From an uncultured bacterium (GTDB lineage Bacteria; Actinomycetota; Actinomycetes; S36-B12; CAIYMF01), in contig CAIYMF010000256.1 of assembly GCA_903927265.1 (NCBI GenBank), positions 1 through 57,739 of the forward strand: 57,739 bases of DNA, read 5' to 3'. Below the pieces are notes generated by a model, which saw only the letters and a list, made by a program, of their open reading frames with translations, was not told the origin of the DNA and did no database searches. Made by a program: the position numbers and the translations under genes. Position 1 is the first letter of the stretch; each line of letters starts with the position of its first letter. Of this stretch, positions 1 to 57,739 are shown one piece after another.

Positions 1-1
1 C

Positions 2-1024
2 GCCGAGAACCCTGCGCTCGCCTATGACTACACGTGGAAGGGCAACACGGTACTCATCGTTACTGATGGCACCGCGGTGCTCGGACTCGGTGACATCGGG
101 CCGATGGCCGCCCTTCCTGTGATGGAGGGCAAGGCACTGCTCTTCAAGGAATTCGCCGACGTCGACGCTGTGCCGATCTGCCTTGACACCAAGGACGTCG
201 ACGAAATCATTGAGACCGTGGTTCGTCTCGCGCCGGCGTACGGCGGTGTCAACCTCGAGGACATTTCCGCTCCCCGTTGCTTCGAGATTGAGAAACGACT
301 GCAAGAGCGGCTCGACATTCCGATCTTTCACGACGACCAGCACGGAACGGCAGTGGTCGTGCTGGCAGCGCTGATCAGCGCCGCGCGAGTGACAGGGCGC
401 TCATTGGCAGACCTTCGCGTGGTGATGTCAGGCGCCGGTGCTGCCGGCGTGGCAGTGTCAACGATGCTCGTCGAAGCGGGCGTGGGCGATATCGCCGTGG
501 CCGACACCAAGGGCATCATCCACCACACGCGCGATGATCTCACTGAGGTCAAAACGCTACTCGCGTCGCGCACCAACTCCTCAAACCTCACCGGCACGAT
601 GGTCGCTGCACTTGAAGGCGCTGACGTTTTCATCGGCCTGTCATCGGGTCAGGTTCCCGACGAGGCGGTGGCGTCGATGGCGCCCAATTCCATCATCTTT
701 GCGCTGGCCAATCCCAACCCTGAGATTCATCCCGAGGTTGCCAATCGCACAGCAGCGGTCGTCGCAACAGGGCGCAGTGACTTCCCGAACCAGATCAACA
801 ACGTGTTGGCGTTCCCCGGAATTTTCCGCGGAGCCCTCGACACTCGCTCAACTCGCATCACTGAAGGAATGAAGCTGGCAGCAGCGAACGCGCTTGCCGA
901 TCTGGTCGGCGACGAGGCGCGACCCGACTACGTCATTCCAAACGTGTTCGACCGTCGCGTCGGAGTTGCTGTTTCTAGCGCCGTTGCCGCTGCAGCACGC
1001 GCCGAGGGTGTCGCGCGCCGCTAG
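2..1024 (+). CDS. NAD(P)-dependent malic enzyme, 5'-truncated by window edge
   Basis: Malic enzymes oxidatively decarboxylate malate to pyruvate and reduce NAD(P), linking the TCA cycle to pyruvate in the cytoplasm. The reading frame is open from base 2, so the N-terminus lies outside the window. Visible family motifs are VTDGTAVLGLGDIGP, FHDDQHGTAVV in the catalytic half, the Rossmann motif GAGAAGVAV in the NAD-binding half, and LANPNPEI near the end. About 340 residues are present, against roughly 400 for small bacterial malic enzymes, so little is missing. Its TAG stop shares the bases CTAG with the stop of the convergent aldolase gene. Cofactor preference cannot be read from the sequence. 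Confidence 0.95.
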   Translation, partial: AENPALAYDYTWKGNTVLIVTDGTAVLGLGDIGPMAALPVMEGKALLFKEFADVDAVPICLDTKDVDEIIETVVRLAPAYGGVNLEDISAPRCFEIEKRLQERLDIPIFHDDQHGTAVVVLAALISAARVTGRSLADLRVVMSGAGAAGVAVSTMLVEAGVGDIAVADTKGIIHHTRDDLTEVKTLLASRTNSSNLTGTMVAALEGADVFIGLSSGQVPDEAVASMAPNSIIFALANPNPEIHPEVANRTAAVVATGRSDFPNQINNVLAFPGIFRGALDTRSTRITEGMKLAAANALADLVGDEARPDYVIPNVFDRRVGVAVSSAVAAAARAEGVARR

Positions 1025-2043
1025 GCAAGTTGCGTACGTACGGCAGAGACGAACGTGTCGATGTCGTTCTCGGTGGTGTCCCACGAGCACATCCAGCGCA
1101 CCTGGTTACTCGCCTCATCCCACACGTAGAACGGCGTCACTTCTTGCAGCGGCTCGATGGCTGCGCGGGGGATGATGGGGAACAGTCCGTTTGCTTGAAC
1201 TGGCAGACCAATCTCGATGCCGGCCACGTCGCTCACTCCATCAAGTAGGCGGTGCGCCATCGCGTTGGCGTGTGAGGCATTACGTAGCCACAGGTCACCT
1301 TCAAGAAGCGCAACGAACTGCGCTGAGAAGAAGCGCATCTTGCTCGCCAACTGCATCGACTGCTTGCGTGCGAAGCCCATCACTTCGGCGAGTTCAGGTC
1401 GCAAGCACACGACGGCTTCGGCTGCGAGTGCGCCGTTCTTGGTGCCGCCATACGACACCATGTCGACGCCCACGTCAGTGGTGAAGGCACGCAGCGGAAC
1501 TCCGAGAGTAGCCGCGGCATTGCTGATGCGTGCCCCATCGAGATGCAAGTACATGTCGAGGGAATGGGCGAGTTCGGCGAGCGCGCCGATTTCGTCGGGG
1601 GAGTAGGCCGTGCCCATCTCGGTTGTCTGCGTGATGGAGATGACTCGCGGCTGTGCGTGATGCACGACTCCCACGCCGAAATGCACTGACCGCACGAGGT
1701 CGGGAGTCAGCTTGCCGTCGGGAGTCGCAACATCAATGAGTTTCACTCCGAGTTGATGCTCGGGTGCGCCGCCTTCGTCAACGTTGATGTGTGCCGTGGA
1801 TGCGCAGATCACTGCTTCCCACGGACGCAGCATTGCCTGCAGTCCAACAACGTTCGCTCCGGTTCCGTTGAACACGGGGAACGCACGTGCGTCGGCCCCG
1901 AAGTGCTGGCGGAACGCGGCGTCGGCGCGCGCGGTCACATCGTCGTCGCCGTATGCCTTGGCGTGATCGATGTTGGCGGCAGCAATCGCCTCAAGAACCT
2001 CTGGGTGAACACCGGCGTAGTTGTCGCTCGCGAAACTGCGCAT
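1021..2043 (-). CDS. low-specificity L-threonine aldolase (PLP-dependent)
   Basis: This 340-residue protein belongs to the beta-eliminating lyase / threonine aldolase family (fold type I PLP enzymes), which cleaves L-threonine or allo-threonine to glycine and acetaldehyde. The N-terminal SFASDNYAGVHPEVLEAI is typical. FNGTGANVVGLQAM forms the phosphate-binding segment, HLDGARISNA holds the PLP-ring aspartate, and the Schiff-base lysine is about K202 in SYGGTKNGA. The start codon overlaps the stop of the upstream SDR gene by one base (TGATG on the minus strand), so the two are probably co-transcribed and translationally coupled. Cytoplasmic. Its exact stereospecificity is not visible. Confidence 0.92.
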   Translation of the reverse strand: MRSFASDNYAGVHPEVLEAIAAANIDHAKAYGDDDVTARADAAFRQHFGADARAFPVFNGTGANVVGLQAMLRPWEAVICASTAHINVDEGGAPEHQLGVKLIDVATPDGKLTPDLVRSVHFGVGVVHHAQPRVISITQTTEMGTAYSPDEIGALAELAHSLDMYLHLDGARISNAAATLGVPLRAFTTDVGVDMVSYGGTKNGALAAEAVVCLRPELAEVMGFARKQSMQLASKMRFFSAQFVALLEGDLWLRNASHANAMAHRLLDGVSDVAGIEIGLPVQANGLFPIIPRAAIEPLQEVTPFYVWDEASNQVRWMCSWDTTENDIDTFVSAVRTQLA

Positions 2044-2780
2044 CAGGAGTTTCCGACCAGTCGAACGCGTTGACCGTTCATCGTCGCGGCCGCGTCGCTC
2101 GAGACGTACGTCATGGTGTCAGCGAGATGCTGCGCTGTGCTGAAGCCAGACCAGTCTCTCTGCGGATCGGCCTCAACCATCGCCGGCGTCGCGATCGCGT
2201 TCACGACGACGATGTTGGCCGTCGCGGTGCTGCCCTTGAATCGATCGGCGAGCGACAAGACAGCAGCGTCGCTTCCCGCCTTGGCGATCGAGTAGGCAGC
2301 CGCAGTTCCGCTGGGTGCACTTGCGATGGGTGCTGACACGCTGACGAAGCGGCCGTGTGGTGACTTCATGAGTGCGGGAGCCGCGACACGCGCCACATGC
2401 ACGGTGGTTCGGATTGCGAGGCTGAACAGAAGGTCGAAGTCATCGAGCGGTTCGTCCTCGAAGTTCACTCCGCCGCGGTAGCCGCCGACGAGGTGCCAGA
2501 CCGCGTCGAGTCCGTTCATCGCCGCGACGAGTTCACCCATCGCACGGCCGACTGTGGGTGCGTCGAGAAGATCGATGGCCGACGCTCGCTCGATGCTGCC
2601 AGGCCCATCGGTCAGTGACTGGCGCAACGCGTCGATGGTGTCGAAGCCTCGGTCCCAGAGGGCCACTCGGGCACCTGCCGCAACAGCGGTGGCAGCGGCG
2701 ATCGGGCCAAGGCCCCCACCGGCTCCCGTGATGAGCACTCGTCGACCGAGAAGTGGTGTGGTGGTCATGGGGTGAATCAT
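2043..2780 (-). CDS. SDR-family NAD(P)-dependent oxidoreductase
   Basis: This is a 245-residue short-chain dehydrogenase/reductase. The glycine-rich cofactor motif TGAGGGLG lies near residue 20. The active-site region reads SAPIASAPSGTAAAYSIAKAG, giving the S...YxxxK arrangement of the classical SDR catalytic triad. The substrate is not predictable. It is the first gene of a two-gene unit with the threonine aldolase, overlapping it by one base. Two in-frame starts are possible (2780 and 2768), and neither has a clear Shine-Dalgarno sequence; the longer one is given. A divergent oxidoreductase gene begins 55 bp away. Confidence 0.88.
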   Translation of the reverse strand: MIHPMTTTPLLGRRVLITGAGGGLGPIAAATAVAAGARVALWDRGFDTIDALRQSLTDGPGSIERASAIDLLDAPTVGRAMGELVAAMNGLDAVWHLVGGYRGGVNFEDEPLDDFDLLFSLAIRTTVHVARVAAPALMKSPHGRFVSVSAPIASAPSGTAAAYSIAKAGSDAAVLSLADRFKGSTATANIVVVNAIATPAMVEADPQRDWSGFSTAQHLADTMTYVSSDAAATMNGQRVRLVGNS

Positions 2781-2823
2781 GCCGTGGTTGCGCCGTGCCT
2801 GCCTCTCCGGGGGAGGGACCGGC

Positions 2824-2829
2824 TAGCGT
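2824..2829 (+). promoter_or_regulatory. -10 box TAGCGT, leaderless-type promoter
   Basis: A TANNNT hexamer ends 6 nt before the ATG at 2836, so transcription would begin at or next to the start codon. There is no Shine-Dalgarno sequence in the gap and no clear -35 box. The same arrangement recurs at several other genes in this window. Confidence 0.5.
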
Positions 2830-2835
2830 TATGCC

Positions 2836-3804
2836 ATGTTCGCCGTCAGCGCTGCCAGCATCCATCCCGACAATCCGATCGAGGGCCTGTACCTCGGCGA
2901 TCACGCCGACCCCGAGCCTCCGGAAGGGTGGGCCGTCGTTGATGTGAAGGCCGCGGCACTCAACCACCACGATCTGTGGACCCTCAAAGGGGTGGGCATC
3001 AAGGCCGAGCAGTTGCCCATCATCCTGGGCTGCGACGCCGCGGGAATCGCCGACGATGGCACGGAAGTCATCGTGCATGCGGTCATTGGTGATCCGGCCG
3101 CCGGTGGTGGTGACGAGACGCTCGATCCTAAGCGCTCGTTGCTCAGTGAGGTGTACAACGGAACCCTCGCCGAGAAGGTCATGGTGCCGCGCCGCAACCT
3201 CGTGGCTAAGCCCGCCGCGCTCTCGTGGCAGGAAGCTGCCTGTCTGCCCACGGCATGGCTCACCGCGTACCGCATGCTCACCACCCGTGGTGCCCTGACC
3301 GCTGGCCAAACGGTCGTGGTGCAGGGCGCTGGCGGGGGAGTCGCGACGGCTGCGATCGTTCTCGCGAAGGCGCTGGGCGCGCGAGTCTGGACGACGAGCC
3401 GCGACGAAGCAAAGCGGGCCCGTGCACTCGAACTCGGTGCCGACGATGTATTCGAATCCGGCGCACGACTTCCTGAACGCGTCGACCTCGTCATCGAAAC
3501 GGTGGGGCAAGCAACGTGGGATCACTCGCTGAAATCACTGCGCCCGGGCGGTCGCATCGTCGTGTCGGGTGCCACGAGCGGTGCCGCCCCGAGTGCTGAC
3601 CTCAATCGCGTGTTCTTCCTGCAGTTGAGCGTGATCGGATCAACGATGGGAACTCTGGGCGAACTCCAAGCGCTGACAGCGCTCTGTGCTGATCAGGGCG
3701 TGCGCCCGCTCATTGATTCAGAGTTCTCACTGCGCGACGCCACCTCGGCGTTTGAGCGACTGGCCGCCGGTGAGGCATTCGGAAAGATCGTCCTCACCGC
3801 CTGA
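2836..3804 (+). CDS. zinc-binding-dehydrogenase-like MDR, quinone oxidoreductase type
   Basis: This 322-residue medium-chain dehydrogenase/reductase has a GroES-like N-terminal domain with the family signature ALNHHDLWTLKG and LGCDAAGIADDGTEV. Its Rossmann domain contains VVVQGAGGGVATAAIVLAKALGARV. The cysteine cluster of the structural zinc lobe is absent, which fits the NADPH:quinone reductase / zinc-independent branch rather than a zinc alcohol dehydrogenase. The likely reaction is NADPH-dependent reduction of a quinone or enone, but the substrate is unknown. The ATG start follows a leaderless-type -10 box by 6 nt. A DUF4184 gene follows after one base, suggesting a two-gene transcript. 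Confidence 0.88.
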   Translation: MFAVSAASIHPDNPIEGLYLGDHADPEPPEGWAVVDVKAAALNHHDLWTLKGVGIKAEQLPIILGCDAAGIADDGTEVIVHAVIGDPAAGGGDETLDPKRSLLSEVYNGTLAEKVMVPRRNLVAKPAALSWQEAACLPTAWLTAYRMLTTRGALTAGQTVVVQGAGGGVATAAIVLAKALGARVWTTSRDEAKRARALELGADDVFESGARLPERVDLVIETVGQATWDHSLKSLRPGGRIVVSGATSGAAPSADLNRVFFLQLSVIGSTMGTLGELQALTALCADQGVRPLIDSEFSLRDATSAFERLAAGEAFGKIVLTA

Positions 3805-3805
3805 C

Positions 3806-4609
3806 ATGCCCTACACCTTGGCGCACCCGGCACTGATTGTGCCGCTGCGTCGGTGGATCGTGCTCGGTGCTGCTGCTGCCGGTGCGATGACACCCGACTT
3901 TGGTTACTACCTGCCGCTTGCTGTGGTGAACCGGGTGCCGTATCCGTCGGCCGCTTTCACTCATTCGTTGCTCGGTGCGGTGACCTTCGACACGATCGTC
4001 GGCCTCGTTGCGTACATCATCTGGCGATGGCCAGTACGCACGGAATTGTTGGGGTCCCTTCCCACGCCGTGGTCAACCCAGACTCTTGCTCGCACGGCTG
4101 TGGTGTTGCCCAGTCGTACGCCGGCGATGCGCGCTGTGCTGTTAGTGGTGTCGGTCATGGTGGGCGCCATCACCCACGTGCTCCTCGACATCGTGACTCA
4201 TGAGAGAGCCGGAACGCCGGGCTTCATCGCTGACGAGAACGTACTGGGTCTTCCGGTCTCAGCATTCCTGCAACGCGGACTGTCGATTGTGGGTCTTGGT
4301 CTGCTCGCGTGGTGGATAGCGCGAGAAATTCACGACATTGCGCCCCTCTCGGGTTTGTACCCGACGCGCCGGATGACGCTCTACATCGGAAGCGTCATCG
4401 TTGCGGCGCTTCTTGGCGCCGGGCTCTTCGTGCGCGACTACCCGCCGATCACTGAGGGCAATGCGGTGATTGCAGTTCTGCTCGGTTTCACGGCCGGCGG
4501 CGCCTTCGCGCTGGTTGCGGTGTCAGTTGCGCTCGTTATTCATCATCGTCATCGAGTCGCGCGAGCCATGTCGCAAGGCGTTCGATCGGAACCTCGAAGT
4601 CGGGGTTGA
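3806..4609 (+). CDS. DUF4184 family membrane protein
   Basis: This 267-residue protein opens with MPYTLAHPALIVPLRRW, the hallmark of DUF4184, followed by GAMTPDFGYYLPL and AFTHSLLGAV. The conserved Pro/Asp/His pattern resembles membrane-bound metal-dependent hydrolases of the YdjM type. About six hydrophobic segments are visible, with ITHVLLDIVTH in the middle. The frame is open further upstream into the preceding gene, but the family N-terminus and the one-base gap after the preceding stop fix the start at 3806. Its last 74 bases overlap the convergent DUF6104 gene on the other strand. Its function is unknown. Confidence 0.85.
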   Translation: MPYTLAHPALIVPLRRWIVLGAAAAGAMTPDFGYYLPLAVVNRVPYPSAAFTHSLLGAVTFDTIVGLVAYIIWRWPVRTELLGSLPTPWSTQTLARTAVVLPSRTPAMRAVLLVVSVMVGAITHVLLDIVTHERAGTPGFIADENVLGLPVSAFLQRGLSIVGLGLLAWWIAREIHDIAPLSGLYPTRRMTLYIGSVIVAALLGAGLFVRDYPPITEGNAVIAVLLGFTAGGAFALVAVSVALVIHHRHRVARAMSQGVRSEPRSRG

Positions 4610-4712
4610 TGTCGACGAACTCGCGTAAGCGATCGGCGAGCCATTCCAGGCTCACTTCCTCTTCGCCCCGACGTGCGGCGAGCTCCTCAATACCTCTGTC
4701 AGTGAAGTACAT
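4536..4712 (-). CDS. DUF6104 family small protein
   Basis: This is a 58-residue acidic protein beginning MYFTDRGIEELAARRGEEEV and continuing with EWLADRLREFVDINPDFEVP and ERLATWLARLDDD. I recognise this as the small actinobacterial DUF6104 family, which is habitually encoded next to kgd. It starts 5 bp after the kgd stop, with an AGGAAC Shine-Dalgarno-like sequence, so it belongs to the kgd transcript. It is predicted to be helical and soluble, and its function is unknown; the context suggests a partner or accessory of Kgd, which is inference. The final 74 bp lie antisense inside the end of the DUF4184 gene. Confidence 0.88.
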   Translation of the reverse strand: MYFTDRGIEELAARRGEEEVSLEWLADRLREFVDINPDFEVPIERLATWLARLDDDDE

Positions 4713-4717
4713 GGTTC

Positions 4718-7700
4718 CTACTCAAATGCTGTGTTGATGAGGAATGACTGTTCTTCCTCATGACGGTGATGACTGCCGACAGCCGGCGACGACGAGGCGG
4801 GTCGCGTGACACCCGCAATCGTGCGACCAATGAGCGAAGGCACGTTCATGGCAATGAACGACCATGCGCCCATGTTGGCCGGCTCTTCTTGTACCCACTT
4901 GAGTTCGGCGTGGGCGAACGGCGCCAGTGACTCGGGGAGCGTGCGCTGAGGCAACGGGTACAAGCGCTCCATGCGCACGATCGCGGTGGTGGTGTCGGCG
5001 CGCTTCGTGCGCTCGGCGAGCAGGTCGTAGTACACCTTGCCGCTGCAGAGCAGAACGCGCTTAACCTGCGCCGGGTCGACTGATTCGTCACCGATGACCG
5101 CACGGAAGTGACCGTGAGTGAATTCAGAAGTGCTCGACGTTGCCGCTTTGAGTCGCAGCATGGACTTCGGCGTGAACACGATCAGCGGGCGAGTGAGGGC
5201 TGAGTGCACCTGCCACCTCAGGAGGTGGAACATCGATGCGGGGGTCGTGGGTGTCGCGACCGTCATATTGTCTTGCGCGCACATTTGCAGGAAACGCTCG
5301 ATGCGCGCCGATGAGTGATCGGGACCCTGGCCTTCAAAACCGTGCGGCAGAAGCAAGACGAGGGCCGAACGTTGCGCCCACTTCTGCTCACCGCTGCTGA
5401 TGAACTCGTCGATGATGGTTTGTGCGCCATCGGCGAAGTCACCAAATTGCGCTTCCCACATGACGAGCGCATCGGGGCGTGCCACTGAATACCCGTACTC
5501 GAAGCCCATCGCCGCGAACTCGCTGAGAGGCGAGTCGTAGACATACAACTTGCTATCGCCTTCGTAGCACTGCTTGAGCGGCTTGTACTGCCAACCCGTC
5601 GCAGCATCGACGATCACCGCGTGGCGGTGTCCGAACGTTCCGCGGCGGCTGTCTTGACCTGCAAGTCTCACCGAGTGACCCTCGGTGAGCAGTGAACCGA
5701 TGGCAAGCATTTCGCCCATTCCCCAGTCGATTTGATCGGTCTCGACCATTTCGGCACGACGTGCGAGTTGGGGGAGTAGGCGGGGGTGTGCGGTGAAGCC
5801 TTCGGGCAATTCGAGTTGGCTGCGCACGACCCGGTCGACGACGTCACGAGAAATCGACGTATCGACGTCGTACGCCGGAGTTTGCGGCTCGAGTGTTTGC
5901 TGACCTTCGCGTACGACCTGACTGTCGGAAGGGTCGTGCGATTCGTCGGCCGCGCGCGTTTCTTGGAACACGCGCTCAAGTTGGTCGCGGTAATCGCGAA
6001 GTGCAGCCTCGGCCTCTTCGACCGAAATGTCGCCGCGGCCAATCAGACTCTCGGTGTAGATCTTGCGCACCGATCGCTTCTGATCGATGAGTTGGTACAT
6101 GAGTGGCTGGGTGAGTGACGGATCGTCGGCTTCGTTGTGACCACGACGTCGGTAGCAGACAAGGTCGATCGCCACGTCCTTGTGGAACTGCTGCCGGAAC
6201 TCGAACGCGAGTTGAGCGACATACACGCACGCCTCGGGATCGTCACCATTGACGTGGAATACCGGTGCTTGAATGATGCGCGCGGGATCGCTGCAGTAGG
6301 TGGTGCTGCGGCTATAGCGCGGCGACGTCGTAAAGCCCACCTGATTGTTGACGATGACGTGAATCGTGCCGCCCGTGCGGTAGCCACGTAGTTGCGACAA
6401 CTGCAGGGTTTCGACAACCACACCCTGACCGGCAAATGCTGCATCACCGTGCATGAGCACGGGAAGTACGGGGAATGTTTCGCGCGGAAGTAGATCCTGT
6501 CGCGCCCGCACGATTCCTTCGAGCACGGGGTTGACGGCTTCAAGGTGCGAGGGGTTTGCGGCGAGATACACGTCGACACCGGTTCCGTGCACGCTCGTGA
6601 AACGGCCGCTGGTTCCGAGGTGATACTTCACATCTCCTGAACCGTGCACCGACTCTTCGCCGAAGTTGCCCTCGAACTCCATGAAGATCTGGCCGTACGA
6701 CTTGCCAGCGATGTTGGCCAGCACATTGAGTCGTCCACGGTGCGGCATTCCGATGCACACTTCGTTCAGTTCGGCGTCGGCCGCTCCCGTCAGTACTGCG
6801 TCGAGCAACGGAATCGCTGACTCTCCACCTTCGAGTGAGAAGCGCTTCTGGCCCACGTACTTGGTTTGCAGGAAGGTTTCGAACGCCTCAGCAGCGTTGA
6901 GGGTGCGCAGGATGCGCAACTGTTCCTCGCGCGCTGGCTTGGTGTGCGGCACCTCAAGTCGCTCCTGAAGCCATTCGCGCTGCTCAGGATCTTGAATGTG
7001 CATAAATTCAACTGCGACGGTGCGGCAGTACGAGTTGCGAAGCACGCCCAGAATGTCGCGCAGTTTCATCCAGCGTTGACCGCCGAAGCCACCGGTGGCG
7101 AATTCGCGGTCGAGGTCCCAGAGGGTGAGCCCGTGCGACTCGATCTCAAGATCAGGGTGTGTGCGCTGAAGGTATTCGAGCGGGTCGATATCGGCCATCA
7201 GGTGGCCGCGCACCCGGTACGCGTGAATGAGTTCCTGCACGCGTGCGGTCTTGCTCAGTTCATCGTCGTGGGTGGTGGCGATGTCGTGCGCCCACTGAAT
7301 CGGCTTATACGGAATGCGCAGCGAGGCGAAGATCTCCTCGTAGAAGCCGTCGGCTCCGAGTAATAGTTCATGCATGTGCCGTAGGAAGTCGCCGCTCTGC
7401 GCACCCTGAATGATGCGGTGGTCGTACGTCGACGTCAGGGTGAGGATCTTGCTGATGCCCTGCTTGGCAATGGTTTCGGGCGAGGCTCCCTGCCATTCGG
7501 CGGGGTACTCGAGGGCTCCCACGCCGATGATGGCGCCCTGCCCTGCCATCAAGCGTGGCACTGAGTGCACGGTGCCGATGGTGCCAGGGTTCGTGAGGCT
7601 GATGGTGGTGCCGGCGAAGTCGTCGACGACGAGCTTGCCGCCGCGTGCCTTGCGTACGAGGTCGTCGTACATTGCCCAGAACGAGGCGAAATCCAGTGAT

Positions 7701-8335
7701 TGTGCGCCCTTGATACTCGGAACCAGCAACTGCCGGGTTCCGTCGTCCTTGGGAAGGTCGATCGCGAGACCGAGGTTGACCTGCTCGTGCTTCAACACGG
7801 CCGGCTTTCCATTGATCTCGCTGTACGACCAGTTCATGCCGGGTTGGTTGGCCAACGCCTTCACCAACGCATAGGCGATGAAGTGCGTGAAACTCACCTT
7901 GCCGCCGCGAGCGCGCGCCAGGTGGTTGTTGACCACGATGCGGTTGTCGATCAGCAGTTTCGCCGGAACGGCACGCACGCTCGTTGCGATCGGCACTGAC
8001 AGCGAAGCTTCCATATTGGTGACGACTCGTGCTGCTGGGCCTTTGAGCTTGACCGCTTCGGTCTGCTCAACCGGCGTGTGCGACACCGAAGGAGTCGGGG
8101 GCACCACGAAGGGGACGGGGGTGGGAATGGCTGCCGGTGTCTGTTCACGTGCGGCCGGTGCTGGCGGTGGCGTGGGAGTGATCGCGGCCGCATGCTCGGT
8201 GGGCTGGTAGTCGGCGAAGAAGTCCCACCACGCATGGTCAACGGAGTTTCGGTCAGCCACGTACTGCTGGTAGATCTCGTCTACTAGCCAAAGATTGGTT
8301 CCGAAGGTGCTCGGAAGTGATGACTCCGACGGCAC
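4718..8335 (-). CDS. kgd: multifunctional 2-oxoglutarate decarboxylase/dehydrogenase E1-E2 (Kgd/OdhA)
   Basis: About 1205 residues, the length of actinobacterial Kgd/OdhA. In one chain it combines a dihydrolipoamide succinyltransferase-like catalytic domain with thiamine-diphosphate-dependent E1, and decarboxylates 2-oxoglutarate in the TCA cycle. Order of parts: an N-terminal helix ([18 protein letters not shown]); a Pro/Ala-rich linker (about 45-95); an E2-like domain (about 105-345) with [16 protein letters not shown], whose histidine is near 306; and an E1 domain (about 365-1205) with [27 protein letters not shown] and [12 protein letters not shown]. No lipoyl domain is present, as usual for this fusion. 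The GTG at 8335 has GAGAGG upstream; an in-frame GTG at 8350 is the alternative. The DUF6104 gene follows. Confidence 0.96.
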
Positions 8336-8418
8336 GTGGCTGCCTCTCACTCGCGGGATGACTGTGAGGCAAGCCTACCCATCGCTGGAGCCACAGCATC
8401 CGGGCGCGGCCAGCTGGG

Positions 8419-9585
8419 TTACAGGCCGAGTCCACGACTGATCACTAACTGCTGAATGCTCGTACTGCCCTCGACAACCCGCAGCATGCGCAGATGGCGA
8501 AGAACGCGTTCAACGGGACCTTCGCGCAGTAAACCCATGCCGCCGAGAGTCTGCAGTGCGCGATCGGCCACCGTGTAGGCCTTCTCGGTGCAGTAGTACT
8601 TGACGATCGAGGCATCGAGCATGGGATTGTCTCCGCGGTCGACTTCCCAGGCGAGGTGGTAGACCAGCCAGCGCATGGCCTCAATGTCGGCCTTGCTGTC
8701 GGCAAGAGGGAACGACACCGACTGGAATTTGCCGATCGGTTTACCAAATGCCGTGCGCGACTGTGCGTGCGCGATGGCCACGTCAAGGCAGTATTCAGCC
8801 AGTCCGAGTGCCTGAGCCCCAATGTGAGCGCGCCCGGAATTGAGGAATTCCATCGCCGTGAAGAAGCCGGTGCCGACTTCGCCGATGACATGATCGTCAG
8901 CGACCCAGGCGTCGTCGAAGAAGAGTTCGGCGGGATGTGAGTCGGCGTGGGTGTATTGAACGCTGCCGCGTCGAAACTGATCGCTCGGAACAAGGAACGC
9001 GGTGATTCCACCTGCGGCGCGCTTTTCAGCGTCGGTCACAGCGAAGACAATCGCGACATCGGCGTGCTCGGCGTTCGTGATGTAGTGCTTGTGACCGTTG
9101 ATGCGCCATCCGTCACCGTCCTTGACGGCTGTCGTGCGAATCGCTTGGGCGTCGGATCCGGCCTCGGGTTCGGTGAGAGCGAAACACATCGACTTCTCGG
9201 CTGACACCAGCGCAGGAAGCCAGGCGTCGCGCACGTGGGTCGGCAGTCGCAGCAGTAGTGGGCTCGGACCGGCGGGATTCGGAGGTGAGATCGCAGCGAG
9301 TGCAAGCCGCATTCCGGTGCGCGCGGCATCCTCGACGAGCAGGGCCGTGCCCAGCGTCGATAACCCCTGACCCCCGACTTCCTCGGGCAGGTAGGCGGCG
9401 TAGAAGCCCTCTTGTGCACTGCGAAGTCGAATGCGTTGGGCAGCGTCGTGGATGACCTCGCGGTCAGGATGCTCAGACCAGTACTCGGTCTGCAGACTCT
9501 CATCGAGTGGGCGCACTTCGCGTTCAAGGAAGGCAGCGAATGAAGCACGCAGGGCGGTGAGTTCCTCCGGGATGCTGAAGTCCAT
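8419..9585 (-). CDS. acyl-CoA dehydrogenase
   Basis: This 388-residue FAD-dependent acyl-CoA dehydrogenase introduces an alpha,beta double bond into an acyl-CoA. Visible elements are the N-terminal FSIPEELTALRASFAAFLE helix, FALTEPEAGSDAQAIRTTAV with NGHKHYITNAEHAD in the mid-domain, and the C-terminal LGGMGLLREGPVERVLR with VVEGSTSIQQLVISRG. The chosen start gives the family length. The frame stays open upstream to 9708, but that extension is made of two copies of a 21-bp direct repeat and looks non-coding. The CAGACT hexamer 6 nt before the ATG could serve as a leaderless-type -10. Chain-length specificity cannot be deduced. Confidence 0.92.
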   Translation of the reverse strand: MDFSIPEELTALRASFAAFLEREVRPLDESLQTEYWSEHPDREVIHDAAQRIRLRSAQEGFYAAYLPEEVGGQGLSTLGTALLVEDAARTGMRLALAAISPPNPAGPSPLLLRLPTHVRDAWLPALVSAEKSMCFALTEPEAGSDAQAIRTTAVKDGDGWRINGHKHYITNAEHADVAIVFAVTDAEKRAAGGITAFLVPSDQFRRGSVQYTHADSHPAELFFDDAWVADDHVIGEVGTGFFTAMEFLNSGRAHIGAQALGLAEYCLDVAIAHAQSRTAFGKPIGKFQSVSFPLADSKADIEAMRWLVYHLAWEVDRGDNPMLDASIVKYYCTEKAYTVADRALQTLGGMGLLREGPVERVLRHLRMLRVVEGSTSIQQLVISRGLGL

Positions 9586-9657
9586 GAGTTCAGTCTGCCC
9601 GAGTGAGGGCTTCGGAGCCATGGTGGCGCCTTCACCGCGGTCAGGTCTTGCGGCCTC

Positions 9658-9708
9658 GTCTCGGGCTTCTTTTGTCACACGAAGACCGTCTCGGGCTTCT
9701 TTGGTCAC
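9658..9708. repeat. pair of 21-bp direct repeats upstream of the acyl-CoA dehydrogenase gene
   Basis: Two 21-bp units beginning GTCTCGGGCTTCTTT lie at 9658-9678 and 9688-9708. They differ at one base and start 30 bp apart, about three helical turns. They fall in the intergenic segment upstream of the gene on the minus strand. The spacing suits a pair of protein-binding sites. Confidence 0.6.
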
Positions 9709-9717
9709 TAGGTGACC
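9703..9717. promoter_or_regulatory. 15-bp inverted repeat, candidate operator
   Basis: GGTCAC-TAG-GTGACC is a perfect 6-3-6 inverted repeat that shares its left arm with the end of the second 21-bp direct repeat. Size and symmetry fit a dimeric repressor site (TetR- or GntR-like) controlling the acyl-CoA dehydrogenase gene. No regulator gene is adjacent, so the binder is unknown. Confidence 0.4.
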
Positions 9718-9750
9718 AGGAGTTGGGAAGGGGAGGTGCGATCCATCAGA

Positions 9751-10815
9751 TTACCCGGCGGTGCCGGCCAAACCACCAAGCGTCGCGGCAACCAAGTCAC
9801 CGAGCGTCGGCAGGTGATATCCACCCTCCTGTACCGCAACGATTGGTCGATCGAGTGCCGCGATCAGGGCACCGGCTGAGCGGTAACCGGCGGCGGTGAC
9901 TCGCAGCGGACTCTCCGGATCGTCGGCCGCGGCATCGACTCCGAGTGAGACGACGACAGCATCAGGGTTGAAGGAGGCGGTTGTCTCGACCATGCGGGCA
10001 AGCGCTGCCAGCCACTCCTCGTCGCCGGTGCCTTCGGCGAGCGGAATGTTGAGAGTGGCGGCGCGGCCTTCCTCGATGCCGATTTCGTCGGCAAAGCCAG
10101 CGTGGTGGGGAAACCACCCGGCAGCAGGATCGATATGCAGTGACGTGACAAACACGTCGTTTCGCGAGTAGAAGATCGACTGAGTGCCATTGCCATGGTG
10201 GGCGTCGATGTCAATCACGGCGACACGAGCAGCGCCTCGATCACGTAATGACTGCGCAGCGATGGCAGCGTTGTTCAAATAGCAGCTGCCGCCGAATACG
10301 GTTCGAGTGACGTGGTGACCGGGAGGCCGGGTCAATGCGTACGCCCCAGCCGCCCCGGCCGACACAAGATCAACGGCCGTCAAGGTGCAATCAACTGCGG
10401 CGCGTGTTGCTTCCCACGTGCCGGGCCCGATCAGCGTCATCGTGTCGTAGCAGTAGATGCCTGCGCGTGCGTGCGGTGCCGTGGGTGTGCGTACCGGAAG
10501 CCCTTCAGTCAGGCCCGGTAGGGGAAACAAATACGGCACCACTCGGTTGGCACCGTCGCGGCTGGGATATCCCGCGGCGTCCCACGACGACCACGCCGTG
10601 CGGAGATAGTCGACGAGAGAGGGATCATGCACCGCAGTGAGTGCGGCGTCGTCATGAGGCGTCGCATCAACGATGGAATGGCCGGCGCCTTCCAGTGCCG
10701 AAAGAATCACGGTAGCTCGCTCGGCCACCTCGGTTCCAGGCGTGTTGGTACCGAGCCAAATCTCGCCGAGCGGCTCGTGGAGTAAACAGTCTGCGCTAGT
10801 GACAACGGGAAACAT
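9751..10815 (-). CDS. histone deacetylase family protein (acetylpolyamine/acetyl-lysine amidohydrolase type)
   Basis: This is a 354-residue member of the arginase/deacetylase superfamily, zinc hydrolases that remove acetyl groups from lysines or polyamines. The paired histidines appear in RPPGHHVTR. The zinc ligands appear in VIDIDAHHGNGTQSIFY, and DAVVVSLGVDAAADDPESPL corresponds to the second aspartate region. A tyrosine-loop-like QEGGYHL sits near the end. The ATG at 10815 begins at the family N-terminus (FPVVTSADCLLHEP) and leaves a 16-bp gap after the sugar-porter stop, so both genes are probably on one transcript. The alternative GTG at 10857 would overlap that gene. The substrate is unknown. 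Confidence 0.9.
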   Translation of the reverse strand: MFPVVTSADCLLHEPLGEIWLGTNTPGTEVAERATVILSALEGAGHSIVDATPHDDAALTAVHDPSLVDYLRTAWSSWDAAGYPSRDGANRVVPYLFPLPGLTEGLPVRTPTAPHARAGIYCYDTMTLIGPGTWEATRAAVDCTLTAVDLVSAGAAGAYALTRPPGHHVTRTVFGGSCYLNNAAIAAQSLRDRGAARVAVIDIDAHHGNGTQSIFYSRNDVFVTSLHIDPAAGWFPHHAGFADEIGIEEGRAATLNIPLAEGTGDEEWLAALARMVETTASFNPDAVVVSLGVDAAADDPESPLRVTAAGYRSAGALIAALDRPIVAVQEGGYHLPTLGDLVAATLGGLAGTAG

Positions 10816-10831
10816 CAGTGTGGCGCGACCC

Positions 10832-12379
10832 TCACGCCTCGACTCCTTCGAGTACACCCATGTCCTCGAGTTCGATGCCCTTGGTTTCCTTGACGTACTT
10901 CTTGACGTAGAAGAACGACAACAGAGCGAACAGGGTGAACAGTCCGTAGGCGAGCCCCAGTGAGATTTGTACGAGTCCGGGGAACGTCATCGACACGATG
11001 AAGTTGGCGATCCAGTTGGCCATGACCGCGATGCTGAGGGCGGCAGCGCGCAGGCGGTTCGGGAACATCTCGCCCAGCATCACCCACAGAACCGGTCCCC
11101 ATGTCGCTGCAAAGAATGCGACGAAGGCGTTGAGTGAGAGAACCGCGATGAGACCCTGCGTCGAGTTAAGAATTGGCGTGTTCAAATCGGCGGAGATGTC
11201 GCAACCGGCAATCTTTGCAGGATCGTCGATGATCGCTTGAGTGCACTTGGGTGCCGTCTGGAAAATGAACGTCAAGATTCCCAGAGTGACGAACATGCCG
11301 ATCGAACCGATGAGCAGTAGTGGACGGCGACCGATGCGGTCAACGAATCCGATCGCGACAAGAGTGAACACGACGTTTACCGCGCTGATGATGGTGGACG
11401 TCAGGAATGCTTTGCTCTCGTCGAATCCGACGGCAGCCCAGATCAGGTTCGAGTAGTAGAACACCGCGTTGATTCCGACGAACTGTTGCAAGACCGCCAA
11501 GATGATGCCGATCCACACGATCGGCTTGAGGCCCATCGCGGCGCCCTTGAGGTCGCGCATTCCCGACTGCACTTCCCCTTCGAGGGAGTGCTTGATCGAG
11601 GCGATCTTGGGAGCGACGTCGTTGACATAGATCTGCGAGAGAACGCTCGTAGCCTGCTCGGACTTGTCCTTGGCCACGAGGTAGCGCGGCGACTCGGGCA
11701 GAGTCAGCGACAAAACCCAGTAAATCAAGGCGGGAATCACCATGCAGATGAACATCCACTGCCATGCCTCAAGACCCAAGCCGATGACGTTGTTGGCCTC
11801 TTGTGGAGGAACGTCGGGGTTGATGACGGGTGCGGTGATGGTGTCGGACGTGAAGTTCAGGATGATCTGGTTTACCAGCTGGGTCGAGAAGATTCCGATC
11901 ACGATGGCCAGTTGGAAGAGTGAGGACAGCCGACCACGAAGGTGCGCCGGAGCAATTTCCGAGATGTACATCGGTGAGATCACGGCGGCCAAACCAATGG
12001 CCACGCCACCCACCACGCGCCAGAACATGAAGTCGTACACGCTGATCGGAAACGCCGTGCCGATGCCGGCGATCAAGAACAGGATGGCTGCGACGACCAT
12101 GACCTTCTTGCGGCCGTAACGGTCTGCCAGGCGACCACCGATGAATGCGCCGACGGCCGAGCCAAGGAGCGCGATTGCGACCACGAAGCCCTGGTAGAAG
12201 CCGTTGGCAATCTGGAATTGGTAAAACACGGCCTTGTTTGCACCATTGATGACGGAACTGTCGTAGCCGAAGAGGAAGCCGCCGAGGGCCGCGATCATCG
12301 ATACGGCCACGACCCTTCCGGTGTGGACGGGCTCGACCTCGACTGGACCGGTCTCTCCTGCGGACACGGGACCCTGCAT
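10832..12379 (-). CDS. MFS sugar porter (glucose/xylose:H+ symporter type)
   Basis: This 515-residue integral membrane transporter of the sugar-porter family has 12 predicted transmembrane helices. Signatures are GGFLFGYDSSVINGA in helix 1, GGRLADRYGRKK in loop 2-3, RVVGGVAIGLAAVISPMYISE with PAHLRGRL, the family motif PESPRYLVAK after helix 6, and FVDRIGRRPLL in loop 8-9. A GGAGG lies 5 nt before the ATG at 12379, which is preferred over the GTG at 12382. The histone-deacetylase-like gene follows. Specific sugars cannot be assigned, and a polyol is possible. Confidence 0.93.
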   Translation of the reverse strand: MQGPVSAGETGPVEVEPVHTGRVVAVSMIAALGGFLFGYDSSVINGANKAVFYQFQIANGFYQGFVVAIALLGSAVGAFIGGRLADRYGRKKVMVVAAILFLIAGIGTAFPISVYDFMFWRVVGGVAIGLAAVISPMYISEIAPAHLRGRLSSLFQLAIVIGIFSTQLVNQIILNFTSDTITAPVINPDVPPQEANNVIGLGLEAWQWMFICMVIPALIYWVLSLTLPESPRYLVAKDKSEQATSVLSQIYVNDVAPKIASIKHSLEGEVQSGMRDLKGAAMGLKPIVWIGIILAVLQQFVGINAVFYYSNLIWAAVGFDESKAFLTSTIISAVNVVFTLVAIGFVDRIGRRPLLLIGSIGMFVTLGILTFIFQTAPKCTQAIIDDPAKIAGCDISADLNTPILNSTQGLIAVLSLNAFVAFFAATWGPVLWVMLGEMFPNRLRAAALSIAVMANWIANFIVSMTFPGLVQISLGLAYGLFTLFALLSFFYVKKYVKETKGIELEDMGVLEGVEA

Positions 12380-12557
12380 CACTGCCTCCAGATGTCAGGA
12401 GCGGGCTGCGCGCTCTAGGGTGAATCTAGACCCGTGGTCGAGTGGTTTTCGTGTTTTGTACGCGGCAGGCCGCATAGATCTTGCTGTCAATGCTCCTTTC
12501 GGGCGGCAGATCACCTCGTTCGGACGTGTCGCCTGCAGCGATTCCAGACCGCTGATC

Positions 12558-12563
12558 TAGAGT
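12558..12563 (+). promoter_or_regulatory. -10 box TAGAGT, leaderless-type promoter
   Basis: TAGAGT ends 6 nt before the ATG of the first L,D-transpeptidase gene. The intervening GAAAGG abuts the start codon and is too close to act as a ribosome binding site. This promoter lies in the roughly 190-bp divergent region shared with the sugar porter. Confidence 0.5.
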
Positions 12564-12569
12564 GAAAGG

Positions 12570-13421
12570 ATGCCTGCCCAATTCGACCGACTCTCTGACG
12601 CGGAGTCCCACCGTCAGGTGGGTGCCACGTTGGGGCATGCGGCAGGTCGCGTTTCAGGCGGTCGTCGGCGCACGGTGTTCGCGCTCGCGGGCCTTGCCTC
12701 GGTGGCAGTCGTCGTCTCATTGGCCGCACCGTCGGCTCTCGCCGGCAATTCGCCCGCAGCGACGGTCGCTGCGGCTCCCACGGGTGTCAATGATGCGGCC
12801 AAAGCCATGCCGGTGAAGTCCAAGCCGGCGGCTACGTCCAACGATGATGTTGGCGAAGCCGGCACGTCGACGCCCACCAAGAAGGCCACCTCGTCGACTG
12901 CTACCAAGGCTTCCACCTCGAATAACGCACCCATTCCGGCGACCGAGTCGAGTTACGCCAAGAACATCCCGGCCTACCCGCCCGACGGCCGCCACGGTCG
13001 TCGCATCGTGTATTCCAAGGCGCTCATGCACGTCTGGATTGTCAATTCCAAGGACAAGGTCATTCGTGATTACCCGGTGACGGGCCGCTGGGACCGTCCT
13101 GCGAAGGGCACCTACCACGTCTATTCGATGTCGACTGACACGATGAACGAGCACTCGAAAGTCACCTTCCAACACATGGTGCGTTTCGCGTGGGGTTTTA
13201 ACGACACCTCGGCGTCCATCGGATTCCACTCGATCCCCATCTACTACGCCGACAACCCCGAGCGTGGCGCCAAGAAGGGCGACCGGATGACTTCGAAGTA
13301 CGAACTCGGACTGCCGGTGGCCTCGGGCGGCTGCGTGCGTCAAGACGACGCTGACGCCGAATTCCTCTACCGCTTTGCTGAGATCGGCGACTTGGTCGTC
13401 GTTCTGCCCACCGCTAACTGA
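12570..13421 (+). CDS. L,D-transpeptidase (YkuD domain), membrane-anchored, copy 1
   Basis: L,D-transpeptidases form 3-3 cross-links in peptidoglycan outside the membrane. This 283-residue protein has a short cytoplasmic N-terminus, one hydrophobic segment (about 35-55), an Ala/Thr/Lys-rich linker (to about 125) and a YkuD catalytic domain. Domain motifs are YSKALMHVWIV, GRWDRPAKGTYHVYS, the histidine in SIGFHSIPIYY and SGGCVRQ with the nucleophile C255. The usual histidine in [S/T]HGC is glycine here. A paralogue follows 78 bp downstream with near-identical stretches across the catalytic domain, indicating tandem duplication. Confidence 0.9.
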   Translation: MPAQFDRLSDAESHRQVGATLGHAAGRVSGGRRRTVFALAGLASVAVVVSLAAPSALAGNSPAATVAAAPTGVNDAAKAMPVKSKPAATSNDDVGEAGTSTPTKKATSSTATKASTSNNAPIPATESSYAKNIPAYPPDGRHGRRIVYSKALMHVWIVNSKDKVIRDYPVTGRWDRPAKGTYHVYSMSTDTMNEHSKVTFQHMVRFAWGFNDTSASIGFHSIPIYYADNPERGAKKGDRMTSKYELGLPVASGGCVRQDDADAEFLYRFAEIGDLVVVLPTAN

Positions 13422-13453
13422 TCTGACCGGTGAGCCACCTACGCCCCGAAGGG

Positions 13454-13481
13454 GTGCCTGTTCGAACCCCCTGTCAGGCAC
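13454..13481 (+). terminator. inverted repeat between the L,D-transpeptidase genes
   Basis: GTGCCTG (13454-13460) pairs perfectly with CAGGCAC (13475-13481) around a 14-nt loop. A competing hairpin CCCC-GAA-GGGG lies at 13444-13454. There is no T-run, so a terminator or attenuator role is only suggested. The second gene has its own -10 box immediately after. Confidence 0.3.
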
Positions 13482-13487
13482 GTCGGT

Positions 13488-13493
13488 TACCAT
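13488..13493 (+). promoter_or_regulatory. -10 box TACCAT, leaderless-type promoter
   Basis: TACCAT ends 6 nt before the GTG start of the second L,D-transpeptidase gene, and there is no Shine-Dalgarno sequence between them. This gives the second copy its own promoter, separate from the first. Confidence 0.5.
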
Positions 13494-13499
13494 CGTGTC

Positions 13500-14291
13500 G
13501 TGCCCCGGCTTGACGAATCGTCTGCGGTCGGTGCCCCTCGCGGTCCACGTAAGGTGCGCAGGGAGCGTCGATCCTGGCTGTATGTCGCCCTCGGGCTGAT
13601 GGTCACTGTCGGGGTCATTGCCCTCGCCATCACGGTGGTAGGAAACAAATCTGAGGCGTCTGCCGAGACCGTCGCTGTCGCAGCGCCCATTGACGGTGCC
13701 AAACTCGTGTCGACAGCAGCGACGAAAAAGAAGGCGAAGACGGTCGGCTACGCCCCCCCTGCTTCGCGACCCCGACCGAGGCCGAAATCCGAAGCCGAGC
13801 CAATTCCTGCCACGGTCTCTGTGAAGGCAGAAAACGTGCCCGCCTACCCGCCCGACGGCCGGCATGGGCGTCGCGTCGTGTACTCCAAGGCGCTCATGCA
13901 CGTCTGGATCGTCGACGATAACGATCGCGTCGTGCGGCACTATCCGGTCATTGGCCGCTGGGACCGTCCGGCCAAGGGCGTCTATCACGTGTACTCCACC
14001 TCACGCGACACGATGAATACCCATTCCAAGGTCGTGTTCTCTTACATGGTGCGTTTCGCGTGGGGCAAGGAAGACGCCGATACGTCAATCGGCTTCCATT
14101 CAATTCCGATCCACTACGCAGATATCTCACAATGGAATGTCAAAAAGGGTGACCCCGTGAGCCTGCCCTCCGAAATGGGTTTGCCGATCGCCGAGGGCGG
14201 TTGCGTGCGCGCAGTTGATGACAACGCCCGGTTCCTTTACTACTGGGCGAAGGTCGGTGACACCGTCGTGGTGCTTCCCACCGGTTCCTGA
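13500..14291 (+). CDS. L,D-transpeptidase (YkuD domain), membrane-anchored, copy 2
   Basis: This 263-residue paralogue of the preceding gene has a basic N-terminus, a transmembrane segment at about 24-46 (WLYVALGLMVTVGVIALAI), a Lys/Pro-rich linker and a YkuD domain. The shared core includes PAYPPDGRHGRR, YSKALMHVWIV, GRWDRPAKG and MVRFAWG. The nucleophile C235 lies in EGGCVRA, so both the Ser/Thr and the His of the usual [S/T]HGC motif are replaced. A presumed substrate-binding histidine remains in SIGFHSIPIHY. The GTG start follows a leaderless-type -10 box. The thioesterase-like gene begins one base after its stop. Confidence 0.9.
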   Translation: MPRLDESSAVGAPRGPRKVRRERRSWLYVALGLMVTVGVIALAITVVGNKSEASAETVAVAAPIDGAKLVSTAATKKKAKTVGYAPPASRPRPRPKSEAEPIPATVSVKAENVPAYPPDGRHGRRVVYSKALMHVWIVDDNDRVVRHYPVIGRWDRPAKGVYHVYSTSRDTMNTHSKVVFSYMVRFAWGKEDADTSIGFHSIPIHYADISQWNVKKGDPVSLPSEMGLPIAEGGCVRAVDDNARFLYYWAKVGDTVVVLPTGS

Positions 14292-14292
14292 C

Positions 14293-15147
14293 ATGGCGAC
14301 ATTGCGTGAACTGCTCACAACGAAGGCCGTCGCTGCCGAACCCGGAGTCGACGCCACCGCGTTAAGTGAGATACCACCGGGATTCCGACAAGGTCGTGGC
14401 GCATGGGGTGGGTTGATCGTCGGGTCGTTCGTCGATGCCGCCCTCCACTTCATTGACACTCCCGAACTCGCTCCTCGATCACTCACGTCGCATTTGCTCG
14501 GCCCTGTTCCCGCGGGCCCTGCGACCATTTCGCTGACGATGCTTCGACGAGGTTCCAACACGGCCACGGTCAGTGCGCTGATGGTCGCCCGCGAAGCCGA
14601 CCGCGAGGGGCAGGCGACTGGTGATCCGGTGGTCGTCGCCGACGCAGTCGTGGTCTTCGGTTCGGCGCGCGCAGCCGACATCGATTTCAGTGCATCGCGG
14701 TGGCAGCCGCAGCAGCCCCCGGCTGCACTTGAACAGGGCTGGCAGTCGGTTGATGTGGTGGGCATGCCACCGGGTGTGGCTCCCGAATTCCTTGAGCACC
14801 TGGTGTGTCGACCGGTCGCCGGCTTCCCGTTTAGCGGTGTCGATTCGTCCGAAGCTACGGGTTGGGTGAGTCCTGAAGAGGGAGTCACGGCAGACGCTGT
14901 CGTGCTGGCCGCACTTGCCGATGCGTGGTGGCCCGCGTCACTCGTTCCGATTGAGGGTTTGCGGCCGGCCGCAACCTTGGCCTTCAGTCTCGACATCATC
15001 GCACTGCCCTCAACCGATGAGCCCCTGCTGCACCGCGGGCGCGTCATCGCAGCGAGCGAGGGCTACGTGGCTGAGGTGCGAGAACTATGGTCACCCGATG
15101 GTCGGTTACTCACGCTCAATCAGCAGACGATGGTGATCATTCGCTGA
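14293..15147 (+). CDS. thioesterase-family (double hot-dog, TesB-like) protein
   Basis: This 284-residue protein has the layout of acyl-CoA thioesterase II-like / 4HBT_3 proteins, with two hot-dog folds in tandem. The first half contains RGAWGGLIVGSFVDAALHF and RSLTSHLLGPVPAGP, and the second half has ADAWWPASLVPIEGLRP and RGRVIAASEGYVAEVRELW. These proteins hydrolyse acyl-CoA thioesters, but the chain length is not predictable and some members are catalytically inactive. The start is set by the one-base gap after the transpeptidase stop, which suggests co-transcription. Its 3' end overlaps the convergent SulP gene by 11 bp. Confidence 0.8.
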   Translation: MATLRELLTTKAVAAEPGVDATALSEIPPGFRQGRGAWGGLIVGSFVDAALHFIDTPELAPRSLTSHLLGPVPAGPATISLTMLRRGSNTATVSALMVAREADREGQATGDPVVVADAVVVFGSARAADIDFSASRWQPQQPPAALEQGWQSVDVVGMPPGVAPEFLEHLVCRPVAGFPFSGVDSSEATGWVSPEEGVTADAVVLAALADAWWPASLVPIEGLRPAATLAFSLDIIALPSTDEPLLHRGRVIAASEGYVAEVRELWSPDGRLLTLNQQTMVIIR

Positions 15148-16891
15148 CTGTGTCATCGGGGTGAGCCGCCAGCCATGCTCTGCATGCATCGAGCGCTGTT
15201 GGAAGCGTCGGGAAGATGTGCTCGGGCCCAATCGAGGCAAGCAGACCTGAACGCTCGAGGTCACCACGCAATTCTTGCTTCACCCGGGCCATCGCCAAGA
15301 CCACTCCGCGGTCGGCCAAGGTTTGGCGTAGGTCATCGAGCGACTCAGCGGCCGTGGAATCAAGGTCAACGTTGGCCTCAGCATTGATGAGTAGCCAGCG
15401 GGGTCGTCGATGACCATCGGCGATTGCACTGTGCGTTTCACTAGCGAGCGCACTGAGCGCGCGCTCGCGAAAGTGGTCGGCGTTGGCAAAGAACAGAGGC
15501 GAGTCGTAACGGAACACGACGAGTCCGGGCACAGTGACTGCCCCGGGGAAGTCTTCGACGTCATGCATCCCGGCGAGATCGGGAACCAAGCCGAGCACGG
15601 CCGAGTGTGGGCGTGCCACCTTCCAAAGCATGAGTGCCACCGACAGTCCGACAGCGATCAGAACTCCGTAGAGAATGTCGAAGATCAGTACGCCCACGGT
15701 GGCGCTGAGTGCGATCGCGAACTCGACGCGGCTGAATTTCCAGAGCCACTTGAATTCTTTCCATTCAATCAACTTGAGTGCGGCGTAGATCACGATGCCG
15801 CCGAGAGCGGCCTTCGGGAAGGTGGCAAGAAGCGGACGCAGGAAGAGCAGCACCAGTAGCACGCAACCGGCGGTCACGAGCGAGTACACCTGCGTACGCG
15901 CACCCGACTGCTCGCCGATCACGGTGCGCGAGGCTGATGACGACACGGGGAAGGTCTGCAATAATCCGGCACCCACATTCGCGGACCCGAGCGCGAGCAA
16001 TTCCTGGTTTGAATCGATCGGTTGGCCCGAGCGGCGAGAGAATGCGCGGGCGGTGAGTACGTTGTCGGTGTACGCGACCAGGGTGACACCGAGGGCCGGC
16101 AGCATGAGTGCTTGCAGGGTGGAGGTGTCGACGCTTGGAACTGCGACAGTGGGTAGGCCGGCCGGGATTTCGCCGATGACAGCGATTCCGTGCTGCTGCA
16201 AATTGAACACCGCAACCGCGATGCCGGCGAGGACGACCGCGAGCAGTGGTGCGGGAGCTCGGGGCCACAGACGCGACACGATGATGAGCAATGCGAGCAC
16301 TGCCAATCCCAGCGCCAAGGTCGCCCACGACAGTTGGCCCCGGTTTGTCCACAGGCTGCTCATCTCGTCGATGAACGTGGTGCCGGTTGTGGGGATTCCG
16401 GTGATCTTGTCCAGTTGGCTCAGCACCATGATCACGGCGACACCGGCAAGGTAGCCAACGAGAACGGGCTTACTGAACAAATCAGCAAGCACGCCGAGAC
16501 GCAGCGCCCACGCTGCCAAGCACATCAGTCCCACGATGATGGCAAGTGACGCAGCAAGAACGGCGTATCGAGCGGGGTCGCCGAGTGCCAGAGGCGCCAC
16601 CACTGACGCAGCCAACAGTGCTGTCGTTGATTCCGGACCGACGGAGAGCAATCGTGATGAGCCGAGCACGGCGTAGACCGGCAACGTGATGAGCACAGCC
16701 CACAGGCCTGCTACTGCAGGTAGACCCGCAATCTGCGCGTAGGCCATCACCTGCGGAACGAGGTAGGCGGCAACAGTGATTCCAGCAATGATGTCGCCAC
16801 GCCACCAACTGCGGCGGTAACGGCGTGCAGTGGCGACGCCGGGCAGCAACCGCTCAAGAAGCGTGGGTGCCGCAATTGTCGACGTGCTCAT
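15137..16891 (-). CDS. SulP family anion transporter with STAS domain
   Basis: This 584-residue SulP/SLC26-type permease moves sulfate, bicarbonate or another anion, and the sequence does not say which. The N-terminal region WRGDIIAGITVAAYLVPQVMAYAQIAGLP is family-typical (about residues 29-57), followed by 10-14 hydrophobic segments. A C-terminal STAS domain (about 435-575) contains VFRYDSPLFFANADHFRERA and DLDSTAAESLDDLRQTLADR. The start is placed at the ATG at 16891 because TACAGT on the minus strand ends 7 nt upstream; the GTG at 16900 would lie inside that box. It stands alone on the minus strand. Confidence 0.93.
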   Translation of the reverse strand: MSTSTIAAPTLLERLLPGVATARRYRRSWWRGDIIAGITVAAYLVPQVMAYAQIAGLPAVAGLWAVLITLPVYAVLGSSRLLSVGPESTTALLAASVVAPLALGDPARYAVLAASLAIIVGLMCLAAWALRLGVLADLFSKPVLVGYLAGVAVIMVLSQLDKITGIPTTGTTFIDEMSSLWTNRGQLSWATLALGLAVLALLIIVSRLWPRAPAPLLAVVLAGIAVAVFNLQQHGIAVIGEIPAGLPTVAVPSVDTSTLQALMLPALGVTLVAYTDNVLTARAFSRRSGQPIDSNQELLALGSANVGAGLLQTFPVSSSASRTVIGEQSGARTQVYSLVTAGCVLLVLLFLRPLLATFPKAALGGIVIYAALKLIEWKEFKWLWKFSRVEFAIALSATVGVLIFDILYGVLIAVGLSVALMLWKVARPHSAVLGLVPDLAGMHDVEDFPGAVTVPGLVVFRYDSPLFFANADHFRERALSALASETHSAIADGHRRPRWLLINAEANVDLDSTAAESLDDLRQTLADRGVVLAMARVKQELRGDLERSGLLASIGPEHIFPTLPTALDACRAWLAAHPDDTVSE

Positions 16892-16898
16892 ACCGAGC

Positions 16899-16904
16899 AC
16901 TGTA
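16899..16904 (-). promoter_or_regulatory. -10 box TACAGT, leaderless-type promoter (minus strand)
   Basis: On the minus strand TACAGT lies 7 nt upstream of the ATG of the SulP gene at 16891, with no ribosome binding site between them. The box supports that start over the upstream GTG. Confidence 0.4.
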
Positions 16905-16919
16905 CGACGCGGGCGACAG

Positions 16920-18782
16920 TTACGAGTGGGGCGCGACCGTCACGCGGTAGGGCAAGGTCGGTGCCGCGGAGCCTGAGATCGCGATGAGGTACGACGTGGG
17001 TACTCCGGTCGCTGGGATGATGAGTTGGTAAACGCTGGCGGCATCAGCGGTCGCAAGCGGAGTGGACGTGTCACTTGCGTCAAACACGGTGATCGTCTGT
17101 CCCGGAGCTGGGTCATCGATTGACACGTCGAGCCCATCGGAGTCATTCACGCGGTACCAGTCGACATCCGATCCAGTGGCGATGACGTCGGCCGCCGAGT
17201 TTCCGGGCGCCTCGAGATCGAGAAGGTGCGCCGAGTCGACAGTGTTTGCGGCGTCTACGCCATGCCAGCGGCTGGCCGTCGAGCCGGGGCCGACGATGTG
17301 TGAAATACGTTCGACTGCCACGACTCGCGCTTGGATGACGTGGCCGGGGCGCACGTTCGTGAAGGGCAACGAACACACGGTCGTGACGCATGCGTGTCCG
17401 GCGTAGCTCAACTTCTTAGCAACCGACCAGGCGCCGCCATCGCTTCGGTAGGCGACACTCCAGTAATCAATACCGTACGAGCCGGTACGGGCCACTCCGC
17501 GCCAACGCACACTAATCGCTGAGTTCGCGGAGTCGCTTGTGATCGAGGTTCCTTGCGGTGCCGTCGGAACGCCACGCAGCACCGTGAGGGGCTGCACCAT
17601 GCCGTACCCGTACAGATCGTCGCGACCCTTCGTGCCTAGATCGCGTGCAGTGGCCTGCATTTCCGTTGCGATGCGGGCCGCGGTCCACGAGGGGAACCTC
17701 GAGGCAACCAGTGCGGCAGATGCTGACACGAACGGGGTAGCCATCGAGGTGCCGCTCATGCGCACATAGATGTGGCGGGGTTGGTGCGTTGTCGCATTGA
17801 GGGGGCAAACGTCGGTTGCCTCGGTTTCGTAGGTCAGCGCACAGGAGGTCGACAAAATGTCGACACCCGGGGCTACAAGATCAACCTGCGAGCCGATGCT
17901 GGAGAACGACGCCAAGCTCAAATCGCGATCAACGGCACCTACGCCGACGACTCCGGGGTAGCTCGCCGGGTAACTCGGAACGCGGGCTCCGTCATTTCCG
18001 GCAGCGGCGACCACCACAATGTTGCGGCTGCGTGCGTAGTCAACAGCTCGCTTGAGTACGTCTGTGGCGTCGGGACCGCCGAGTGAGAGGTTGATGACCC
18101 GCACGCCTGGCTGCTTGGCGGCCCACACGATTCCCGAGGCCACGGTCGCGTCGGTCGCAGACTCGCCATTGAACACGTCAACCGGAAGGATGCGCACTCC
18201 TGGGGCGAGTCCCGAACCACCAACCCCGTTGTTGGCGCGTGCGGCGATGATGCCCGCGACGTGTGTTCCGTGACTGCCAGGATCGACGGCGCGAGCGGGG
18301 TTAGCGATGTTCTTGCCGGCCAGAACAGCACCCGCAAGGTCAGGGTGCGCACGGTCAACGCCATCGTCAACGACTGCCACCACGACCTTGGCGCCGCGGC
18401 TCCACGCTTGCGTGCTGCTGAAACTGAGTGCGCGCAGCCCCCATTGCGAGGCAACGCTGGGGTCGATTGCGGCTGTGCTCACGACGGTTCCTAGGCGGTG
18501 CATCGGAACCGTCACGTTGGCGGCCTGAACCCCGGGAACGGAGCGCAGGGTGCGCGCGAGAGCCGCGGCGTCCTGCTGCGAGGAGGCAACGGTGGTGCGA
18601 ACCTCAGGAGCTCCGGTGTCTGTTCCGACGGCGTAGGTGACCGTCACTGGGGCGGTCGGTACCGGAGTCGTGGCCTCATCGGCATAGGCGGCCGAGGTGC
18701 CGAGCGCACCCAGCATGGCTGCGGGCAGGCAGGCAGCAACCACCATCGCGGCACGGTGAAGGTGCCGAGGGGCGGTCGTCAT
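16920..18782 (-). CDS. secreted S8 family (subtilisin-like) serine protease
   Basis: This 620-residue secreted protease has a signal peptide (about 1-34, likely cleaved after SAAYA) and a pro-region (about 40-110) with an inhibitor-I9-like pattern. The catalytic subtilase domain shows the triad D139 (VVAVVDDGVDRAHPDL), H171 (GSHGTHVAG) and S346 (MSGTSMATP), with N263 in AAGNDG forming the oxyanion hole. A C-terminal region of about 215 residues looks beta-rich, with a fibronectin-like segment and a final domain resembling bacterial pre-peptidase C-terminal modules. A GGAGGGTGGAG sequence lies just before the start. The next upstream gene encodes another exported protein on the same strand, 48 bp away. 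Confidence 0.92.
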   Translation of the reverse strand: MTTAPRHLHRAAMVVAACLPAAMLGALGTSAAYADEATTPVPTAPVTVTYAVGTDTGAPEVRTTVASSQQDAAALARTLRSVPGVQAANVTVPMHRLGTVVSTAAIDPSVASQWGLRALSFSSTQAWSRGAKVVVAVVDDGVDRAHPDLAGAVLAGKNIANPARAVDPGSHGTHVAGIIAARANNGVGGSGLAPGVRILPVDVFNGESATDATVASGIVWAAKQPGVRVINLSLGGPDATDVLKRAVDYARSRNIVVVAAAGNDGARVPSYPASYPGVVGVGAVDRDLSLASFSSIGSQVDLVAPGVDILSTSCALTYETEATDVCPLNATTHQPRHIYVRMSGTSMATPFVSASAALVASRFPSWTAARIATEMQATARDLGTKGRDDLYGYGMVQPLTVLRGVPTAPQGTSITSDSANSAISVRWRGVARTGSYGIDYWSVAYRSDGGAWSVAKKLSYAGHACVTTVCSLPFTNVRPGHVIQARVVAVERISHIVGPGSTASRWHGVDAANTVDSAHLLDLEAPGNSAADVIATGSDVDWYRVNDSDGLDVSIDDPAPGQTITVFDASDTSTPLATADAASVYQLIIPATGVPTSYLIAISGSAAPTLPYRVTVAPHS

Positions 18783-18830
18783 AACTCCACCCTCCCATGG
18801 CGGGACTGACCTGTTCTGTATCTACTCATG

Positions 18831-20399
18831 TCATCGGCTCGTTGGTGTCGAAACTGAAGCCGACGGGCGAGGATCCGGAGGCGGAGTTGGCGTGGGCGGA
18901 ATTGGCGGAATCGTCTGATCGAGCAGTGGTGGGCGCGTCGGTGGGCACACCACAGTGGGTGCATCGGTGGGCGAAGGGCTGACAGTGGGCTCTGCGGTCG
19001 GTGTGGCCGTTGTTGTCACCGTGGGCGTGGGTGTGGGCGCTATGAGGCATGCATCGACCGCTGCTTGGTAGTCGCGAGCAGCGAGTTGCTGTGCTGTCAC
19101 AAGTGCCGTTCGGTCGGCAACCGCCAGCTGCCATTGGGCCAGTGCCAGTGCGTAGACGTCGCGAGCGGCCTGAAGGCTTGCCCACGCTCGAGTGACTTGG
19201 GCGATCTTCGCGGCGTACAGCCGGTATTGGCCCAGACCTGCTTGGTAGGCAGCGGAGGCGGCCCAGTACTTCTGCACCTGTCCCTGCCACGCCTTCTGCG
19301 CTTCAGTGAGGGCGGCGCGTGCTTGAGTCAGTGTGTCGGTGCGGGTGGCCAGCGCGGTGGCTTCATCGAAAGTGGGGGCGGATTGCCCGGTGAATGACCA
19401 GCCGCAGCCAGGGCCCGCGTCATCGCGACGGGGCACTCCCACGGTCGTTGCACTGGGCTGAGCGGCAACGGGGGATGGAAGGACGGGGGTGGGAACGGGA
19501 GTAGGTGCGGGGGGCCACAACGGCTCTGTGGGTGTCGCCGAAGGTTCACTCACTTGGGGCAGTGGTTCGAGGGGTAGCCCGAGGTCGCGGGGCAGTACAC
19601 CGGCGGGGGGAGTGGGCAGCGGTGATGGCGCAATCGCAATCGTTTCTGGCGCGAGCCATCCGGTGTACGCGTTGCGATCGATCCATGGTGAGCGCAGCGC
19701 ATCCTCAACCGTCGAATCCATTGAGGCACAGACCGGTTCGATCACGGTCGTGGCCTTGGCATCAACGGCTTGGGCGGCAGCGATGAGGTCGGGATAGGGA
19801 ACGCCGCTTGCGTGGACATCGAGCACGACGTCACCACGCCGCCACACCACGGACGTGACCGTCGAGGGGGAACCGTCAGGTCGGACGTGACCGATCAGGC
19901 CGTTGGCGCCACCCACTGACACCGGCTCAGAACTCACCGAGGACTCGCGTTGGGGGCACGCGGCGATGCGCTGTGACAATTGGTCGAAGGCCAGAGCCCC
20001 TGCGCCCGCGCCATACGCGTGTGCCGACACGGTGAGGGTTCCCGCTGCATTCTCGAACGTGCGCTGCCCGGAAACGGCGGCACCGGGTCCCTTCCACGGC
20101 GTGAGCTGACACGCGTAGTCGTAAGGAGTGCCGACCGCCCAATCGACCTCGGCTGACGCGAGCCACGCAGTCCCGGGACCTTGGTTGAGTAGAGACGTGA
20201 CCGTGCGCGTCGCGGGGGAGTCGGCGAGAACGGCGAGGGGTGCCAGGGAAGGGCTGGGGGTTGAAGCCGGGGCGGGGGCGGCGGAGCTGGGTAGGACGGG
20301 AATTCCAGCCTTGCCCAGGGCGACGACGAAGGCGACGGGCAGACACAAAGCGAGCGCACCAGCGCCCGCGAGGGCAGGCCACGACCGCTTGCCTGACAT
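18831..20399 (-). CDS. hypothetical exported or membrane-anchored Pro-rich protein with coiled coil
   Basis: I do not recognise this 522-residue protein. It has an N-terminal hydrophobic segment (about 8-30, a signal or anchor) followed by a Pro/Ser/Ala linker. A first globular part (about 55-225) contains LNQGPGTAWLASAEVDWAVG and resembles a secreted sensor-like domain. A Pro-rich stretch (about 255-320) follows, then an Ala/Gln-rich helical region (about 345-445) likely to form a coiled coil. The C-terminus is a low-complexity Pro/Thr tail with several TPTPT-like runs. A strong Shine-Dalgarno sequence AAGGAGGGAG precedes the ATG. The subtilase gene lies 48 bp downstream on the same strand, so a shared envelope role is possible. 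Confidence 0.75.
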   Translation of the reverse strand: MSGKRSWPALAGAGALALCLPVAFVVALGKAGIPVLPSSAAPAPASTPSPSLAPLAVLADSPATRTVTSLLNQGPGTAWLASAEVDWAVGTPYDYACQLTPWKGPGAAVSGQRTFENAAGTLTVSAHAYGAGAGALAFDQLSQRIAACPQRESSVSSEPVSVGGANGLIGHVRPDGSPSTVTSVVWRRGDVVLDVHASGVPYPDLIAAAQAVDAKATTVIEPVCASMDSTVEDALRSPWIDRNAYTGWLAPETIAIAPSPLPTPPAGVLPRDLGLPLEPLPQVSEPSATPTEPLWPPAPTPVPTPVLPSPVAAQPSATTVGVPRRDDAGPGCGWSFTGQSAPTFDEATALATRTDTLTQARAALTEAQKAWQGQVQKYWAASAAYQAGLGQYRLYAAKIAQVTRAWASLQAARDVYALALAQWQLAVADRTALVTAQQLAARDYQAAVDACLIAPTPTPTVTTTATPTAEPTVSPSPTDAPTVVCPPTRPPLLDQTIPPIPPTPTPPPDPRPSASVSTPTSR

Positions 20400-20582
20400 T
20401 GATGCTCCCTCCTTGAACTGTCAAGTCTGGCCGACGATCGACCCGATTCTCGGTACCCACCGTTTCCCGCGCGGCTTCCCGGCACTTCGCGGGCTGCCCC
20501 TACGTTGACGACTGAGAGCGGCACGACGTGCCCGCAACGCCGGATAACCCACCTCGGGGCTTGTGGAAGGGATGATGGAGCC

Positions 20583-22937
20583 ATGTCGGCCCTCGATGAC
20601 TGGTTTCCGGGGGCCTCCACTCCCGACCGTCGTCGTTCGTTGACCCAGCGGCGTTCGGGCCGCCCGCGCCCCCTCACCCGCCCGCCGCGCAGGTTCCGAG
20701 CTCTCGCAGGGCTGATCGTGGGGGCGGTGCTGGTGGCGCCCATCGTGGCTCTGATGGCGGTACCCGCTGTCAGCGGTGTCGGCATTGGCGCCCGTGAAGT
20801 GGTCTGGCAGTGGGAAAGTCTGCCCACCGATCTTCCACTCAATGCCCCCCTTCCTCAGCGGTCGACGATGTACGCAGCCGACGGCACCACCGTCATCGCA
20901 AGTTACTACGCCGAAAACCGCATTCCGGTCGCGCTCAAGCAGATGCCCCCGGTGATGGTCGGGGCAGTCCTGAGCATCGAGGACGACAGGTACTACGAAC
21001 ACGGTGCACTGGACGTTCGCGGAACGACGCGCGCGGTTGTCAACAATCTGGCCGGCCGGTCAAGGCAGGGCGGAAGCAGCATCACGCAGCAGTACGTGAA
21101 GAACCTGCTACTCACCGAAGCGCGCAGCGATGCGCAGCGGCGCGAAGTGACGGCCACCACACTCGATCGCAAACTGCGCGAGGCTCGGCTTGCTGTTGAG
21201 GCCGAACGCACTCTCGGTAAAGACGGTGTCCTCGCGGCGTATCTCAACACCGTGTACTTCGGCCGAGGCGCCTACGGTGTCGCTACCGCCGCCGAGCGGT
21301 TTTTCGGCATCAAACTCGCCGACATCACTCCTGCTCAGGCAGCCACTTTGGCGGGAATGCTCAAGAGCCCGACCAATTACGACCCCATCACCAATCCGCG
21401 CCTGTCAAAGGTGCGACGCAATGTGGTGTTGGGTCGCATGGTTGATACGGGAGTAATCACTGCGGCGCAGGCGAAGAAGGCCAAGGCCGCGCCGTTGACC
21501 ATCAAACTGACGCAACCGTCCAACGGATGCAGCAAGTCGAAGTGGCAGTTTTACTGCCAGATGGTGCTCGACACCATCGCTGACGATCCGGCCTTCGGTG
21601 CCACCAAGGAAGCGCGTGCTGACCTTCTCTTCCGCGGTGGTCTTCGCATCGTGACGGCGATGGATCCCCAGGCGATGGCGATCGCTCAGCACGCGGTTGA
21701 TGCGGCCCTCGCACCCACGAACCGAGTGGCGACGTCGATGGCGGTGGTGCAGCCCGGAACCGGCAAGGTGTTGGCGATCGCGACCAACCGAAACTGGGGC
21801 ACTCGCGAGAAGAAGGGGGAAACCGAAATCGTGCTTCCGGCGGTGCCTCGGTTCCAGCCGGGATCAACCTTCAAGCCGATCACCTTGGCCACAGCCCTTG
21901 AGCAAGGTTTCTCCCCTTACACCAAGCTCGACACCCCCGACGGTTACCAGCCGGCAACATTGAACGCCCCGGACGGCGGCTTCCACAACGACGACGATCA
22001 GGGTCACGGCGTCATCAACGCTTTCGACGCTACTGCTCAGTCGGTCAACACCTTCTATGTGCAGTTGATCGAACGCGCGGGCGTACTTCGGGTGGCTGAT
22101 ATGGCCGGTCGCCTCGGAATGACGTCATTGCCTCGCAGCGGCTCGAAGGCGGTTGGCTCGAAGGATGCGGCCCTCACACTTGGTGCCTTTGAAACCTCAC
22201 CAGTCCAGATGGCCAACGTGTACGCAACTCTGGCCGCGCATGGACGGGCCTGCCCTGCGGTGGTGATCTCCTCGATCACCCGCAATGACGGCACTGCCGT
22301 TGCGTCTCCAACAACTCAATGCCGTCAGGTGGTGTCACCTGCAGTGGCCGACATGGTGACCGAGGTGTTGCAACGCACATTCACACCGTCAGGAACAGCG
22401 GCCGGTCTAGGAATAGAAGGTCGACCCGCCGCCGGCAAGACCGGAACGACGAACAACTCGGGAGCGACCTGGTTTGCGGGTTACGTGCCGCAGTACGCAA
22501 CGGCCGTGTGGGTGGGTGATCCGCGTGGTCCGACCTATGCCCTGCGCGATGTCGAAGCGTACGGCGAGACTTTCGGCGTCGTGTACGGCCGCTCCATTGC
22601 CGGGCCCGAATGGCAGGAGGCCATGACTGCACTCACCAATGGATTACCGGTGGTGCCGTTTACCCCCGCCGATCCGTCGGCCCTCATCGGCGTCAGTCCG
22701 AGTGTTCCCGACGTACGGGGGCTCGCGCGTGACGCAGCAATCGCCAGTCTCATCCGCGGCGGATATCGCGTGGTGGTGTCGGCGAAAACTGCCGATCCAG
22801 ACCCCCTGTCGGTTCCCGGAATCGTTGCGGCACAGTCGCCGGTTGCGGGCACACCTTCAGGCCTGGACTCGACGGTCACTCTGACCCTGACTGACGGCTC
22901 CGACACAGCGGTGCGAATCCCTGGCCAAGGCGCGTAG
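20583..22937 (+). CDS. class A penicillin-binding protein (PBP1A-type) with PASTA domain
   Basis: This 784-residue bifunctional peptidoglycan synthase polymerises glycan strands and cross-links peptides outside the membrane. It has an Arg/Pro-rich cytoplasmic tail and a transmembrane helix (about 40-65). The GT51 domain has EDDRYYEHGALDVRG with QGGSSITQQYVKN. The transpeptidase domain has the SxxK motif in PGSTFKPIT, SVN as SxN, and the KTGTT box. A single PASTA domain follows (about 700-780, from SVPDVRGLARDAAIASLIRG). GGAG precedes the ATG at 20583; an in-frame upstream start at 20505 has less support. Its stop codon overlaps the -10 box of the next gene. Confidence 0.95.
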   Translation: MSALDDWFPGASTPDRRRSLTQRRSGRPRPLTRPPRRFRALAGLIVGAVLVAPIVALMAVPAVSGVGIGAREVVWQWESLPTDLPLNAPLPQRSTMYAADGTTVIASYYAENRIPVALKQMPPVMVGAVLSIEDDRYYEHGALDVRGTTRAVVNNLAGRSRQGGSSITQQYVKNLLLTEARSDAQRREVTATTLDRKLREARLAVEAERTLGKDGVLAAYLNTVYFGRGAYGVATAAERFFGIKLADITPAQAATLAGMLKSPTNYDPITNPRLSKVRRNVVLGRMVDTGVITAAQAKKAKAAPLTIKLTQPSNGCSKSKWQFYCQMVLDTIADDPAFGATKEARADLLFRGGLRIVTAMDPQAMAIAQHAVDAALAPTNRVATSMAVVQPGTGKVLAIATNRNWGTREKKGETEIVLPAVPRFQPGSTFKPITLATALEQGFSPYTKLDTPDGYQPATLNAPDGGFHNDDDQGHGVINAFDATAQSVNTFYVQLIERAGVLRVADMAGRLGMTSLPRSGSKAVGSKDAALTLGAFETSPVQMANVYATLAAHGRACPAVVISSITRNDGTAVASPTTQCRQVVSPAVADMVTEVLQRTFTPSGTAAGLGIEGRPAAGKTGTTNNSGATWFAGYVPQYATAVWVGDPRGPTYALRDVEAYGETFGVVYGRSIAGPEWQEAMTALTNGLPVVPFTPADPSALIGVSPSVPDVRGLARDAAIASLIRGGYRVVVSAKTADPDPLSVPGIVAAQSPVAGTPSGLDSTVTLTLTDGSDTAVRIPGQGA

Positions 22938-22940
22938 GGT
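22935..22940 (+). promoter_or_regulatory. -10 box TAGGGT overlapping the upstream stop codon
   Basis: The TAG stop of the penicillin-binding protein gene is also the first half of TAGGGT, which ends exactly 6 nt before the GTG start of the CPBP protease gene. The same bases would therefore end one protein and position RNA polymerase for a leaderless transcript of the next. Confidence 0.45.
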
Positions 22941-22946
22941 CGCCGC

Positions 22947-23678
22947 GTGCTCTTCATTCCGGTCATCGTCGTACTAGGCGTCCTCGTGCTGCTCAACCTG
23001 ATGAACAACAGGTGGAAGGAAAAGTGGTACGTACCCACGTGCATCGTCGGATCCCTCATTCTGCTCGGCATCGGATTGCTCGATAAGCAGACGTGGACCC
23101 AGATGGGCCTCGGGCCAGGTACCTATCTCACCGGGCTCCTGTGGGCGGCCGGTTGTGTGCTGGCAGTACTGGCTTTGTACTTCATCGGAATCGCATTGCC
23201 GTTCACCCGCAAGTTTTTCTACGACGAGCGCGGTGGTGAGCAAGGCGGGTGGGATCTCATGCGCAATGCGCTCGTGATCGTGCCCTTCGGAACAGTGTTG
23301 CTCGAAGAAGTGGCGTTCCGCGGAGTGTTGCTGGCGATGGTCTGGTCGCGATTCGGTTTGGTGTGGGGCATTGCGGTGTCGTCACTTGCCTTCGGGCTCT
23401 GGCATATCCTGCCGTCGCTTGTCATGCACGAGACCAACGCAGGGGTGTCGGCCACGCTCGGAACAGGAACTCGTGGCCAAGTGATTTCTGTGGTGTTGTC
23501 TGTGGTGGGTACAGCTCTTGCGGGAGTGGTGTTCTGTTTGCTTCGTGTGGGAAGTGGCAGTTTGCTCGCGCCGATGGGACTGCACTGGGCGACCAACGGA
23601 CTGGGTTTCGTGTTCACTTGGGGTCTGTTCCGCCGCAGTCGTCGAACCGGTGGACTGGCCGCGACGGCAGGGGAGTGA
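22947..23678 (+). CDS. CPBP family intramembrane glutamic endopeptidase
   Basis: This 243-residue membrane protein of the CPBP (CAAX protease / Rce1-like, Abi) family has about seven hydrophobic segments. The family motifs are present: EEVAFRGVLLAM with the paired glutamates and arginine, the histidine in FGLWHILPS, and GLHWATNGLGF. Members cleave substrates within the membrane, and in bacteria their substrates are mostly unknown. The GTG start lies 9 bp after the penicillin-binding protein stop, and the gamma-glutamylcyclotransferase-like gene begins 2 bp after this one ends. Confidence 0.9.
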   Translation: MLFIPVIVVLGVLVLLNLMNNRWKEKWYVPTCIVGSLILLGIGLLDKQTWTQMGLGPGTYLTGLLWAAGCVLAVLALYFIGIALPFTRKFFYDERGGEQGGWDLMRNALVIVPFGTVLLEEVAFRGVLLAMVWSRFGLVWGIAVSSLAFGLWHILPSLVMHETNAGVSATLGTGTRGQVISVVLSVVGTALAGVVFCLLRVGSGSLLAPMGLHWATNGLGFVFTWGLFRRSRRTGGLAATAGE

Positions 23679-23680
23679 GA

Positions 23681-24091
23681 ATGTCGCTGCTCGAATCACC
23701 GGTTGTTGATGGCGACCTGTTGCCCGTTTTCGTCTACGGAACGCTGCAACCCGACGAAGTGCGCTGGTTCGCTCTCGCTTCCCGGGTCGTTGATCACGTC
23801 GGCGTTCCCGATCACGTGCGTGGACGACTGTGGGACACCGGTTACGACTATCCGGCCCTGACGCGCGATGGAGATCAACTCGCGCCGGGGTGTGTGCTGC
23901 ACCTCATCCCAGAAACCGCCGAAGCCACGTGGCAACTCCTCGTTGAGATTGAGGGTGCCGTCGATGGGTTTTACCTGCCGTGTGTCGTGACGACCGAGTC
24001 AGGAGTGCGCGCGCTCGTGTTCGTGTACGACGCCGAGCCTGAGGACTTCTTTGTGCCGATCAGGGCGTGGCGCCACGGACCGGTGAGCTAA
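23681..24091 (+). CDS. gamma-glutamylcyclotransferase family protein (AIG2-like)
   Basis: This 136-residue protein carries the nucleotide-fold signature FVYGTLQPDEVRW of the GGCT/AIG2 family, and VEIEGAVDGFYLP supplies the expected catalytic glutamate. Family members release 5-oxoproline from gamma-glutamyl compounds, but many bacterial homologues are uncharacterised. The start is the ATG at 23681, preceded by GGGGAGTGAGA. The frame extends further upstream, but that sequence lies within the CPBP gene and is a shadow. Probably co-transcribed with the CPBP gene; ends convergent with the next gene. Confidence 0.85.
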   Translation: MSLLESPVVDGDLLPVFVYGTLQPDEVRWFALASRVVDHVGVPDHVRGRLWDTGYDYPALTRDGDQLAPGCVLHLIPETAEATWQLLVEIEGAVDGFYLPCVVTTESGVRALVFVYDAEPEDFFVPIRAWRHGPVS

Positions 24092-24102
24092 GACGAGCTG
24101 AC

Positions 24103-24609
24103 CTACTCGCTGACGGGTGGTGCGGCGGGCTTCTTGGCGGCGGCCTTCTTTGCTGGCTTCTTCGCGACAGTTTCGATCGGCCCGGTGGGAGTGTCGTCGT
24201 CGGCGGGGGCGGGTGAGGCGGAAGCCTCGGTCGACGCGTCGGCAGCCTTCTGAGCATCCGCCTTTTCAGCGGCATCAGCCAGGGCGCTCGCAGAGTCTGC
24301 GGCTGCCTGAGCGGCGGTGTCGGCGGCGCGGGTGGCCGCATCGGCTGCCTGCTGCGCGGCGTCTTTGGCTGCGGCTTTCACGTCACCGGCTTCGTCGGGG
24401 AGTTTGTCGGCCGCCTTGGACACCGCATCGGCGGCCTTGCTGGCGACATCGCCTACGGAACTGGCGGCTGATGCTGCGGTCTCGCTGACCGCATCGGCCC
24501 AGCCGCCCATGGCCTCGCTGACCTGGGTCTGACGGTTGCGGCGAACAATCACCGCTGCCGCTGCGGCGCCTGCTAGGGCCACCGATGCCACGACGAGCTT
24601 CTTCATCAC
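24103..24609 (-). CDS. hypothetical Ala/Lys-rich membrane-anchored helical protein
   Basis: I do not recognise a named family. The 168 residues begin with a hydrophobic segment (about 3-21, LVVASVALAGAAAAAVIV) followed by an RRNRQ stop-transfer sequence. About 90 residues of Ala/Asp/Lys-rich heptad-like sequence follow (KAADAVSKAADKLPDEAG, then AAQQAADAATRAADTAAQAA), predicted to be a long amphipathic helix similar to late-embryogenesis or apolipoprotein-like proteins. The tail is basic and histone-H1-like (KKPAKKAAAKKPAAPP). GGGAGG precedes the ATG. The composition suggests a structural or stress role, or nucleic-acid contact by the tail, but this is inference. Confidence 0.7.
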   Translation of the reverse strand: MMKKLVVASVALAGAAAAAVIVRRNRQTQVSEAMGGWADAVSETAASAASSVGDVASKAADAVSKAADKLPDEAGDVKAAAKDAAQQAADAATRAADTAAQAAADSASALADAAEKADAQKAADASTEASASPAPADDDTPTGPIETVAKKPAKKAAAKKPAAPPVSE

Positions 24610-24670
24610 TGCCTCCCGATCACCGATGCCCCGCGGGGTCTTAGGGCGACGTTACCCGACCCACTCGAAT

Positions 24671-24703
24671 GCCGCCTGCCCGCCCAGAGTTCAGGTAGGC
24701 GGC
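24671..24703. promoter_or_regulatory. inverted repeat upstream of the DUF6325 gene
   Basis: GCCGCCT (24671-24677) pairs with AGGCGGC (24697-24703) and the pairing extends inward past one mismatch. It lies just upstream of a possible -10 box TAGTGT at 24713-24718. It could be an operator or the end of a minus-strand leader. There is no direct evidence for either. Confidence 0.3.
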
Positions 24704-24756
24704 AATAACCGGTAGTGTCCCCCTATCAAAGGACACCCCGCACTGGATGGAGCATC

Positions 24757-25182
24757 ATGAGCATCGGACCCGTTGAGTACATCGTGGTGCAGTTCCCGGG
24801 CAATCAGTTCAATGGCGGCATAGCCCCCGAACTGAAAAGTCTGGTCGATTCAGGAACGATTCGCATCATTGACTTGGTCTTCATCGCCAAGGGTCCAGAA
24901 GGCAACGTTGCCTTCTTCGAAATTGATGGCCTTGACCAGGAGGTTTCGGCTGCCTTCCTCGATGTGCCTGCGCAGATCGAAGGTTTGATCAACGAAGACG
25001 ACATTGCGTTGATCGCTGCAGAACTTGAGCCCAACTCGTCAGCCGCGCTGCTCGTGTGGGAAAACACCTGGGCCGGTCGCTTTGCTCAGGCCGTCATGGG
25101 TGCTGGTGGTCAGGTTGTTCTGCGCGATCACATCCCGTACGAAGCCGTTGTAGCAGCGGTCGAGGCCGCTGCTGCCGGCTGA
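24757..25182 (+). CDS. DUF6325 family protein
   Basis: This 141-residue soluble protein begins SIGPVEYIVVQFPGNQFNGG and includes GTIRIIDLVFIAKGPEGNV and LLVWENTWAGRFAQAVMGAG. This matches the actinobacterial DUF6325 (DUF1269-like) family. GGAG precedes the ATG at 24757; an upstream in-frame start lacks a ribosome site. A SHOCT-domain gene follows after 44 bp, the usual partner of this family, so they probably form one operon. The function is not established, and a role in envelope stress has been suspected for such pairs only from context. Confidence 0.85.
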   Translation: MSIGPVEYIVVQFPGNQFNGGIAPELKSLVDSGTIRIIDLVFIAKGPEGNVAFFEIDGLDQEVSAAFLDVPAQIEGLINEDDIALIAAELEPNSSAALLVWENTWAGRFAQAVMGAGGQVVLRDHIPYEAVVAAVEAAAAG

Positions 25183-25226
25183 TCCACTGCTCTTACCCCA
25201 CCCAACCCTGAGCGAAGGAGAACATC

Positions 25227-25502
25227 ATGAGGCGTCGAGGACCAAGTTTGCTGCGAGTCGCAGCTGTCGCAGGTACCGCCACCGCGGTGTCGGGCCACGT
25301 GTCCAACAAGCAGGAAGAAAAGGCTGAGGCCAAGGCAGCTCAGCAGCAGGCGCAGGCCCAACCTGTAGCAGCTCCCGTTGCCGCGGCCCCCGCGGAAGAC
25401 GACCAGATGGCCAAGCTCACCGAACTCGGTGAACTGCACGCCAAGGGCATCCTCACCGATGAGGAGTTCTCGGCCGCGAAGGCCAAGGTTCTCGGTATCT
25501 GA
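25227..25502 (+). CDS. SHOCT domain-containing protein
   Basis: This 91-residue protein has a short hydrophobic N-terminal segment (about 9-25), a Gln/Ala-rich linker (about 28-55) and a C-terminal SHOCT domain (about 61-90) reading KLTELGELHAKGILTDEEF followed by AKAKVLG. SHOCT modules are short C-terminal helices thought to mediate oligomerisation. GAAGGAG lies 6-8 nt before the ATG. It follows the DUF6325 gene in the same orientation, and the pairing is common in Actinomycetota. Confidence 0.88.
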   Translation: MRRRGPSLLRVAAVAGTATAVSGHVSNKQEEKAEAKAAQQQAQAQPVAAPVAAAPAEDDQMAKLTELGELHAKGILTDEEFSAAKAKVLGI

Positions 25503-25531
25503 TCTACCCCACAGACAGCGGGCACTCGTCG

Positions 25532-25537
25532 TATCCT
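25532..25537 (+). promoter_or_regulatory. -10 box TATCCT, leaderless-type promoter
   Basis: TATCCT ends exactly 6 nt before the ATG of the Crp/Fnr regulator gene and no Shine-Dalgarno sequence lies between. This is the closest match to consensus among the leaderless-type boxes in the window. Confidence 0.5.
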
Positions 25538-25543
25538 CGACGC

Positions 25544-26206
25544 ATGCCCGCTGTCTTATTTGCGTCGGTTCCTGAACCCGATCGCACGCGCTTTATTAAG
25601 GCGTGCGAACCGCGCCGTTTCAGTGCGGGCGACGTGGTGTTCAACGAAGGAGATCAGGGCGACTCTCTCTATCTGGTGGCTCGTGGGCGCGCGATCGTGC
25701 GCTCAACCACGAGTGAAGGTGATTCCGTCGCATTCGATGTTGTCGGCCCGGGCGAAGTGCTGGGCCTGCTAGGCATGGTGCGACCCGAACATCGTCGAAC
25801 AGCGACGGTCGTGGCACTCGACGACTGCACGATGCGCGTGATGACCCTTCCGGTCTTCGATGAACTGCGGCGCCGGTACCCCAGTTGCGAACGCGCTCTT
25901 GCCATCTTGATGGCTGACCATGTTGAACGCTTGAGTCAGCAGTTGCTGGAGGCGCACTACGTTCCGGTCGCTCAGCGCATTGCCCGGCGTGTGATGCGCG
26001 TTGCCGCCATGGCTGATGAAGTCGCTCCTGGCACCGTGCTGCCACTCACGCAGCAAGATGTGGCCGATCTCGCCGGCGCGGCCCGGCCCACGACGAATCA
26101 GGCGCTGAAGAAACTTGAGGCGACGGGTTCGATTCGTCTGCAGCGCGGTCAACTCGAAATCGTTGATCCGGTGCTGTTAGCCAGTCAGTCGGAGTTGCCG
26201 CGCTAG
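25544..26206 (+). CDS. Crp/Fnr family transcriptional regulator
   Basis: This 220-residue DNA-binding regulator has an N-terminal cyclic-nucleotide-binding fold (about 1-115) with FNEGDQGDSLYLVARGRAIV and GPGEVLGLLGMV. A dimerisation helix follows (about 118-145), then a winged helix-turn-helix (about 165-210) with LTQQDVADLAGAARPTTNQ as recognition region. No cysteine set for an Fnr iron-sulfur cluster is present, which favours a Crp-like or ligand-free member. Target genes cannot be deduced. The gene has its own leaderless-type promoter and is followed by a convergent gene. Confidence 0.9.
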   Translation: MPAVLFASVPEPDRTRFIKACEPRRFSAGDVVFNEGDQGDSLYLVARGRAIVRSTTSEGDSVAFDVVGPGEVLGLLGMVRPEHRRTATVVALDDCTMRVMTLPVFDELRRRYPSCERALAILMADHVERLSQQLLEAHYVPVAQRIARRVMRVAAMADEVAPGTVLPLTQQDVADLAGAARPTTNQALKKLEATGSIRLQRGQLEIVDPVLLASQSELPR

Positions 26207-26219
26207 CTCGTGCGCGCTC

Positions 26220-26747
26220 TCACGAAGGCAACGGTGAGAAGACTTCTGCTTCAAGGGCTCGGATTCGTTCGTCACGGCCGGGTGCATCGAGGAACAGCCC
26301 GCCGGGCGACCAGCCGCGACGTAGGTGGAGGCAGTAGCGACGGTAAGCACGACGGCGTGCTGCACGCTCGGAACGCGCCATGCCCGATCGGCGGTCATCG
26401 GCGAGAGCGGTGGCGACCACGGTCCAAATCCAGCGTCGGATCGCCTCGTCGTGCCACAGGTGCATCGTGACGATTCGCTCGCGGGGAGGTTCGGCGGGAC
26501 CAACGTGGGGGTAACTCGTGCGGCCGGTTGAGGTGTGCGATGCGGAACCGACCACCGAGCCGGTGATGACCCGATACCTGTCGCTGTTGCTGAACGATGA
26601 GCGCTGCGAGTACCCCAGGGAACTGGGGCCGCACGCGGAGCACGCCACACCTTGCCCCGACTCCCACCAGCCGCTTGATCCGGCACCGAGGCCACGTCCG
26701 CATCCGCGGCAGGTGCCGGCAAAGCGAAGGCGAATCAATCGCGCCAT
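26220..26747 (-). CDS. hypothetical zinc-ribbon protein
   Basis: This is a 175-residue protein of unknown function. The N-terminus IRLRFAGTCRGCGRGLGAG, with a second CSACG pair, gives a four-cysteine zinc ribbon (C13, C16, C36, C39) like the small ribbons found before NERD or nuclease-type domains in Actinomycetota. The middle is low complexity (Ser/Gly). The C-terminal half (about 95-175) is charged and helical, with RSERAARRRAYRRYC. A strong GGGGGA lies 9 nt before the ATG at 26747, which fixes the start well inside a longer open frame. No nuclease motif is visible. Confidence 0.65.
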   Translation of the reverse strand: MARLIRLRFAGTCRGCGRGLGAGSSGWWESGQGVACSACGPSSLGYSQRSSFSNSDRYRVITGSVVGSASHTSTGRTSYPHVGPAEPPRERIVTMHLWHDEAIRRWIWTVVATALADDRRSGMARSERAARRRAYRRYCLHLRRGWSPGGLFLDAPGRDERIRALEAEVFSPLPS

Positions 26748-26900
26748 GTCGTTCCCCCTACGTGCTCCGTCACTTGCGCTACTCGTCCGATCACCCTTGC
26801 AGGGGGGTCTGACAGACACTTTGTGCGTGTCGCCGTGAATTTGCTTCGACACGCTGCCAAGATGCGGATATTCCGGTCGTACCGGGCACAAGGAGGAACG

Positions 26901-27311
26901 ATGGGCTTCGGAGAAGCAATTAAGACAGTTTTTGGTAAGTACGCGAAGCTTGAGGGTCGGGCGAGCCGCTCAGAGTTCTGGTGGTGGTACCTGTTCTTGT
27001 TCATCCTAGGAATCCTGAGCACCATCATTGACAACGTCTTCCACACCACAATCAACTACGGGGCCAGCGGAATATTCGGTGCCAGCATTTCGGGCGTCGG
27101 CTGGATTGGCACCATCGTGGGCCTGGCACTGCTCATCCCGAGCATCTGTGTGTCGGTGCGTCGTTTGCACGACACCGATCGATCGGGCTGGTGGTGGTGG
27201 ATCAGCATTATCTGCTGCATCGGTAGCTTGATCTTGCTCGTCTTCTACTTGCAGCCCTCCACTCCCGGTCCGAACCGATTTGGTCCTGACCCCAGCGGCG
27301 GCGCGATCTAA
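26901..27311 (+). CDS. DUF805 domain-containing membrane protein
   Basis: This 136-residue inner-membrane protein of the DUF805 family shows the signature KYAKLEGRASRSEFWWWYLF, hydrophobic helices (about 27-50, 67-88 and 103-123), CVSVRRLHDTDRSGWWWW, and the tail PGPNRFGPDP. The function of this family is unknown. AAGGAGGAACG directly precedes the ATG at 26901, a near-perfect ribosome binding site and one of the strongest in the window; the frame upstream of it is not coding. It is divergent from the zinc-ribbon gene across about 150 bp. Confidence 0.92.
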   Translation: MGFGEAIKTVFGKYAKLEGRASRSEFWWWYLFLFILGILSTIIDNVFHTTINYGASGIFGASISGVGWIGTIVGLALLIPSICVSVRRLHDTDRSGWWWWISIICCIGSLILLVFYLQPSTPGPNRFGPDPSGGAI

Positions 27312-27317
27312 CGCACA

Positions 27318-27337
27318 CACCACCCGAAGGGGCGGTG
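27318..27337. terminator. hairpin between convergent genes
   Basis: CACC-a-CCC pairs with GGG-gc-GGTG around a GAA loop, filling the gap between the DUF805 stop and the stop of the minus-strand reductase. It is a compact bidirectional terminator candidate without a T-run. Confidence 0.4.
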
Positions 27338-29296
27338 CTAGAGGGCGGTGGCTTCCACCAGTCCCTCCAGCACCGCCTCTTCGACTGTTCGGGGAGCGAG
27401 GCAATCACCGATCGCACGCATGTCCCATGGCCCGTCGGCGAGGTCGGCAAGAAGGTGATCGACCGGCAGATGACCCTGTGAGAGCACCAGCGACGACGCT
27501 TGGATTTCGATGGGCTCGTTGGTAAGCACATGCTGGAAGTAGACGGTCTGGCTGTCGGCGCCAAAGGGGCGTACGAGGGGGATGATCTGCACCCCGAGTC
27601 GCACTGCCTGCCCGATCATCGCGTCGCGCACGTATTGCTGAATGCGCTGTCCTGGGTGATAGCCGCTGACGCCGAGAGTGACCTTGCGTCCGCGTTGGGC
27701 GAGGTCGATCGCCACGCCGAGGCCAATCCAGTCGCAGCGCCAATCGGCCACGACAGTGCGGCCAGTGGGTACCTCAGCTCCCTGAAGTACTTGCCACGAT
27801 GTCAGCACCGTCGGGTCATCGATCAATTCGAGTTCGGGGATACGTGGGACCGCGCCGGTGGCCACCACCACGGCATCCGGTGCGAGTTCCTCAATCAGCG
27901 CGCGGTCAGCTCGCGTCGACATCAGGAACTTCACGCCGGCCCGCGATGCTTCGCGCTCGAGGTTGGTGATGGCGCCGCCGAACTCGGCGCGACCTGGAAT
28001 CTCTTGTGCCAGCAGTACTTGGCCGCCGAGGCGACGCGAGGCCTCGATCAACGTGACACGATGTCCGCGCTCGGCAGCGACCGCTGCGGCCTTCAACCCG
28101 CCAGGCCCGCCACCAATCACGACCACATCGCGCGGCTGTGCGGCGGGCATTCGAATTCCGTAGGTACGTTCGCGGCCCGTCTCAGGATGCTGAATGCACG
28201 AGATGGGGTAGCCCGCGTGGAAGTGACCGATACATGCTTGGTTGCAACCGATGCAGGCGCGGATTCCGTCGAGGTCTCCTGCAAACGCCTTCGCAGGCAT
28301 TTCGGGGTCGCAGATGAGTGCGCGCGTCATCACGGTGGCGTCGGCGTCACCTCGGGCGATGACCTGCTCGGCGTCCTGTGGTGAGTTGATCCGACCCGAC
28401 AGAATGACGGGAACAGTGACGGCGTGCTTGACGCGTGCTGAGAGTGGCGAGAGATAGCCGACCGCGGTCGTCATGGGCGGAACAATGTGGTCCGAGCCTG
28501 CAAGCGTTGCCGACGTGCCGGCGACGATGGAGATGTAGTCGACCAGACCATCGGCGTTCAGTGCGGCGCACGCATCAATGGCTTCTTGCGGTGTGAGTCC
28601 GTCGGGGGACTCCTCGCCAATGGAGATGCGCATGCCTACAGCGAGATCGGGGCCAGCAGCCTGTCGTGCGATCGCGAGCACCTCTCGAAGAAATCGCAGT
28701 CGGTTCTCGGGGGAGCCGCCGTACTCGTCGTCGCGCAGGTTCGTGCGGGGGTTGAGGAACTGGGCCGGCAAGTAGCCGTGGGAGGCAACGATCTCAACGC
28801 CGTCGAAGCCGGCCCTGCGCATACGATCGGCGGCGGCGCCGTAGCACTCGACCATCTCGCGCACGATTTCGATCGGCATGGCGCGCGGCATCACGTGAAA
28901 GCGTTCGTTGGGAACGGCTGACGGCGCGAGAGCAACAGGCAGTGTGCCGTCTTCACTCTCCATCAGTTCGCGACCGTCATGAAACAGTTGCTGGAAGATG
29001 CTGGCACCCCGGGCATGAACTTCCTCGGCAAGTTGTGTGAAGCCGGGAATGCAGGTGTCGTCGTCAGCCATGAGAACGGCGCTGGTGTATTTGGCAGACT
29101 CATGAACGCCAGCTACCTGCACGACGATGAGGCCAACCCCACCGTCAGCACGCGCTTGGTGGTAGGCGAGGAGTTGGTCGCCCACTGAGCCGTCGACAGC
29201 CATCACCGTGTCATGGCCAGAACTCACGATGCGGTTGCGAATGGTGACTGGCCCGATGATCAGTGGCTCGGCGAGATGGGGGAGTGCCGAGTTCAT
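27338..29296 (-). CDS. FadH/OYE-family FMN/FAD/4Fe-4S oxidoreductase (2,4-dienoyl-CoA reductase type)
   Basis: This 652-residue enzyme resembles 2,4-dienoyl-CoA reductase, trimethylamine dehydrogenase and the FadH/OYE enzymes linked to mycofactocin. The N-terminal Old Yellow Enzyme barrel (about 1-355) binds FMN, with IGPVTIRNRIVSSGH and SHGYLPAQFLNPRTN. A cysteine cluster CIGCNQACIGH with a later C in SCIQHP (about 335-360) should hold a 4Fe-4S centre. The C-terminal half (about 380-652) has the FAD motif VIGGGPGGLKAA. GGAAGGAA precedes the ATG at 29296. No mycofactocin genes are in the window. The substrate is probably an enoyl or dienoyl thioester, by inference from neighbours. Confidence 0.88.
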   Translation of the reverse strand: MNSALPHLAEPLIIGPVTIRNRIVSSGHDTVMAVDGSVGDQLLAYHQARADGGVGLIVVQVAGVHESAKYTSAVLMADDDTCIPGFTQLAEEVHARGASIFQQLFHDGRELMESEDGTLPVALAPSAVPNERFHVMPRAMPIEIVREMVECYGAAADRMRRAGFDGVEIVASHGYLPAQFLNPRTNLRDDEYGGSPENRLRFLREVLAIARQAAGPDLAVGMRISIGEESPDGLTPQEAIDACAALNADGLVDYISIVAGTSATLAGSDHIVPPMTTAVGYLSPLSARVKHAVTVPVILSGRINSPQDAEQVIARGDADATVMTRALICDPEMPAKAFAGDLDGIRACIGCNQACIGHFHAGYPISCIQHPETGRERTYGIRMPAAQPRDVVVIGGGPGGLKAAAVAAERGHRVTLIEASRRLGGQVLLAQEIPGRAEFGGAITNLEREASRAGVKFLMSTRADRALIEELAPDAVVVATGAVPRIPELELIDDPTVLTSWQVLQGAEVPTGRTVVADWRCDWIGLGVAIDLAQRGRKVTLGVSGYHPGQRIQQYVRDAMIGQAVRLGVQIIPLVRPFGADSQTVYFQHVLTNEPIEIQASSLVLSQGHLPVDHLLADLADGPWDMRAIGDCLAPRTVEEAVLEGLVEATAL

Positions 29297-29417
29297 AACG
29301 GTTCCTTCCACGGCGAGACTCGTTGAGGAGATCAGGCTATCGGCCAGTTGCGGGCGACGGGCTACTCTCTGCTCACGGGCTCAATGCGCAGTCCCTTTCG
29401 GTAGCAGGAGGTCTTCG

Positions 29418-30947
29418 GTGTTCGTTCCTCTCACGGTGCGAGATTTCATTGAGCGTGCGGAGACGGTCTATCCGCAGCGTGTCGCTGTTGTTGACGAGCA
29501 AGATCAGCCTGCGACCTCGTGGGGATCGCTCACGTACTCGCAGTTTGCGGCCCGTGCGCGAGCGCAGGCCGCGGGCCTTGACGCACTCGGTGTTCCGGTG
29601 GGTGGACGCGTTGCGATCGCGTCACATAACTCCGCACGGCTGCTGACGAGCTTTTTCGGTGTGTCGGGATCAGGACGCATCCTGGTTCCCATTAATTTCC
29701 GGCTCGCACCTGCCGAGGTCGAGTACATCGTTGAACACAGCGGTGCTGAGGTGCTCTTGGTTGACCCCGAACTCGACGAGTCGCTCGCGCACATAGCACC
29801 GCGGCACCGTTTCGTGCTCGGCGAGAGTGATGATGTGCTCTTTCCCGAGGGTGCCGTTGGTGCCAAGTGGGAAGGCGATGAGTCGGCAACCGCCACCATC
29901 AACTACACCTCAGGCACGACGGCGCGACCCAAGGGCGTTCAACTCACGCACCGCAACCTCTGGCTCAATGCGACGACTTTTGGCTGGCACTCAACGGTGA
30001 CCGATCGCGACGTGCTCTTGCACACGCTGCCCATGTTCCACGCCAATGGTTGGGGCATGCCCTATGCCGTCACGGGGATGGGCGGCCGTCACATCGTGCT
30101 GCGCAAGGTTGACGGTACCGAGATTCTGCGCCGCGTAGACGAGCACGGGGTCACGATCATGTGCGGTGCTCCTGCAGTGTTGGCGATGGTGCTCGATGCC
30201 GCCGCAGAGTGGGAAGGTGAGATCCCGGGTCGCGATCGCGTGCGTGTGATCGTGGCGGGTGCTCCGCCGCCGAGTCGCACCATCGAGCGCATTGAGTCCG
30301 AGTTGGGTTGGGAGTTCATTCAGATCTACGGCCTCACCGAGACCTCGCCATTCCTGACGATGAATCGACGTCGCGAAGAGTGGGATGACTTACCTGCTCA
30401 TGCGCGCGCCCGCGAACTGGGTAAGGCCGGTGCGCCAGCGATTGGTGTGCGGATGAAGGCCGATGAAAGCGGTGAGATTCTTGCGCGCTCGAATGTGGTG
30501 CTCGAGGCCTACTGGGAGCAGCCCGAAGAAACAGCGGCTGCCCTCGCTGATGACTGGTTCCACACCGGCGACGGTGGAGCTGTGATTGACGGCTACGTCA
30601 CCATCAGTGATCGCAAGAAGGACGTCATCATTTCCGGCGGCGAGAACGTGTCGTCGATCGAAGTGGAAGATGCCCTCATGAGTCACCCGGCCATTCGCGA
30701 AGTTGCGGTCGTGGGCACTCCCGATGACAAGTGGGGTGAAGCAGTCACGGCGCTGGTCGTCACCGACGGAACGCCCCTGACCGCTGCCGATCTGGTGGCG
30801 CACTGTCGTACGCTCCTTGCCGGGTACAAGTGCCCCAAGCGCATCGAATTCCGTGACGAACTGCCGCGAACGGCGACCGGCAAACTGCAAAAGTTCAAGT
30901 TGCGTCAGGAGTTCTGGGAAGGCGAAGGTGCCCAAATCAAGGGCTGA
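29418..30947 (+). CDS. fatty-acyl-CoA synthetase / AMP-dependent CoA ligase
   Basis: This 509-residue ANL-superfamily enzyme activates a carboxylic acid to acyl-AMP and then to acyl-CoA. Visible motifs are the P-loop NYTSGTTARPKGV, YGLTETSPF, DWFHTGDGGAVIDGYVTISDR with the hinge region, KKDVIISGGENVSSIEVE, and the catalytic lysine in TATGKLQK. AGGAGG lies 6 nt before the GTG at 29418; the open frame upstream is not coding. The closest style is medium- or long-chain fatty-acid ligase, but aromatic acids are possible. The two GG-leader peptide genes begin 60 bp downstream in the same orientation and may share its transcript. Confidence 0.9.
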   Translation: MFVPLTVRDFIERAETVYPQRVAVVDEQDQPATSWGSLTYSQFAARARAQAAGLDALGVPVGGRVAIASHNSARLLTSFFGVSGSGRILVPINFRLAPAEVEYIVEHSGAEVLLVDPELDESLAHIAPRHRFVLGESDDVLFPEGAVGAKWEGDESATATINYTSGTTARPKGVQLTHRNLWLNATTFGWHSTVTDRDVLLHTLPMFHANGWGMPYAVTGMGGRHIVLRKVDGTEILRRVDEHGVTIMCGAPAVLAMVLDAAAEWEGEIPGRDRVRVIVAGAPPPSRTIERIESELGWEFIQIYGLTETSPFLTMNRRREEWDDLPAHARARELGKAGAPAIGVRMKADESGEILARSNVVLEAYWEQPEETAAALADDWFHTGDGGAVIDGYVTISDRKKDVIISGGENVSSIEVEDALMSHPAIREVAVVGTPDDKWGEAVTALVVTDGTPLTAADLVAHCRTLLAGYKCPKRIEFRDELPRTATGKLQKFKLRQEFWEGEGAQIKG

Positions 30948-31007
30948 AACGCTCGGAATGCTTGACTTCAGATGTTACGGTTCACTCGACCCATATGAGG
31001 AGTAATC

Positions 31008-31163
31008 ATGGCTGACCTTGACCCGATCGAATCCGAACTTCCGTCAGACGAACTGTCAAACGACGAACTGAGTGACGTTGCCGGCGGCGCGGTGGTTTTC
31101 GGCGGAACAACGGGTGGCAAACTCCCCGGAACCATGAGTGGCACGACGGGCGGCACTTTCTGA
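31008..31163 (+). CDS. putative double-glycine leader peptide 1 (bacteriocin/RiPP-like precursor)
   Basis: This is a 51-residue peptide. Residues 1-27 form an acidic leader ending DELSNDELSDVAGG, which matches the LSxxELxxIxGG consensus of leaders cleaved by C39 peptidases (Val replaces Ile). The predicted core is residues 28-51, with 8 Gly and 6 Thr, one Lys and no cysteine. Glycines at 33, 37, 41, 45 and 49 form a continuous GxxxG series. GAGGAG precedes the ATG by 5-7 nt. A second gene with the same 27-residue leader layout lies 58 bp downstream. No maturase, transporter or immunity gene is recognisable nearby, so the product is unknown and antimicrobial activity is only inferred. Confidence 0.7.
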   Translation: MADLDPIESELPSDELSNDELSDVAGGAVVFGGTTGGKLPGTMSGTTGGTF

Positions 31164-31221
31164 GCGTCCGAACGCGTGACATCACATCGTGCGGTGCACG
31201 TCTTATTTCTTAGGAGTTGTC

Positions 31222-31386
31222 ATGGCCGACCACGGCCCGATTGAGCCCGAGCTTGTTTCGGACGAGCTCTCTGGAGTCGAACTCGATGACGTCGTAGGCG
31301 GAATCGCAGGTGGACCAGGAGTCACCGGTACCACGCTGGACCGCGCCGCTGCAGGTGCTGACAACGTCGCCCCTGGATGGCACTAG
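31222..31386 (+). CDS. putative double-glycine leader peptide 2 (bacteriocin/RiPP-like precursor)
   Basis: This is a 54-residue peptide whose first 27 residues end DELSGVELDDVVGG. They are identical to the neighbouring leader at 19 of 27 positions, with the double glycine at the same place. The core (28-54) is unrelated: it is Ala/Gly-rich, cysteine-free, and ends NVAPGWH. The ribosome site and start context (AGGAGT, two variable bases, then TCATGGC) are shared with the first gene, indicating duplication followed by core divergence. A further GG at 30-31 could be an alternative cleavage point. The open frame begins slightly upstream at 31189, but the RBS fixes the start at 31222. Confidence 0.7.
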   Translation: MADHGPIEPELVSDELSGVELDDVVGGIAGGPGVTGTTLDRAAAGADNVAPGWH

Positions 31387-31413
31387 CTGACACCCGCTTT
31401 CCGGGCACTGCCT

Positions 31414-31431
31414 GAGCGGTCTCAGCCGCTC
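31414..31431. terminator. hairpin after the GG-leader peptide genes
   Basis: GAGCGG-TCTCAG-CCGCTC is a perfect 6-bp stem with a 6-nt loop, located 27 bp after the second peptide stop and overlapping the stop codon of the convergent flavin reductase gene. It is a plausible bidirectional terminator without a T-run. Confidence 0.45.
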
Positions 31432-31961
31432 TGCGGCATTTCCACATCACCCTCGGGACCGATGGGCATCCGACGGAAGTCGCGCTGGTAGTACACGACG
31501 GCATCACGGTCGCCGAGCACCACGTCATCAACACGACCGATGAGGATCGTGTGATCGCCGCCGTCGTATCGCGCGTGCACGCTGCATTCGAGCACGGCAG
31601 CCGCCTCGGTCATCACCGGCAGGCCGCGTGTGCTGAGTTCGAAGGGTGAGGCAGCAAACTTATCGGCGCCGCGAGTCGCGAATACCTTCGCGAGATCGGC
31701 TTGATCGGACTGCACGATGTGCACGGCAAATGACGTTCCGGTCATGAACGCCGAGTGGCATTCAGCTGACTTAGCCAGGCACACCAGTACGAGTGGGGGA
31801 TCGGCTGACAGTGAGCAGAACGAACTGGCAGTAAACCCCCACCAGCGACCGTCGGCGTCGATGGTGGTGGTGATGGTGACGCCCGTTGGAAACGTGGCCA
31901 TCGCGTCGCGAAATCGGTCGCCACTCACTGGCTCCCGTGGTTCGTCGATGCTGGTGTTCAC
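31422..31961 (-). CDS. flavin reductase family protein (HpaC-like)
   Basis: This 179-residue flavin-reductase-domain protein uses NAD(P)H to reduce FMN or FAD, often supplying a partner monooxygenase. The signature FRDAMATFPTGVTITTT is followed by GFTASSFCSLSADPPLVLVCLA, ECHSAFMTGTSFAVHIV, the FMN-contact segment and GGDHTILIGRVDDV, the usual GDH motif. The start is uncertain: the GTG at 31961 gives the family length but has no Shine-Dalgarno sequence, and an upstream in-frame start lies in the divergent intergenic region. No partner monooxygenase gene is adjacent. Confidence 0.85.
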   Translation of the reverse strand: MNTSIDEPREPVSGDRFRDAMATFPTGVTITTTIDADGRWWGFTASSFCSLSADPPLVLVCLAKSAECHSAFMTGTSFAVHIVQSDQADLAKVFATRGADKFAASPFELSTRGLPVMTEAAAVLECSVHARYDGGDHTILIGRVDDVVLGDRDAVVYYQRDFRRMPIGPEGDVEMPQSG

Positions 31962-32032
31962 GGGATACTGCCTATCACAGGGAATACACGGCGGCGATCG
32001 GACGCCTGCACCCCTCAACGGAAAGGCGAATC

Positions 32033-32869
32033 GTGCAGTCGTGCGCAGTGGTCGGCTCAGGGCGCATGGGCGCGGGTATCGCGCACGCACTCTTGCTCAC
32101 GGGAGCATCGGTGACAGTCATCGAGGCAACACAAGAACTGGGTGAAGCGGGGCGCGAGCGGGTGGCAGCGCTGGTCAACGACAGCGCCGTCCGCGAAACT
32201 CTCACGCAGGCCGTTAGTGAAGTTCTGGCTCGACTGACGTGCGGCGTCGGGGCTCAGGCAGCCGCCGGAAGCGACCTCGTTGTTGAGGCTGTTCCCGAAG
32301 ACCCCGCGTTGAAGGTGTCGGTCCTTGCCGATATCGAAGCCGTTGTCGATCAGACCTGCATGATCGCCACGAACACAAGTTCCATTTCGGTGACCGAATT
32401 GGCGGCAGCTCTCGATCGTCCCGAACGGTTCATCGGTTTGCATTTCTTCAATCCTGTGCCGGCAAGTGCGTTGGTTGAAATTGTGGTGGGCGTTCAGACA
32501 TCCAATGCGTCGGTCGATGCCGCGCGGGCCGTTGTTGACTCCATGGGCAAGACAGCGATCGTCGTGCGTGATTCGCCAGGATTCGCCAGTAGTCGATTGG
32601 GTGTGCTGCTTGGCCTTGAGGCCATTCGCATGGTGGAAGAAGGGGTCGCCAGTCCGGCCGATATTGATGCCGCCATGACTCTGGGCTACAAGCATCCGAT
32701 GGGTCCGCTGCGATTGACCGATCTCGTCGGGCTCGACGTGCGCCTCGGAGTGGCCGAGTACTTGGCCGCAGTGCTCGGCGATCGCTTCTCCCCACCTCAA
32801 TTGATGCGTGACATGGTGGCTCGTGGCGAGCTTGGGAAGAAGTCAGGCCGAGGTTTTTACGACTGGTGA
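32033..32869 (+). CDS. 3-hydroxyacyl-CoA (3-hydroxybutyryl-CoA) dehydrogenase
   Basis: This 278-residue enzyme oxidises 3-hydroxyacyl-CoA to 3-ketoacyl-CoA with NAD, or runs in reverse in butyrate and PHB metabolism. The Rossmann motif AVVGSGRMGAGIAHALLLTG is at the N-terminus. NTSSISVTELA and GLHFFNPVPASALVEIV carry the catalytic His/Glu region, and the C-terminal domain ends GELGKKSGRGFYDW. The GTG start has GAAAGG nearby; the frame upstream is not coding. Its length matches stand-alone HBD/PaaH enzymes without a crotonase domain. With the acyl-CoA ligase and FadH/OYE reductase it suggests a local fatty or aromatic acid degradation set. Confidence 0.92.
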   Translation: MQSCAVVGSGRMGAGIAHALLLTGASVTVIEATQELGEAGRERVAALVNDSAVRETLTQAVSEVLARLTCGVGAQAAAGSDLVVEAVPEDPALKVSVLADIEAVVDQTCMIATNTSSISVTELAAALDRPERFIGLHFFNPVPASALVEIVVGVQTSNASVDAARAVVDSMGKTAIVVRDSPGFASSRLGVLLGLEAIRMVEEGVASPADIDAAMTLGYKHPMGPLRLTDLVGLDVRLGVAEYLAAVLGDRFSPPQLMRDMVARGELGKKSGRGFYDW

Positions 32870-32876
32870 GTGTGGG

Positions 32877-32948
32877 TGCCCCCGGTAGGATTCGAACCTA
32901 CGCCTACGCCTCCGGAGGGCGCCGCTCTATCCCCTGAGCTACGGGGGC
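32877..32948 (-). tRNA. tRNA-Arg (anticodon CCG)
   Basis: On the minus strand a full cloverleaf is visible. The acceptor stem GCCCCCG pairs with CGGGGGC, the D arm is GCTC...GAGC, and the anticodon arm GCGCC-CTCCGGA-GGCGT has anticodon CCG at positions 34-36. A 4-nt variable loop follows, then the T arm GTAGG-TTCGAAT-CCTAC and discriminator A. CCG reads the CGG arginine codon. The 3' CCA is not fully encoded. It lies just downstream of the 3-hydroxyacyl-CoA dehydrogenase stop, and the decayed toxin-antitoxin module sits next to it. Confidence 0.95.
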
Positions 32949-32991
32949 CAGGGATTCGTCACGATATCAGCGCGTCGACAGACGCCTCTCG

Positions 32992-33236
32992 TCACGGCAC
33001 AATGAGCAGTTCGATACCCAAGGCTTGGTAGACCGGAAGTGCTCGCACATCACGGGTTACCAGTGTCTTGTCCCACTCACGCTCCGTGGCACCGACATCG
33101 ACTCGAAGACGGCGTGGCCGCTGAGCCCGAGTTCGTAACCGCGGACAGCGTCAAGGGTGACGTCGTGCCCGATGTGCCCCTCGAGTAGCAGGGCAAGGGC
33201 AGCACTGGTGTCGAGCAGTAGTGAGCGCCTCGCCAC
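32992..33236 (-). pseudogene. vapC toxin remnant (PIN domain), internally deleted
   Basis: The GTG at 33236 opens a PIN-domain toxin start, RRSLLLDTSAALALLLEGH then DAVRGYELGLSGHAVFES, containing the first catalytic aspartate. The frame then breaks and stops after about 48 residues. In another frame the characteristic C-terminus resumes as TLVTRDVRALPVYQALGIEL and ends at 32992. The middle half of a normal VapC of about 130-140 residues is missing, including the remaining acidic active-site residues, so an RNase product is not expected. It directly follows the stop of the antitoxin fragment (TAG then GTG), the normal operon order. Confidence 0.8.
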
Positions 33237-33370
33237 CTAGCGCCTCCCCTCCTCAATGAGGTTTCGAATCTGATCGTCGGTCATGGCCTCATCGGCTGCG
33301 GGAATCATCCACAGGCCCTGCTGGGGAGGCGTAGATCCTCGGATGGCACTACGGTCGGGTGACTCAGGAT
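33237..33370 (-). pseudogene. antitoxin remnant (VapB-like C-terminus)
   Basis: The last about 30 codons encode GLWMIPAADEAMTDDQIRNL followed by IEEGRR, the kind of C-terminus that in VapB antitoxins wraps around the VapC toxin. The preceding in-frame sequence does not look like a ribbon-helix-helix or AbrB DNA-binding domain, and no plausible start with a ribosome site is visible. The gene therefore seems to have lost its 5' part where the sterol-desaturase gene now begins. The upstream boundary is approximate. The family assignment rests mainly on position directly before the vapC remnant. Confidence 0.5.
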
Positions 33371-33394
33371 CCGAGCCCCTGAGAATTGGGAGAG

Positions 33395-34402
33395 ATGGTG
33401 TCCGACTCAACTGGACGAAGCACGAAAGGCAAGGGTGGTGCCGCCCTCTCGGAGGGCGCGCTGGCATACATCCTGCTCCCCATTGCGTTCGTCAGTTTCA
33501 TGGTCGTGGTGCTCAATCAAAACCGGCCGTCACAGGTCATCTTCATCATCGGCATTCTCGCTCTGCTGGGCATTGAAGGCGGGCGCTGGATCTGGGCCAC
33601 GCGTCGCCACGCTCGAGCCACCGATGATTCGACAGTGATGGATGCCACGACCTCGTTCTCGACCAGCGCCATCACGAGCATCGCCAACAACCTGGTCATC
33701 GTTCCAGTCATGTACTTCGTCATGACGTGGGTGTACTCGGTGACGCCCCTTCACTTCGGTGATCGTCTCAAAGAGGCATCGGGCGACTACTGGATTCCGG
33801 TCACTCTTGCGATTGCACTTCTCGGTGCTGACTTCCTGTACTACTGGGGGCATCGTGGCGGACATCAAGTCGAATTGCTCTGGGGTTCGCACTCAGTGCA
33901 TCACTCCAGTGAGCACTTCAATCCCTCCACTGCAACGCGGCTCGCGTTCTTTGACGAGATGTGGGACATGGTCATGATGACCGGGCTTGTGGTTCTCGGA
34001 TTCGACCCCCGGTTCGCTCTTGGTGCCTACGCGTTGGTGCTCCTGTACCAACTGCCCCTGCACCAGTCGTGGCTGCCGAGGCTGTGGGCTCCGATTGAGT
34101 TCGTCTTCAACACTCCGAATCACCACCGGGCGCACCACGCATTCCAGAAGCGCTACATCGACAAGAACTTCAGCGGCGTCTTGATCATCTGGGATCGCAT
34201 CTTCGGCACCTTCGCGAGCACTGAAGAAGATCCGCGCTACGGCCTGACCATTCCGATCGGTACCTACAACCCGTTACGCGTCATGTTCCATGAGTTGGGA
34301 AGTCTGGGTCACAAGATGAGGCACGCTGGCTCTCCGGGTCTGGCGCTCGCGTACGCATTCCACCGGCCCTACTGGGAGCCGGAGGAGAAAGCAGCGTCTT
34401 AG
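33395..34402 (+). CDS. sterol desaturase / fatty acid hydroxylase family protein
   Basis: This 335-residue di-iron membrane enzyme of the fatty acid hydroxylase superfamily shows the histidine boxes YYWGHRGGH, SHSVHHSSEHFN and NHHRAHHAF that bind two irons at the cytoplasmic face. Several transmembrane helices are visible (about 21-45, 47-65, 90-115, 135-155 and 195-220). DKNFSGVLIIWDRIFGTFAS is a strong family signature. Substrates could be sterols, carotenoids or lipids and cannot be specified. GGGAG precedes the ATG at 33395. It stands between the decayed toxin-antitoxin remnant and argS. Confidence 0.92.
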   Translation: MVSDSTGRSTKGKGGAALSEGALAYILLPIAFVSFMVVVLNQNRPSQVIFIIGILALLGIEGGRWIWATRRHARATDDSTVMDATTSFSTSAITSIANNLVIVPVMYFVMTWVYSVTPLHFGDRLKEASGDYWIPVTLAIALLGADFLYYWGHRGGHQVELLWGSHSVHHSSEHFNPSTATRLAFFDEMWDMVMMTGLVVLGFDPRFALGAYALVLLYQLPLHQSWLPRLWAPIEFVFNTPNHHRAHHAFQKRYIDKNFSGVLIIWDRIFGTFASTEEDPRYGLTIPIGTYNPLRVMFHELGSLGHKMRHAGSPGLALAYAFHRPYWEPEEKAAS

Positions 34403-34409
34403 GCCTCGG

Positions 34410-34415
34410 TAGGCT
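34410..34415 (+). promoter_or_regulatory. -10 box TAGGCT, leaderless-type promoter of argS
   Basis: TAGGCT ends exactly 6 nt before the argS ATG. It starts 7 bp after the preceding stop codon, with no ribosome site in the gap. Confidence 0.5.
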
Positions 34416-34421
34416 CACGGC

Positions 34422-36089
34422 ATGACCCCCGAGGAGTTGTCTGACGTCGTCGTCGCGACGGTGGCGAACGCCGTTGCCGCTGGAACACTCAATTTGCCGA
34501 GCGAATCACTTCCGAGTGAAGGCCGAATTGAGCGCCCCAAGAACCGCGACCACGGCGACTGGGCGACCTCGATTGCCATGACTTTGGCCAAGCCTGCTGG
34601 AATGCCACCTCGGTCGGTTGCCGAAGTGATCGCGCCGCGGCTTGCCGAGTACCCGGGGATTGCCTCGGTCGATATCGCTGGACCGGGTTTCATCAATATT
34701 CGCCTCGACGCGGCAGCAGCAGGCGTGCTCGCCGCCGACATCGTCTCGGCCGGCGATGACTATGGCCGTGGCGACACCTTGGCCGGGCAGCGGGTCAACG
34801 TCGAGTTCATCTCTGCCAATCCCACCGGACCTCTGCACCTCGGGCACACCCGCTGGGCAGCCGTCGGAGACGCGATCGCGCGGGTGCTTGAAGCAGCGGG
34901 AGCGGAGACGACGCGCGAGTTCTACGTGAACGACCGTGGCGTGCAGATGGACAAGTTCGGTGCGTCGATCATGGCCGCCGCGCATGGTCGACCGGTGCCT
35001 GAAGACGGCTATCACGGCGCGTACATTCTCGATCTCGCCGCCGACATCCGAGCTGCGCATCCAGAGTTCCTGGAATTACCCGATGACGAGCAGTTGGTCG
35101 CTTTCCGTGAAGCCGGGTACCTGTCTCAACTGCAACAGCAGAAGAACGTTCTTGACCTCTTCCGAACTCACTTTGACGTGTGGGCTTCCGAGCGCGCACT
35201 GCATGAAAGTGGGGCGGTCGAGCGCGGACTCGACACATTGCGCGGAGAAGGGCATGTGTTCGATCTCGACGGTGCAGTGTGGTTGCGCACTACGGACTTC
35301 GACGATGACAAGGACCGTGTGCTCGTCAAGGCAGACGGCGACTACACCTACTTCGCCAGTGACACCGCCTACTACGTCGACAAGCGCGCGCGTGGGTTCG
35401 ACATCAACATCTACTTGCTCGGTGCCGACCACCACGGGTACGTCAATCGCCTGCGCGCTGTGTCGGCGTGCGCTGGCGATGACAGGGACCTCAATGTTGA
35501 GGTGCTGATCGGCCAGATGGTCAAGATGGTGAAGAACGGCGAAGAGGTGCGACTGTCAAAGCGCGCCGGAACGTTGTTACTTCTCGAAGATCTCGTCGAT
35601 GAAGTCGGAGTCGACGCTGCGAGGTACACGCTCATTCGTTACCCGGTTGATTCGCCGCTCACGCTCGACCTCGACCTGATGATCAAGCGCACCAACGACA
35701 ATCCGGTGTTCTATGTGCAGTACGCGCATGCTCGCATCAGTTCAGTGCTGCGTAGTGCCGACGAACTCGGCATCGATTGGCGTGCCGCCGGACTCGATCC
35801 GTCGGTGCTGACTGATGAGCGCGAGAGTGCGTTGCTCGGCGCGCTCGCAGGGTTCCCGGGTGTACTTGCGACAGCTGCCGAACTTCGTGAACCCCACCGG
35901 GTGGCGCGCTACCTCGAAGACCTCGCGACCGCGTATCACCGCTTCTACGACAACTGTCGGGTGCTGCCGCGCGGTGACGAACCTGTCGAGTCGCTGCACA
36001 TCGCACGCCTGTGGTTGTGTGCCGCGACACGACAAGTGATCGCCAACGGCCTCGCACTCTGTGGCGTCGAAGCACCTGTACGCATGTAA
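34422..36089 (+). CDS. argS: arginyl-tRNA synthetase
   Basis: This 555-residue class I aminoacyl-tRNA synthetase charges tRNA-Arg. It has an N-terminal Add1 domain (about 1-85), the HIGH motif within NPTGPLHLGHTRWAAVGDA, a KMSKS equivalent RLSKRAGTLL, and the C-terminal DALR anticodon-binding domain (about 440-555) with NPVFYVQYAHARISSVLR at its boundary. The ATG start is set by the leaderless-type -10 box. It heads the conserved actinobacterial block argS-lysA-hom-thrC-thrB, although a convergent membrane gene interrupts argS and lysA here. Confidence 0.97.
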   Translation: MTPEELSDVVVATVANAVAAGTLNLPSESLPSEGRIERPKNRDHGDWATSIAMTLAKPAGMPPRSVAEVIAPRLAEYPGIASVDIAGPGFINIRLDAAAAGVLAADIVSAGDDYGRGDTLAGQRVNVEFISANPTGPLHLGHTRWAAVGDAIARVLEAAGAETTREFYVNDRGVQMDKFGASIMAAAHGRPVPEDGYHGAYILDLAADIRAAHPEFLELPDDEQLVAFREAGYLSQLQQQKNVLDLFRTHFDVWASERALHESGAVERGLDTLRGEGHVFDLDGAVWLRTTDFDDDKDRVLVKADGDYTYFASDTAYYVDKRARGFDINIYLLGADHHGYVNRLRAVSACAGDDRDLNVEVLIGQMVKMVKNGEEVRLSKRAGTLLLLEDLVDEVGVDAARYTLIRYPVDSPLTLDLDLMIKRTNDNPVFYVQYAHARISSVLRSADELGIDWRAAGLDPSVLTDERESALLGALAGFPGVLATAAELREPHRVARYLEDLATAYHRFYDNCRVLPRGDEPVESLHIARLWLCAATRQVIANGLALCGVEAPVRM

Positions 36090-36095
36090 TCGGCC

Positions 36096-36142
36096 TTCTA
36101 TGAGCGAAATCGACCCGTTCCGGGCGCTTTTTGCTCATAGAA
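36096..36142. terminator. long hairpin between argS and the convergent membrane gene
   Basis: TCTATGAGC (36097-36105) pairs perfectly with GCTCATAGA (36133-36141). The pairing continues inward through GAAA/TTTT and CCCG-TTC-CGGG, giving an extended hairpin of about 45 nt. The right arm contains the TGA stop of the minus-strand gene. It should act on both converging transcripts. Confidence 0.6.
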
Positions 36143-37196
36143 AGGACTGATCTGGCATTGCGCTCGACTCTTCACCCTCCAGCGCGTTGGCCGTGAGATT
36201 TCGTTGTCGGTGTCGCAGTACGAGGGCGATTGCCCCACTACTAGCAACCAGCAGAACACCAGCCATGAGGAGCGACAGCGCCACACCCACAGTGTGTGAT
36301 GTCATCACGAGTGTGAGCGCGACTAGTGCTGCCACCGCACCGGCCGGCCACGGCCATTCCTTGGCGCGCATGAACTGCAGTACTCCAATGACGATCAGGA
36401 GTGCAAGGGCGACTTTCCCCAGAGTCAAAGATTGGTCGGCGAGTGTGCGGATGCCTGCCTCCACTTCCAATGGAGCGTCGTCACTCTGGATACCCGTGAG
36501 TGCGGCATTGAGTGCCGCGACGAACCAGGTGCCGACTCCCAAAGCGATTGTGAGTATGGGTGGTCGCAGCCACCGGTACAGCAACAGCGAACCGGCGACT
36601 CCGAGAAGGACGAATGCGCCGGACTGCCAGAGACCGCCGCGTGCCAGACCGGAGTTGGAATCCCACAGCACTCGTTCGACGAGGGCGGTGAGTGTCGCAC
36701 AGGAGAGAATCCACACGGTCACCGTGGACAGTGATCCAGGTGCGATCCACGCGGACAGTACGGCGATGAGTAGGCCAAGAGCAAGCGCCGCGGATGCTGT
36801 CCAGTAAGGAGGCGCCATCATCTGGCCGGTGAAATCGTCGAAGTTGTGTGCCGGTTCCGTAGGAAACTGAAGCACGGTGAAGACGGCAAGCGCCGCTGTT
36901 GCGCTGAGGAACGTGGCAGTGAGTCGGCGTCGACCCGCATGCGCGCCGCTGTGCTCCCTGCCTCGCAGCACCCGAGCACCGGGGGCGCGAGTTGCGGTCA
37001 CCACCGCGCAGGCAGCAAGAACTCCTGTTGCCGAGATTCCAATGACGACGCGGATCATGACAGACAACGAGTCCCACTGACCAGCCAAGAGAACAACCCC
37101 TGCGGCGATCACCAATCCAGCCCCGACGAGGGTGGTCAAAAGTAATGCGCGTTGGGCGTGCGGATGTGGGTTCGGAAGTGGTGCCATGGTGCCCAT
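36135..37196 (-). CDS. hypothetical polytopic membrane protein
   Basis: This 353-residue protein has about ten hydrophobic helices, starting with LLLTTLVGAGLVIAAGVVLL, and short basic loops such as RHRQRN near the end. It resembles DUF2157-like or other uncharacterised actinobacterial membrane proteins, but I cannot assign it securely. AAGGGGG lies about 8 nt before the ATG at 37196. The frame continues upstream across lysA, but that part is an antisense shadow. Its stop lies within the hairpin shared with argS. It is divergent from lysA, whose start is 109 bp away. Confidence 0.8.
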   Translation of the reverse strand: MGTMAPLPNPHPHAQRALLLTTLVGAGLVIAAGVVLLAGQWDSLSVMIRVVIGISATGVLAACAVVTATRAPGARVLRGREHSGAHAGRRRLTATFLSATAALAVFTVLQFPTEPAHNFDDFTGQMMAPPYWTASAALALGLLIAVLSAWIAPGSLSTVTVWILSCATLTALVERVLWDSNSGLARGGLWQSGAFVLLGVAGSLLLYRWLRPPILTIALGVGTWFVAALNAALTGIQSDDAPLEVEAGIRTLADQSLTLGKVALALLIVIGVLQFMRAKEWPWPAGAVAALVALTLVMTSHTVGVALSLLMAGVLLVASSGAIALVLRHRQRNLTANALEGEESSAMPDQSFL

Positions 37197-37291
37197 GTCA
37201 ACCCCCTTCAGGTGGGGACTCAGACAACTCCAGTATCCCACTGTGAGGTGGGCAGCGCACGTGCGGACGAGGGCCTTCTGAGTGACGCCGC

Positions 37292-37297
37292 TAGCCT
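37292..37297 (+). promoter_or_regulatory. -10 box TAGCCT, leaderless-type promoter of lysA and the threonine operon
   Basis: TAGCCT ends 7 nt before the lysA ATG at 37305. It is the only promoter-like element before the tightly packed lysA-hom-thrC-thrB genes and so probably drives them all. Confidence 0.45.
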
Positions 37298-37304
37298 TGA
37301 GCCC

Positions 37305-38738
37305 ATGCGAGCACACCCGGCGGGGCCACGGCACGGCGATGTCCTCACGATGCCTGGGGCTCCCGTTCGTCCCGACTCTCCTGAGTTGCTCAATGCGCTC
37401 GATCCCAGCATCTGGCCGCGGAGTGTCGTGCGAAGCCCTAATCCCGCTGACCACGGTGCGCTTCAGGTGGCCGGGCACGATGTGCGTGATCTCGCGCGAG
37501 AATTTCGTACCCCACTCATGGTGATGGACGAGGCGGATTTTCGTTACCGCGCGGCGAGTTTCTCGGCGGCATTCGACCACGCCGGTCAGGGCAGGGTCTA
37601 CTACGCCGCGAAGGCCTTTCTGACGAGCGCGATCGCTCGCTGGTGCATCGAGGAAGGTCTGTCGATCGATGTGTGCACCGGCGGCGAATTGGCGTGCGCC
37701 CTGCGTGCAGGGGTTCCGGGTGATCGATTGATCATGCACGGCAACAACAAGTCGAGTGACGAACTCGCGCGAGCACTTGATGCCGGCGTTGGACGCATCG
37801 TCATCGACTCCTATGAGGAAATCGCTCGTCTGGGTTTCCTCGCTGCTGAGCGCGATGTCGTTGCTGACGTCTTGGTACGCATCACCGTCGGCGTTGAAGC
37901 GCACACGCACGAGTTCATTGCGACAGCTCACGAAGACCAGAAGTTCGGTTTCAGTCTTTCCGGAGGTAGTGCGTTGGAGGCGGTTCGCCGAGTGGCAGCG
38001 CTTCCCTCACTTCGGCTCGTAGGGCTTCATTCGCACATTGGCTCTCAGATCTTCGACTCCGCCGGATTTGAGGTGGCCGCCCACCGCGTGGTCGAGTTCG
38101 CGGCTGAGTTGAGTCGAGACCTCGGCATCACCGTGGGCGAACTCAATCTCGGTGGCGGTATGGGTATCGCGTACATCGACGGTGACGACCCTCTCAACGT
38201 CGCAGACATGGCGAGCCAATTGCGTCGCATCGTCGAGCGCGAGAGCGCCGCGTCTGGGTTGCCGTTGCCGACGATCGCTGTAGAACCAGGGCGAGCCATC
38301 GTGGGGCCGACCGCGATCACCATTTACGAGGTCGGGACGGTCAAGCGGGTTGAACTTGATCAGGGGCATGTGCGCACGTACGTCTCGGTCGATGGGGGAA
38401 TGAGCGACAACATTCGCACCGCCCTCTACGACGCCGACTACACCGTGCGCCTCGCTTCTCGAGTGAGTGAGGCCCCGGCAATGCTGACCCGCATCGTGGG
38501 TAAGCATTGTGAGAGTGGCGACATCGTGGTGCGTGATGCATGGCTGCCGTCGGACGTTGCGCCCGGTGATCTGCTGGTCCTAGCGGCCACGGGTGCCTAT
38601 TGCCGCCCCATGGCAAGCAACTACAACTACATTCCCCGCGGGGCCGTGGTGGCAGTTCGCGAGGGAACGACGCAGGTGCTGCTTCGCCGCGAGACTGAGG
38701 ACGACCTCTTCGCCCTCGACATGGGTCTGGGAGACTGA
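37305..38738 (+). CDS. lysA: diaminopimelate decarboxylase
   Basis: This 477-residue PLP enzyme (alanine-racemase-like fold III) catalyses the last step of lysine biosynthesis, meso-diaminopimelate to L-lysine. The PLP lysine is in VYYAAKAFLTSAIARW. Other family motifs are HGNNKSSDELARAL, GLHSHIGSQI, LNLGGGMGIAY, VEPGRAIVG and the C-terminal RDAWLPSDVAPGDLLVLAATGAYC. The ATG at 37305 gives the length of actinobacterial LysA. Hom starts 4 bp downstream, so lysine and threonine synthesis share a transcript. Confidence 0.97.
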   Translation: MRAHPAGPRHGDVLTMPGAPVRPDSPELLNALDPSIWPRSVVRSPNPADHGALQVAGHDVRDLAREFRTPLMVMDEADFRYRAASFSAAFDHAGQGRVYYAAKAFLTSAIARWCIEEGLSIDVCTGGELACALRAGVPGDRLIMHGNNKSSDELARALDAGVGRIVIDSYEEIARLGFLAAERDVVADVLVRITVGVEAHTHEFIATAHEDQKFGFSLSGGSALEAVRRVAALPSLRLVGLHSHIGSQIFDSAGFEVAAHRVVEFAAELSRDLGITVGELNLGGGMGIAYIDGDDPLNVADMASQLRRIVERESAASGLPLPTIAVEPGRAIVGPTAITIYEVGTVKRVELDQGHVRTYVSVDGGMSDNIRTALYDADYTVRLASRVSEAPAMLTRIVGKHCESGDIVVRDAWLPSDVAPGDLLVLAATGAYCRPMASNYNYIPRGAVVAVREGTTQVLLRRETEDDLFALDMGLGD

Positions 38739-38742
38739 CCAC

Positions 38743-40059
38743 GTGACTGACCACACCACTGCAGAACGCCCACCGCTCAAGGTTGTGCTCCTCGGCGCCG
38801 GAACTGTCGGCCAAGAGGTTGCCCGGCTCCTCGTCGAGAATGGCGGTGACCTTGCTGCCCGTGCTGGCGCCCCCCTCGAACTCGTGGGAGTCGCGGTGCG
38901 CGACACGGCGAAGGTGCGCCCGGGAATCGACCCGAGCCTCATTACCGACGACGCGCTCGCCCTCGTGACGCGCGGCGATGTCGACATCGTCATCGAGGTC
39001 ATGGGCGGAATTGAGCCGGCACGTACGTTGATGCTGGCGGCAATGTCGGCCGGCGCGAGTGTGGTGACCGCCAACAAGGCGTTGTTGGCCGAAGACGGAG
39101 CCACTCTCTATATGGCCGCCGAGGCCAACGGTGTCGACCTGTACTACGAGGCATCGGTCGCCGGAGCTATTCCACTGCTGCGACCTCTGCGTGAGTCACT
39201 GGTTGGCGACAACGTGCGTCGTGTACTGGGCATCGTCAATGGCACGACCAACTTCATCCTCACCAAAATGGACGAACAGGGTGCTGACTACGCAGACGTT
39301 CTGGCCGAAGCGCAGGCGCTCGGATTTGCCGAAGCCGATCCCACCGCTGACGTTGAAGGATTCGACTCCGCTGCCAAGGCAGCGATCCTGGCGGGCTTGG
39401 CGTTTCACACGCGCGTGACGATCAACGACGTTCATCGCGAAGGAATGACCGGAGTTACCGCGGCCGATATTGCCGCTGCTCGCGACATGGGGTTCGTCAT
39501 CAAGTTGTTGGCCGTTGCCGAACTTACCGACGACGAGCAGGGGGTTGTCGTGCGCGTACACCCGGCGATGGTTCCTCGCTCGCATCCGTTGGCGGCCGTG
39601 CGTGAAGCGTTCAATGCCGTATTTGTCGAGGCCGACTCTGCTGGCCAAGTGATGTTCTACGGCCGAGGCGCCGGTGGGGCACCAACGGCGAGCGCCGTTC
39701 TTGGTGACATCGTGGCGGTGGGCCGCAACCGAGTCAGTGGACGACGTGGCCCGGGCGAATCTACCTACGCTGACCTTGAGCCCCGGTCAATCGCCAGTGC
39801 CTACACGCGCTACTACGTCAACCTGCAGGTGGCCGATCGCCCGGGTGTGCTCGCAACCATTGCGCAGGTGTTCGCTGACAACGGAGTTTCGATTCAGGTC
39901 GTGCGTCAAGACGGCTCCGGCGATCACGCCTCACTTCTGGTGCGCACACACCTCGCCACCGATGAGGCGCTGCAACGCACCATCGATTTGCTCCGCGAAG
40001 CACCGTCAGTTCGCAGCGTCGTTGGTGTCATGCGTGTTGAAGGTGAGGCAGGGCCCTGA
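38743..40059 (+). CDS. hom: homoserine dehydrogenase
   Basis: This 438-residue NAD(P)H enzyme reduces aspartate semialdehyde to homoserine. It has an N-terminal Rossmann motif [14 protein letters not shown] and a catalytic domain with [40 protein letters not shown] and [20 protein letters not shown]. The C-terminal ACT domain (about 350-435, from [20 protein letters not shown]) is usual for threonine feedback control. The GTG start has GGGAG in the end of lysA. Its stop overlaps the thrC ATG by one base (TGATG), implying coupled translation. Confidence 0.97.
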
Positions 40060-41117
40060 TGGTGCATCAATGGCGCGGCATCATCACCGAGTATCGCGAG
40101 CGCTTTGATATCAGCGACGACATGCCGGTGGTCACTCTCGGCGAAGGCGGCACTCCGGCGGTCTACGCCTGTGTTCTGAGTGAACTCACCGGATGCGAGG
40201 TCTACCTCAAGGTCGAGGGGATGAACCCCACCGGTTCGTTCAAAGACCGAGGCATGACCATGGCCATCTCAGTGGCCGCCCAGGAAGGCTCGCGGGCAGT
40301 CATTTGCGCGAGTACCGGAAATACCAGTGCGAGCGCTGCTGCCTATGCCGCCAAGGCCGGAATGACGGCTGCAGTGCTGGTTCCCGACGGCAAGATTGCG
40401 ATGGGCAAGCTTGCGCAGGCTCTGGTGCACGGTGCCACGTTGCTACAGGTCGAGGGAAACTTCGATGACTGTTTGGTACTCGCACGCAATCTTTCCGAGA
40501 ACTACCCGGTGGCGTTGGTCAACAGCGTGAACCCGCACCGCATCGAAGGGCAGAAGACCGCGTCATTTGAGGTGGTCGATGCGCTCGGTGGAGCGCCCGA
40601 TATTCATTGCCTCCCGGTCGGAAACGCGGGCAACATCACCGCGTACTGGAAGGGTTACGTCGAGTACGCCGCTGATGGTCATGCCGCCAGTACTCCGCGC
40701 ATGTGGGGCTTCCAAGCTGAAGGTGCCGCGCCGATTGTGCGCGGTGAGGTGGTGCACAATCCCGAAACCATCGCAACGGCCATTCGCATTGGTAACCCGG
40801 CGTCATGGCAGCAGGCCGAGGCCGCGCGCGACGACAGTGGCGGCCTCATCGACATGGTCAGCGACGAGCAGATTCTCAAGTCTTACCACCTGTTGGCATC
40901 GCGCGAAGGTGTGTTCGTTGAGCCTGCCTCTGCCGCCAGTGTCGCCGGGTTGTTGATGATGGCTGAACGTGGTCAACTCGATCCCGGTCAGCGAGTGGTA
41001 TGCACGGTCACGGGCAATGGACTCAAGGATCCACACTGGGCGATTGACGGAGCTCCAGATCCGGTGCGAGTTCCTGTTGACGCGGCGCGCGCTGCCGCAG
41101 CATTGGGATTGGCATGA
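40059..41117 (+). CDS. thrC: threonine synthase
   Basis: This 352-residue PLP-dependent fold-type II enzyme converts O-phosphohomoserine to threonine. The lysine that binds PLP is about K62 in [12 protein letters not shown]. The phosphate-binding loop is [13 protein letters not shown], and [19 protein letters not shown] is another conserved segment. Its short size matches the compact actinobacterial type. It overlaps hom by 1 bp and thrB by 4 bp (ATGA), in a fixed operon order. Confidence 0.97.
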
Positions 41118-42010
41118 GTTCGGGGCCGTTCACCGTTTCGGTGCCGGCAACCAGCGCCAACCTTGGCCCGGGTTTCGATTCGTTAGGTCTCGCACTCGGC
41201 CTTCGCGACGAAGTTACGGCTGAGATCACCGACGACGGCGGCGTTGTTGTCGAGATGCAGGGCGAGGGTGCCGGCGACCTTCCGCGTGACGAAACACATC
41301 TCATCGCGGCTACCTTGCTGCGTGCTCTGCGTGATGCGGGCGTCGACGTTCCTGGGTTGCGGGTGTCGACGGTGAATCGCATTCCACACGGTCGTGGACT
41401 CGGATCTAGCGCCGCCGCGGTGGTCGCGGCTGTCACATTGGCTCGGTCTCTTTCCGGCGGTGACGACTCACCGATCTCGCTCGATCGCCAATTCGACCTT
41501 GCCGTCTCAGTCGAGGGTCATCCCGACAATGTGGCGCCGGCACTTCTCGGTGGACTCACCATTGCATGGCCCGACATTGCAACTGGTAAGCCGCGGGCTG
41601 TTCCTTTGAAAGTGCACCCCTCCGTTCGAGCAATTGTGTGCGTGCCGAACGAGCAGATGTCGACTGTGGCGGCTCGCGGATTGTTGCCTGCGCAGGTTTC
41701 GCATAGTGATGCCTCGGCGACAGCTGCTCGCAGTGCGCTGCTGGTGCACGCGTTGACCTCCGATCCATCGCTGTTACTCGACGCCACGGCAGACTTACTT
41801 CATCAGCCGTATCGGCTCGATTCCATGCCACACTCGCGCGATCTCATTGCCACACTGCGGGGCAGGGGAGTGGCTGCCACGCTGTCAGGCTCGGGCCCCA
41901 CCGTGCTTGTGCTCACGACCGACGACACCGACGCGGTGCGGTCGGCCGCCCCTGGTTTTGAGGTACGACCCCTCGAAATCGAGTCTCGTGGGGCCTATCT
42001 GCTATCCTGA
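41114..42010 (+). CDS. thrB: homoserine kinase
   Basis: This 298-residue GHMP kinase phosphorylates homoserine, feeding ThrC. The N-terminal [19 protein letters not shown] is diagnostic. The ATP-binding GHMP motif is [17 protein letters not shown], and the C-terminal [16 protein letters not shown] is the third motif. It starts inside the thrC stop (ATGA overlap). About 215 bp of untranslated leader separates it from rho. Confidence 0.96.
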
Positions 42011-42225
42011 GGTAGTCCGGGTCGATGATCCGTGTTCTCCCCTCGAATGTGGCATCCTCGTTCGTCACAGCATCGATTGTCGGACAGTCCGCTTCAGGCG
42101 CATCTCACATCGGTATGTGAGTGGCTGACCGGATGTTCCACCTCAATGAACCCCGCCTGCTCGTGGCATCACCAAGCCCGACGGCATGCGTGCCTGCACG
42201 CACAACCCCTTGGAAGGACCGGTCA
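42011..42225 (+). promoter_or_regulatory. rho leader region with two hairpins
   Basis: This 215-bp gap between thrB and rho is long for this window. It contains a perfect hairpin CTCACAT-CGGT-ATGTGAG (42104-42121) and a second, TGCGTG-CCTG-CACGCA (42187-42202), just before the ribosome site GGAAGGA. No small ORF with convincing coding character was found. Attenuation of rho by its own product is known in other bacteria, so these hairpins may be regulatory. The first could instead terminate thrB transcripts. Confidence 0.4.
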
Positions 42226-43965
42226 GTGACCGACACCACCTCCAGCCTCACGGCGATGAAGCTTCCCGAGCTCAAGAAGCTCGCGGGCGAACTCGGAATC
42301 ACCGGGGCCTCAGCAATGCGTAAGGGCGACCTCGTAGGCGCCATTTCCTCCAGCCAGGGTGGCAGCTCGACTGCCTCCGCTGGAAAGTCTCGCTCGAAAG
42401 AGCAGGGAGCCGGTCAGACGTCGCAAAAGAGCGATGAGAGTCCGGCTACACAGAACGACGGAGCCGAGAACGGTGCGACTCAGCGCGAGCCGCGCAATCG
42501 CGAGCGCAACCGCGACAACGGTGGTCAGCAGAACCGCGACAACAGCGGTCAGTCCAACGGCAGCGCCGAGGGTGGCCAGCGCGAGCAGGGCAACCGCAAC
42601 AGCGGTCAGCAGAACCGCGACACCAGCGGTCAGTCCAACAGTCAGCAGAACCGCGACACCAGCGGTCAGTCCAACAGTCAGCAGAACCGCGACAACCGTG
42701 GTCAGCAGAACCGTGATGGCGATGACGATCGCGGCAATCGCCGTCGACGCCGTGGCCGTGACCGGTTCCGTGATCGCGAGCGCCCAGCCACTGGTGGTCG
42801 CGACGATTACGACGTAGCCGAAGATGATGTGCTGCTTCCCGTGGCCGGCATCGTCGACATGATGGACAACTACGCGTTTGTGCGCACGAGTGGTTACCTG
42901 CCCGGATCCAACGACGTGTACGTCGCACTGGGCTTGGCCAAGAAGATGGGCCTGCGTAAGGGCGACGCGGTTACTGGTGCGGTTCGCCAGCAGCGTGACG
43001 GTGAAGCGCGACAGAAATTCAACCCGCTTGTGCGTATCGACACCATCAACGGCCTCGACCCCGAGAAGGCTCGCGATCGCATTGAGTTCGGCAAGCTCAC
43101 ACCGTTGTACCCGCAGGATCGTCTGCGCCTTGAGAACGACCCCACCAACTTGGTCACTCGCGTCATCGACTTGGTGGCGCCTATCGGTAAGGGTCAGCGC
43201 GGACTCATCGTGTCACCGCCCAAGGCGGGTAAAACGATGGTCTTGCAGGCAATTGCCAATGCCATCACGGCAAACAATCCCGAGTGCCACCTCATGGTGG
43301 TGCTGGTCGACGAACGGCCTGAAGAGGTCACCGACATGCAGCGTTCGGTGAAGGGTGAGGTGATTGCCTCGACCTTCGACCGTCCCGCTGAAGATCACAC
43401 GATCATCGCCGAACTCGCCATCGAGCGGGCCAAGCGATTGGTCGAGATGGGTATGGACGTCGTGGTGCTCCTTGACTCCATGACTCGCCTCGGTCGCGCC
43501 TACAACCTGGCGGCTCCCGCAAGCGGTCGCATCCTGTCCGGTGGTGTCGATTCCACGGCGCTCTACCCGCCCAAGCGCTTCTTCGGCGCGGCCCGCAACA
43601 TCGAGCACGGTGGATCGCTCACCATCCTTGCCACGGCGCTGGTCGAAACCGGATCGCGCATGGATGAGGTCATCTTCGAGGAGTTCAAGGGCACCGGAAA
43701 TATGGAGCTCAAACTCGACCGGCGGTTGGCCGACAAGCGCATCTTCCCGGCCGTCGATGTCGATGCGTCCGGAACTCGTAAGGAAGAGATCCTGCTCAGC
43801 CCTGACGAACTCAAGGCGGTCTGGAAGCTGCGCCGGGTGCTGCACTCGCTCGAAGGGCAGCAGGCGATTGAACTGCTGCTGAACAAGCTGCGTGAGACCA
43901 AAACCAATGGCGAATTCCTCATGCAGGTCGCGAAAACCACTCCTGGTGGAGAGGGTTCGCCCTGA
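42226..43965 (+). CDS. rho: transcription termination factor Rho with disordered N/Q/R-rich insertion
   Basis: This 579-residue RNA-dependent hexameric ATPase ends transcription. The N-terminal Rho-N helices (about 9-45, LTAMKLPELKKLAGELGITG) are followed by a low-complexity insertion (about 50-190) rich in Asn, Gln, Arg and Gly. It contains repeated QQNRD-type units and ends RRRRGRDRFRDRERP. The RNA-binding cold-shock-like domain follows. The ATPase core has the P-loop SPPKAGKT, the Walker B segment MDVVVLLDSMTR and GGVDSTALYPPKRFFGAARN. Insertions of this type are typical of actinobacterial Rho. The GTG at 42226 has GGAAGGA upstream, and the frame before it is the leader. Confidence 0.96.
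   Translation: MTDTTSSLTAMKLPELKKLAGELGITGASAMRKGDLVGAISSSQGGSSTASAGKSRSKEQGAGQTSQKSDESPATQNDGAENGATQREPRNRERNRDNGGQQNRDNSGQSNGSAEGGQREQGNRNSGQQNRDTSGQSNSQQNRDTSGQSNSQQNRDNRGQQNRDGDDDRGNRRRRRGRDRFRDRERPATGGRDDYDVAEDDVLLPVAGIVDMMDNYAFVRTSGYLPGSNDVYVALGLAKKMGLRKGDAVTGAVRQQRDGEARQKFNPLVRIDTINGLDPEKARDRIEFGKLTPLYPQDRLRLENDPTNLVTRVIDLVAPIGKGQRGLIVSPPKAGKTMVLQAIANAITANNPECHLMVVLVDERPEEVTDMQRSVKGEVIASTFDRPAEDHTIIAELAIERAKRLVEMGMDVVVLLDSMTRLGRAYNLAAPASGRILSGGVDSTALYPPKRFFGAARNIEHGGSLTILATALVETGSRMDEVIFEEFKGTGNMELKLDRRLADKRIFPAVDVDASGTRKEEILLSPDELKAVWKLRRVLHSLEGQQAIELLLNKLRETKTNGEFLMQVAKTTPGGEGSP
42607..42678 (+). repeat. two exact 36-bp in-frame tandem repeats in rho
   Basis: The 36-bp unit at 42607-42642 is repeated exactly at 42643-42678 and followed by a diverging partial copy. 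Each unit encodes 12 residues of the QQNRDTSGQSNS pattern, and a degenerate copy begins at 42527. The exactness suggests recent slippage-type expansion inside the disordered part of Rho. Confidence 0.85.
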
Positions 43966-44011
43966 TCCTGACGGGCGGTTTGTGGCACGAGTGCCCCTAG
44001 TGGCACACTGT

Positions 44012-44028
44012 GTGAACTGCCGGTTCAC
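44012..44028 (+). terminator. small hairpin between rho and rpmE
   Basis: GTGAAC-TGCCG-GTTCAC is a perfect 6-bp stem with a 5-nt loop in the 103-bp gap after rho. It is not followed by a T-run, so its role is open. Confidence 0.3.
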
Positions 44029-44068
44029 GCTTCTGGCGACCCGGCGGACCTACGAATGAGGAGCAGTT

Positions 44069-44284
44069 GTGAAGCCTGACATCCATCCCGCGTACAACGA
44101 GACCACCGTTTCGTGCACGTGCGGATCTACTTTCACCACCCACAGCACTGCGAAGAACGGCGTGATTCACGCTGAAGTCTGCTCGCAGTGCCACCCGTTC
44201 TACACCGGCAAGCAGAAGATCCTCGACACCGGCGGTCGCATCGCCAAGTTCGAGAAGCGCTTCGGCAAGTCCGGCGACGAATAG
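44069..44284 (+). CDS. rpmE: 50S ribosomal protein L31 (zinc-binding type)
   Basis: This is a 71-residue ribosomal protein L31. Cysteines in VSCTCGSTF and [15 protein letters not shown] form the zinc site, so this is the zinc-containing (C+) paralogue. ATGAGGAGCAGTT precedes the GTG start, with GAGGAG as ribosome site. Its place between rho and prfA is conserved in actinobacteria. A strong terminator follows. Confidence 0.96.
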
Positions 44285-44290
44285 CGTCTT

Positions 44291-44341
44291 CGACGGGCGC
44301 CTCGCTTCCCCTGTGGAAGCGGTGGCGCCCGTCGTGCTTTT
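44291..44341 (+). terminator. strong Rho-independent-type terminator after rpmE
   Basis: CGACGGGCGCC (44291-44301) pairs with GGCGCCCGTCG (44324-44334), with an inner stem CGCTTCC/GGAAGCG. The whole is followed by TGCTTTT. Stem plus short T-run make it the best classical terminator in the window. Confidence 0.85.
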
Positions 44342-44381
44342 CACCATCGTTTGGTAGCAGCGCAGCGTCGAGGAGGTGCAC

Positions 44382-45458
44382 ATGTTCGAAACAGTGATGC
44401 CAATGGAGGCGGAACTGTCGGAGGTCGAAACTGCGCTTTCTGACCCAGCCGTGCACGCCGATCAGTCACGCGCTCGCATTCTTGGTCGTCGGCACGCCGC
44501 GCTCATTCCGGTGGTGAACACCTACCGACGCTGGCTTGCTCTTGCAGGTGATGCGCAAGCCGCGCGCGAACTCGGTGAGGATGACTCCGACATGCTCGCG
44601 GAAGCAGACCGTCTCGATGCGCAGCGCGATGTCGTTGCCGAACAACTCACTCGCCTGTTGGTGCCGCGCGATCCGCTCGACGGCAAGGACGTCATTCTCG
44701 AAATCAAGGCAGGTGAAGGTGGCGAGGAGTCAGCGCTGTTTGCCGCCGACTTGTTGCGTATGTACCTTCGCTACGCCGAGCGGTGCGGGTGGTCGACGGA
44801 AGTTCTTGAAGCCGAAGAGAGCGACCTCGGTGGATACAAAGACGTCGCTGTTGCAGTGAAGACGCGAGGCGCACTCGACCTCGACACGGCCCCCTATGCG
44901 CGTTTGAAGTTTGAAGGTGGCGTGCACCGTGTGCAGCGGGTGCCGGTCACCGAGTCGCAGGGCCGCATTCACACCTCTGCCGCGGGAGTTCTTGTGCTGC
45001 CCGAGGCAGAAGAGGTGGAAGTTGAGATTGACGCCAATGACTTGCGCATTGACGTCTTTCGGTCAAGTGGCCCTGGCGGTCAGAGCGTCAACACCACCGA
45101 CTCGGCTGTGCGCATCACGCACGTACCCACGGGCATCGTCGTGTCGTGTCAGAACGAAAAGAGCCAGTTACAAAACAAAGAATCGGCGATGCGCATTCTT
45201 CGCGCACGCATGCTGGCGGCGGCCGAGGAGCGGGCAGCGGCAGACGCGAGCGCCGCTCGCCGAAGCCAAGTTCGTACTGTCGATCGTAGTGAGCGCATCC
45301 GCACCTACAACTTCCCTGAGAACCGAATTGCCGACCACCGCATCGGATTCAAGGCGCACAACCTCGATCAGGTGCTCGACGGCGATCTCGAGGCTCTGAT
45401 TCAGGCGTTGGTCGACGCCGACGTGGCTGAGCGACTTGCTGAGACACCGCCGGCATGA
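44382..45458 (+). CDS. prfA: peptide chain release factor 1
   Basis: This 358-residue RF1 reads UAA and UAG and releases the finished peptide. The GGQ motif is in [20 protein letters not shown]. The RF1-type core includes [18 protein letters not shown] and [26 protein letters not shown] at 44371-44376 is spaced correctly for the ATG at 44382, rather than the overlapping GTG at 44376. It overlaps prmC by 4 bp (ATGA), coupling RF1 to the enzyme that methylates its GGQ glutamine. Confidence 0.97.
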
Positions 45459-46474
45459 CGGATGACAGAATGAAACCCGTGACCACGGGTGCGGGGGATG
45501 ACCACGACCAGCCCGACGGCACGTCGACATTTAGTGCGACGGGCCGCGACTTGCGCACGGTCGTGCTCGATGGCGAACGACGATTAGCCGCTGCTGATGT
45601 TCCTAGTCCTCGGGTTGACGCCGAAATCCTTGCTGCGCACGTGATGGGTCTGCCCCGTGGCCGGTTGCTGTTGGGACAACGGATGACTACCGAGCAGTCG
45701 GTGAGATTCGAAAGTTTGCTCACACGCCGTATGTCGCGTATCCCGCTTCAGCACCTCACCGGGTGGGCGCCTTTCCGCGAACTCGAACTCTTGGTGGGGC
45801 CAGGGGTGCTGGTGCCTCGACCAGAAACTGAAGTGGTGGCCGACTCGGCTATTCAGTGGCTGCGGCGACTTCCGGTCGAAGGCCGTCGTACGGCAGTTGA
45901 CCTGGGCTCGGGGTCGGGATGCATCGCATTCAGTATTGCTACGGAATGTTGGCATGTCGATGTCATCGGACTCGAACTTGATCCGAAGGCGCAGGAGTGG
46001 GCCATGCGCAATCTTCCGCCCGTGATCAACGTGGCCGCATCACGCGATTCAACAGTGCTATTGCGCGATGGCGACGTGTTCGACGCGGCACTCGAAGGTG
46101 GGCCGCTGTTCGATTTGGTCGGCACCGTTGATGTGGTCATAAGCAACCCGCCCTACATTCCGAACGCCGGTATTCCTCGCGAGCCGGAGGTTTCGGTGCA
46201 CGACCCCAAGATGGCGCTGTACGGCGGTGCCGATGGATTTGATGTGGTGCGCGGTGTCGTTGATACCGCAATGCGATTGCTGCGCCCCGAAGGCTTATTC
46301 GTGATTGAGCACGCCGACATTCAAGGAGATGGAGGCTCAGGTCCGTCTCTTCCGGCACTCCTTCGATCGTGGGAAGACCCCACCGGGCGTCCCGCATGGG
46401 TTTCGATTGCCGACCGCAACGATTACGCAGGGCGCTCACGCTTCACCACAGCGCTGCGTCGCCCGCGAGGCTGA
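45455..46474 (+). CDS. prmC: release factor glutamine methyltransferase
   Basis: This 339-residue enzyme methylates the glutamine of the GGQ motif of release factors using S-adenosylmethionine. It has a helical N-terminal domain with [30 protein letters not shown], the SAM motif [14 protein letters not shown], and the catalytic NPPY in [12 protein letters not shown]. It is longer than the usual 280-290 residues because of about 30 unstructured residues at the N-terminus; an inner ATG at 45470 is possible. It overlaps prfA by 4 bp, and the Sua5-family gene begins one base after its stop. Confidence 0.95.
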
Positions 46475-46475
46475 C

Positions 46476-47135
46476 ATGTCACGCCGCTATTCGTGCGATA
46501 TTCCCGACGAACGCGAGCTCGGACTCTCGGCCGCACTCTCGGCCTGTCGTCGCGGCGAACTCGTGGTGTTTCCCACTGAAACGGTGTACGCAGTGGCCAC
46601 CGATGCCTTCAGCATTGAAGGAGTCACTCGACTTCGTGAGGCGCAACGACGTGATCGCACAACGCCGATTCCGGTGCTGATCGGCCGACCGCAAACCGCC
46701 GATGGAATTGTGCTGAGTCTGGGCCCCAATGGACGCGCCCTGACCGAGGCATTCTGGCCCGGACCGCTCATGCTGATCGCTCCCGCGCACCCCTCGCTGC
46801 GGTGGGACTTGGGCGATACCCACGGAACAGTGTCGGTGCGGATGCCCATTCACCCCCTCGCGCTGGAATTGCTGCGGCAAACCGGGCCACTGGCTGTCAC
46901 CGCCGCGACCGTGGCGGGTTCGCAGGCTCCTGGGTCAATCGATCAGGCTGAGGCGCTGCTGGGCGACAACGTCACGGTCTACCTCGATGCCGGGCCATGT
47001 CCTGAAGGTCCACCCTCGACCGTGGTCGACATCACGGGGGCACTGCCTCGGGCACTGCGGATCGGAGCGTTCAGTCTGGAACTGCTGCGCGAAGTCGTGC
47101 CCGAACTCCTTGGCCCCGACGACCCGGCACCCTGA
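46476..47135 (+). CDS. Sua5/YciO/YrdC family L-threonylcarbamoyladenylate synthase
   Basis: This 219-residue protein has the YrdC fold that makes threonylcarbamoyl-AMP for t6A37 tRNA modification. Visible are the N-terminal GELVVFPTETVYAVATDAF, the KR-like segment RLREAQRRDRTTPIPVLIG, FWPGPLMLIAPAH, VSVRMPIHPLALELL and STVVDITG. No C-terminal Sua5 domain is present, so it is the short form. The start is placed at 46476, one base after prmC. Threonine supply by the hom-thr genes lies in the same neighbourhood. Confidence 0.9.
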   Translation: MSRRYSCDIPDERELGLSAALSACRRGELVVFPTETVYAVATDAFSIEGVTRLREAQRRDRTTPIPVLIGRPQTADGIVLSLGPNGRALTEAFWPGPLMLIAPAHPSLRWDLGDTHGTVSVRMPIHPLALELLRQTGPLAVTAATVAGSQAPGSIDQAEALLGDNVTVYLDAGPCPEGPPSTVVDITGALPRALRIGAFSLELLREVVPELLGPDDPAP

Positions 47136-47226
47136 ACTCTGGCTTAGACCCGCGTGCCCGCAGGGGGCACCCGCGACTCCACCCCTAGGGTGGTGACGAT
47201 GTCCACGACGTGAACGGAGCCGTGCA

Positions 47227-48510
47227 GTGAGTTCTTCTGACCCGACCTTCTGGGGACCCGACTTCCAAGCCCTTGAGCAGGAGGATCCGGAGATCGCGGC
47301 TGTCGTGCTCGGCGAACTCGCTCGGCTTCGCCGCGGACTTCAACTCATTGCGAGTGAGAACTTCACCTCGCCAGCCGTGCTGGCCGCACTTGGTTCGACG
47401 TTGTCGAACAAGTACGCCGAGGGCTATGCCGGCCGCCGCTACTACGGCGGGTGCGAGGAAGTCGACAAGGCAGAGATCATCGGCGTCGAGCGGGCGAAGG
47501 CATTGTTCGGTGCAGACCACGCCAATCTGCAGCCTCACTCGGGTGCCAGCGCCAACCTGGCCGTGTACGGCGCATTCCTCGAGCCAGGTGACACCTACCT
47601 GGCCATGGCACTGCCGCACGGAGGACACCTCACGCACGGTGCCAAGGTGTCGTTTACTGGTAAGTGGTTCAATCCGGTGCACTACGGAGTCTCGCAAGAA
47701 ACCGAGGACATCGATTACGACCAGGTGCGTGCCCTTGCTCGTGAGCACCGACCCAAGATGATCGTCTGCGGCGGCTCGGCTATTCCGCGACTGATCGACT
47801 TTGCCGCGTTCCGCGAGATTGCCGATGAGGTCGGGGCTGTCCTGTGGGTTGACGCTGCCCACTTCATTGGCTTAGTCGCAGGTAAGGCAATTCCCAGCCC
47901 GGTGCCCTATGCCGACGTTGTCAGCTTCACCACGCACAAGGTGTTGCGCGGGCCGCGTGGCGGGATGCTCGTGTGCAAGCAACAGCACGCAGCGGCGATC
48001 GATAAGGCAGTGTTTCCGATGATGCAGGGTGGCCCTTTGATGCACGGTGTGGCGGCTAAGGCCGTGGCACTACGCGAAGCGGCAACACCGGCGTATCAGG
48101 CGTACGCGCGTCAGGTCATCGACAACTCGCAGGCGCTCACCGCGGCACTTGCTGCTGAGGGTATGCGCCCCATTTCGGGTGGTACTGATACGCACCTTGC
48201 TCTGCTCGATTTGCAGGGCATTGGCGTGACGGGTGTCGACGCCGAAGCGCGTTGCGGTGCTGCAGGCATCGTGCTCAACAAGAACGCGATTCCGTACGAC
48301 CCACAGCCAGCGGCTGTCACCTCGGGTATCCGCGTCGGTACTCCTGCCGTCACGACGCAGGGCATGGGTGTTCCGGAAATGGCACGCATCGCCTCGCTCA
48401 TCTCGCGGGCCGTACGCGACGAATCGGGAACCGACGCTCCTGCGATCGCGGCCGAAGTCAGCGACCTGGTCACCACCTTCCCCGCGTACCCGCGCCCGGC
48501 TGACGCGTAG
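47227..48510 (+). CDS. glyA: serine hydroxymethyltransferase
   Basis: This 427-residue PLP enzyme interconverts serine and glycine while producing 5,10-methylene-THF. The N-terminal LQLIASENFTSPAVLAALG and NKYAEGYAGRRYYGGCEEVD are diagnostic. The PLP lysine is in SFTTHKVLRGPRGGM. GGAG precedes the GTG start. A 91-bp gap separates it from the Sua5-family gene; TAGGGT in this gap could be a promoter box. Eleven bases after it begins the WecA-type gene. Confidence 0.97.
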   Translation: MSSSDPTFWGPDFQALEQEDPEIAAVVLGELARLRRGLQLIASENFTSPAVLAALGSTLSNKYAEGYAGRRYYGGCEEVDKAEIIGVERAKALFGADHANLQPHSGASANLAVYGAFLEPGDTYLAMALPHGGHLTHGAKVSFTGKWFNPVHYGVSQETEDIDYDQVRALAREHRPKMIVCGGSAIPRLIDFAAFREIADEVGAVLWVDAAHFIGLVAGKAIPSPVPYADVVSFTTHKVLRGPRGGMLVCKQQHAAAIDKAVFPMMQGGPLMHGVAAKAVALREAATPAYQAYARQVIDNSQALTAALAAEGMRPISGGTDTHLALLDLQGIGVTGVDAEARCGAAGIVLNKNAIPYDPQPAAVTSGIRVGTPAVTTQGMGVPEMARIASLISRAVRDESGTDAPAIAAEVSDLVTTFPAYPRPADA

Positions 48511-48521
48511 GGGCCCGGCCT

Positions 48522-49628
48522 ATGCGCGAGTACCTACTGTGTCTAGTGGCGGCGGCAGCCGTCACCTACTTGGCGACGCCGTGGGTACGTAAGCTCGCAC
48601 TGCACTGGAACGTGATGGCGCAGGTGCGCGATCGCGATGTGCATGACACACCCACCCCCAGGTTGGGCGGATTGGCCATGTTCGCGGGCCTCATCGCCGG
48701 ATTCATTCTCGCTAGTCAGCTTCCCCGCATGCGCTCGGTGTTTGAGTCATCGAATCAACCCGTCGCATTGATGTCGGGCTGTCTTTTGATCGTGTTGCTC
48801 GGATTGGTCGACGACAAGTGGGGCCTTGACGCGCCCACGAAGTTCGCCGGACAAGCGTTGGCCGCAGGCGTCATGGCACTGCAAGGAATCCAGATCATTT
48901 GGCTTCCGATCGGGGGCACCATGGTGCTCGACCCGGTCACGTCGGTGCTGCTCACTGTGCTGGTGGTGGTGGTCACAGTCAACGCGGTCAACTTTGTTGA
49001 TGGGCTCGATGGACTGGCGGCAGGAATCGTTGGAATCGCGGCAGTCGCATTCTTTGCATACTCGTACCTTCTGTCGGTCGAATACGGATTCGAGCGTGCG
49101 ACCCTGTCGACGCTGGTGTCGGCGTGCCTTGCAGGAATGTGCTTAGGCTTCCTGCCGCACAACATGTACCCGGCGCGCATCTTCATGGGTGACACCGGAT
49201 CGATGCTCATCGGATTGTTGCTCGCGACATCGACCATCACGTTGACGGGGCAGGTTGATCCCAACGCGTTGGGCGACAACGGGGGAGCGTTCGTGCCGAC
49301 GGTTCTTCCCCTGCTGCTGCCGCTCGCTGTGATTGCCGTGCCGCTCGCCGATGTCGTGCTTGCTGTCGTGCGACGCACTCGTGCGGGGCGCTCACCTTTC
49401 GCGCCCGACAAGCAGCACATCCATCACCGTCTTCTTGAGATGGGGCACACCCAGCGACGTGCGGTGCTGTTGATGTACCTGTGGGCCGCGCTGCTGGCGT
49501 TCGCTGCGGTCTCGCTCGTGTTCGTGCCGCCTGCCATCAGTGTTGCGGTCGTGGTCGTCGGAACTGCTGCTTTGGTTCTGGCCGTGACGTGGCCGCGTTT
49601 CCGTACCGATGCAACTCTCGGCAATTGA
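48522..49628 (+). CDS. wecA: undecaprenyl-phosphate GlcNAc-1-phosphate transferase (WecA/TagO-type, MraY family)
   Basis: This 368-residue polytopic membrane enzyme with about 11 helices transfers a sugar-1-phosphate to a polyprenyl phosphate to begin a cell-wall glycan. The N-terminal VHDTPTPRLGGLAMFAGL, the acidic VNFVDGLDGLAAGIVG, ARIFMGDTGSMLIGLLL and the C-terminal basic KQHIHHRLLEMGHTQRRAV are family-defining. The sugar cannot be read off, but the gene lies exactly where actinobacteria carry their WecA (rfe) gene before atpI. The ATG at 48522 follows glyA by 11 bp. Confidence 0.92.
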   Translation: MREYLLCLVAAAAVTYLATPWVRKLALHWNVMAQVRDRDVHDTPTPRLGGLAMFAGLIAGFILASQLPRMRSVFESSNQPVALMSGCLLIVLLGLVDDKWGLDAPTKFAGQALAAGVMALQGIQIIWLPIGGTMVLDPVTSVLLTVLVVVVTVNAVNFVDGLDGLAAGIVGIAAVAFFAYSYLLSVEYGFERATLSTLVSACLAGMCLGFLPHNMYPARIFMGDTGSMLIGLLLATSTITLTGQVDPNALGDNGGAFVPTVLPLLLPLAVIAVPLADVVLAVVRRTRAGRSPFAPDKQHIHHRLLEMGHTQRRAVLLMYLWAALLAFAAVSLVFVPPAISVAVVVVGTAALVLAVTWPRFRTDATLGN

Positions 49629-49679
49629 TGGGGTGCGTGCAGTGATACGGTCGGGCGTTCCTATGGAAGGTCTTCTGTG

Positions 49680-50168
49680 ATGTCTAGTTCATCTGCCTCG
49701 AATTCGCTGCGACTGCCGTTAGTGGCGTCGGGCATTGTCGGAGCGATCTTCATCATTCTCGGCGGCATTCTCGGAGGTGCGGGGCGACTACAAGAGGCCA
49801 GTGGTGCCGCTCAAGGTTTAATCGCTGGAATTCTTGGTGCGGTCGTCGCCATCGGTTTCCTCGGAATCGGACAGTACGTGCTTGCTCGCGTGCTTTCGGG
49901 AAACCCCCAGGTCGCCATGATGGCCGCGCTGCTGGTGTACGCGCTGCAGGTGTTGGTGCTGCTCGTTCTGCTCATCGCGCTGAAGAATGCGACGTGGCTT
50001 GACGGTCGTTGGTTCGGCTTCACTGTCTTCGCGTGCCTGATCGCATGGACGCTGGCGATGGTGGTCGATTACATGCGAAACCGCAGTCTCACCGTCGTTC
50101 CGGGGTCAGGCCCCGGGCACCCCGATGGTCCGGCCATCGACCCCGATCAGGACGTCGATTCAGTCTAA
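49680..50168 (+). CDS. AtpI-like membrane protein preceding the ATP synthase operon
   Basis: This protein of about 162 residues has four hydrophobic segments (about 10-30, 45-70, 82-100 and 112-130) and a hydrophilic Pro/Asp-rich tail ending PDQDVDSV. Position and size match the mycobacterial Rv1303-like AtpI protein between wecA (rfe) and atpB. AtpI proteins assist assembly of the c-ring, but the identification here is mostly by context. GGAAGG precedes the start; GTG at 49677 and ATG at 49680 are both possible. Confidence 0.7.
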   Translation: MSSSSASNSLRLPLVASGIVGAIFIILGGILGGAGRLQEASGAAQGLIAGILGAVVAIGFLGIGQYVLARVLSGNPQVAMMAALLVYALQVLVLLVLLIALKNATWLDGRWFGFTVFACLIAWTLAMVVDYMRNRSLTVVPGSGPGHPDGPAIDPDQDVDSV

Positions 50169-50239
50169 ATGGGACCCTGGTCACACTGGCGATCCCGGAT
50201 TACTTCCTTACGCAACCTTGATGGTAGGTTCGCCGTGCG

Positions 50240-50524
50240 ATGACGAAGGCTCAGGGTGTCGGCGGCACGGGAAGCTCCGTGGCGGATACCGTCACGAGCG
50301 CCGAAGGCAACATGGCAATTACGGCAAGCAGTTACATGATTGCCGGAATTGTGGTCTACGGCGGTCTTGGGTGGCTCCTGTCCCTGTGGTTGGGGAATCA
50401 GGCCCTCCTCATCGCGGGAGGGGTACTCCTCGGAGTGGCCTTCTCGACGTACTTGGTGATCATTCGGCTTCGGCAGATGCCTGAGCCCGGACAGCGTGAG
50501 ATCGACGCGCTCGGAGGACGTTGA
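50240..50524 (+). CDS. AtpZ/AtpI-type small membrane protein
   Basis: This 94-residue protein has two transmembrane helices (about 29-50 and 55-74). A glycine-rich GGLGWLLSLWLG separates them, and the charged end IIRLRQMPEPGQREIDALGG follows. This is the shape of AtpZ, which lies before atpB in many operons. TAGGTT lies 9 nt before the ATG and could be a promoter box. The gene ends 1 bp before atpB, whose ribosome site GGAGG sits within its last codons. Confidence 0.75.
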   Translation: MTKAQGVGGTGSSVADTVTSAEGNMAITASSYMIAGIVVYGGLGWLLSLWLGNQALLIAGGVLLGVAFSTYLVIIRLRQMPEPGQREIDALGGR

Positions 50525-50525
50525 C

Positions 50526-51672
<1,147 letters not shown>

Positions 51673-51693
51673 ACGAAAGAAAGTAGCCACATC

Positions 51694-52248
51694 ATGAGCT
51701 GGGTTATCGCGGCCAGTGAGGGCGAAGGCGCCAACGTCCTCGCGCTCCCGCTGTACGAGATCATCATCGCGCTTCTGTGTTTCTTCATCGTGTTTGGTGC
51801 GCTGGCGAAGTTCGCGCTGCCCAACATCAAGAAGACTCTGGATGAGCGTGCCGACGCGATCGAAGGCGGCATCAAGCGGGCGGAAGAGGCGCAGGCCGAG
51901 GCCGCTCGTCTGGCCGACGACTACCGCCAGCAGTTGGCGCAAGCCCGCGAGGAAGGTGCGGCCATCCGCGCGCAGGCGCAGGCAGACCGCACGGCAATCA
52001 TCGAAGAGGCCCGTACCGAGGCTGCTGCAGCCGCCGCTATGGTCACCGCTCGGGCGGAGGCGCAACTCACCGCCGATCGGGCTCAGACCATTGCCTCACT
52101 GCGTCACGAAGTTGGAACTCTGGCTGTCACCTTGGCGGGCAAGGTCGTGGGCGAGTCGCTCACCGACGATGCCCGTGCTCAGGCGACTGTCGAACGCTTC
52201 ATTTCCGACCTCGAGACTCAGGCGAGCAGCGCGGAGGCTGGTGCCTGA
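51694..52248 (+). CDS. atpF: F1Fo ATP synthase subunit b
   Basis: This 184-residue peripheral-stalk subunit has one N-terminal membrane helix (about 20-42, EIIIALLCFFIVFGALAKFAL) followed by a long Ala/Glu/Arg coiled coil (AEEAQAEAARLADDYRQQLA), then the VGESLTDDARAQATVERF segment that contacts delta. The stop overlaps the atpH start by one base (TGATG). Confidence 0.96.
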   Translation: MSWVIAASEGEGANVLALPLYEIIIALLCFFIVFGALAKFALPNIKKTLDERADAIEGGIKRAEEAQAEAARLADDYRQQLAQAREEGAAIRAQAQADRTAIIEEARTEAAAAAAMVTARAEAQLTADRAQTIASLRHEVGTLAVTLAGKVVGESLTDDARAQATVERFISDLETQASSAEAGA

Positions 52249-53057
52249 TGCTCGGATCCAGCCGCGAAAGCTTGGCCTCAGTGCGGGAGTCGCTTGACGC
52301 CCGTCGCAATGAGCCAGGTTTTGACGCAGTGTCGAACGACTTGTTCGCCGTCGCCGATCTGCTCGGTCGAGAGAAGACCCTTCGGGTTGCTCTCGCCGAT
52401 GCCGGTCAGCCCGCCGATGGTCGGGCGGCTCTTGCTGCGTCAGTGCTGGGCTCGCGCATTTCACCGCTCACACTAGATGTGGTGAGCGACACCGTCCGTC
52501 GTCGCTGGTCGAACGCTTCCGATTTGGTGTCGGCCATCGAGATCCAGGCAACGCAGGCGGCCTTCACGGTGGCTGAGGCTGACGGCACCCTCGGCAACGT
52601 CGAAGAGGAGCTGTTCCGCTTCGGTCGCGCCATCGATTCATCGGCCGACTTGCAGATGGCGCTCACAGCGCCGTCGACTCCGGCCGCGACGAAGGCTGGT
52701 GTGGTTCGTTCGCTTCTTGAAGGTCGCGTCACCCCCGCGACCCTCTCGGTGCTCGAGTACACGGCCAGCCACCTGCGCGGTCGACGTGCAGACACGGCGG
52801 TCGACGAACTCAGTGAACTTGCTGCCGCGCAACGTAACCGAGTGGTGGCCGAAGTTCGCGTGGCCGCCCCTCTCAACGACGAGCAGCAGCGTCGTCTCAC
52901 CGAGGCGCTTTCGCGTCTCAAGGGCCGAAAGGTTCAGCTCAATGTGGCCATCGATCCCACGGTCATCGGCGGTATCGCCGTGCGCGTGGGTGACGAGGTC
53001 ATCGACGGAACGGTGGCCGCTCGCCTTGAGCAGGCTCGCCGCACTATCGCTGGCTGA
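52248..53057 (+). CDS. atpH: F1Fo ATP synthase subunit delta
   Basis: This 269-residue OSCP-like subunit links the stalk to F1. It is longer than the about 180 residues usual in many bacteria but fits actinobacterial delta subunits, which are extended at the N-terminus. The C-terminal part has VRVAAPLNDEQQRRLTEALS followed by VAIDPTVIGGIAVRVGDEVI and DGTVAARLEQARRTIAG. It is translationally coupled to atpF. Confidence 0.95.
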   Translation: MLGSSRESLASVRESLDARRNEPGFDAVSNDLFAVADLLGREKTLRVALADAGQPADGRAALAASVLGSRISPLTLDVVSDTVRRRWSNASDLVSAIEIQATQAAFTVAEADGTLGNVEEELFRFGRAIDSSADLQMALTAPSTPAATKAGVVRSLLEGRVTPATLSVLEYTASHLRGRRADTAVDELSELAAAQRNRVVAEVRVAAPLNDEQQRRLTEALSRLKGRKVQLNVAIDPTVIGGIAVRVGDEVIDGTVAARLEQARRTIAG

Positions 53058-53149
53058 TTGACGAAAGAAACGCACGAGCAGCACGACATTGACCGAGTAA
53101 CACTGACCACCGTGCCCGCGGGCATGAACTAGAGAGAGAGCAGGACACC

Positions 53150-54781
<1,632 letters not shown>

Positions 54782-54792
54782 GCTGCTGACAC

Positions 54793-57160
<2,368 letters not shown>

Positions 57161-57168
57161 GCGCAGTC

Positions 57169-57561
57169 ATGGGTGAACTCCAAGTCGACCTCGTCGCCGT
57201 CGACCGCCAAGTGTGGTCGGGGCAGGCGAAGATCGTCGTCGCCAAAACGGTTGACGGCGAGATGGGAATCCTGCCGCAGCACGAGCCTGTGCTCGCGGTG
57301 TTGGCTGACGGCACGGTGCGCATCGAGACTCTCGAAGGCAAGCGATTGGTCTTCGCCGTGCACGGCGGGTTCTTCTCCGTCGACCGGGATCGCGTGACGA
57401 TTCTGGCCGAGGCTGCCGAGGCGAGCGACGAGATTGATGTCGTGCGGGCCGAGAGTGCACTTGAGCGGGCGAAGGCTGCCGGACTCGATTCACCGGAAGA
57501 GGTTGCGGCGTTCCATCGGGCGGAGACTCGCCTGCGCGTCGCCTCCACCCACACCCGCTAG
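57169..57561 (+). CDS. atpC: F1Fo ATP synthase subunit epsilon
   Basis: This 130-residue regulatory subunit of F1 has an N-terminal beta-sandwich with VDLVAVDRQVWSGQAKIVV, TVDGEMGILPQHEPVLAVL and FAVHGGFFSVDRDRVTILAE. A helical C-terminal part (about 87-125, EIDVVRAESALERAKAAGL) is of the type that can insert into F1 and inhibit hydrolysis. It starts 8 bp after atpD and is the last gene of the operon; an inverted repeat follows. Confidence 0.96.
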   Translation: MGELQVDLVAVDRQVWSGQAKIVVAKTVDGEMGILPQHEPVLAVLADGTVRIETLEGKRLVFAVHGGFFSVDRDRVTILAEAAEASDEIDVVRAESALERAKAAGLDSPEEVAAFHRAETRLRVASTHTR

Positions 57562-57581
57562 TTCTTTTCCCTTATCGTTCC

Positions 57582-57642
57582 GCGAGTTCATCAGGTACGC
57601 GGGTTATCCGGCCCTTTTAGGCCGCGTACCTGATGAACTCGC
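57582..57642. terminator. perfect 21-bp inverted repeat after atpC
   Basis: The left arm 57582-57602 (starting GCGAGTTCATCAGG) is exactly complementary to the right arm 57622-57642, around a 19-nt loop containing CCCTTTTAGG. It follows the ATP synthase operon by 20 bp. No T-run follows, so it would be a no-tail terminator or an mRNA-stabilising hairpin. The about 97 bases that follow to the window end show no recognisable gene. Confidence 0.6.
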
Positions 57643-57739
57643 CGAACACAACCGGCTCGCTAGCGCTCGCCTCGGCGAAGCAACCCAAAACCCCTGTCAC
57701 CCCGTTCCGCATCGGGGGCACCCAAGCGCGCTCCTAGCG

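What the first reader, a model, noticed from the sequence alone, without database searches (positions are those of the whole stretch)
31008..31386. Tandem genes for two double-glycine leader peptides with no local maturation machinery
Both peptides (51 and 54 residues) have 27-residue acidic leaders ending in GG and identical at 19 of 27 positions. Each matches the known C39-peptidase leader consensus LSxxELxxIxGG with Val for Ile. The cores are different and have no cysteine. That excludes lanthionine and sactipeptide chemistry and leaves unmodified bacteriocin, Ser/Thr-based modification or another use. Shared start context and RBS show duplication, with the leader conserved and the core free to vary, as in RiPP and two-peptide bacteriocin loci. 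They lie between acyl-CoA metabolism genes, and no C39 transporter, LanM, YcaO or radical-SAM gene is present, so processing in trans is required if it happens. I know of no described family that fits.
Basis: partly seen in the sequence, partly recalled or inferred. Interest (0 to 1): 0.82.

Follow-up and report, generated by a model that had tools for sequence, protein, structure and literature searches.

The report
Secreted-peptide genes with distant exporter
Two tiny neighbouring genes encode peptides with a conserved export tag ending in Gly-Gly and freely varying cargo; the machine that should cut and export them is intact but sits elsewhere in the genome, so this is a new, genus-restricted set of a known kind of secreted peptide, not an orphan system.

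Summary
P1 (31008-31163, 51 aa) and P2 (31222-31386, 54 aa) have 27-residue acidic Gly-Gly leaders, 19/27 identical, and unrelated cysteine-free cores. The "missing machinery" is explained: the same genome has exactly one C39 peptidase, in an intact NHLP-type exporter on contig C99 (peptidase ABC + second ABC + HlyD), syntenic in a sister species (94% identical). The genome holds two more short-leader peptides (tandem, C203) and one NHLP-like precursor (C102), all away from the exporter. In the sister species the same locus carries one peptide with the leader kept and a different core; DNA similarity stops at the GG codons. The leader carries the three hydrophobic residues (-12, -7, -4) that C39 peptidases read, and changes in it are mostly synonymous. 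Best reading: dispersed GG peptides cut and exported in trans by one shared NHLP-type exporter. It is a new, genus-restricted leader subfamily that no library model covers at threshold. Two-peptide bacteriocin is not supported (no immunity gene or local exporter; GxxxG only in P1; other short-leader cores only 12-13 aa). Function of the cores (signal, matrix, antimicrobial) is unproven.

The parts
31008..31088 (+). P1 leader (MADLDPIESELPSDELSNDELSDVAGG); Leu-12, Leu-7, Val-4, Gly-2, Gly-1
31089..31163 (+). P1 core AVVFGGTTGGKLPGTMSGTTGGTF (24 aa, no Cys; last 20 residues read as five tetrapeptides GGTT GGKL PGTM SGTT GGTF) and stop
   Evidence: Gly every fourth residue five times; 986 of 100000 shuffles of the core reach this
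31222..31302 (+). P2 leader (MADHGPIEPELVSDELSGVELDDVVGG)
31303..31386 (+). P2 core IAGGPGVTGTTLDRAAAGADNVAPGWH (27 aa, no Cys) and stop
30963..30981 (+). upstream element TGACTTCAGATGTTACGGT, first copy (possible promoter or operator; part of the duplicated unit)
   Evidence: the only two matches among the sequences scanned, 214 bp apart
31177..31195 (+). upstream element TGACATCACATCGTGCGGT, second copy
30997..31002 (+). ribosome-binding site of P1 (GAGGAG)
31212..31216 (+). ribosome-binding site of P2 (AGGAG)

Best explanation
P1 and P2 are precursors of small secreted peptides. The acidic leader is the docking and export tag; the single NHLP-type peptidase-ABC exporter on contig C99, with its second ABC subunit and HlyD adaptor, binds the leader helix through Leu-12, Leu-7 and Val-4, cuts after Gly-Gly and exports the core. 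The exporter acts in trans for a dispersed pool: P1, P2, two peptides on C203 and an NHLP-leader peptide on C102. Between related species the leader is kept while the core is replaced or lost. Shown: sequence conservation, the single intact exporter, the dispersed pool, core turnover. Inferred: cleavage, export and that this exporter is the partner. Least certain: what the cores do; because they are only about 5-27 residues and often rich in Gly and Thr/Ser, an extracellular signal or small matrix/surface peptide, little or not modified, is more likely than a pore-forming bacteriocin.
For: One C39 match in the genome, E 7.8e-34, in an exporter of the NHLP type (TIGR03796 776 bits; partner TIGR03797-like 537 bits; HlyD-like third gene), with Gln, Cys, His and Asp of the C39 site present and invariant among ten relatives and full-length similarity to the solved bacteriocin transporter 4ry2. 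Syntenic and 94% identical in the sister species. Four short leaders in the genome, all with L-12, L-7, V-4, GG, the positions that fit the hydrophobic groove in the LahT C39-leader structure (PMC6363468). Sister species: same locus, one peptide, leader kept, core not homologous; alignment ends at the GG codons. Leader pN/pS 0.25-0.45. NHLP-like peptides with the same habit, leaders 73-98% identical and tiny varied cores, away from the exporter. Cys-free short GG peptides lie near homologous exporters in Streptomyces and in one genome of the same order.
Against: The exporter and these peptides are not adjacent in any genome seen. G013, in the same family, has a related full-length exporter but none of these leaders. 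The leader lineage is confined to one genus (2 of 395 genomes of the class at E 1e-3), so co-occurrence rests on two genomes. The sister core lies on DNA that matches the stretch after the P2 stop, so that copy may be decaying. The exporter scores below the curated cut-offs of the NHLP models. No expression data.
Confidence: 0.78

Rival explanations
1. The cores are unmodified class II bacteriocins; P1 and P2 act as a two-peptide pair.
For: Tandem duplication, GG leaders; Pfam Bacteriocin_IIc matches P1 at E 9.2e-5, below its cut-off; Gly repeated every fourth residue in P1.
Against: No immunity gene or local exporter beside them; P2 has no GxxxG; cores are short and Gly/Thr-rich rather than amphipathic; the sister has one peptide only with a 13-aa core; C203 cores are 12-13 aa.
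Confidence: 0.12
2. The cores are modified on Ser/Thr or side-chain carboxylates (graspetide-like or glycosylated) by an enzyme elsewhere before export.
For: One C203 peptide matches the ATP-grasp target model TIGR04497 at E 7e-4 and the sister peptide at 0.02, both below cut-off; Thr-rich cores; a group-1 glycosyltransferase gene lies near the C203 pair.
Against: The matches cover mainly the generic leader end; no maturase among the annotated neighbours of P1/P2, the C102 peptide or the exporter. A genome-wide search for ATP-grasp, LanM, YcaO or radical-SAM maturases was not made.
Confidence: 0.2
3. P1 and P2 are decaying leftovers of a former GG-peptide family; only the NHLP peptide is a live exporter client.
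For: The sister's core lies on DNA matching sequence after the P2 stop; narrow distribution.
Against: Leaders keep the recognition residues in five copies and change mainly at synonymous sites; starts, ribosome sites and stops intact; two loci of two genes each.
Confidence: 0.12

Closest known systems
NHLP/N11P precursors with the TIGR03794/03796/03797 export cassette (Haft, Basu and Mitchell 2010, PMC2887384)
   Same: Leader ends in acidic ELxx[VI]xGG; hypervariable core begins right after GG; same three-gene exporter type is in this genome
   Different: Leader here is 27-30 residues with no nitrile hydratase or Nif11 domain; precursors are not next to the exporter; no heterocyclase or LanM seen nearby
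EbfG1-4 and PteB of Synechococcus elongatus (PMC4997328)
   Same: Several small GG proteins served by a C39 transporter, with a non-antibiotic role
   Different: EbfG mature proteins are 6-7 kDa, far longer; role here unknown; no sequence kinship of cores is claimed
Streptomyces short GG peptides beside an NHLP-type exporter (L074, L088, L089)
   Same: Short acidic leader (EISDADLDNVSGG), Cys-free Gly/Val/Thr-rich core, same exporter family
   Different: Near the exporter; core about 48-53 aa and alike between species
Streptococcal GG peptides exported by PCATs such as the Rtg system (PMC7595303, PMC7018657)
   Same: Short GG peptides for communication or competition, PCAT-dependent
   Different: Different exporter lineage; no regulator or receptor partner found here

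Membership tests
Double-glycine (C39/PCAT) secretion substrates | Leader ends in Gly-Gly (or Gly-Ala/Ser) with hydrophobic residues at -12, -7, -4 | tested here: met
   P1, P2, both C203 peptides and the sister peptide; positions from PMC6363468
Double-glycine (C39/PCAT) secretion substrates | C39 exporter in the same genome with catalytic residues | tested here: met
Double-glycine (C39/PCAT) secretion substrates | Cleavage after GG and export by that exporter | not testable with these tools
   needs in vitro cleavage or secretome mass spectrometry
NHLP (proteusin-type) precursors, TIGR03793 | Nitrile-hydratase-like leader of about 77 positions | tested here: not met
   P1/P2 give no TIGR03793 match; leader 27 aa. 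A C102 peptide does match weakly (24-25 bits, cut-off 50.9)
Class IIb two-peptide bacteriocins | Two peptides with GxxxG motifs plus adjacent immunity gene and exporter | tested here: not met
   GxxxG only in P1; no immunity gene or exporter beside them
Lanthipeptides and sactipeptides | Cysteine in the core | tested here: not met
   No Cys in either core
Graspetides (TIGR04497 targets) | Model match over cut-off and an ATP-grasp ligase | tested here: inconclusive
   Only sub-threshold matches for a C203 and the sister peptide; no ligase among scanned neighbours; genome-wide search not made
CCRG-2 family RiPP (NF033456) | Model match over cut-off | tested here: not met
   P1 17.1 bits, cut-off 24

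The most novel reading that the evidence does not exclude
A genus-specific peptide signalling or surface system in which one NHLP-type exporter secretes a scattered set of very short, unmodified, fast-changing peptides with two different leader types (short acidic and NHLP-like), the cores being swapped or rebuilt right at the Gly-Gly codons between sister species.
Probability: 0.3. Interest if true: 0.6.

Novelty: new member of a known kind. Interest (0 to 1): 0.36.

Why it matters
It shows that GG-peptide genes without local machinery can be paired with an exporter by a whole-genome search, and gives a small, clean system (one exporter, at least five unlinked candidate clients, a sister species with a changed core) for testing how a C39 exporter reads short and long leaders alike and how cores turn over at the cleavage site.

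Tried and rejected
The leader profile in eight named genomes found nothing (no positive control). G001's other pattern hits lie inside long ORFs. The flavin reductase of G004 (66% identical) sits in another context, so it does not serve as an empty site. No sigma-70 promoter match; one terminator-like site lies inside P1 and one between the genes, of low meaning. The upstream element shared by P1 and P2 is absent upstream of the C203, C102 and exporter genes, so no shared regulon was found. No structure prediction was run: peptides of this length would not be informative.

Full report
Observation. P1 (31008-31163) and P2 (31222-31386) are short ORFs with good ribosome sites between an AMP-binding acyl-CoA ligase-like gene and a flavin reductase on the other strand. 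Their 27-residue leaders share 19 positions; the cores do not align convincingly and lack cysteine. The repeat unit is 214 bp, in register from about 45 bp before the ATG to the GG codons.

Missing machinery. The genome (3.67 Mb, 353 contigs, 98.4% complete) has exactly one C39 peptidase match. It is the first domain of a 737-aa exporter on contig C99, scoring 776 bits with the NHLP exporter model TIGR03796 (cut-off 853), followed by a 953-aa ABC protein related to TIGR03797 and preceded by a HlyD-like protein. Residues Q, C, H and D of the peptidase are invariant in an alignment of ten homologues. The contig is syntenic with the sister species at 87-90% DNA identity, and the exporter is 94% identical there, so it is not a contaminant.

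Dispersed precursors. A profile of the leaders finds four places in the genome: P1, P2 and a second tandem pair on C203, with cores FGSSTLKIKGEA and VGAHGRHTVGEAG. A motif pattern that does not use the profile finds the same four short ORFs. An NHLP-model search finds a weaker precursor on C102 in this genome with core SGCAQ, and three in the sister species with cores SGCARP, DPNAGCTGGADRMLYPTGP and HSGNFGTPM. None lies near the exporter; the C102 peptide lies beside complex-I-type genes. C203 was not matched in the sister species, so its membership of this organism rests on the assembly and on leader likeness.

Leader kept, core changed. In the sister species (G001, C8) the same locus holds one peptide, MADQDPIDPELASDELSQCELDDVAGG|FPKSDTRVTGSGG. 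Its leader DNA aligns with both copies, ending at the GG codons; its core region aligns instead with the stretch just after the P2 stop codon. So one species has either gained or lost core sequence, and the sister copy may be a remnant. In the leaders most changes per site are synonymous (pN/pS 0.25-0.45; only 81 bp, so rough).

Distribution. The leader lineage is confined to this genus in the held genomes (2 of 395 of the class), one weaker relative in the order aside (G056, E 1.1e-4). Within the family of 17 genomes a full-length C39 exporter occurs in G000, G001 and G013; leaders occur in the first two.

Mechanism. The three hydrophobic leader positions that sit in the groove of the C39 domain in the LahT structure (Val-4, Leu-7, Leu-12; PMC6363468) are present in every short leader, and the equivalent positions are hydrophobic in the C102 NHLP-like leader (by eye). 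The likely path is: docking at the C99 exporter, cut after GG, export of the core with the HlyD adaptor. Cleavage and pairing are inferred. Function of the cores is open. Lengths of 5-27 residues, Gly and Thr/Ser richness, and absence of an immunity gene speak against pore-forming bacteriocins and for small extracellular peptides such as signals or matrix parts; the P1 core is largely five Gly-containing tetrapeptides (about 1% of shuffles reach the same Gly spacing).

Comparison. Haft et al. (PMC2887384) described the exporter and precursor families, the acidic leader end shared with classical class II bacteriocins, and the hypervariable core. Wang et al. (PMC3140520) found 290 diverse GG precursors in cyanobacteria. 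EbfG/PteB (PMC4997328) shows GG peptides with a biofilm role. In Streptomyces and one member of the same order, Cys-free short GG peptides sit near homologous exporters. The present set is therefore a new member of a known kind, with a leader that no library model covers at threshold.

Limits. Two genomes carry the leader; the genome is a draft; maturases were not searched genome-wide; nothing is known of expression; the organism could not be named with the tools at hand.

Noticed in passing
G000 C203 (L007:9774-10092, - strand): Second tandem pair of short GG peptides (MTEKEAPRDEEMPSEAAELSDAELDAVIGG|VGAHGRHTVGEAG and MTKKPVASEDAAPQPSDELSEDELNDVIGG|FGSSTLKIKGEA), near a cupin gene, a group-1 glycosyltransferase gene and two proteins without Pfam match.
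   Followed up: partly
G000 C102 (L186:8270-8518) and G001 C5, C2, C16 (L188, L189, L187): NHLP-like precursors with tiny variable cores (SGCAQ, SGCARP, DPNAGCTGGADRMLYPTGP, HSGNFGTPM), one beside NADH dehydrogenase/complex-I-type genes, all away from the exporter.
   Followed up: partly
L057 (G118 C86) 4400-12300: A genome of the same order with an NHLP-type exporter flanked by seven Cys-free GG peptides, two with NHLP leaders over the model cut-off and others with short leaders.
   Followed up: partly
L074:8760, L088:8717, L089:8690 (Streptomyces): Short-leader GG peptides with conserved repetitive Cys-free cores (ALNALGSVTG...GTVEGVTGLNTAPVTGL) a little over 1 kb before an NHLP-type exporter; a fibril-chaperone model matches weakly (E 0.007).
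   Followed up: no
L003:3172-5886 (G000 C99): An oligopeptide-type importer (SBP_bac_5 and permease) lies a few kb from the exporter; could be ordinary catabolism or peptide re-uptake.
   Followed up: no
window 32005-32783 versus L049: The 3-hydroxyacyl-CoA dehydrogenase gene next to the flavin reductase is mostly missing in the sister species (alignment gap).
   Followed up: no
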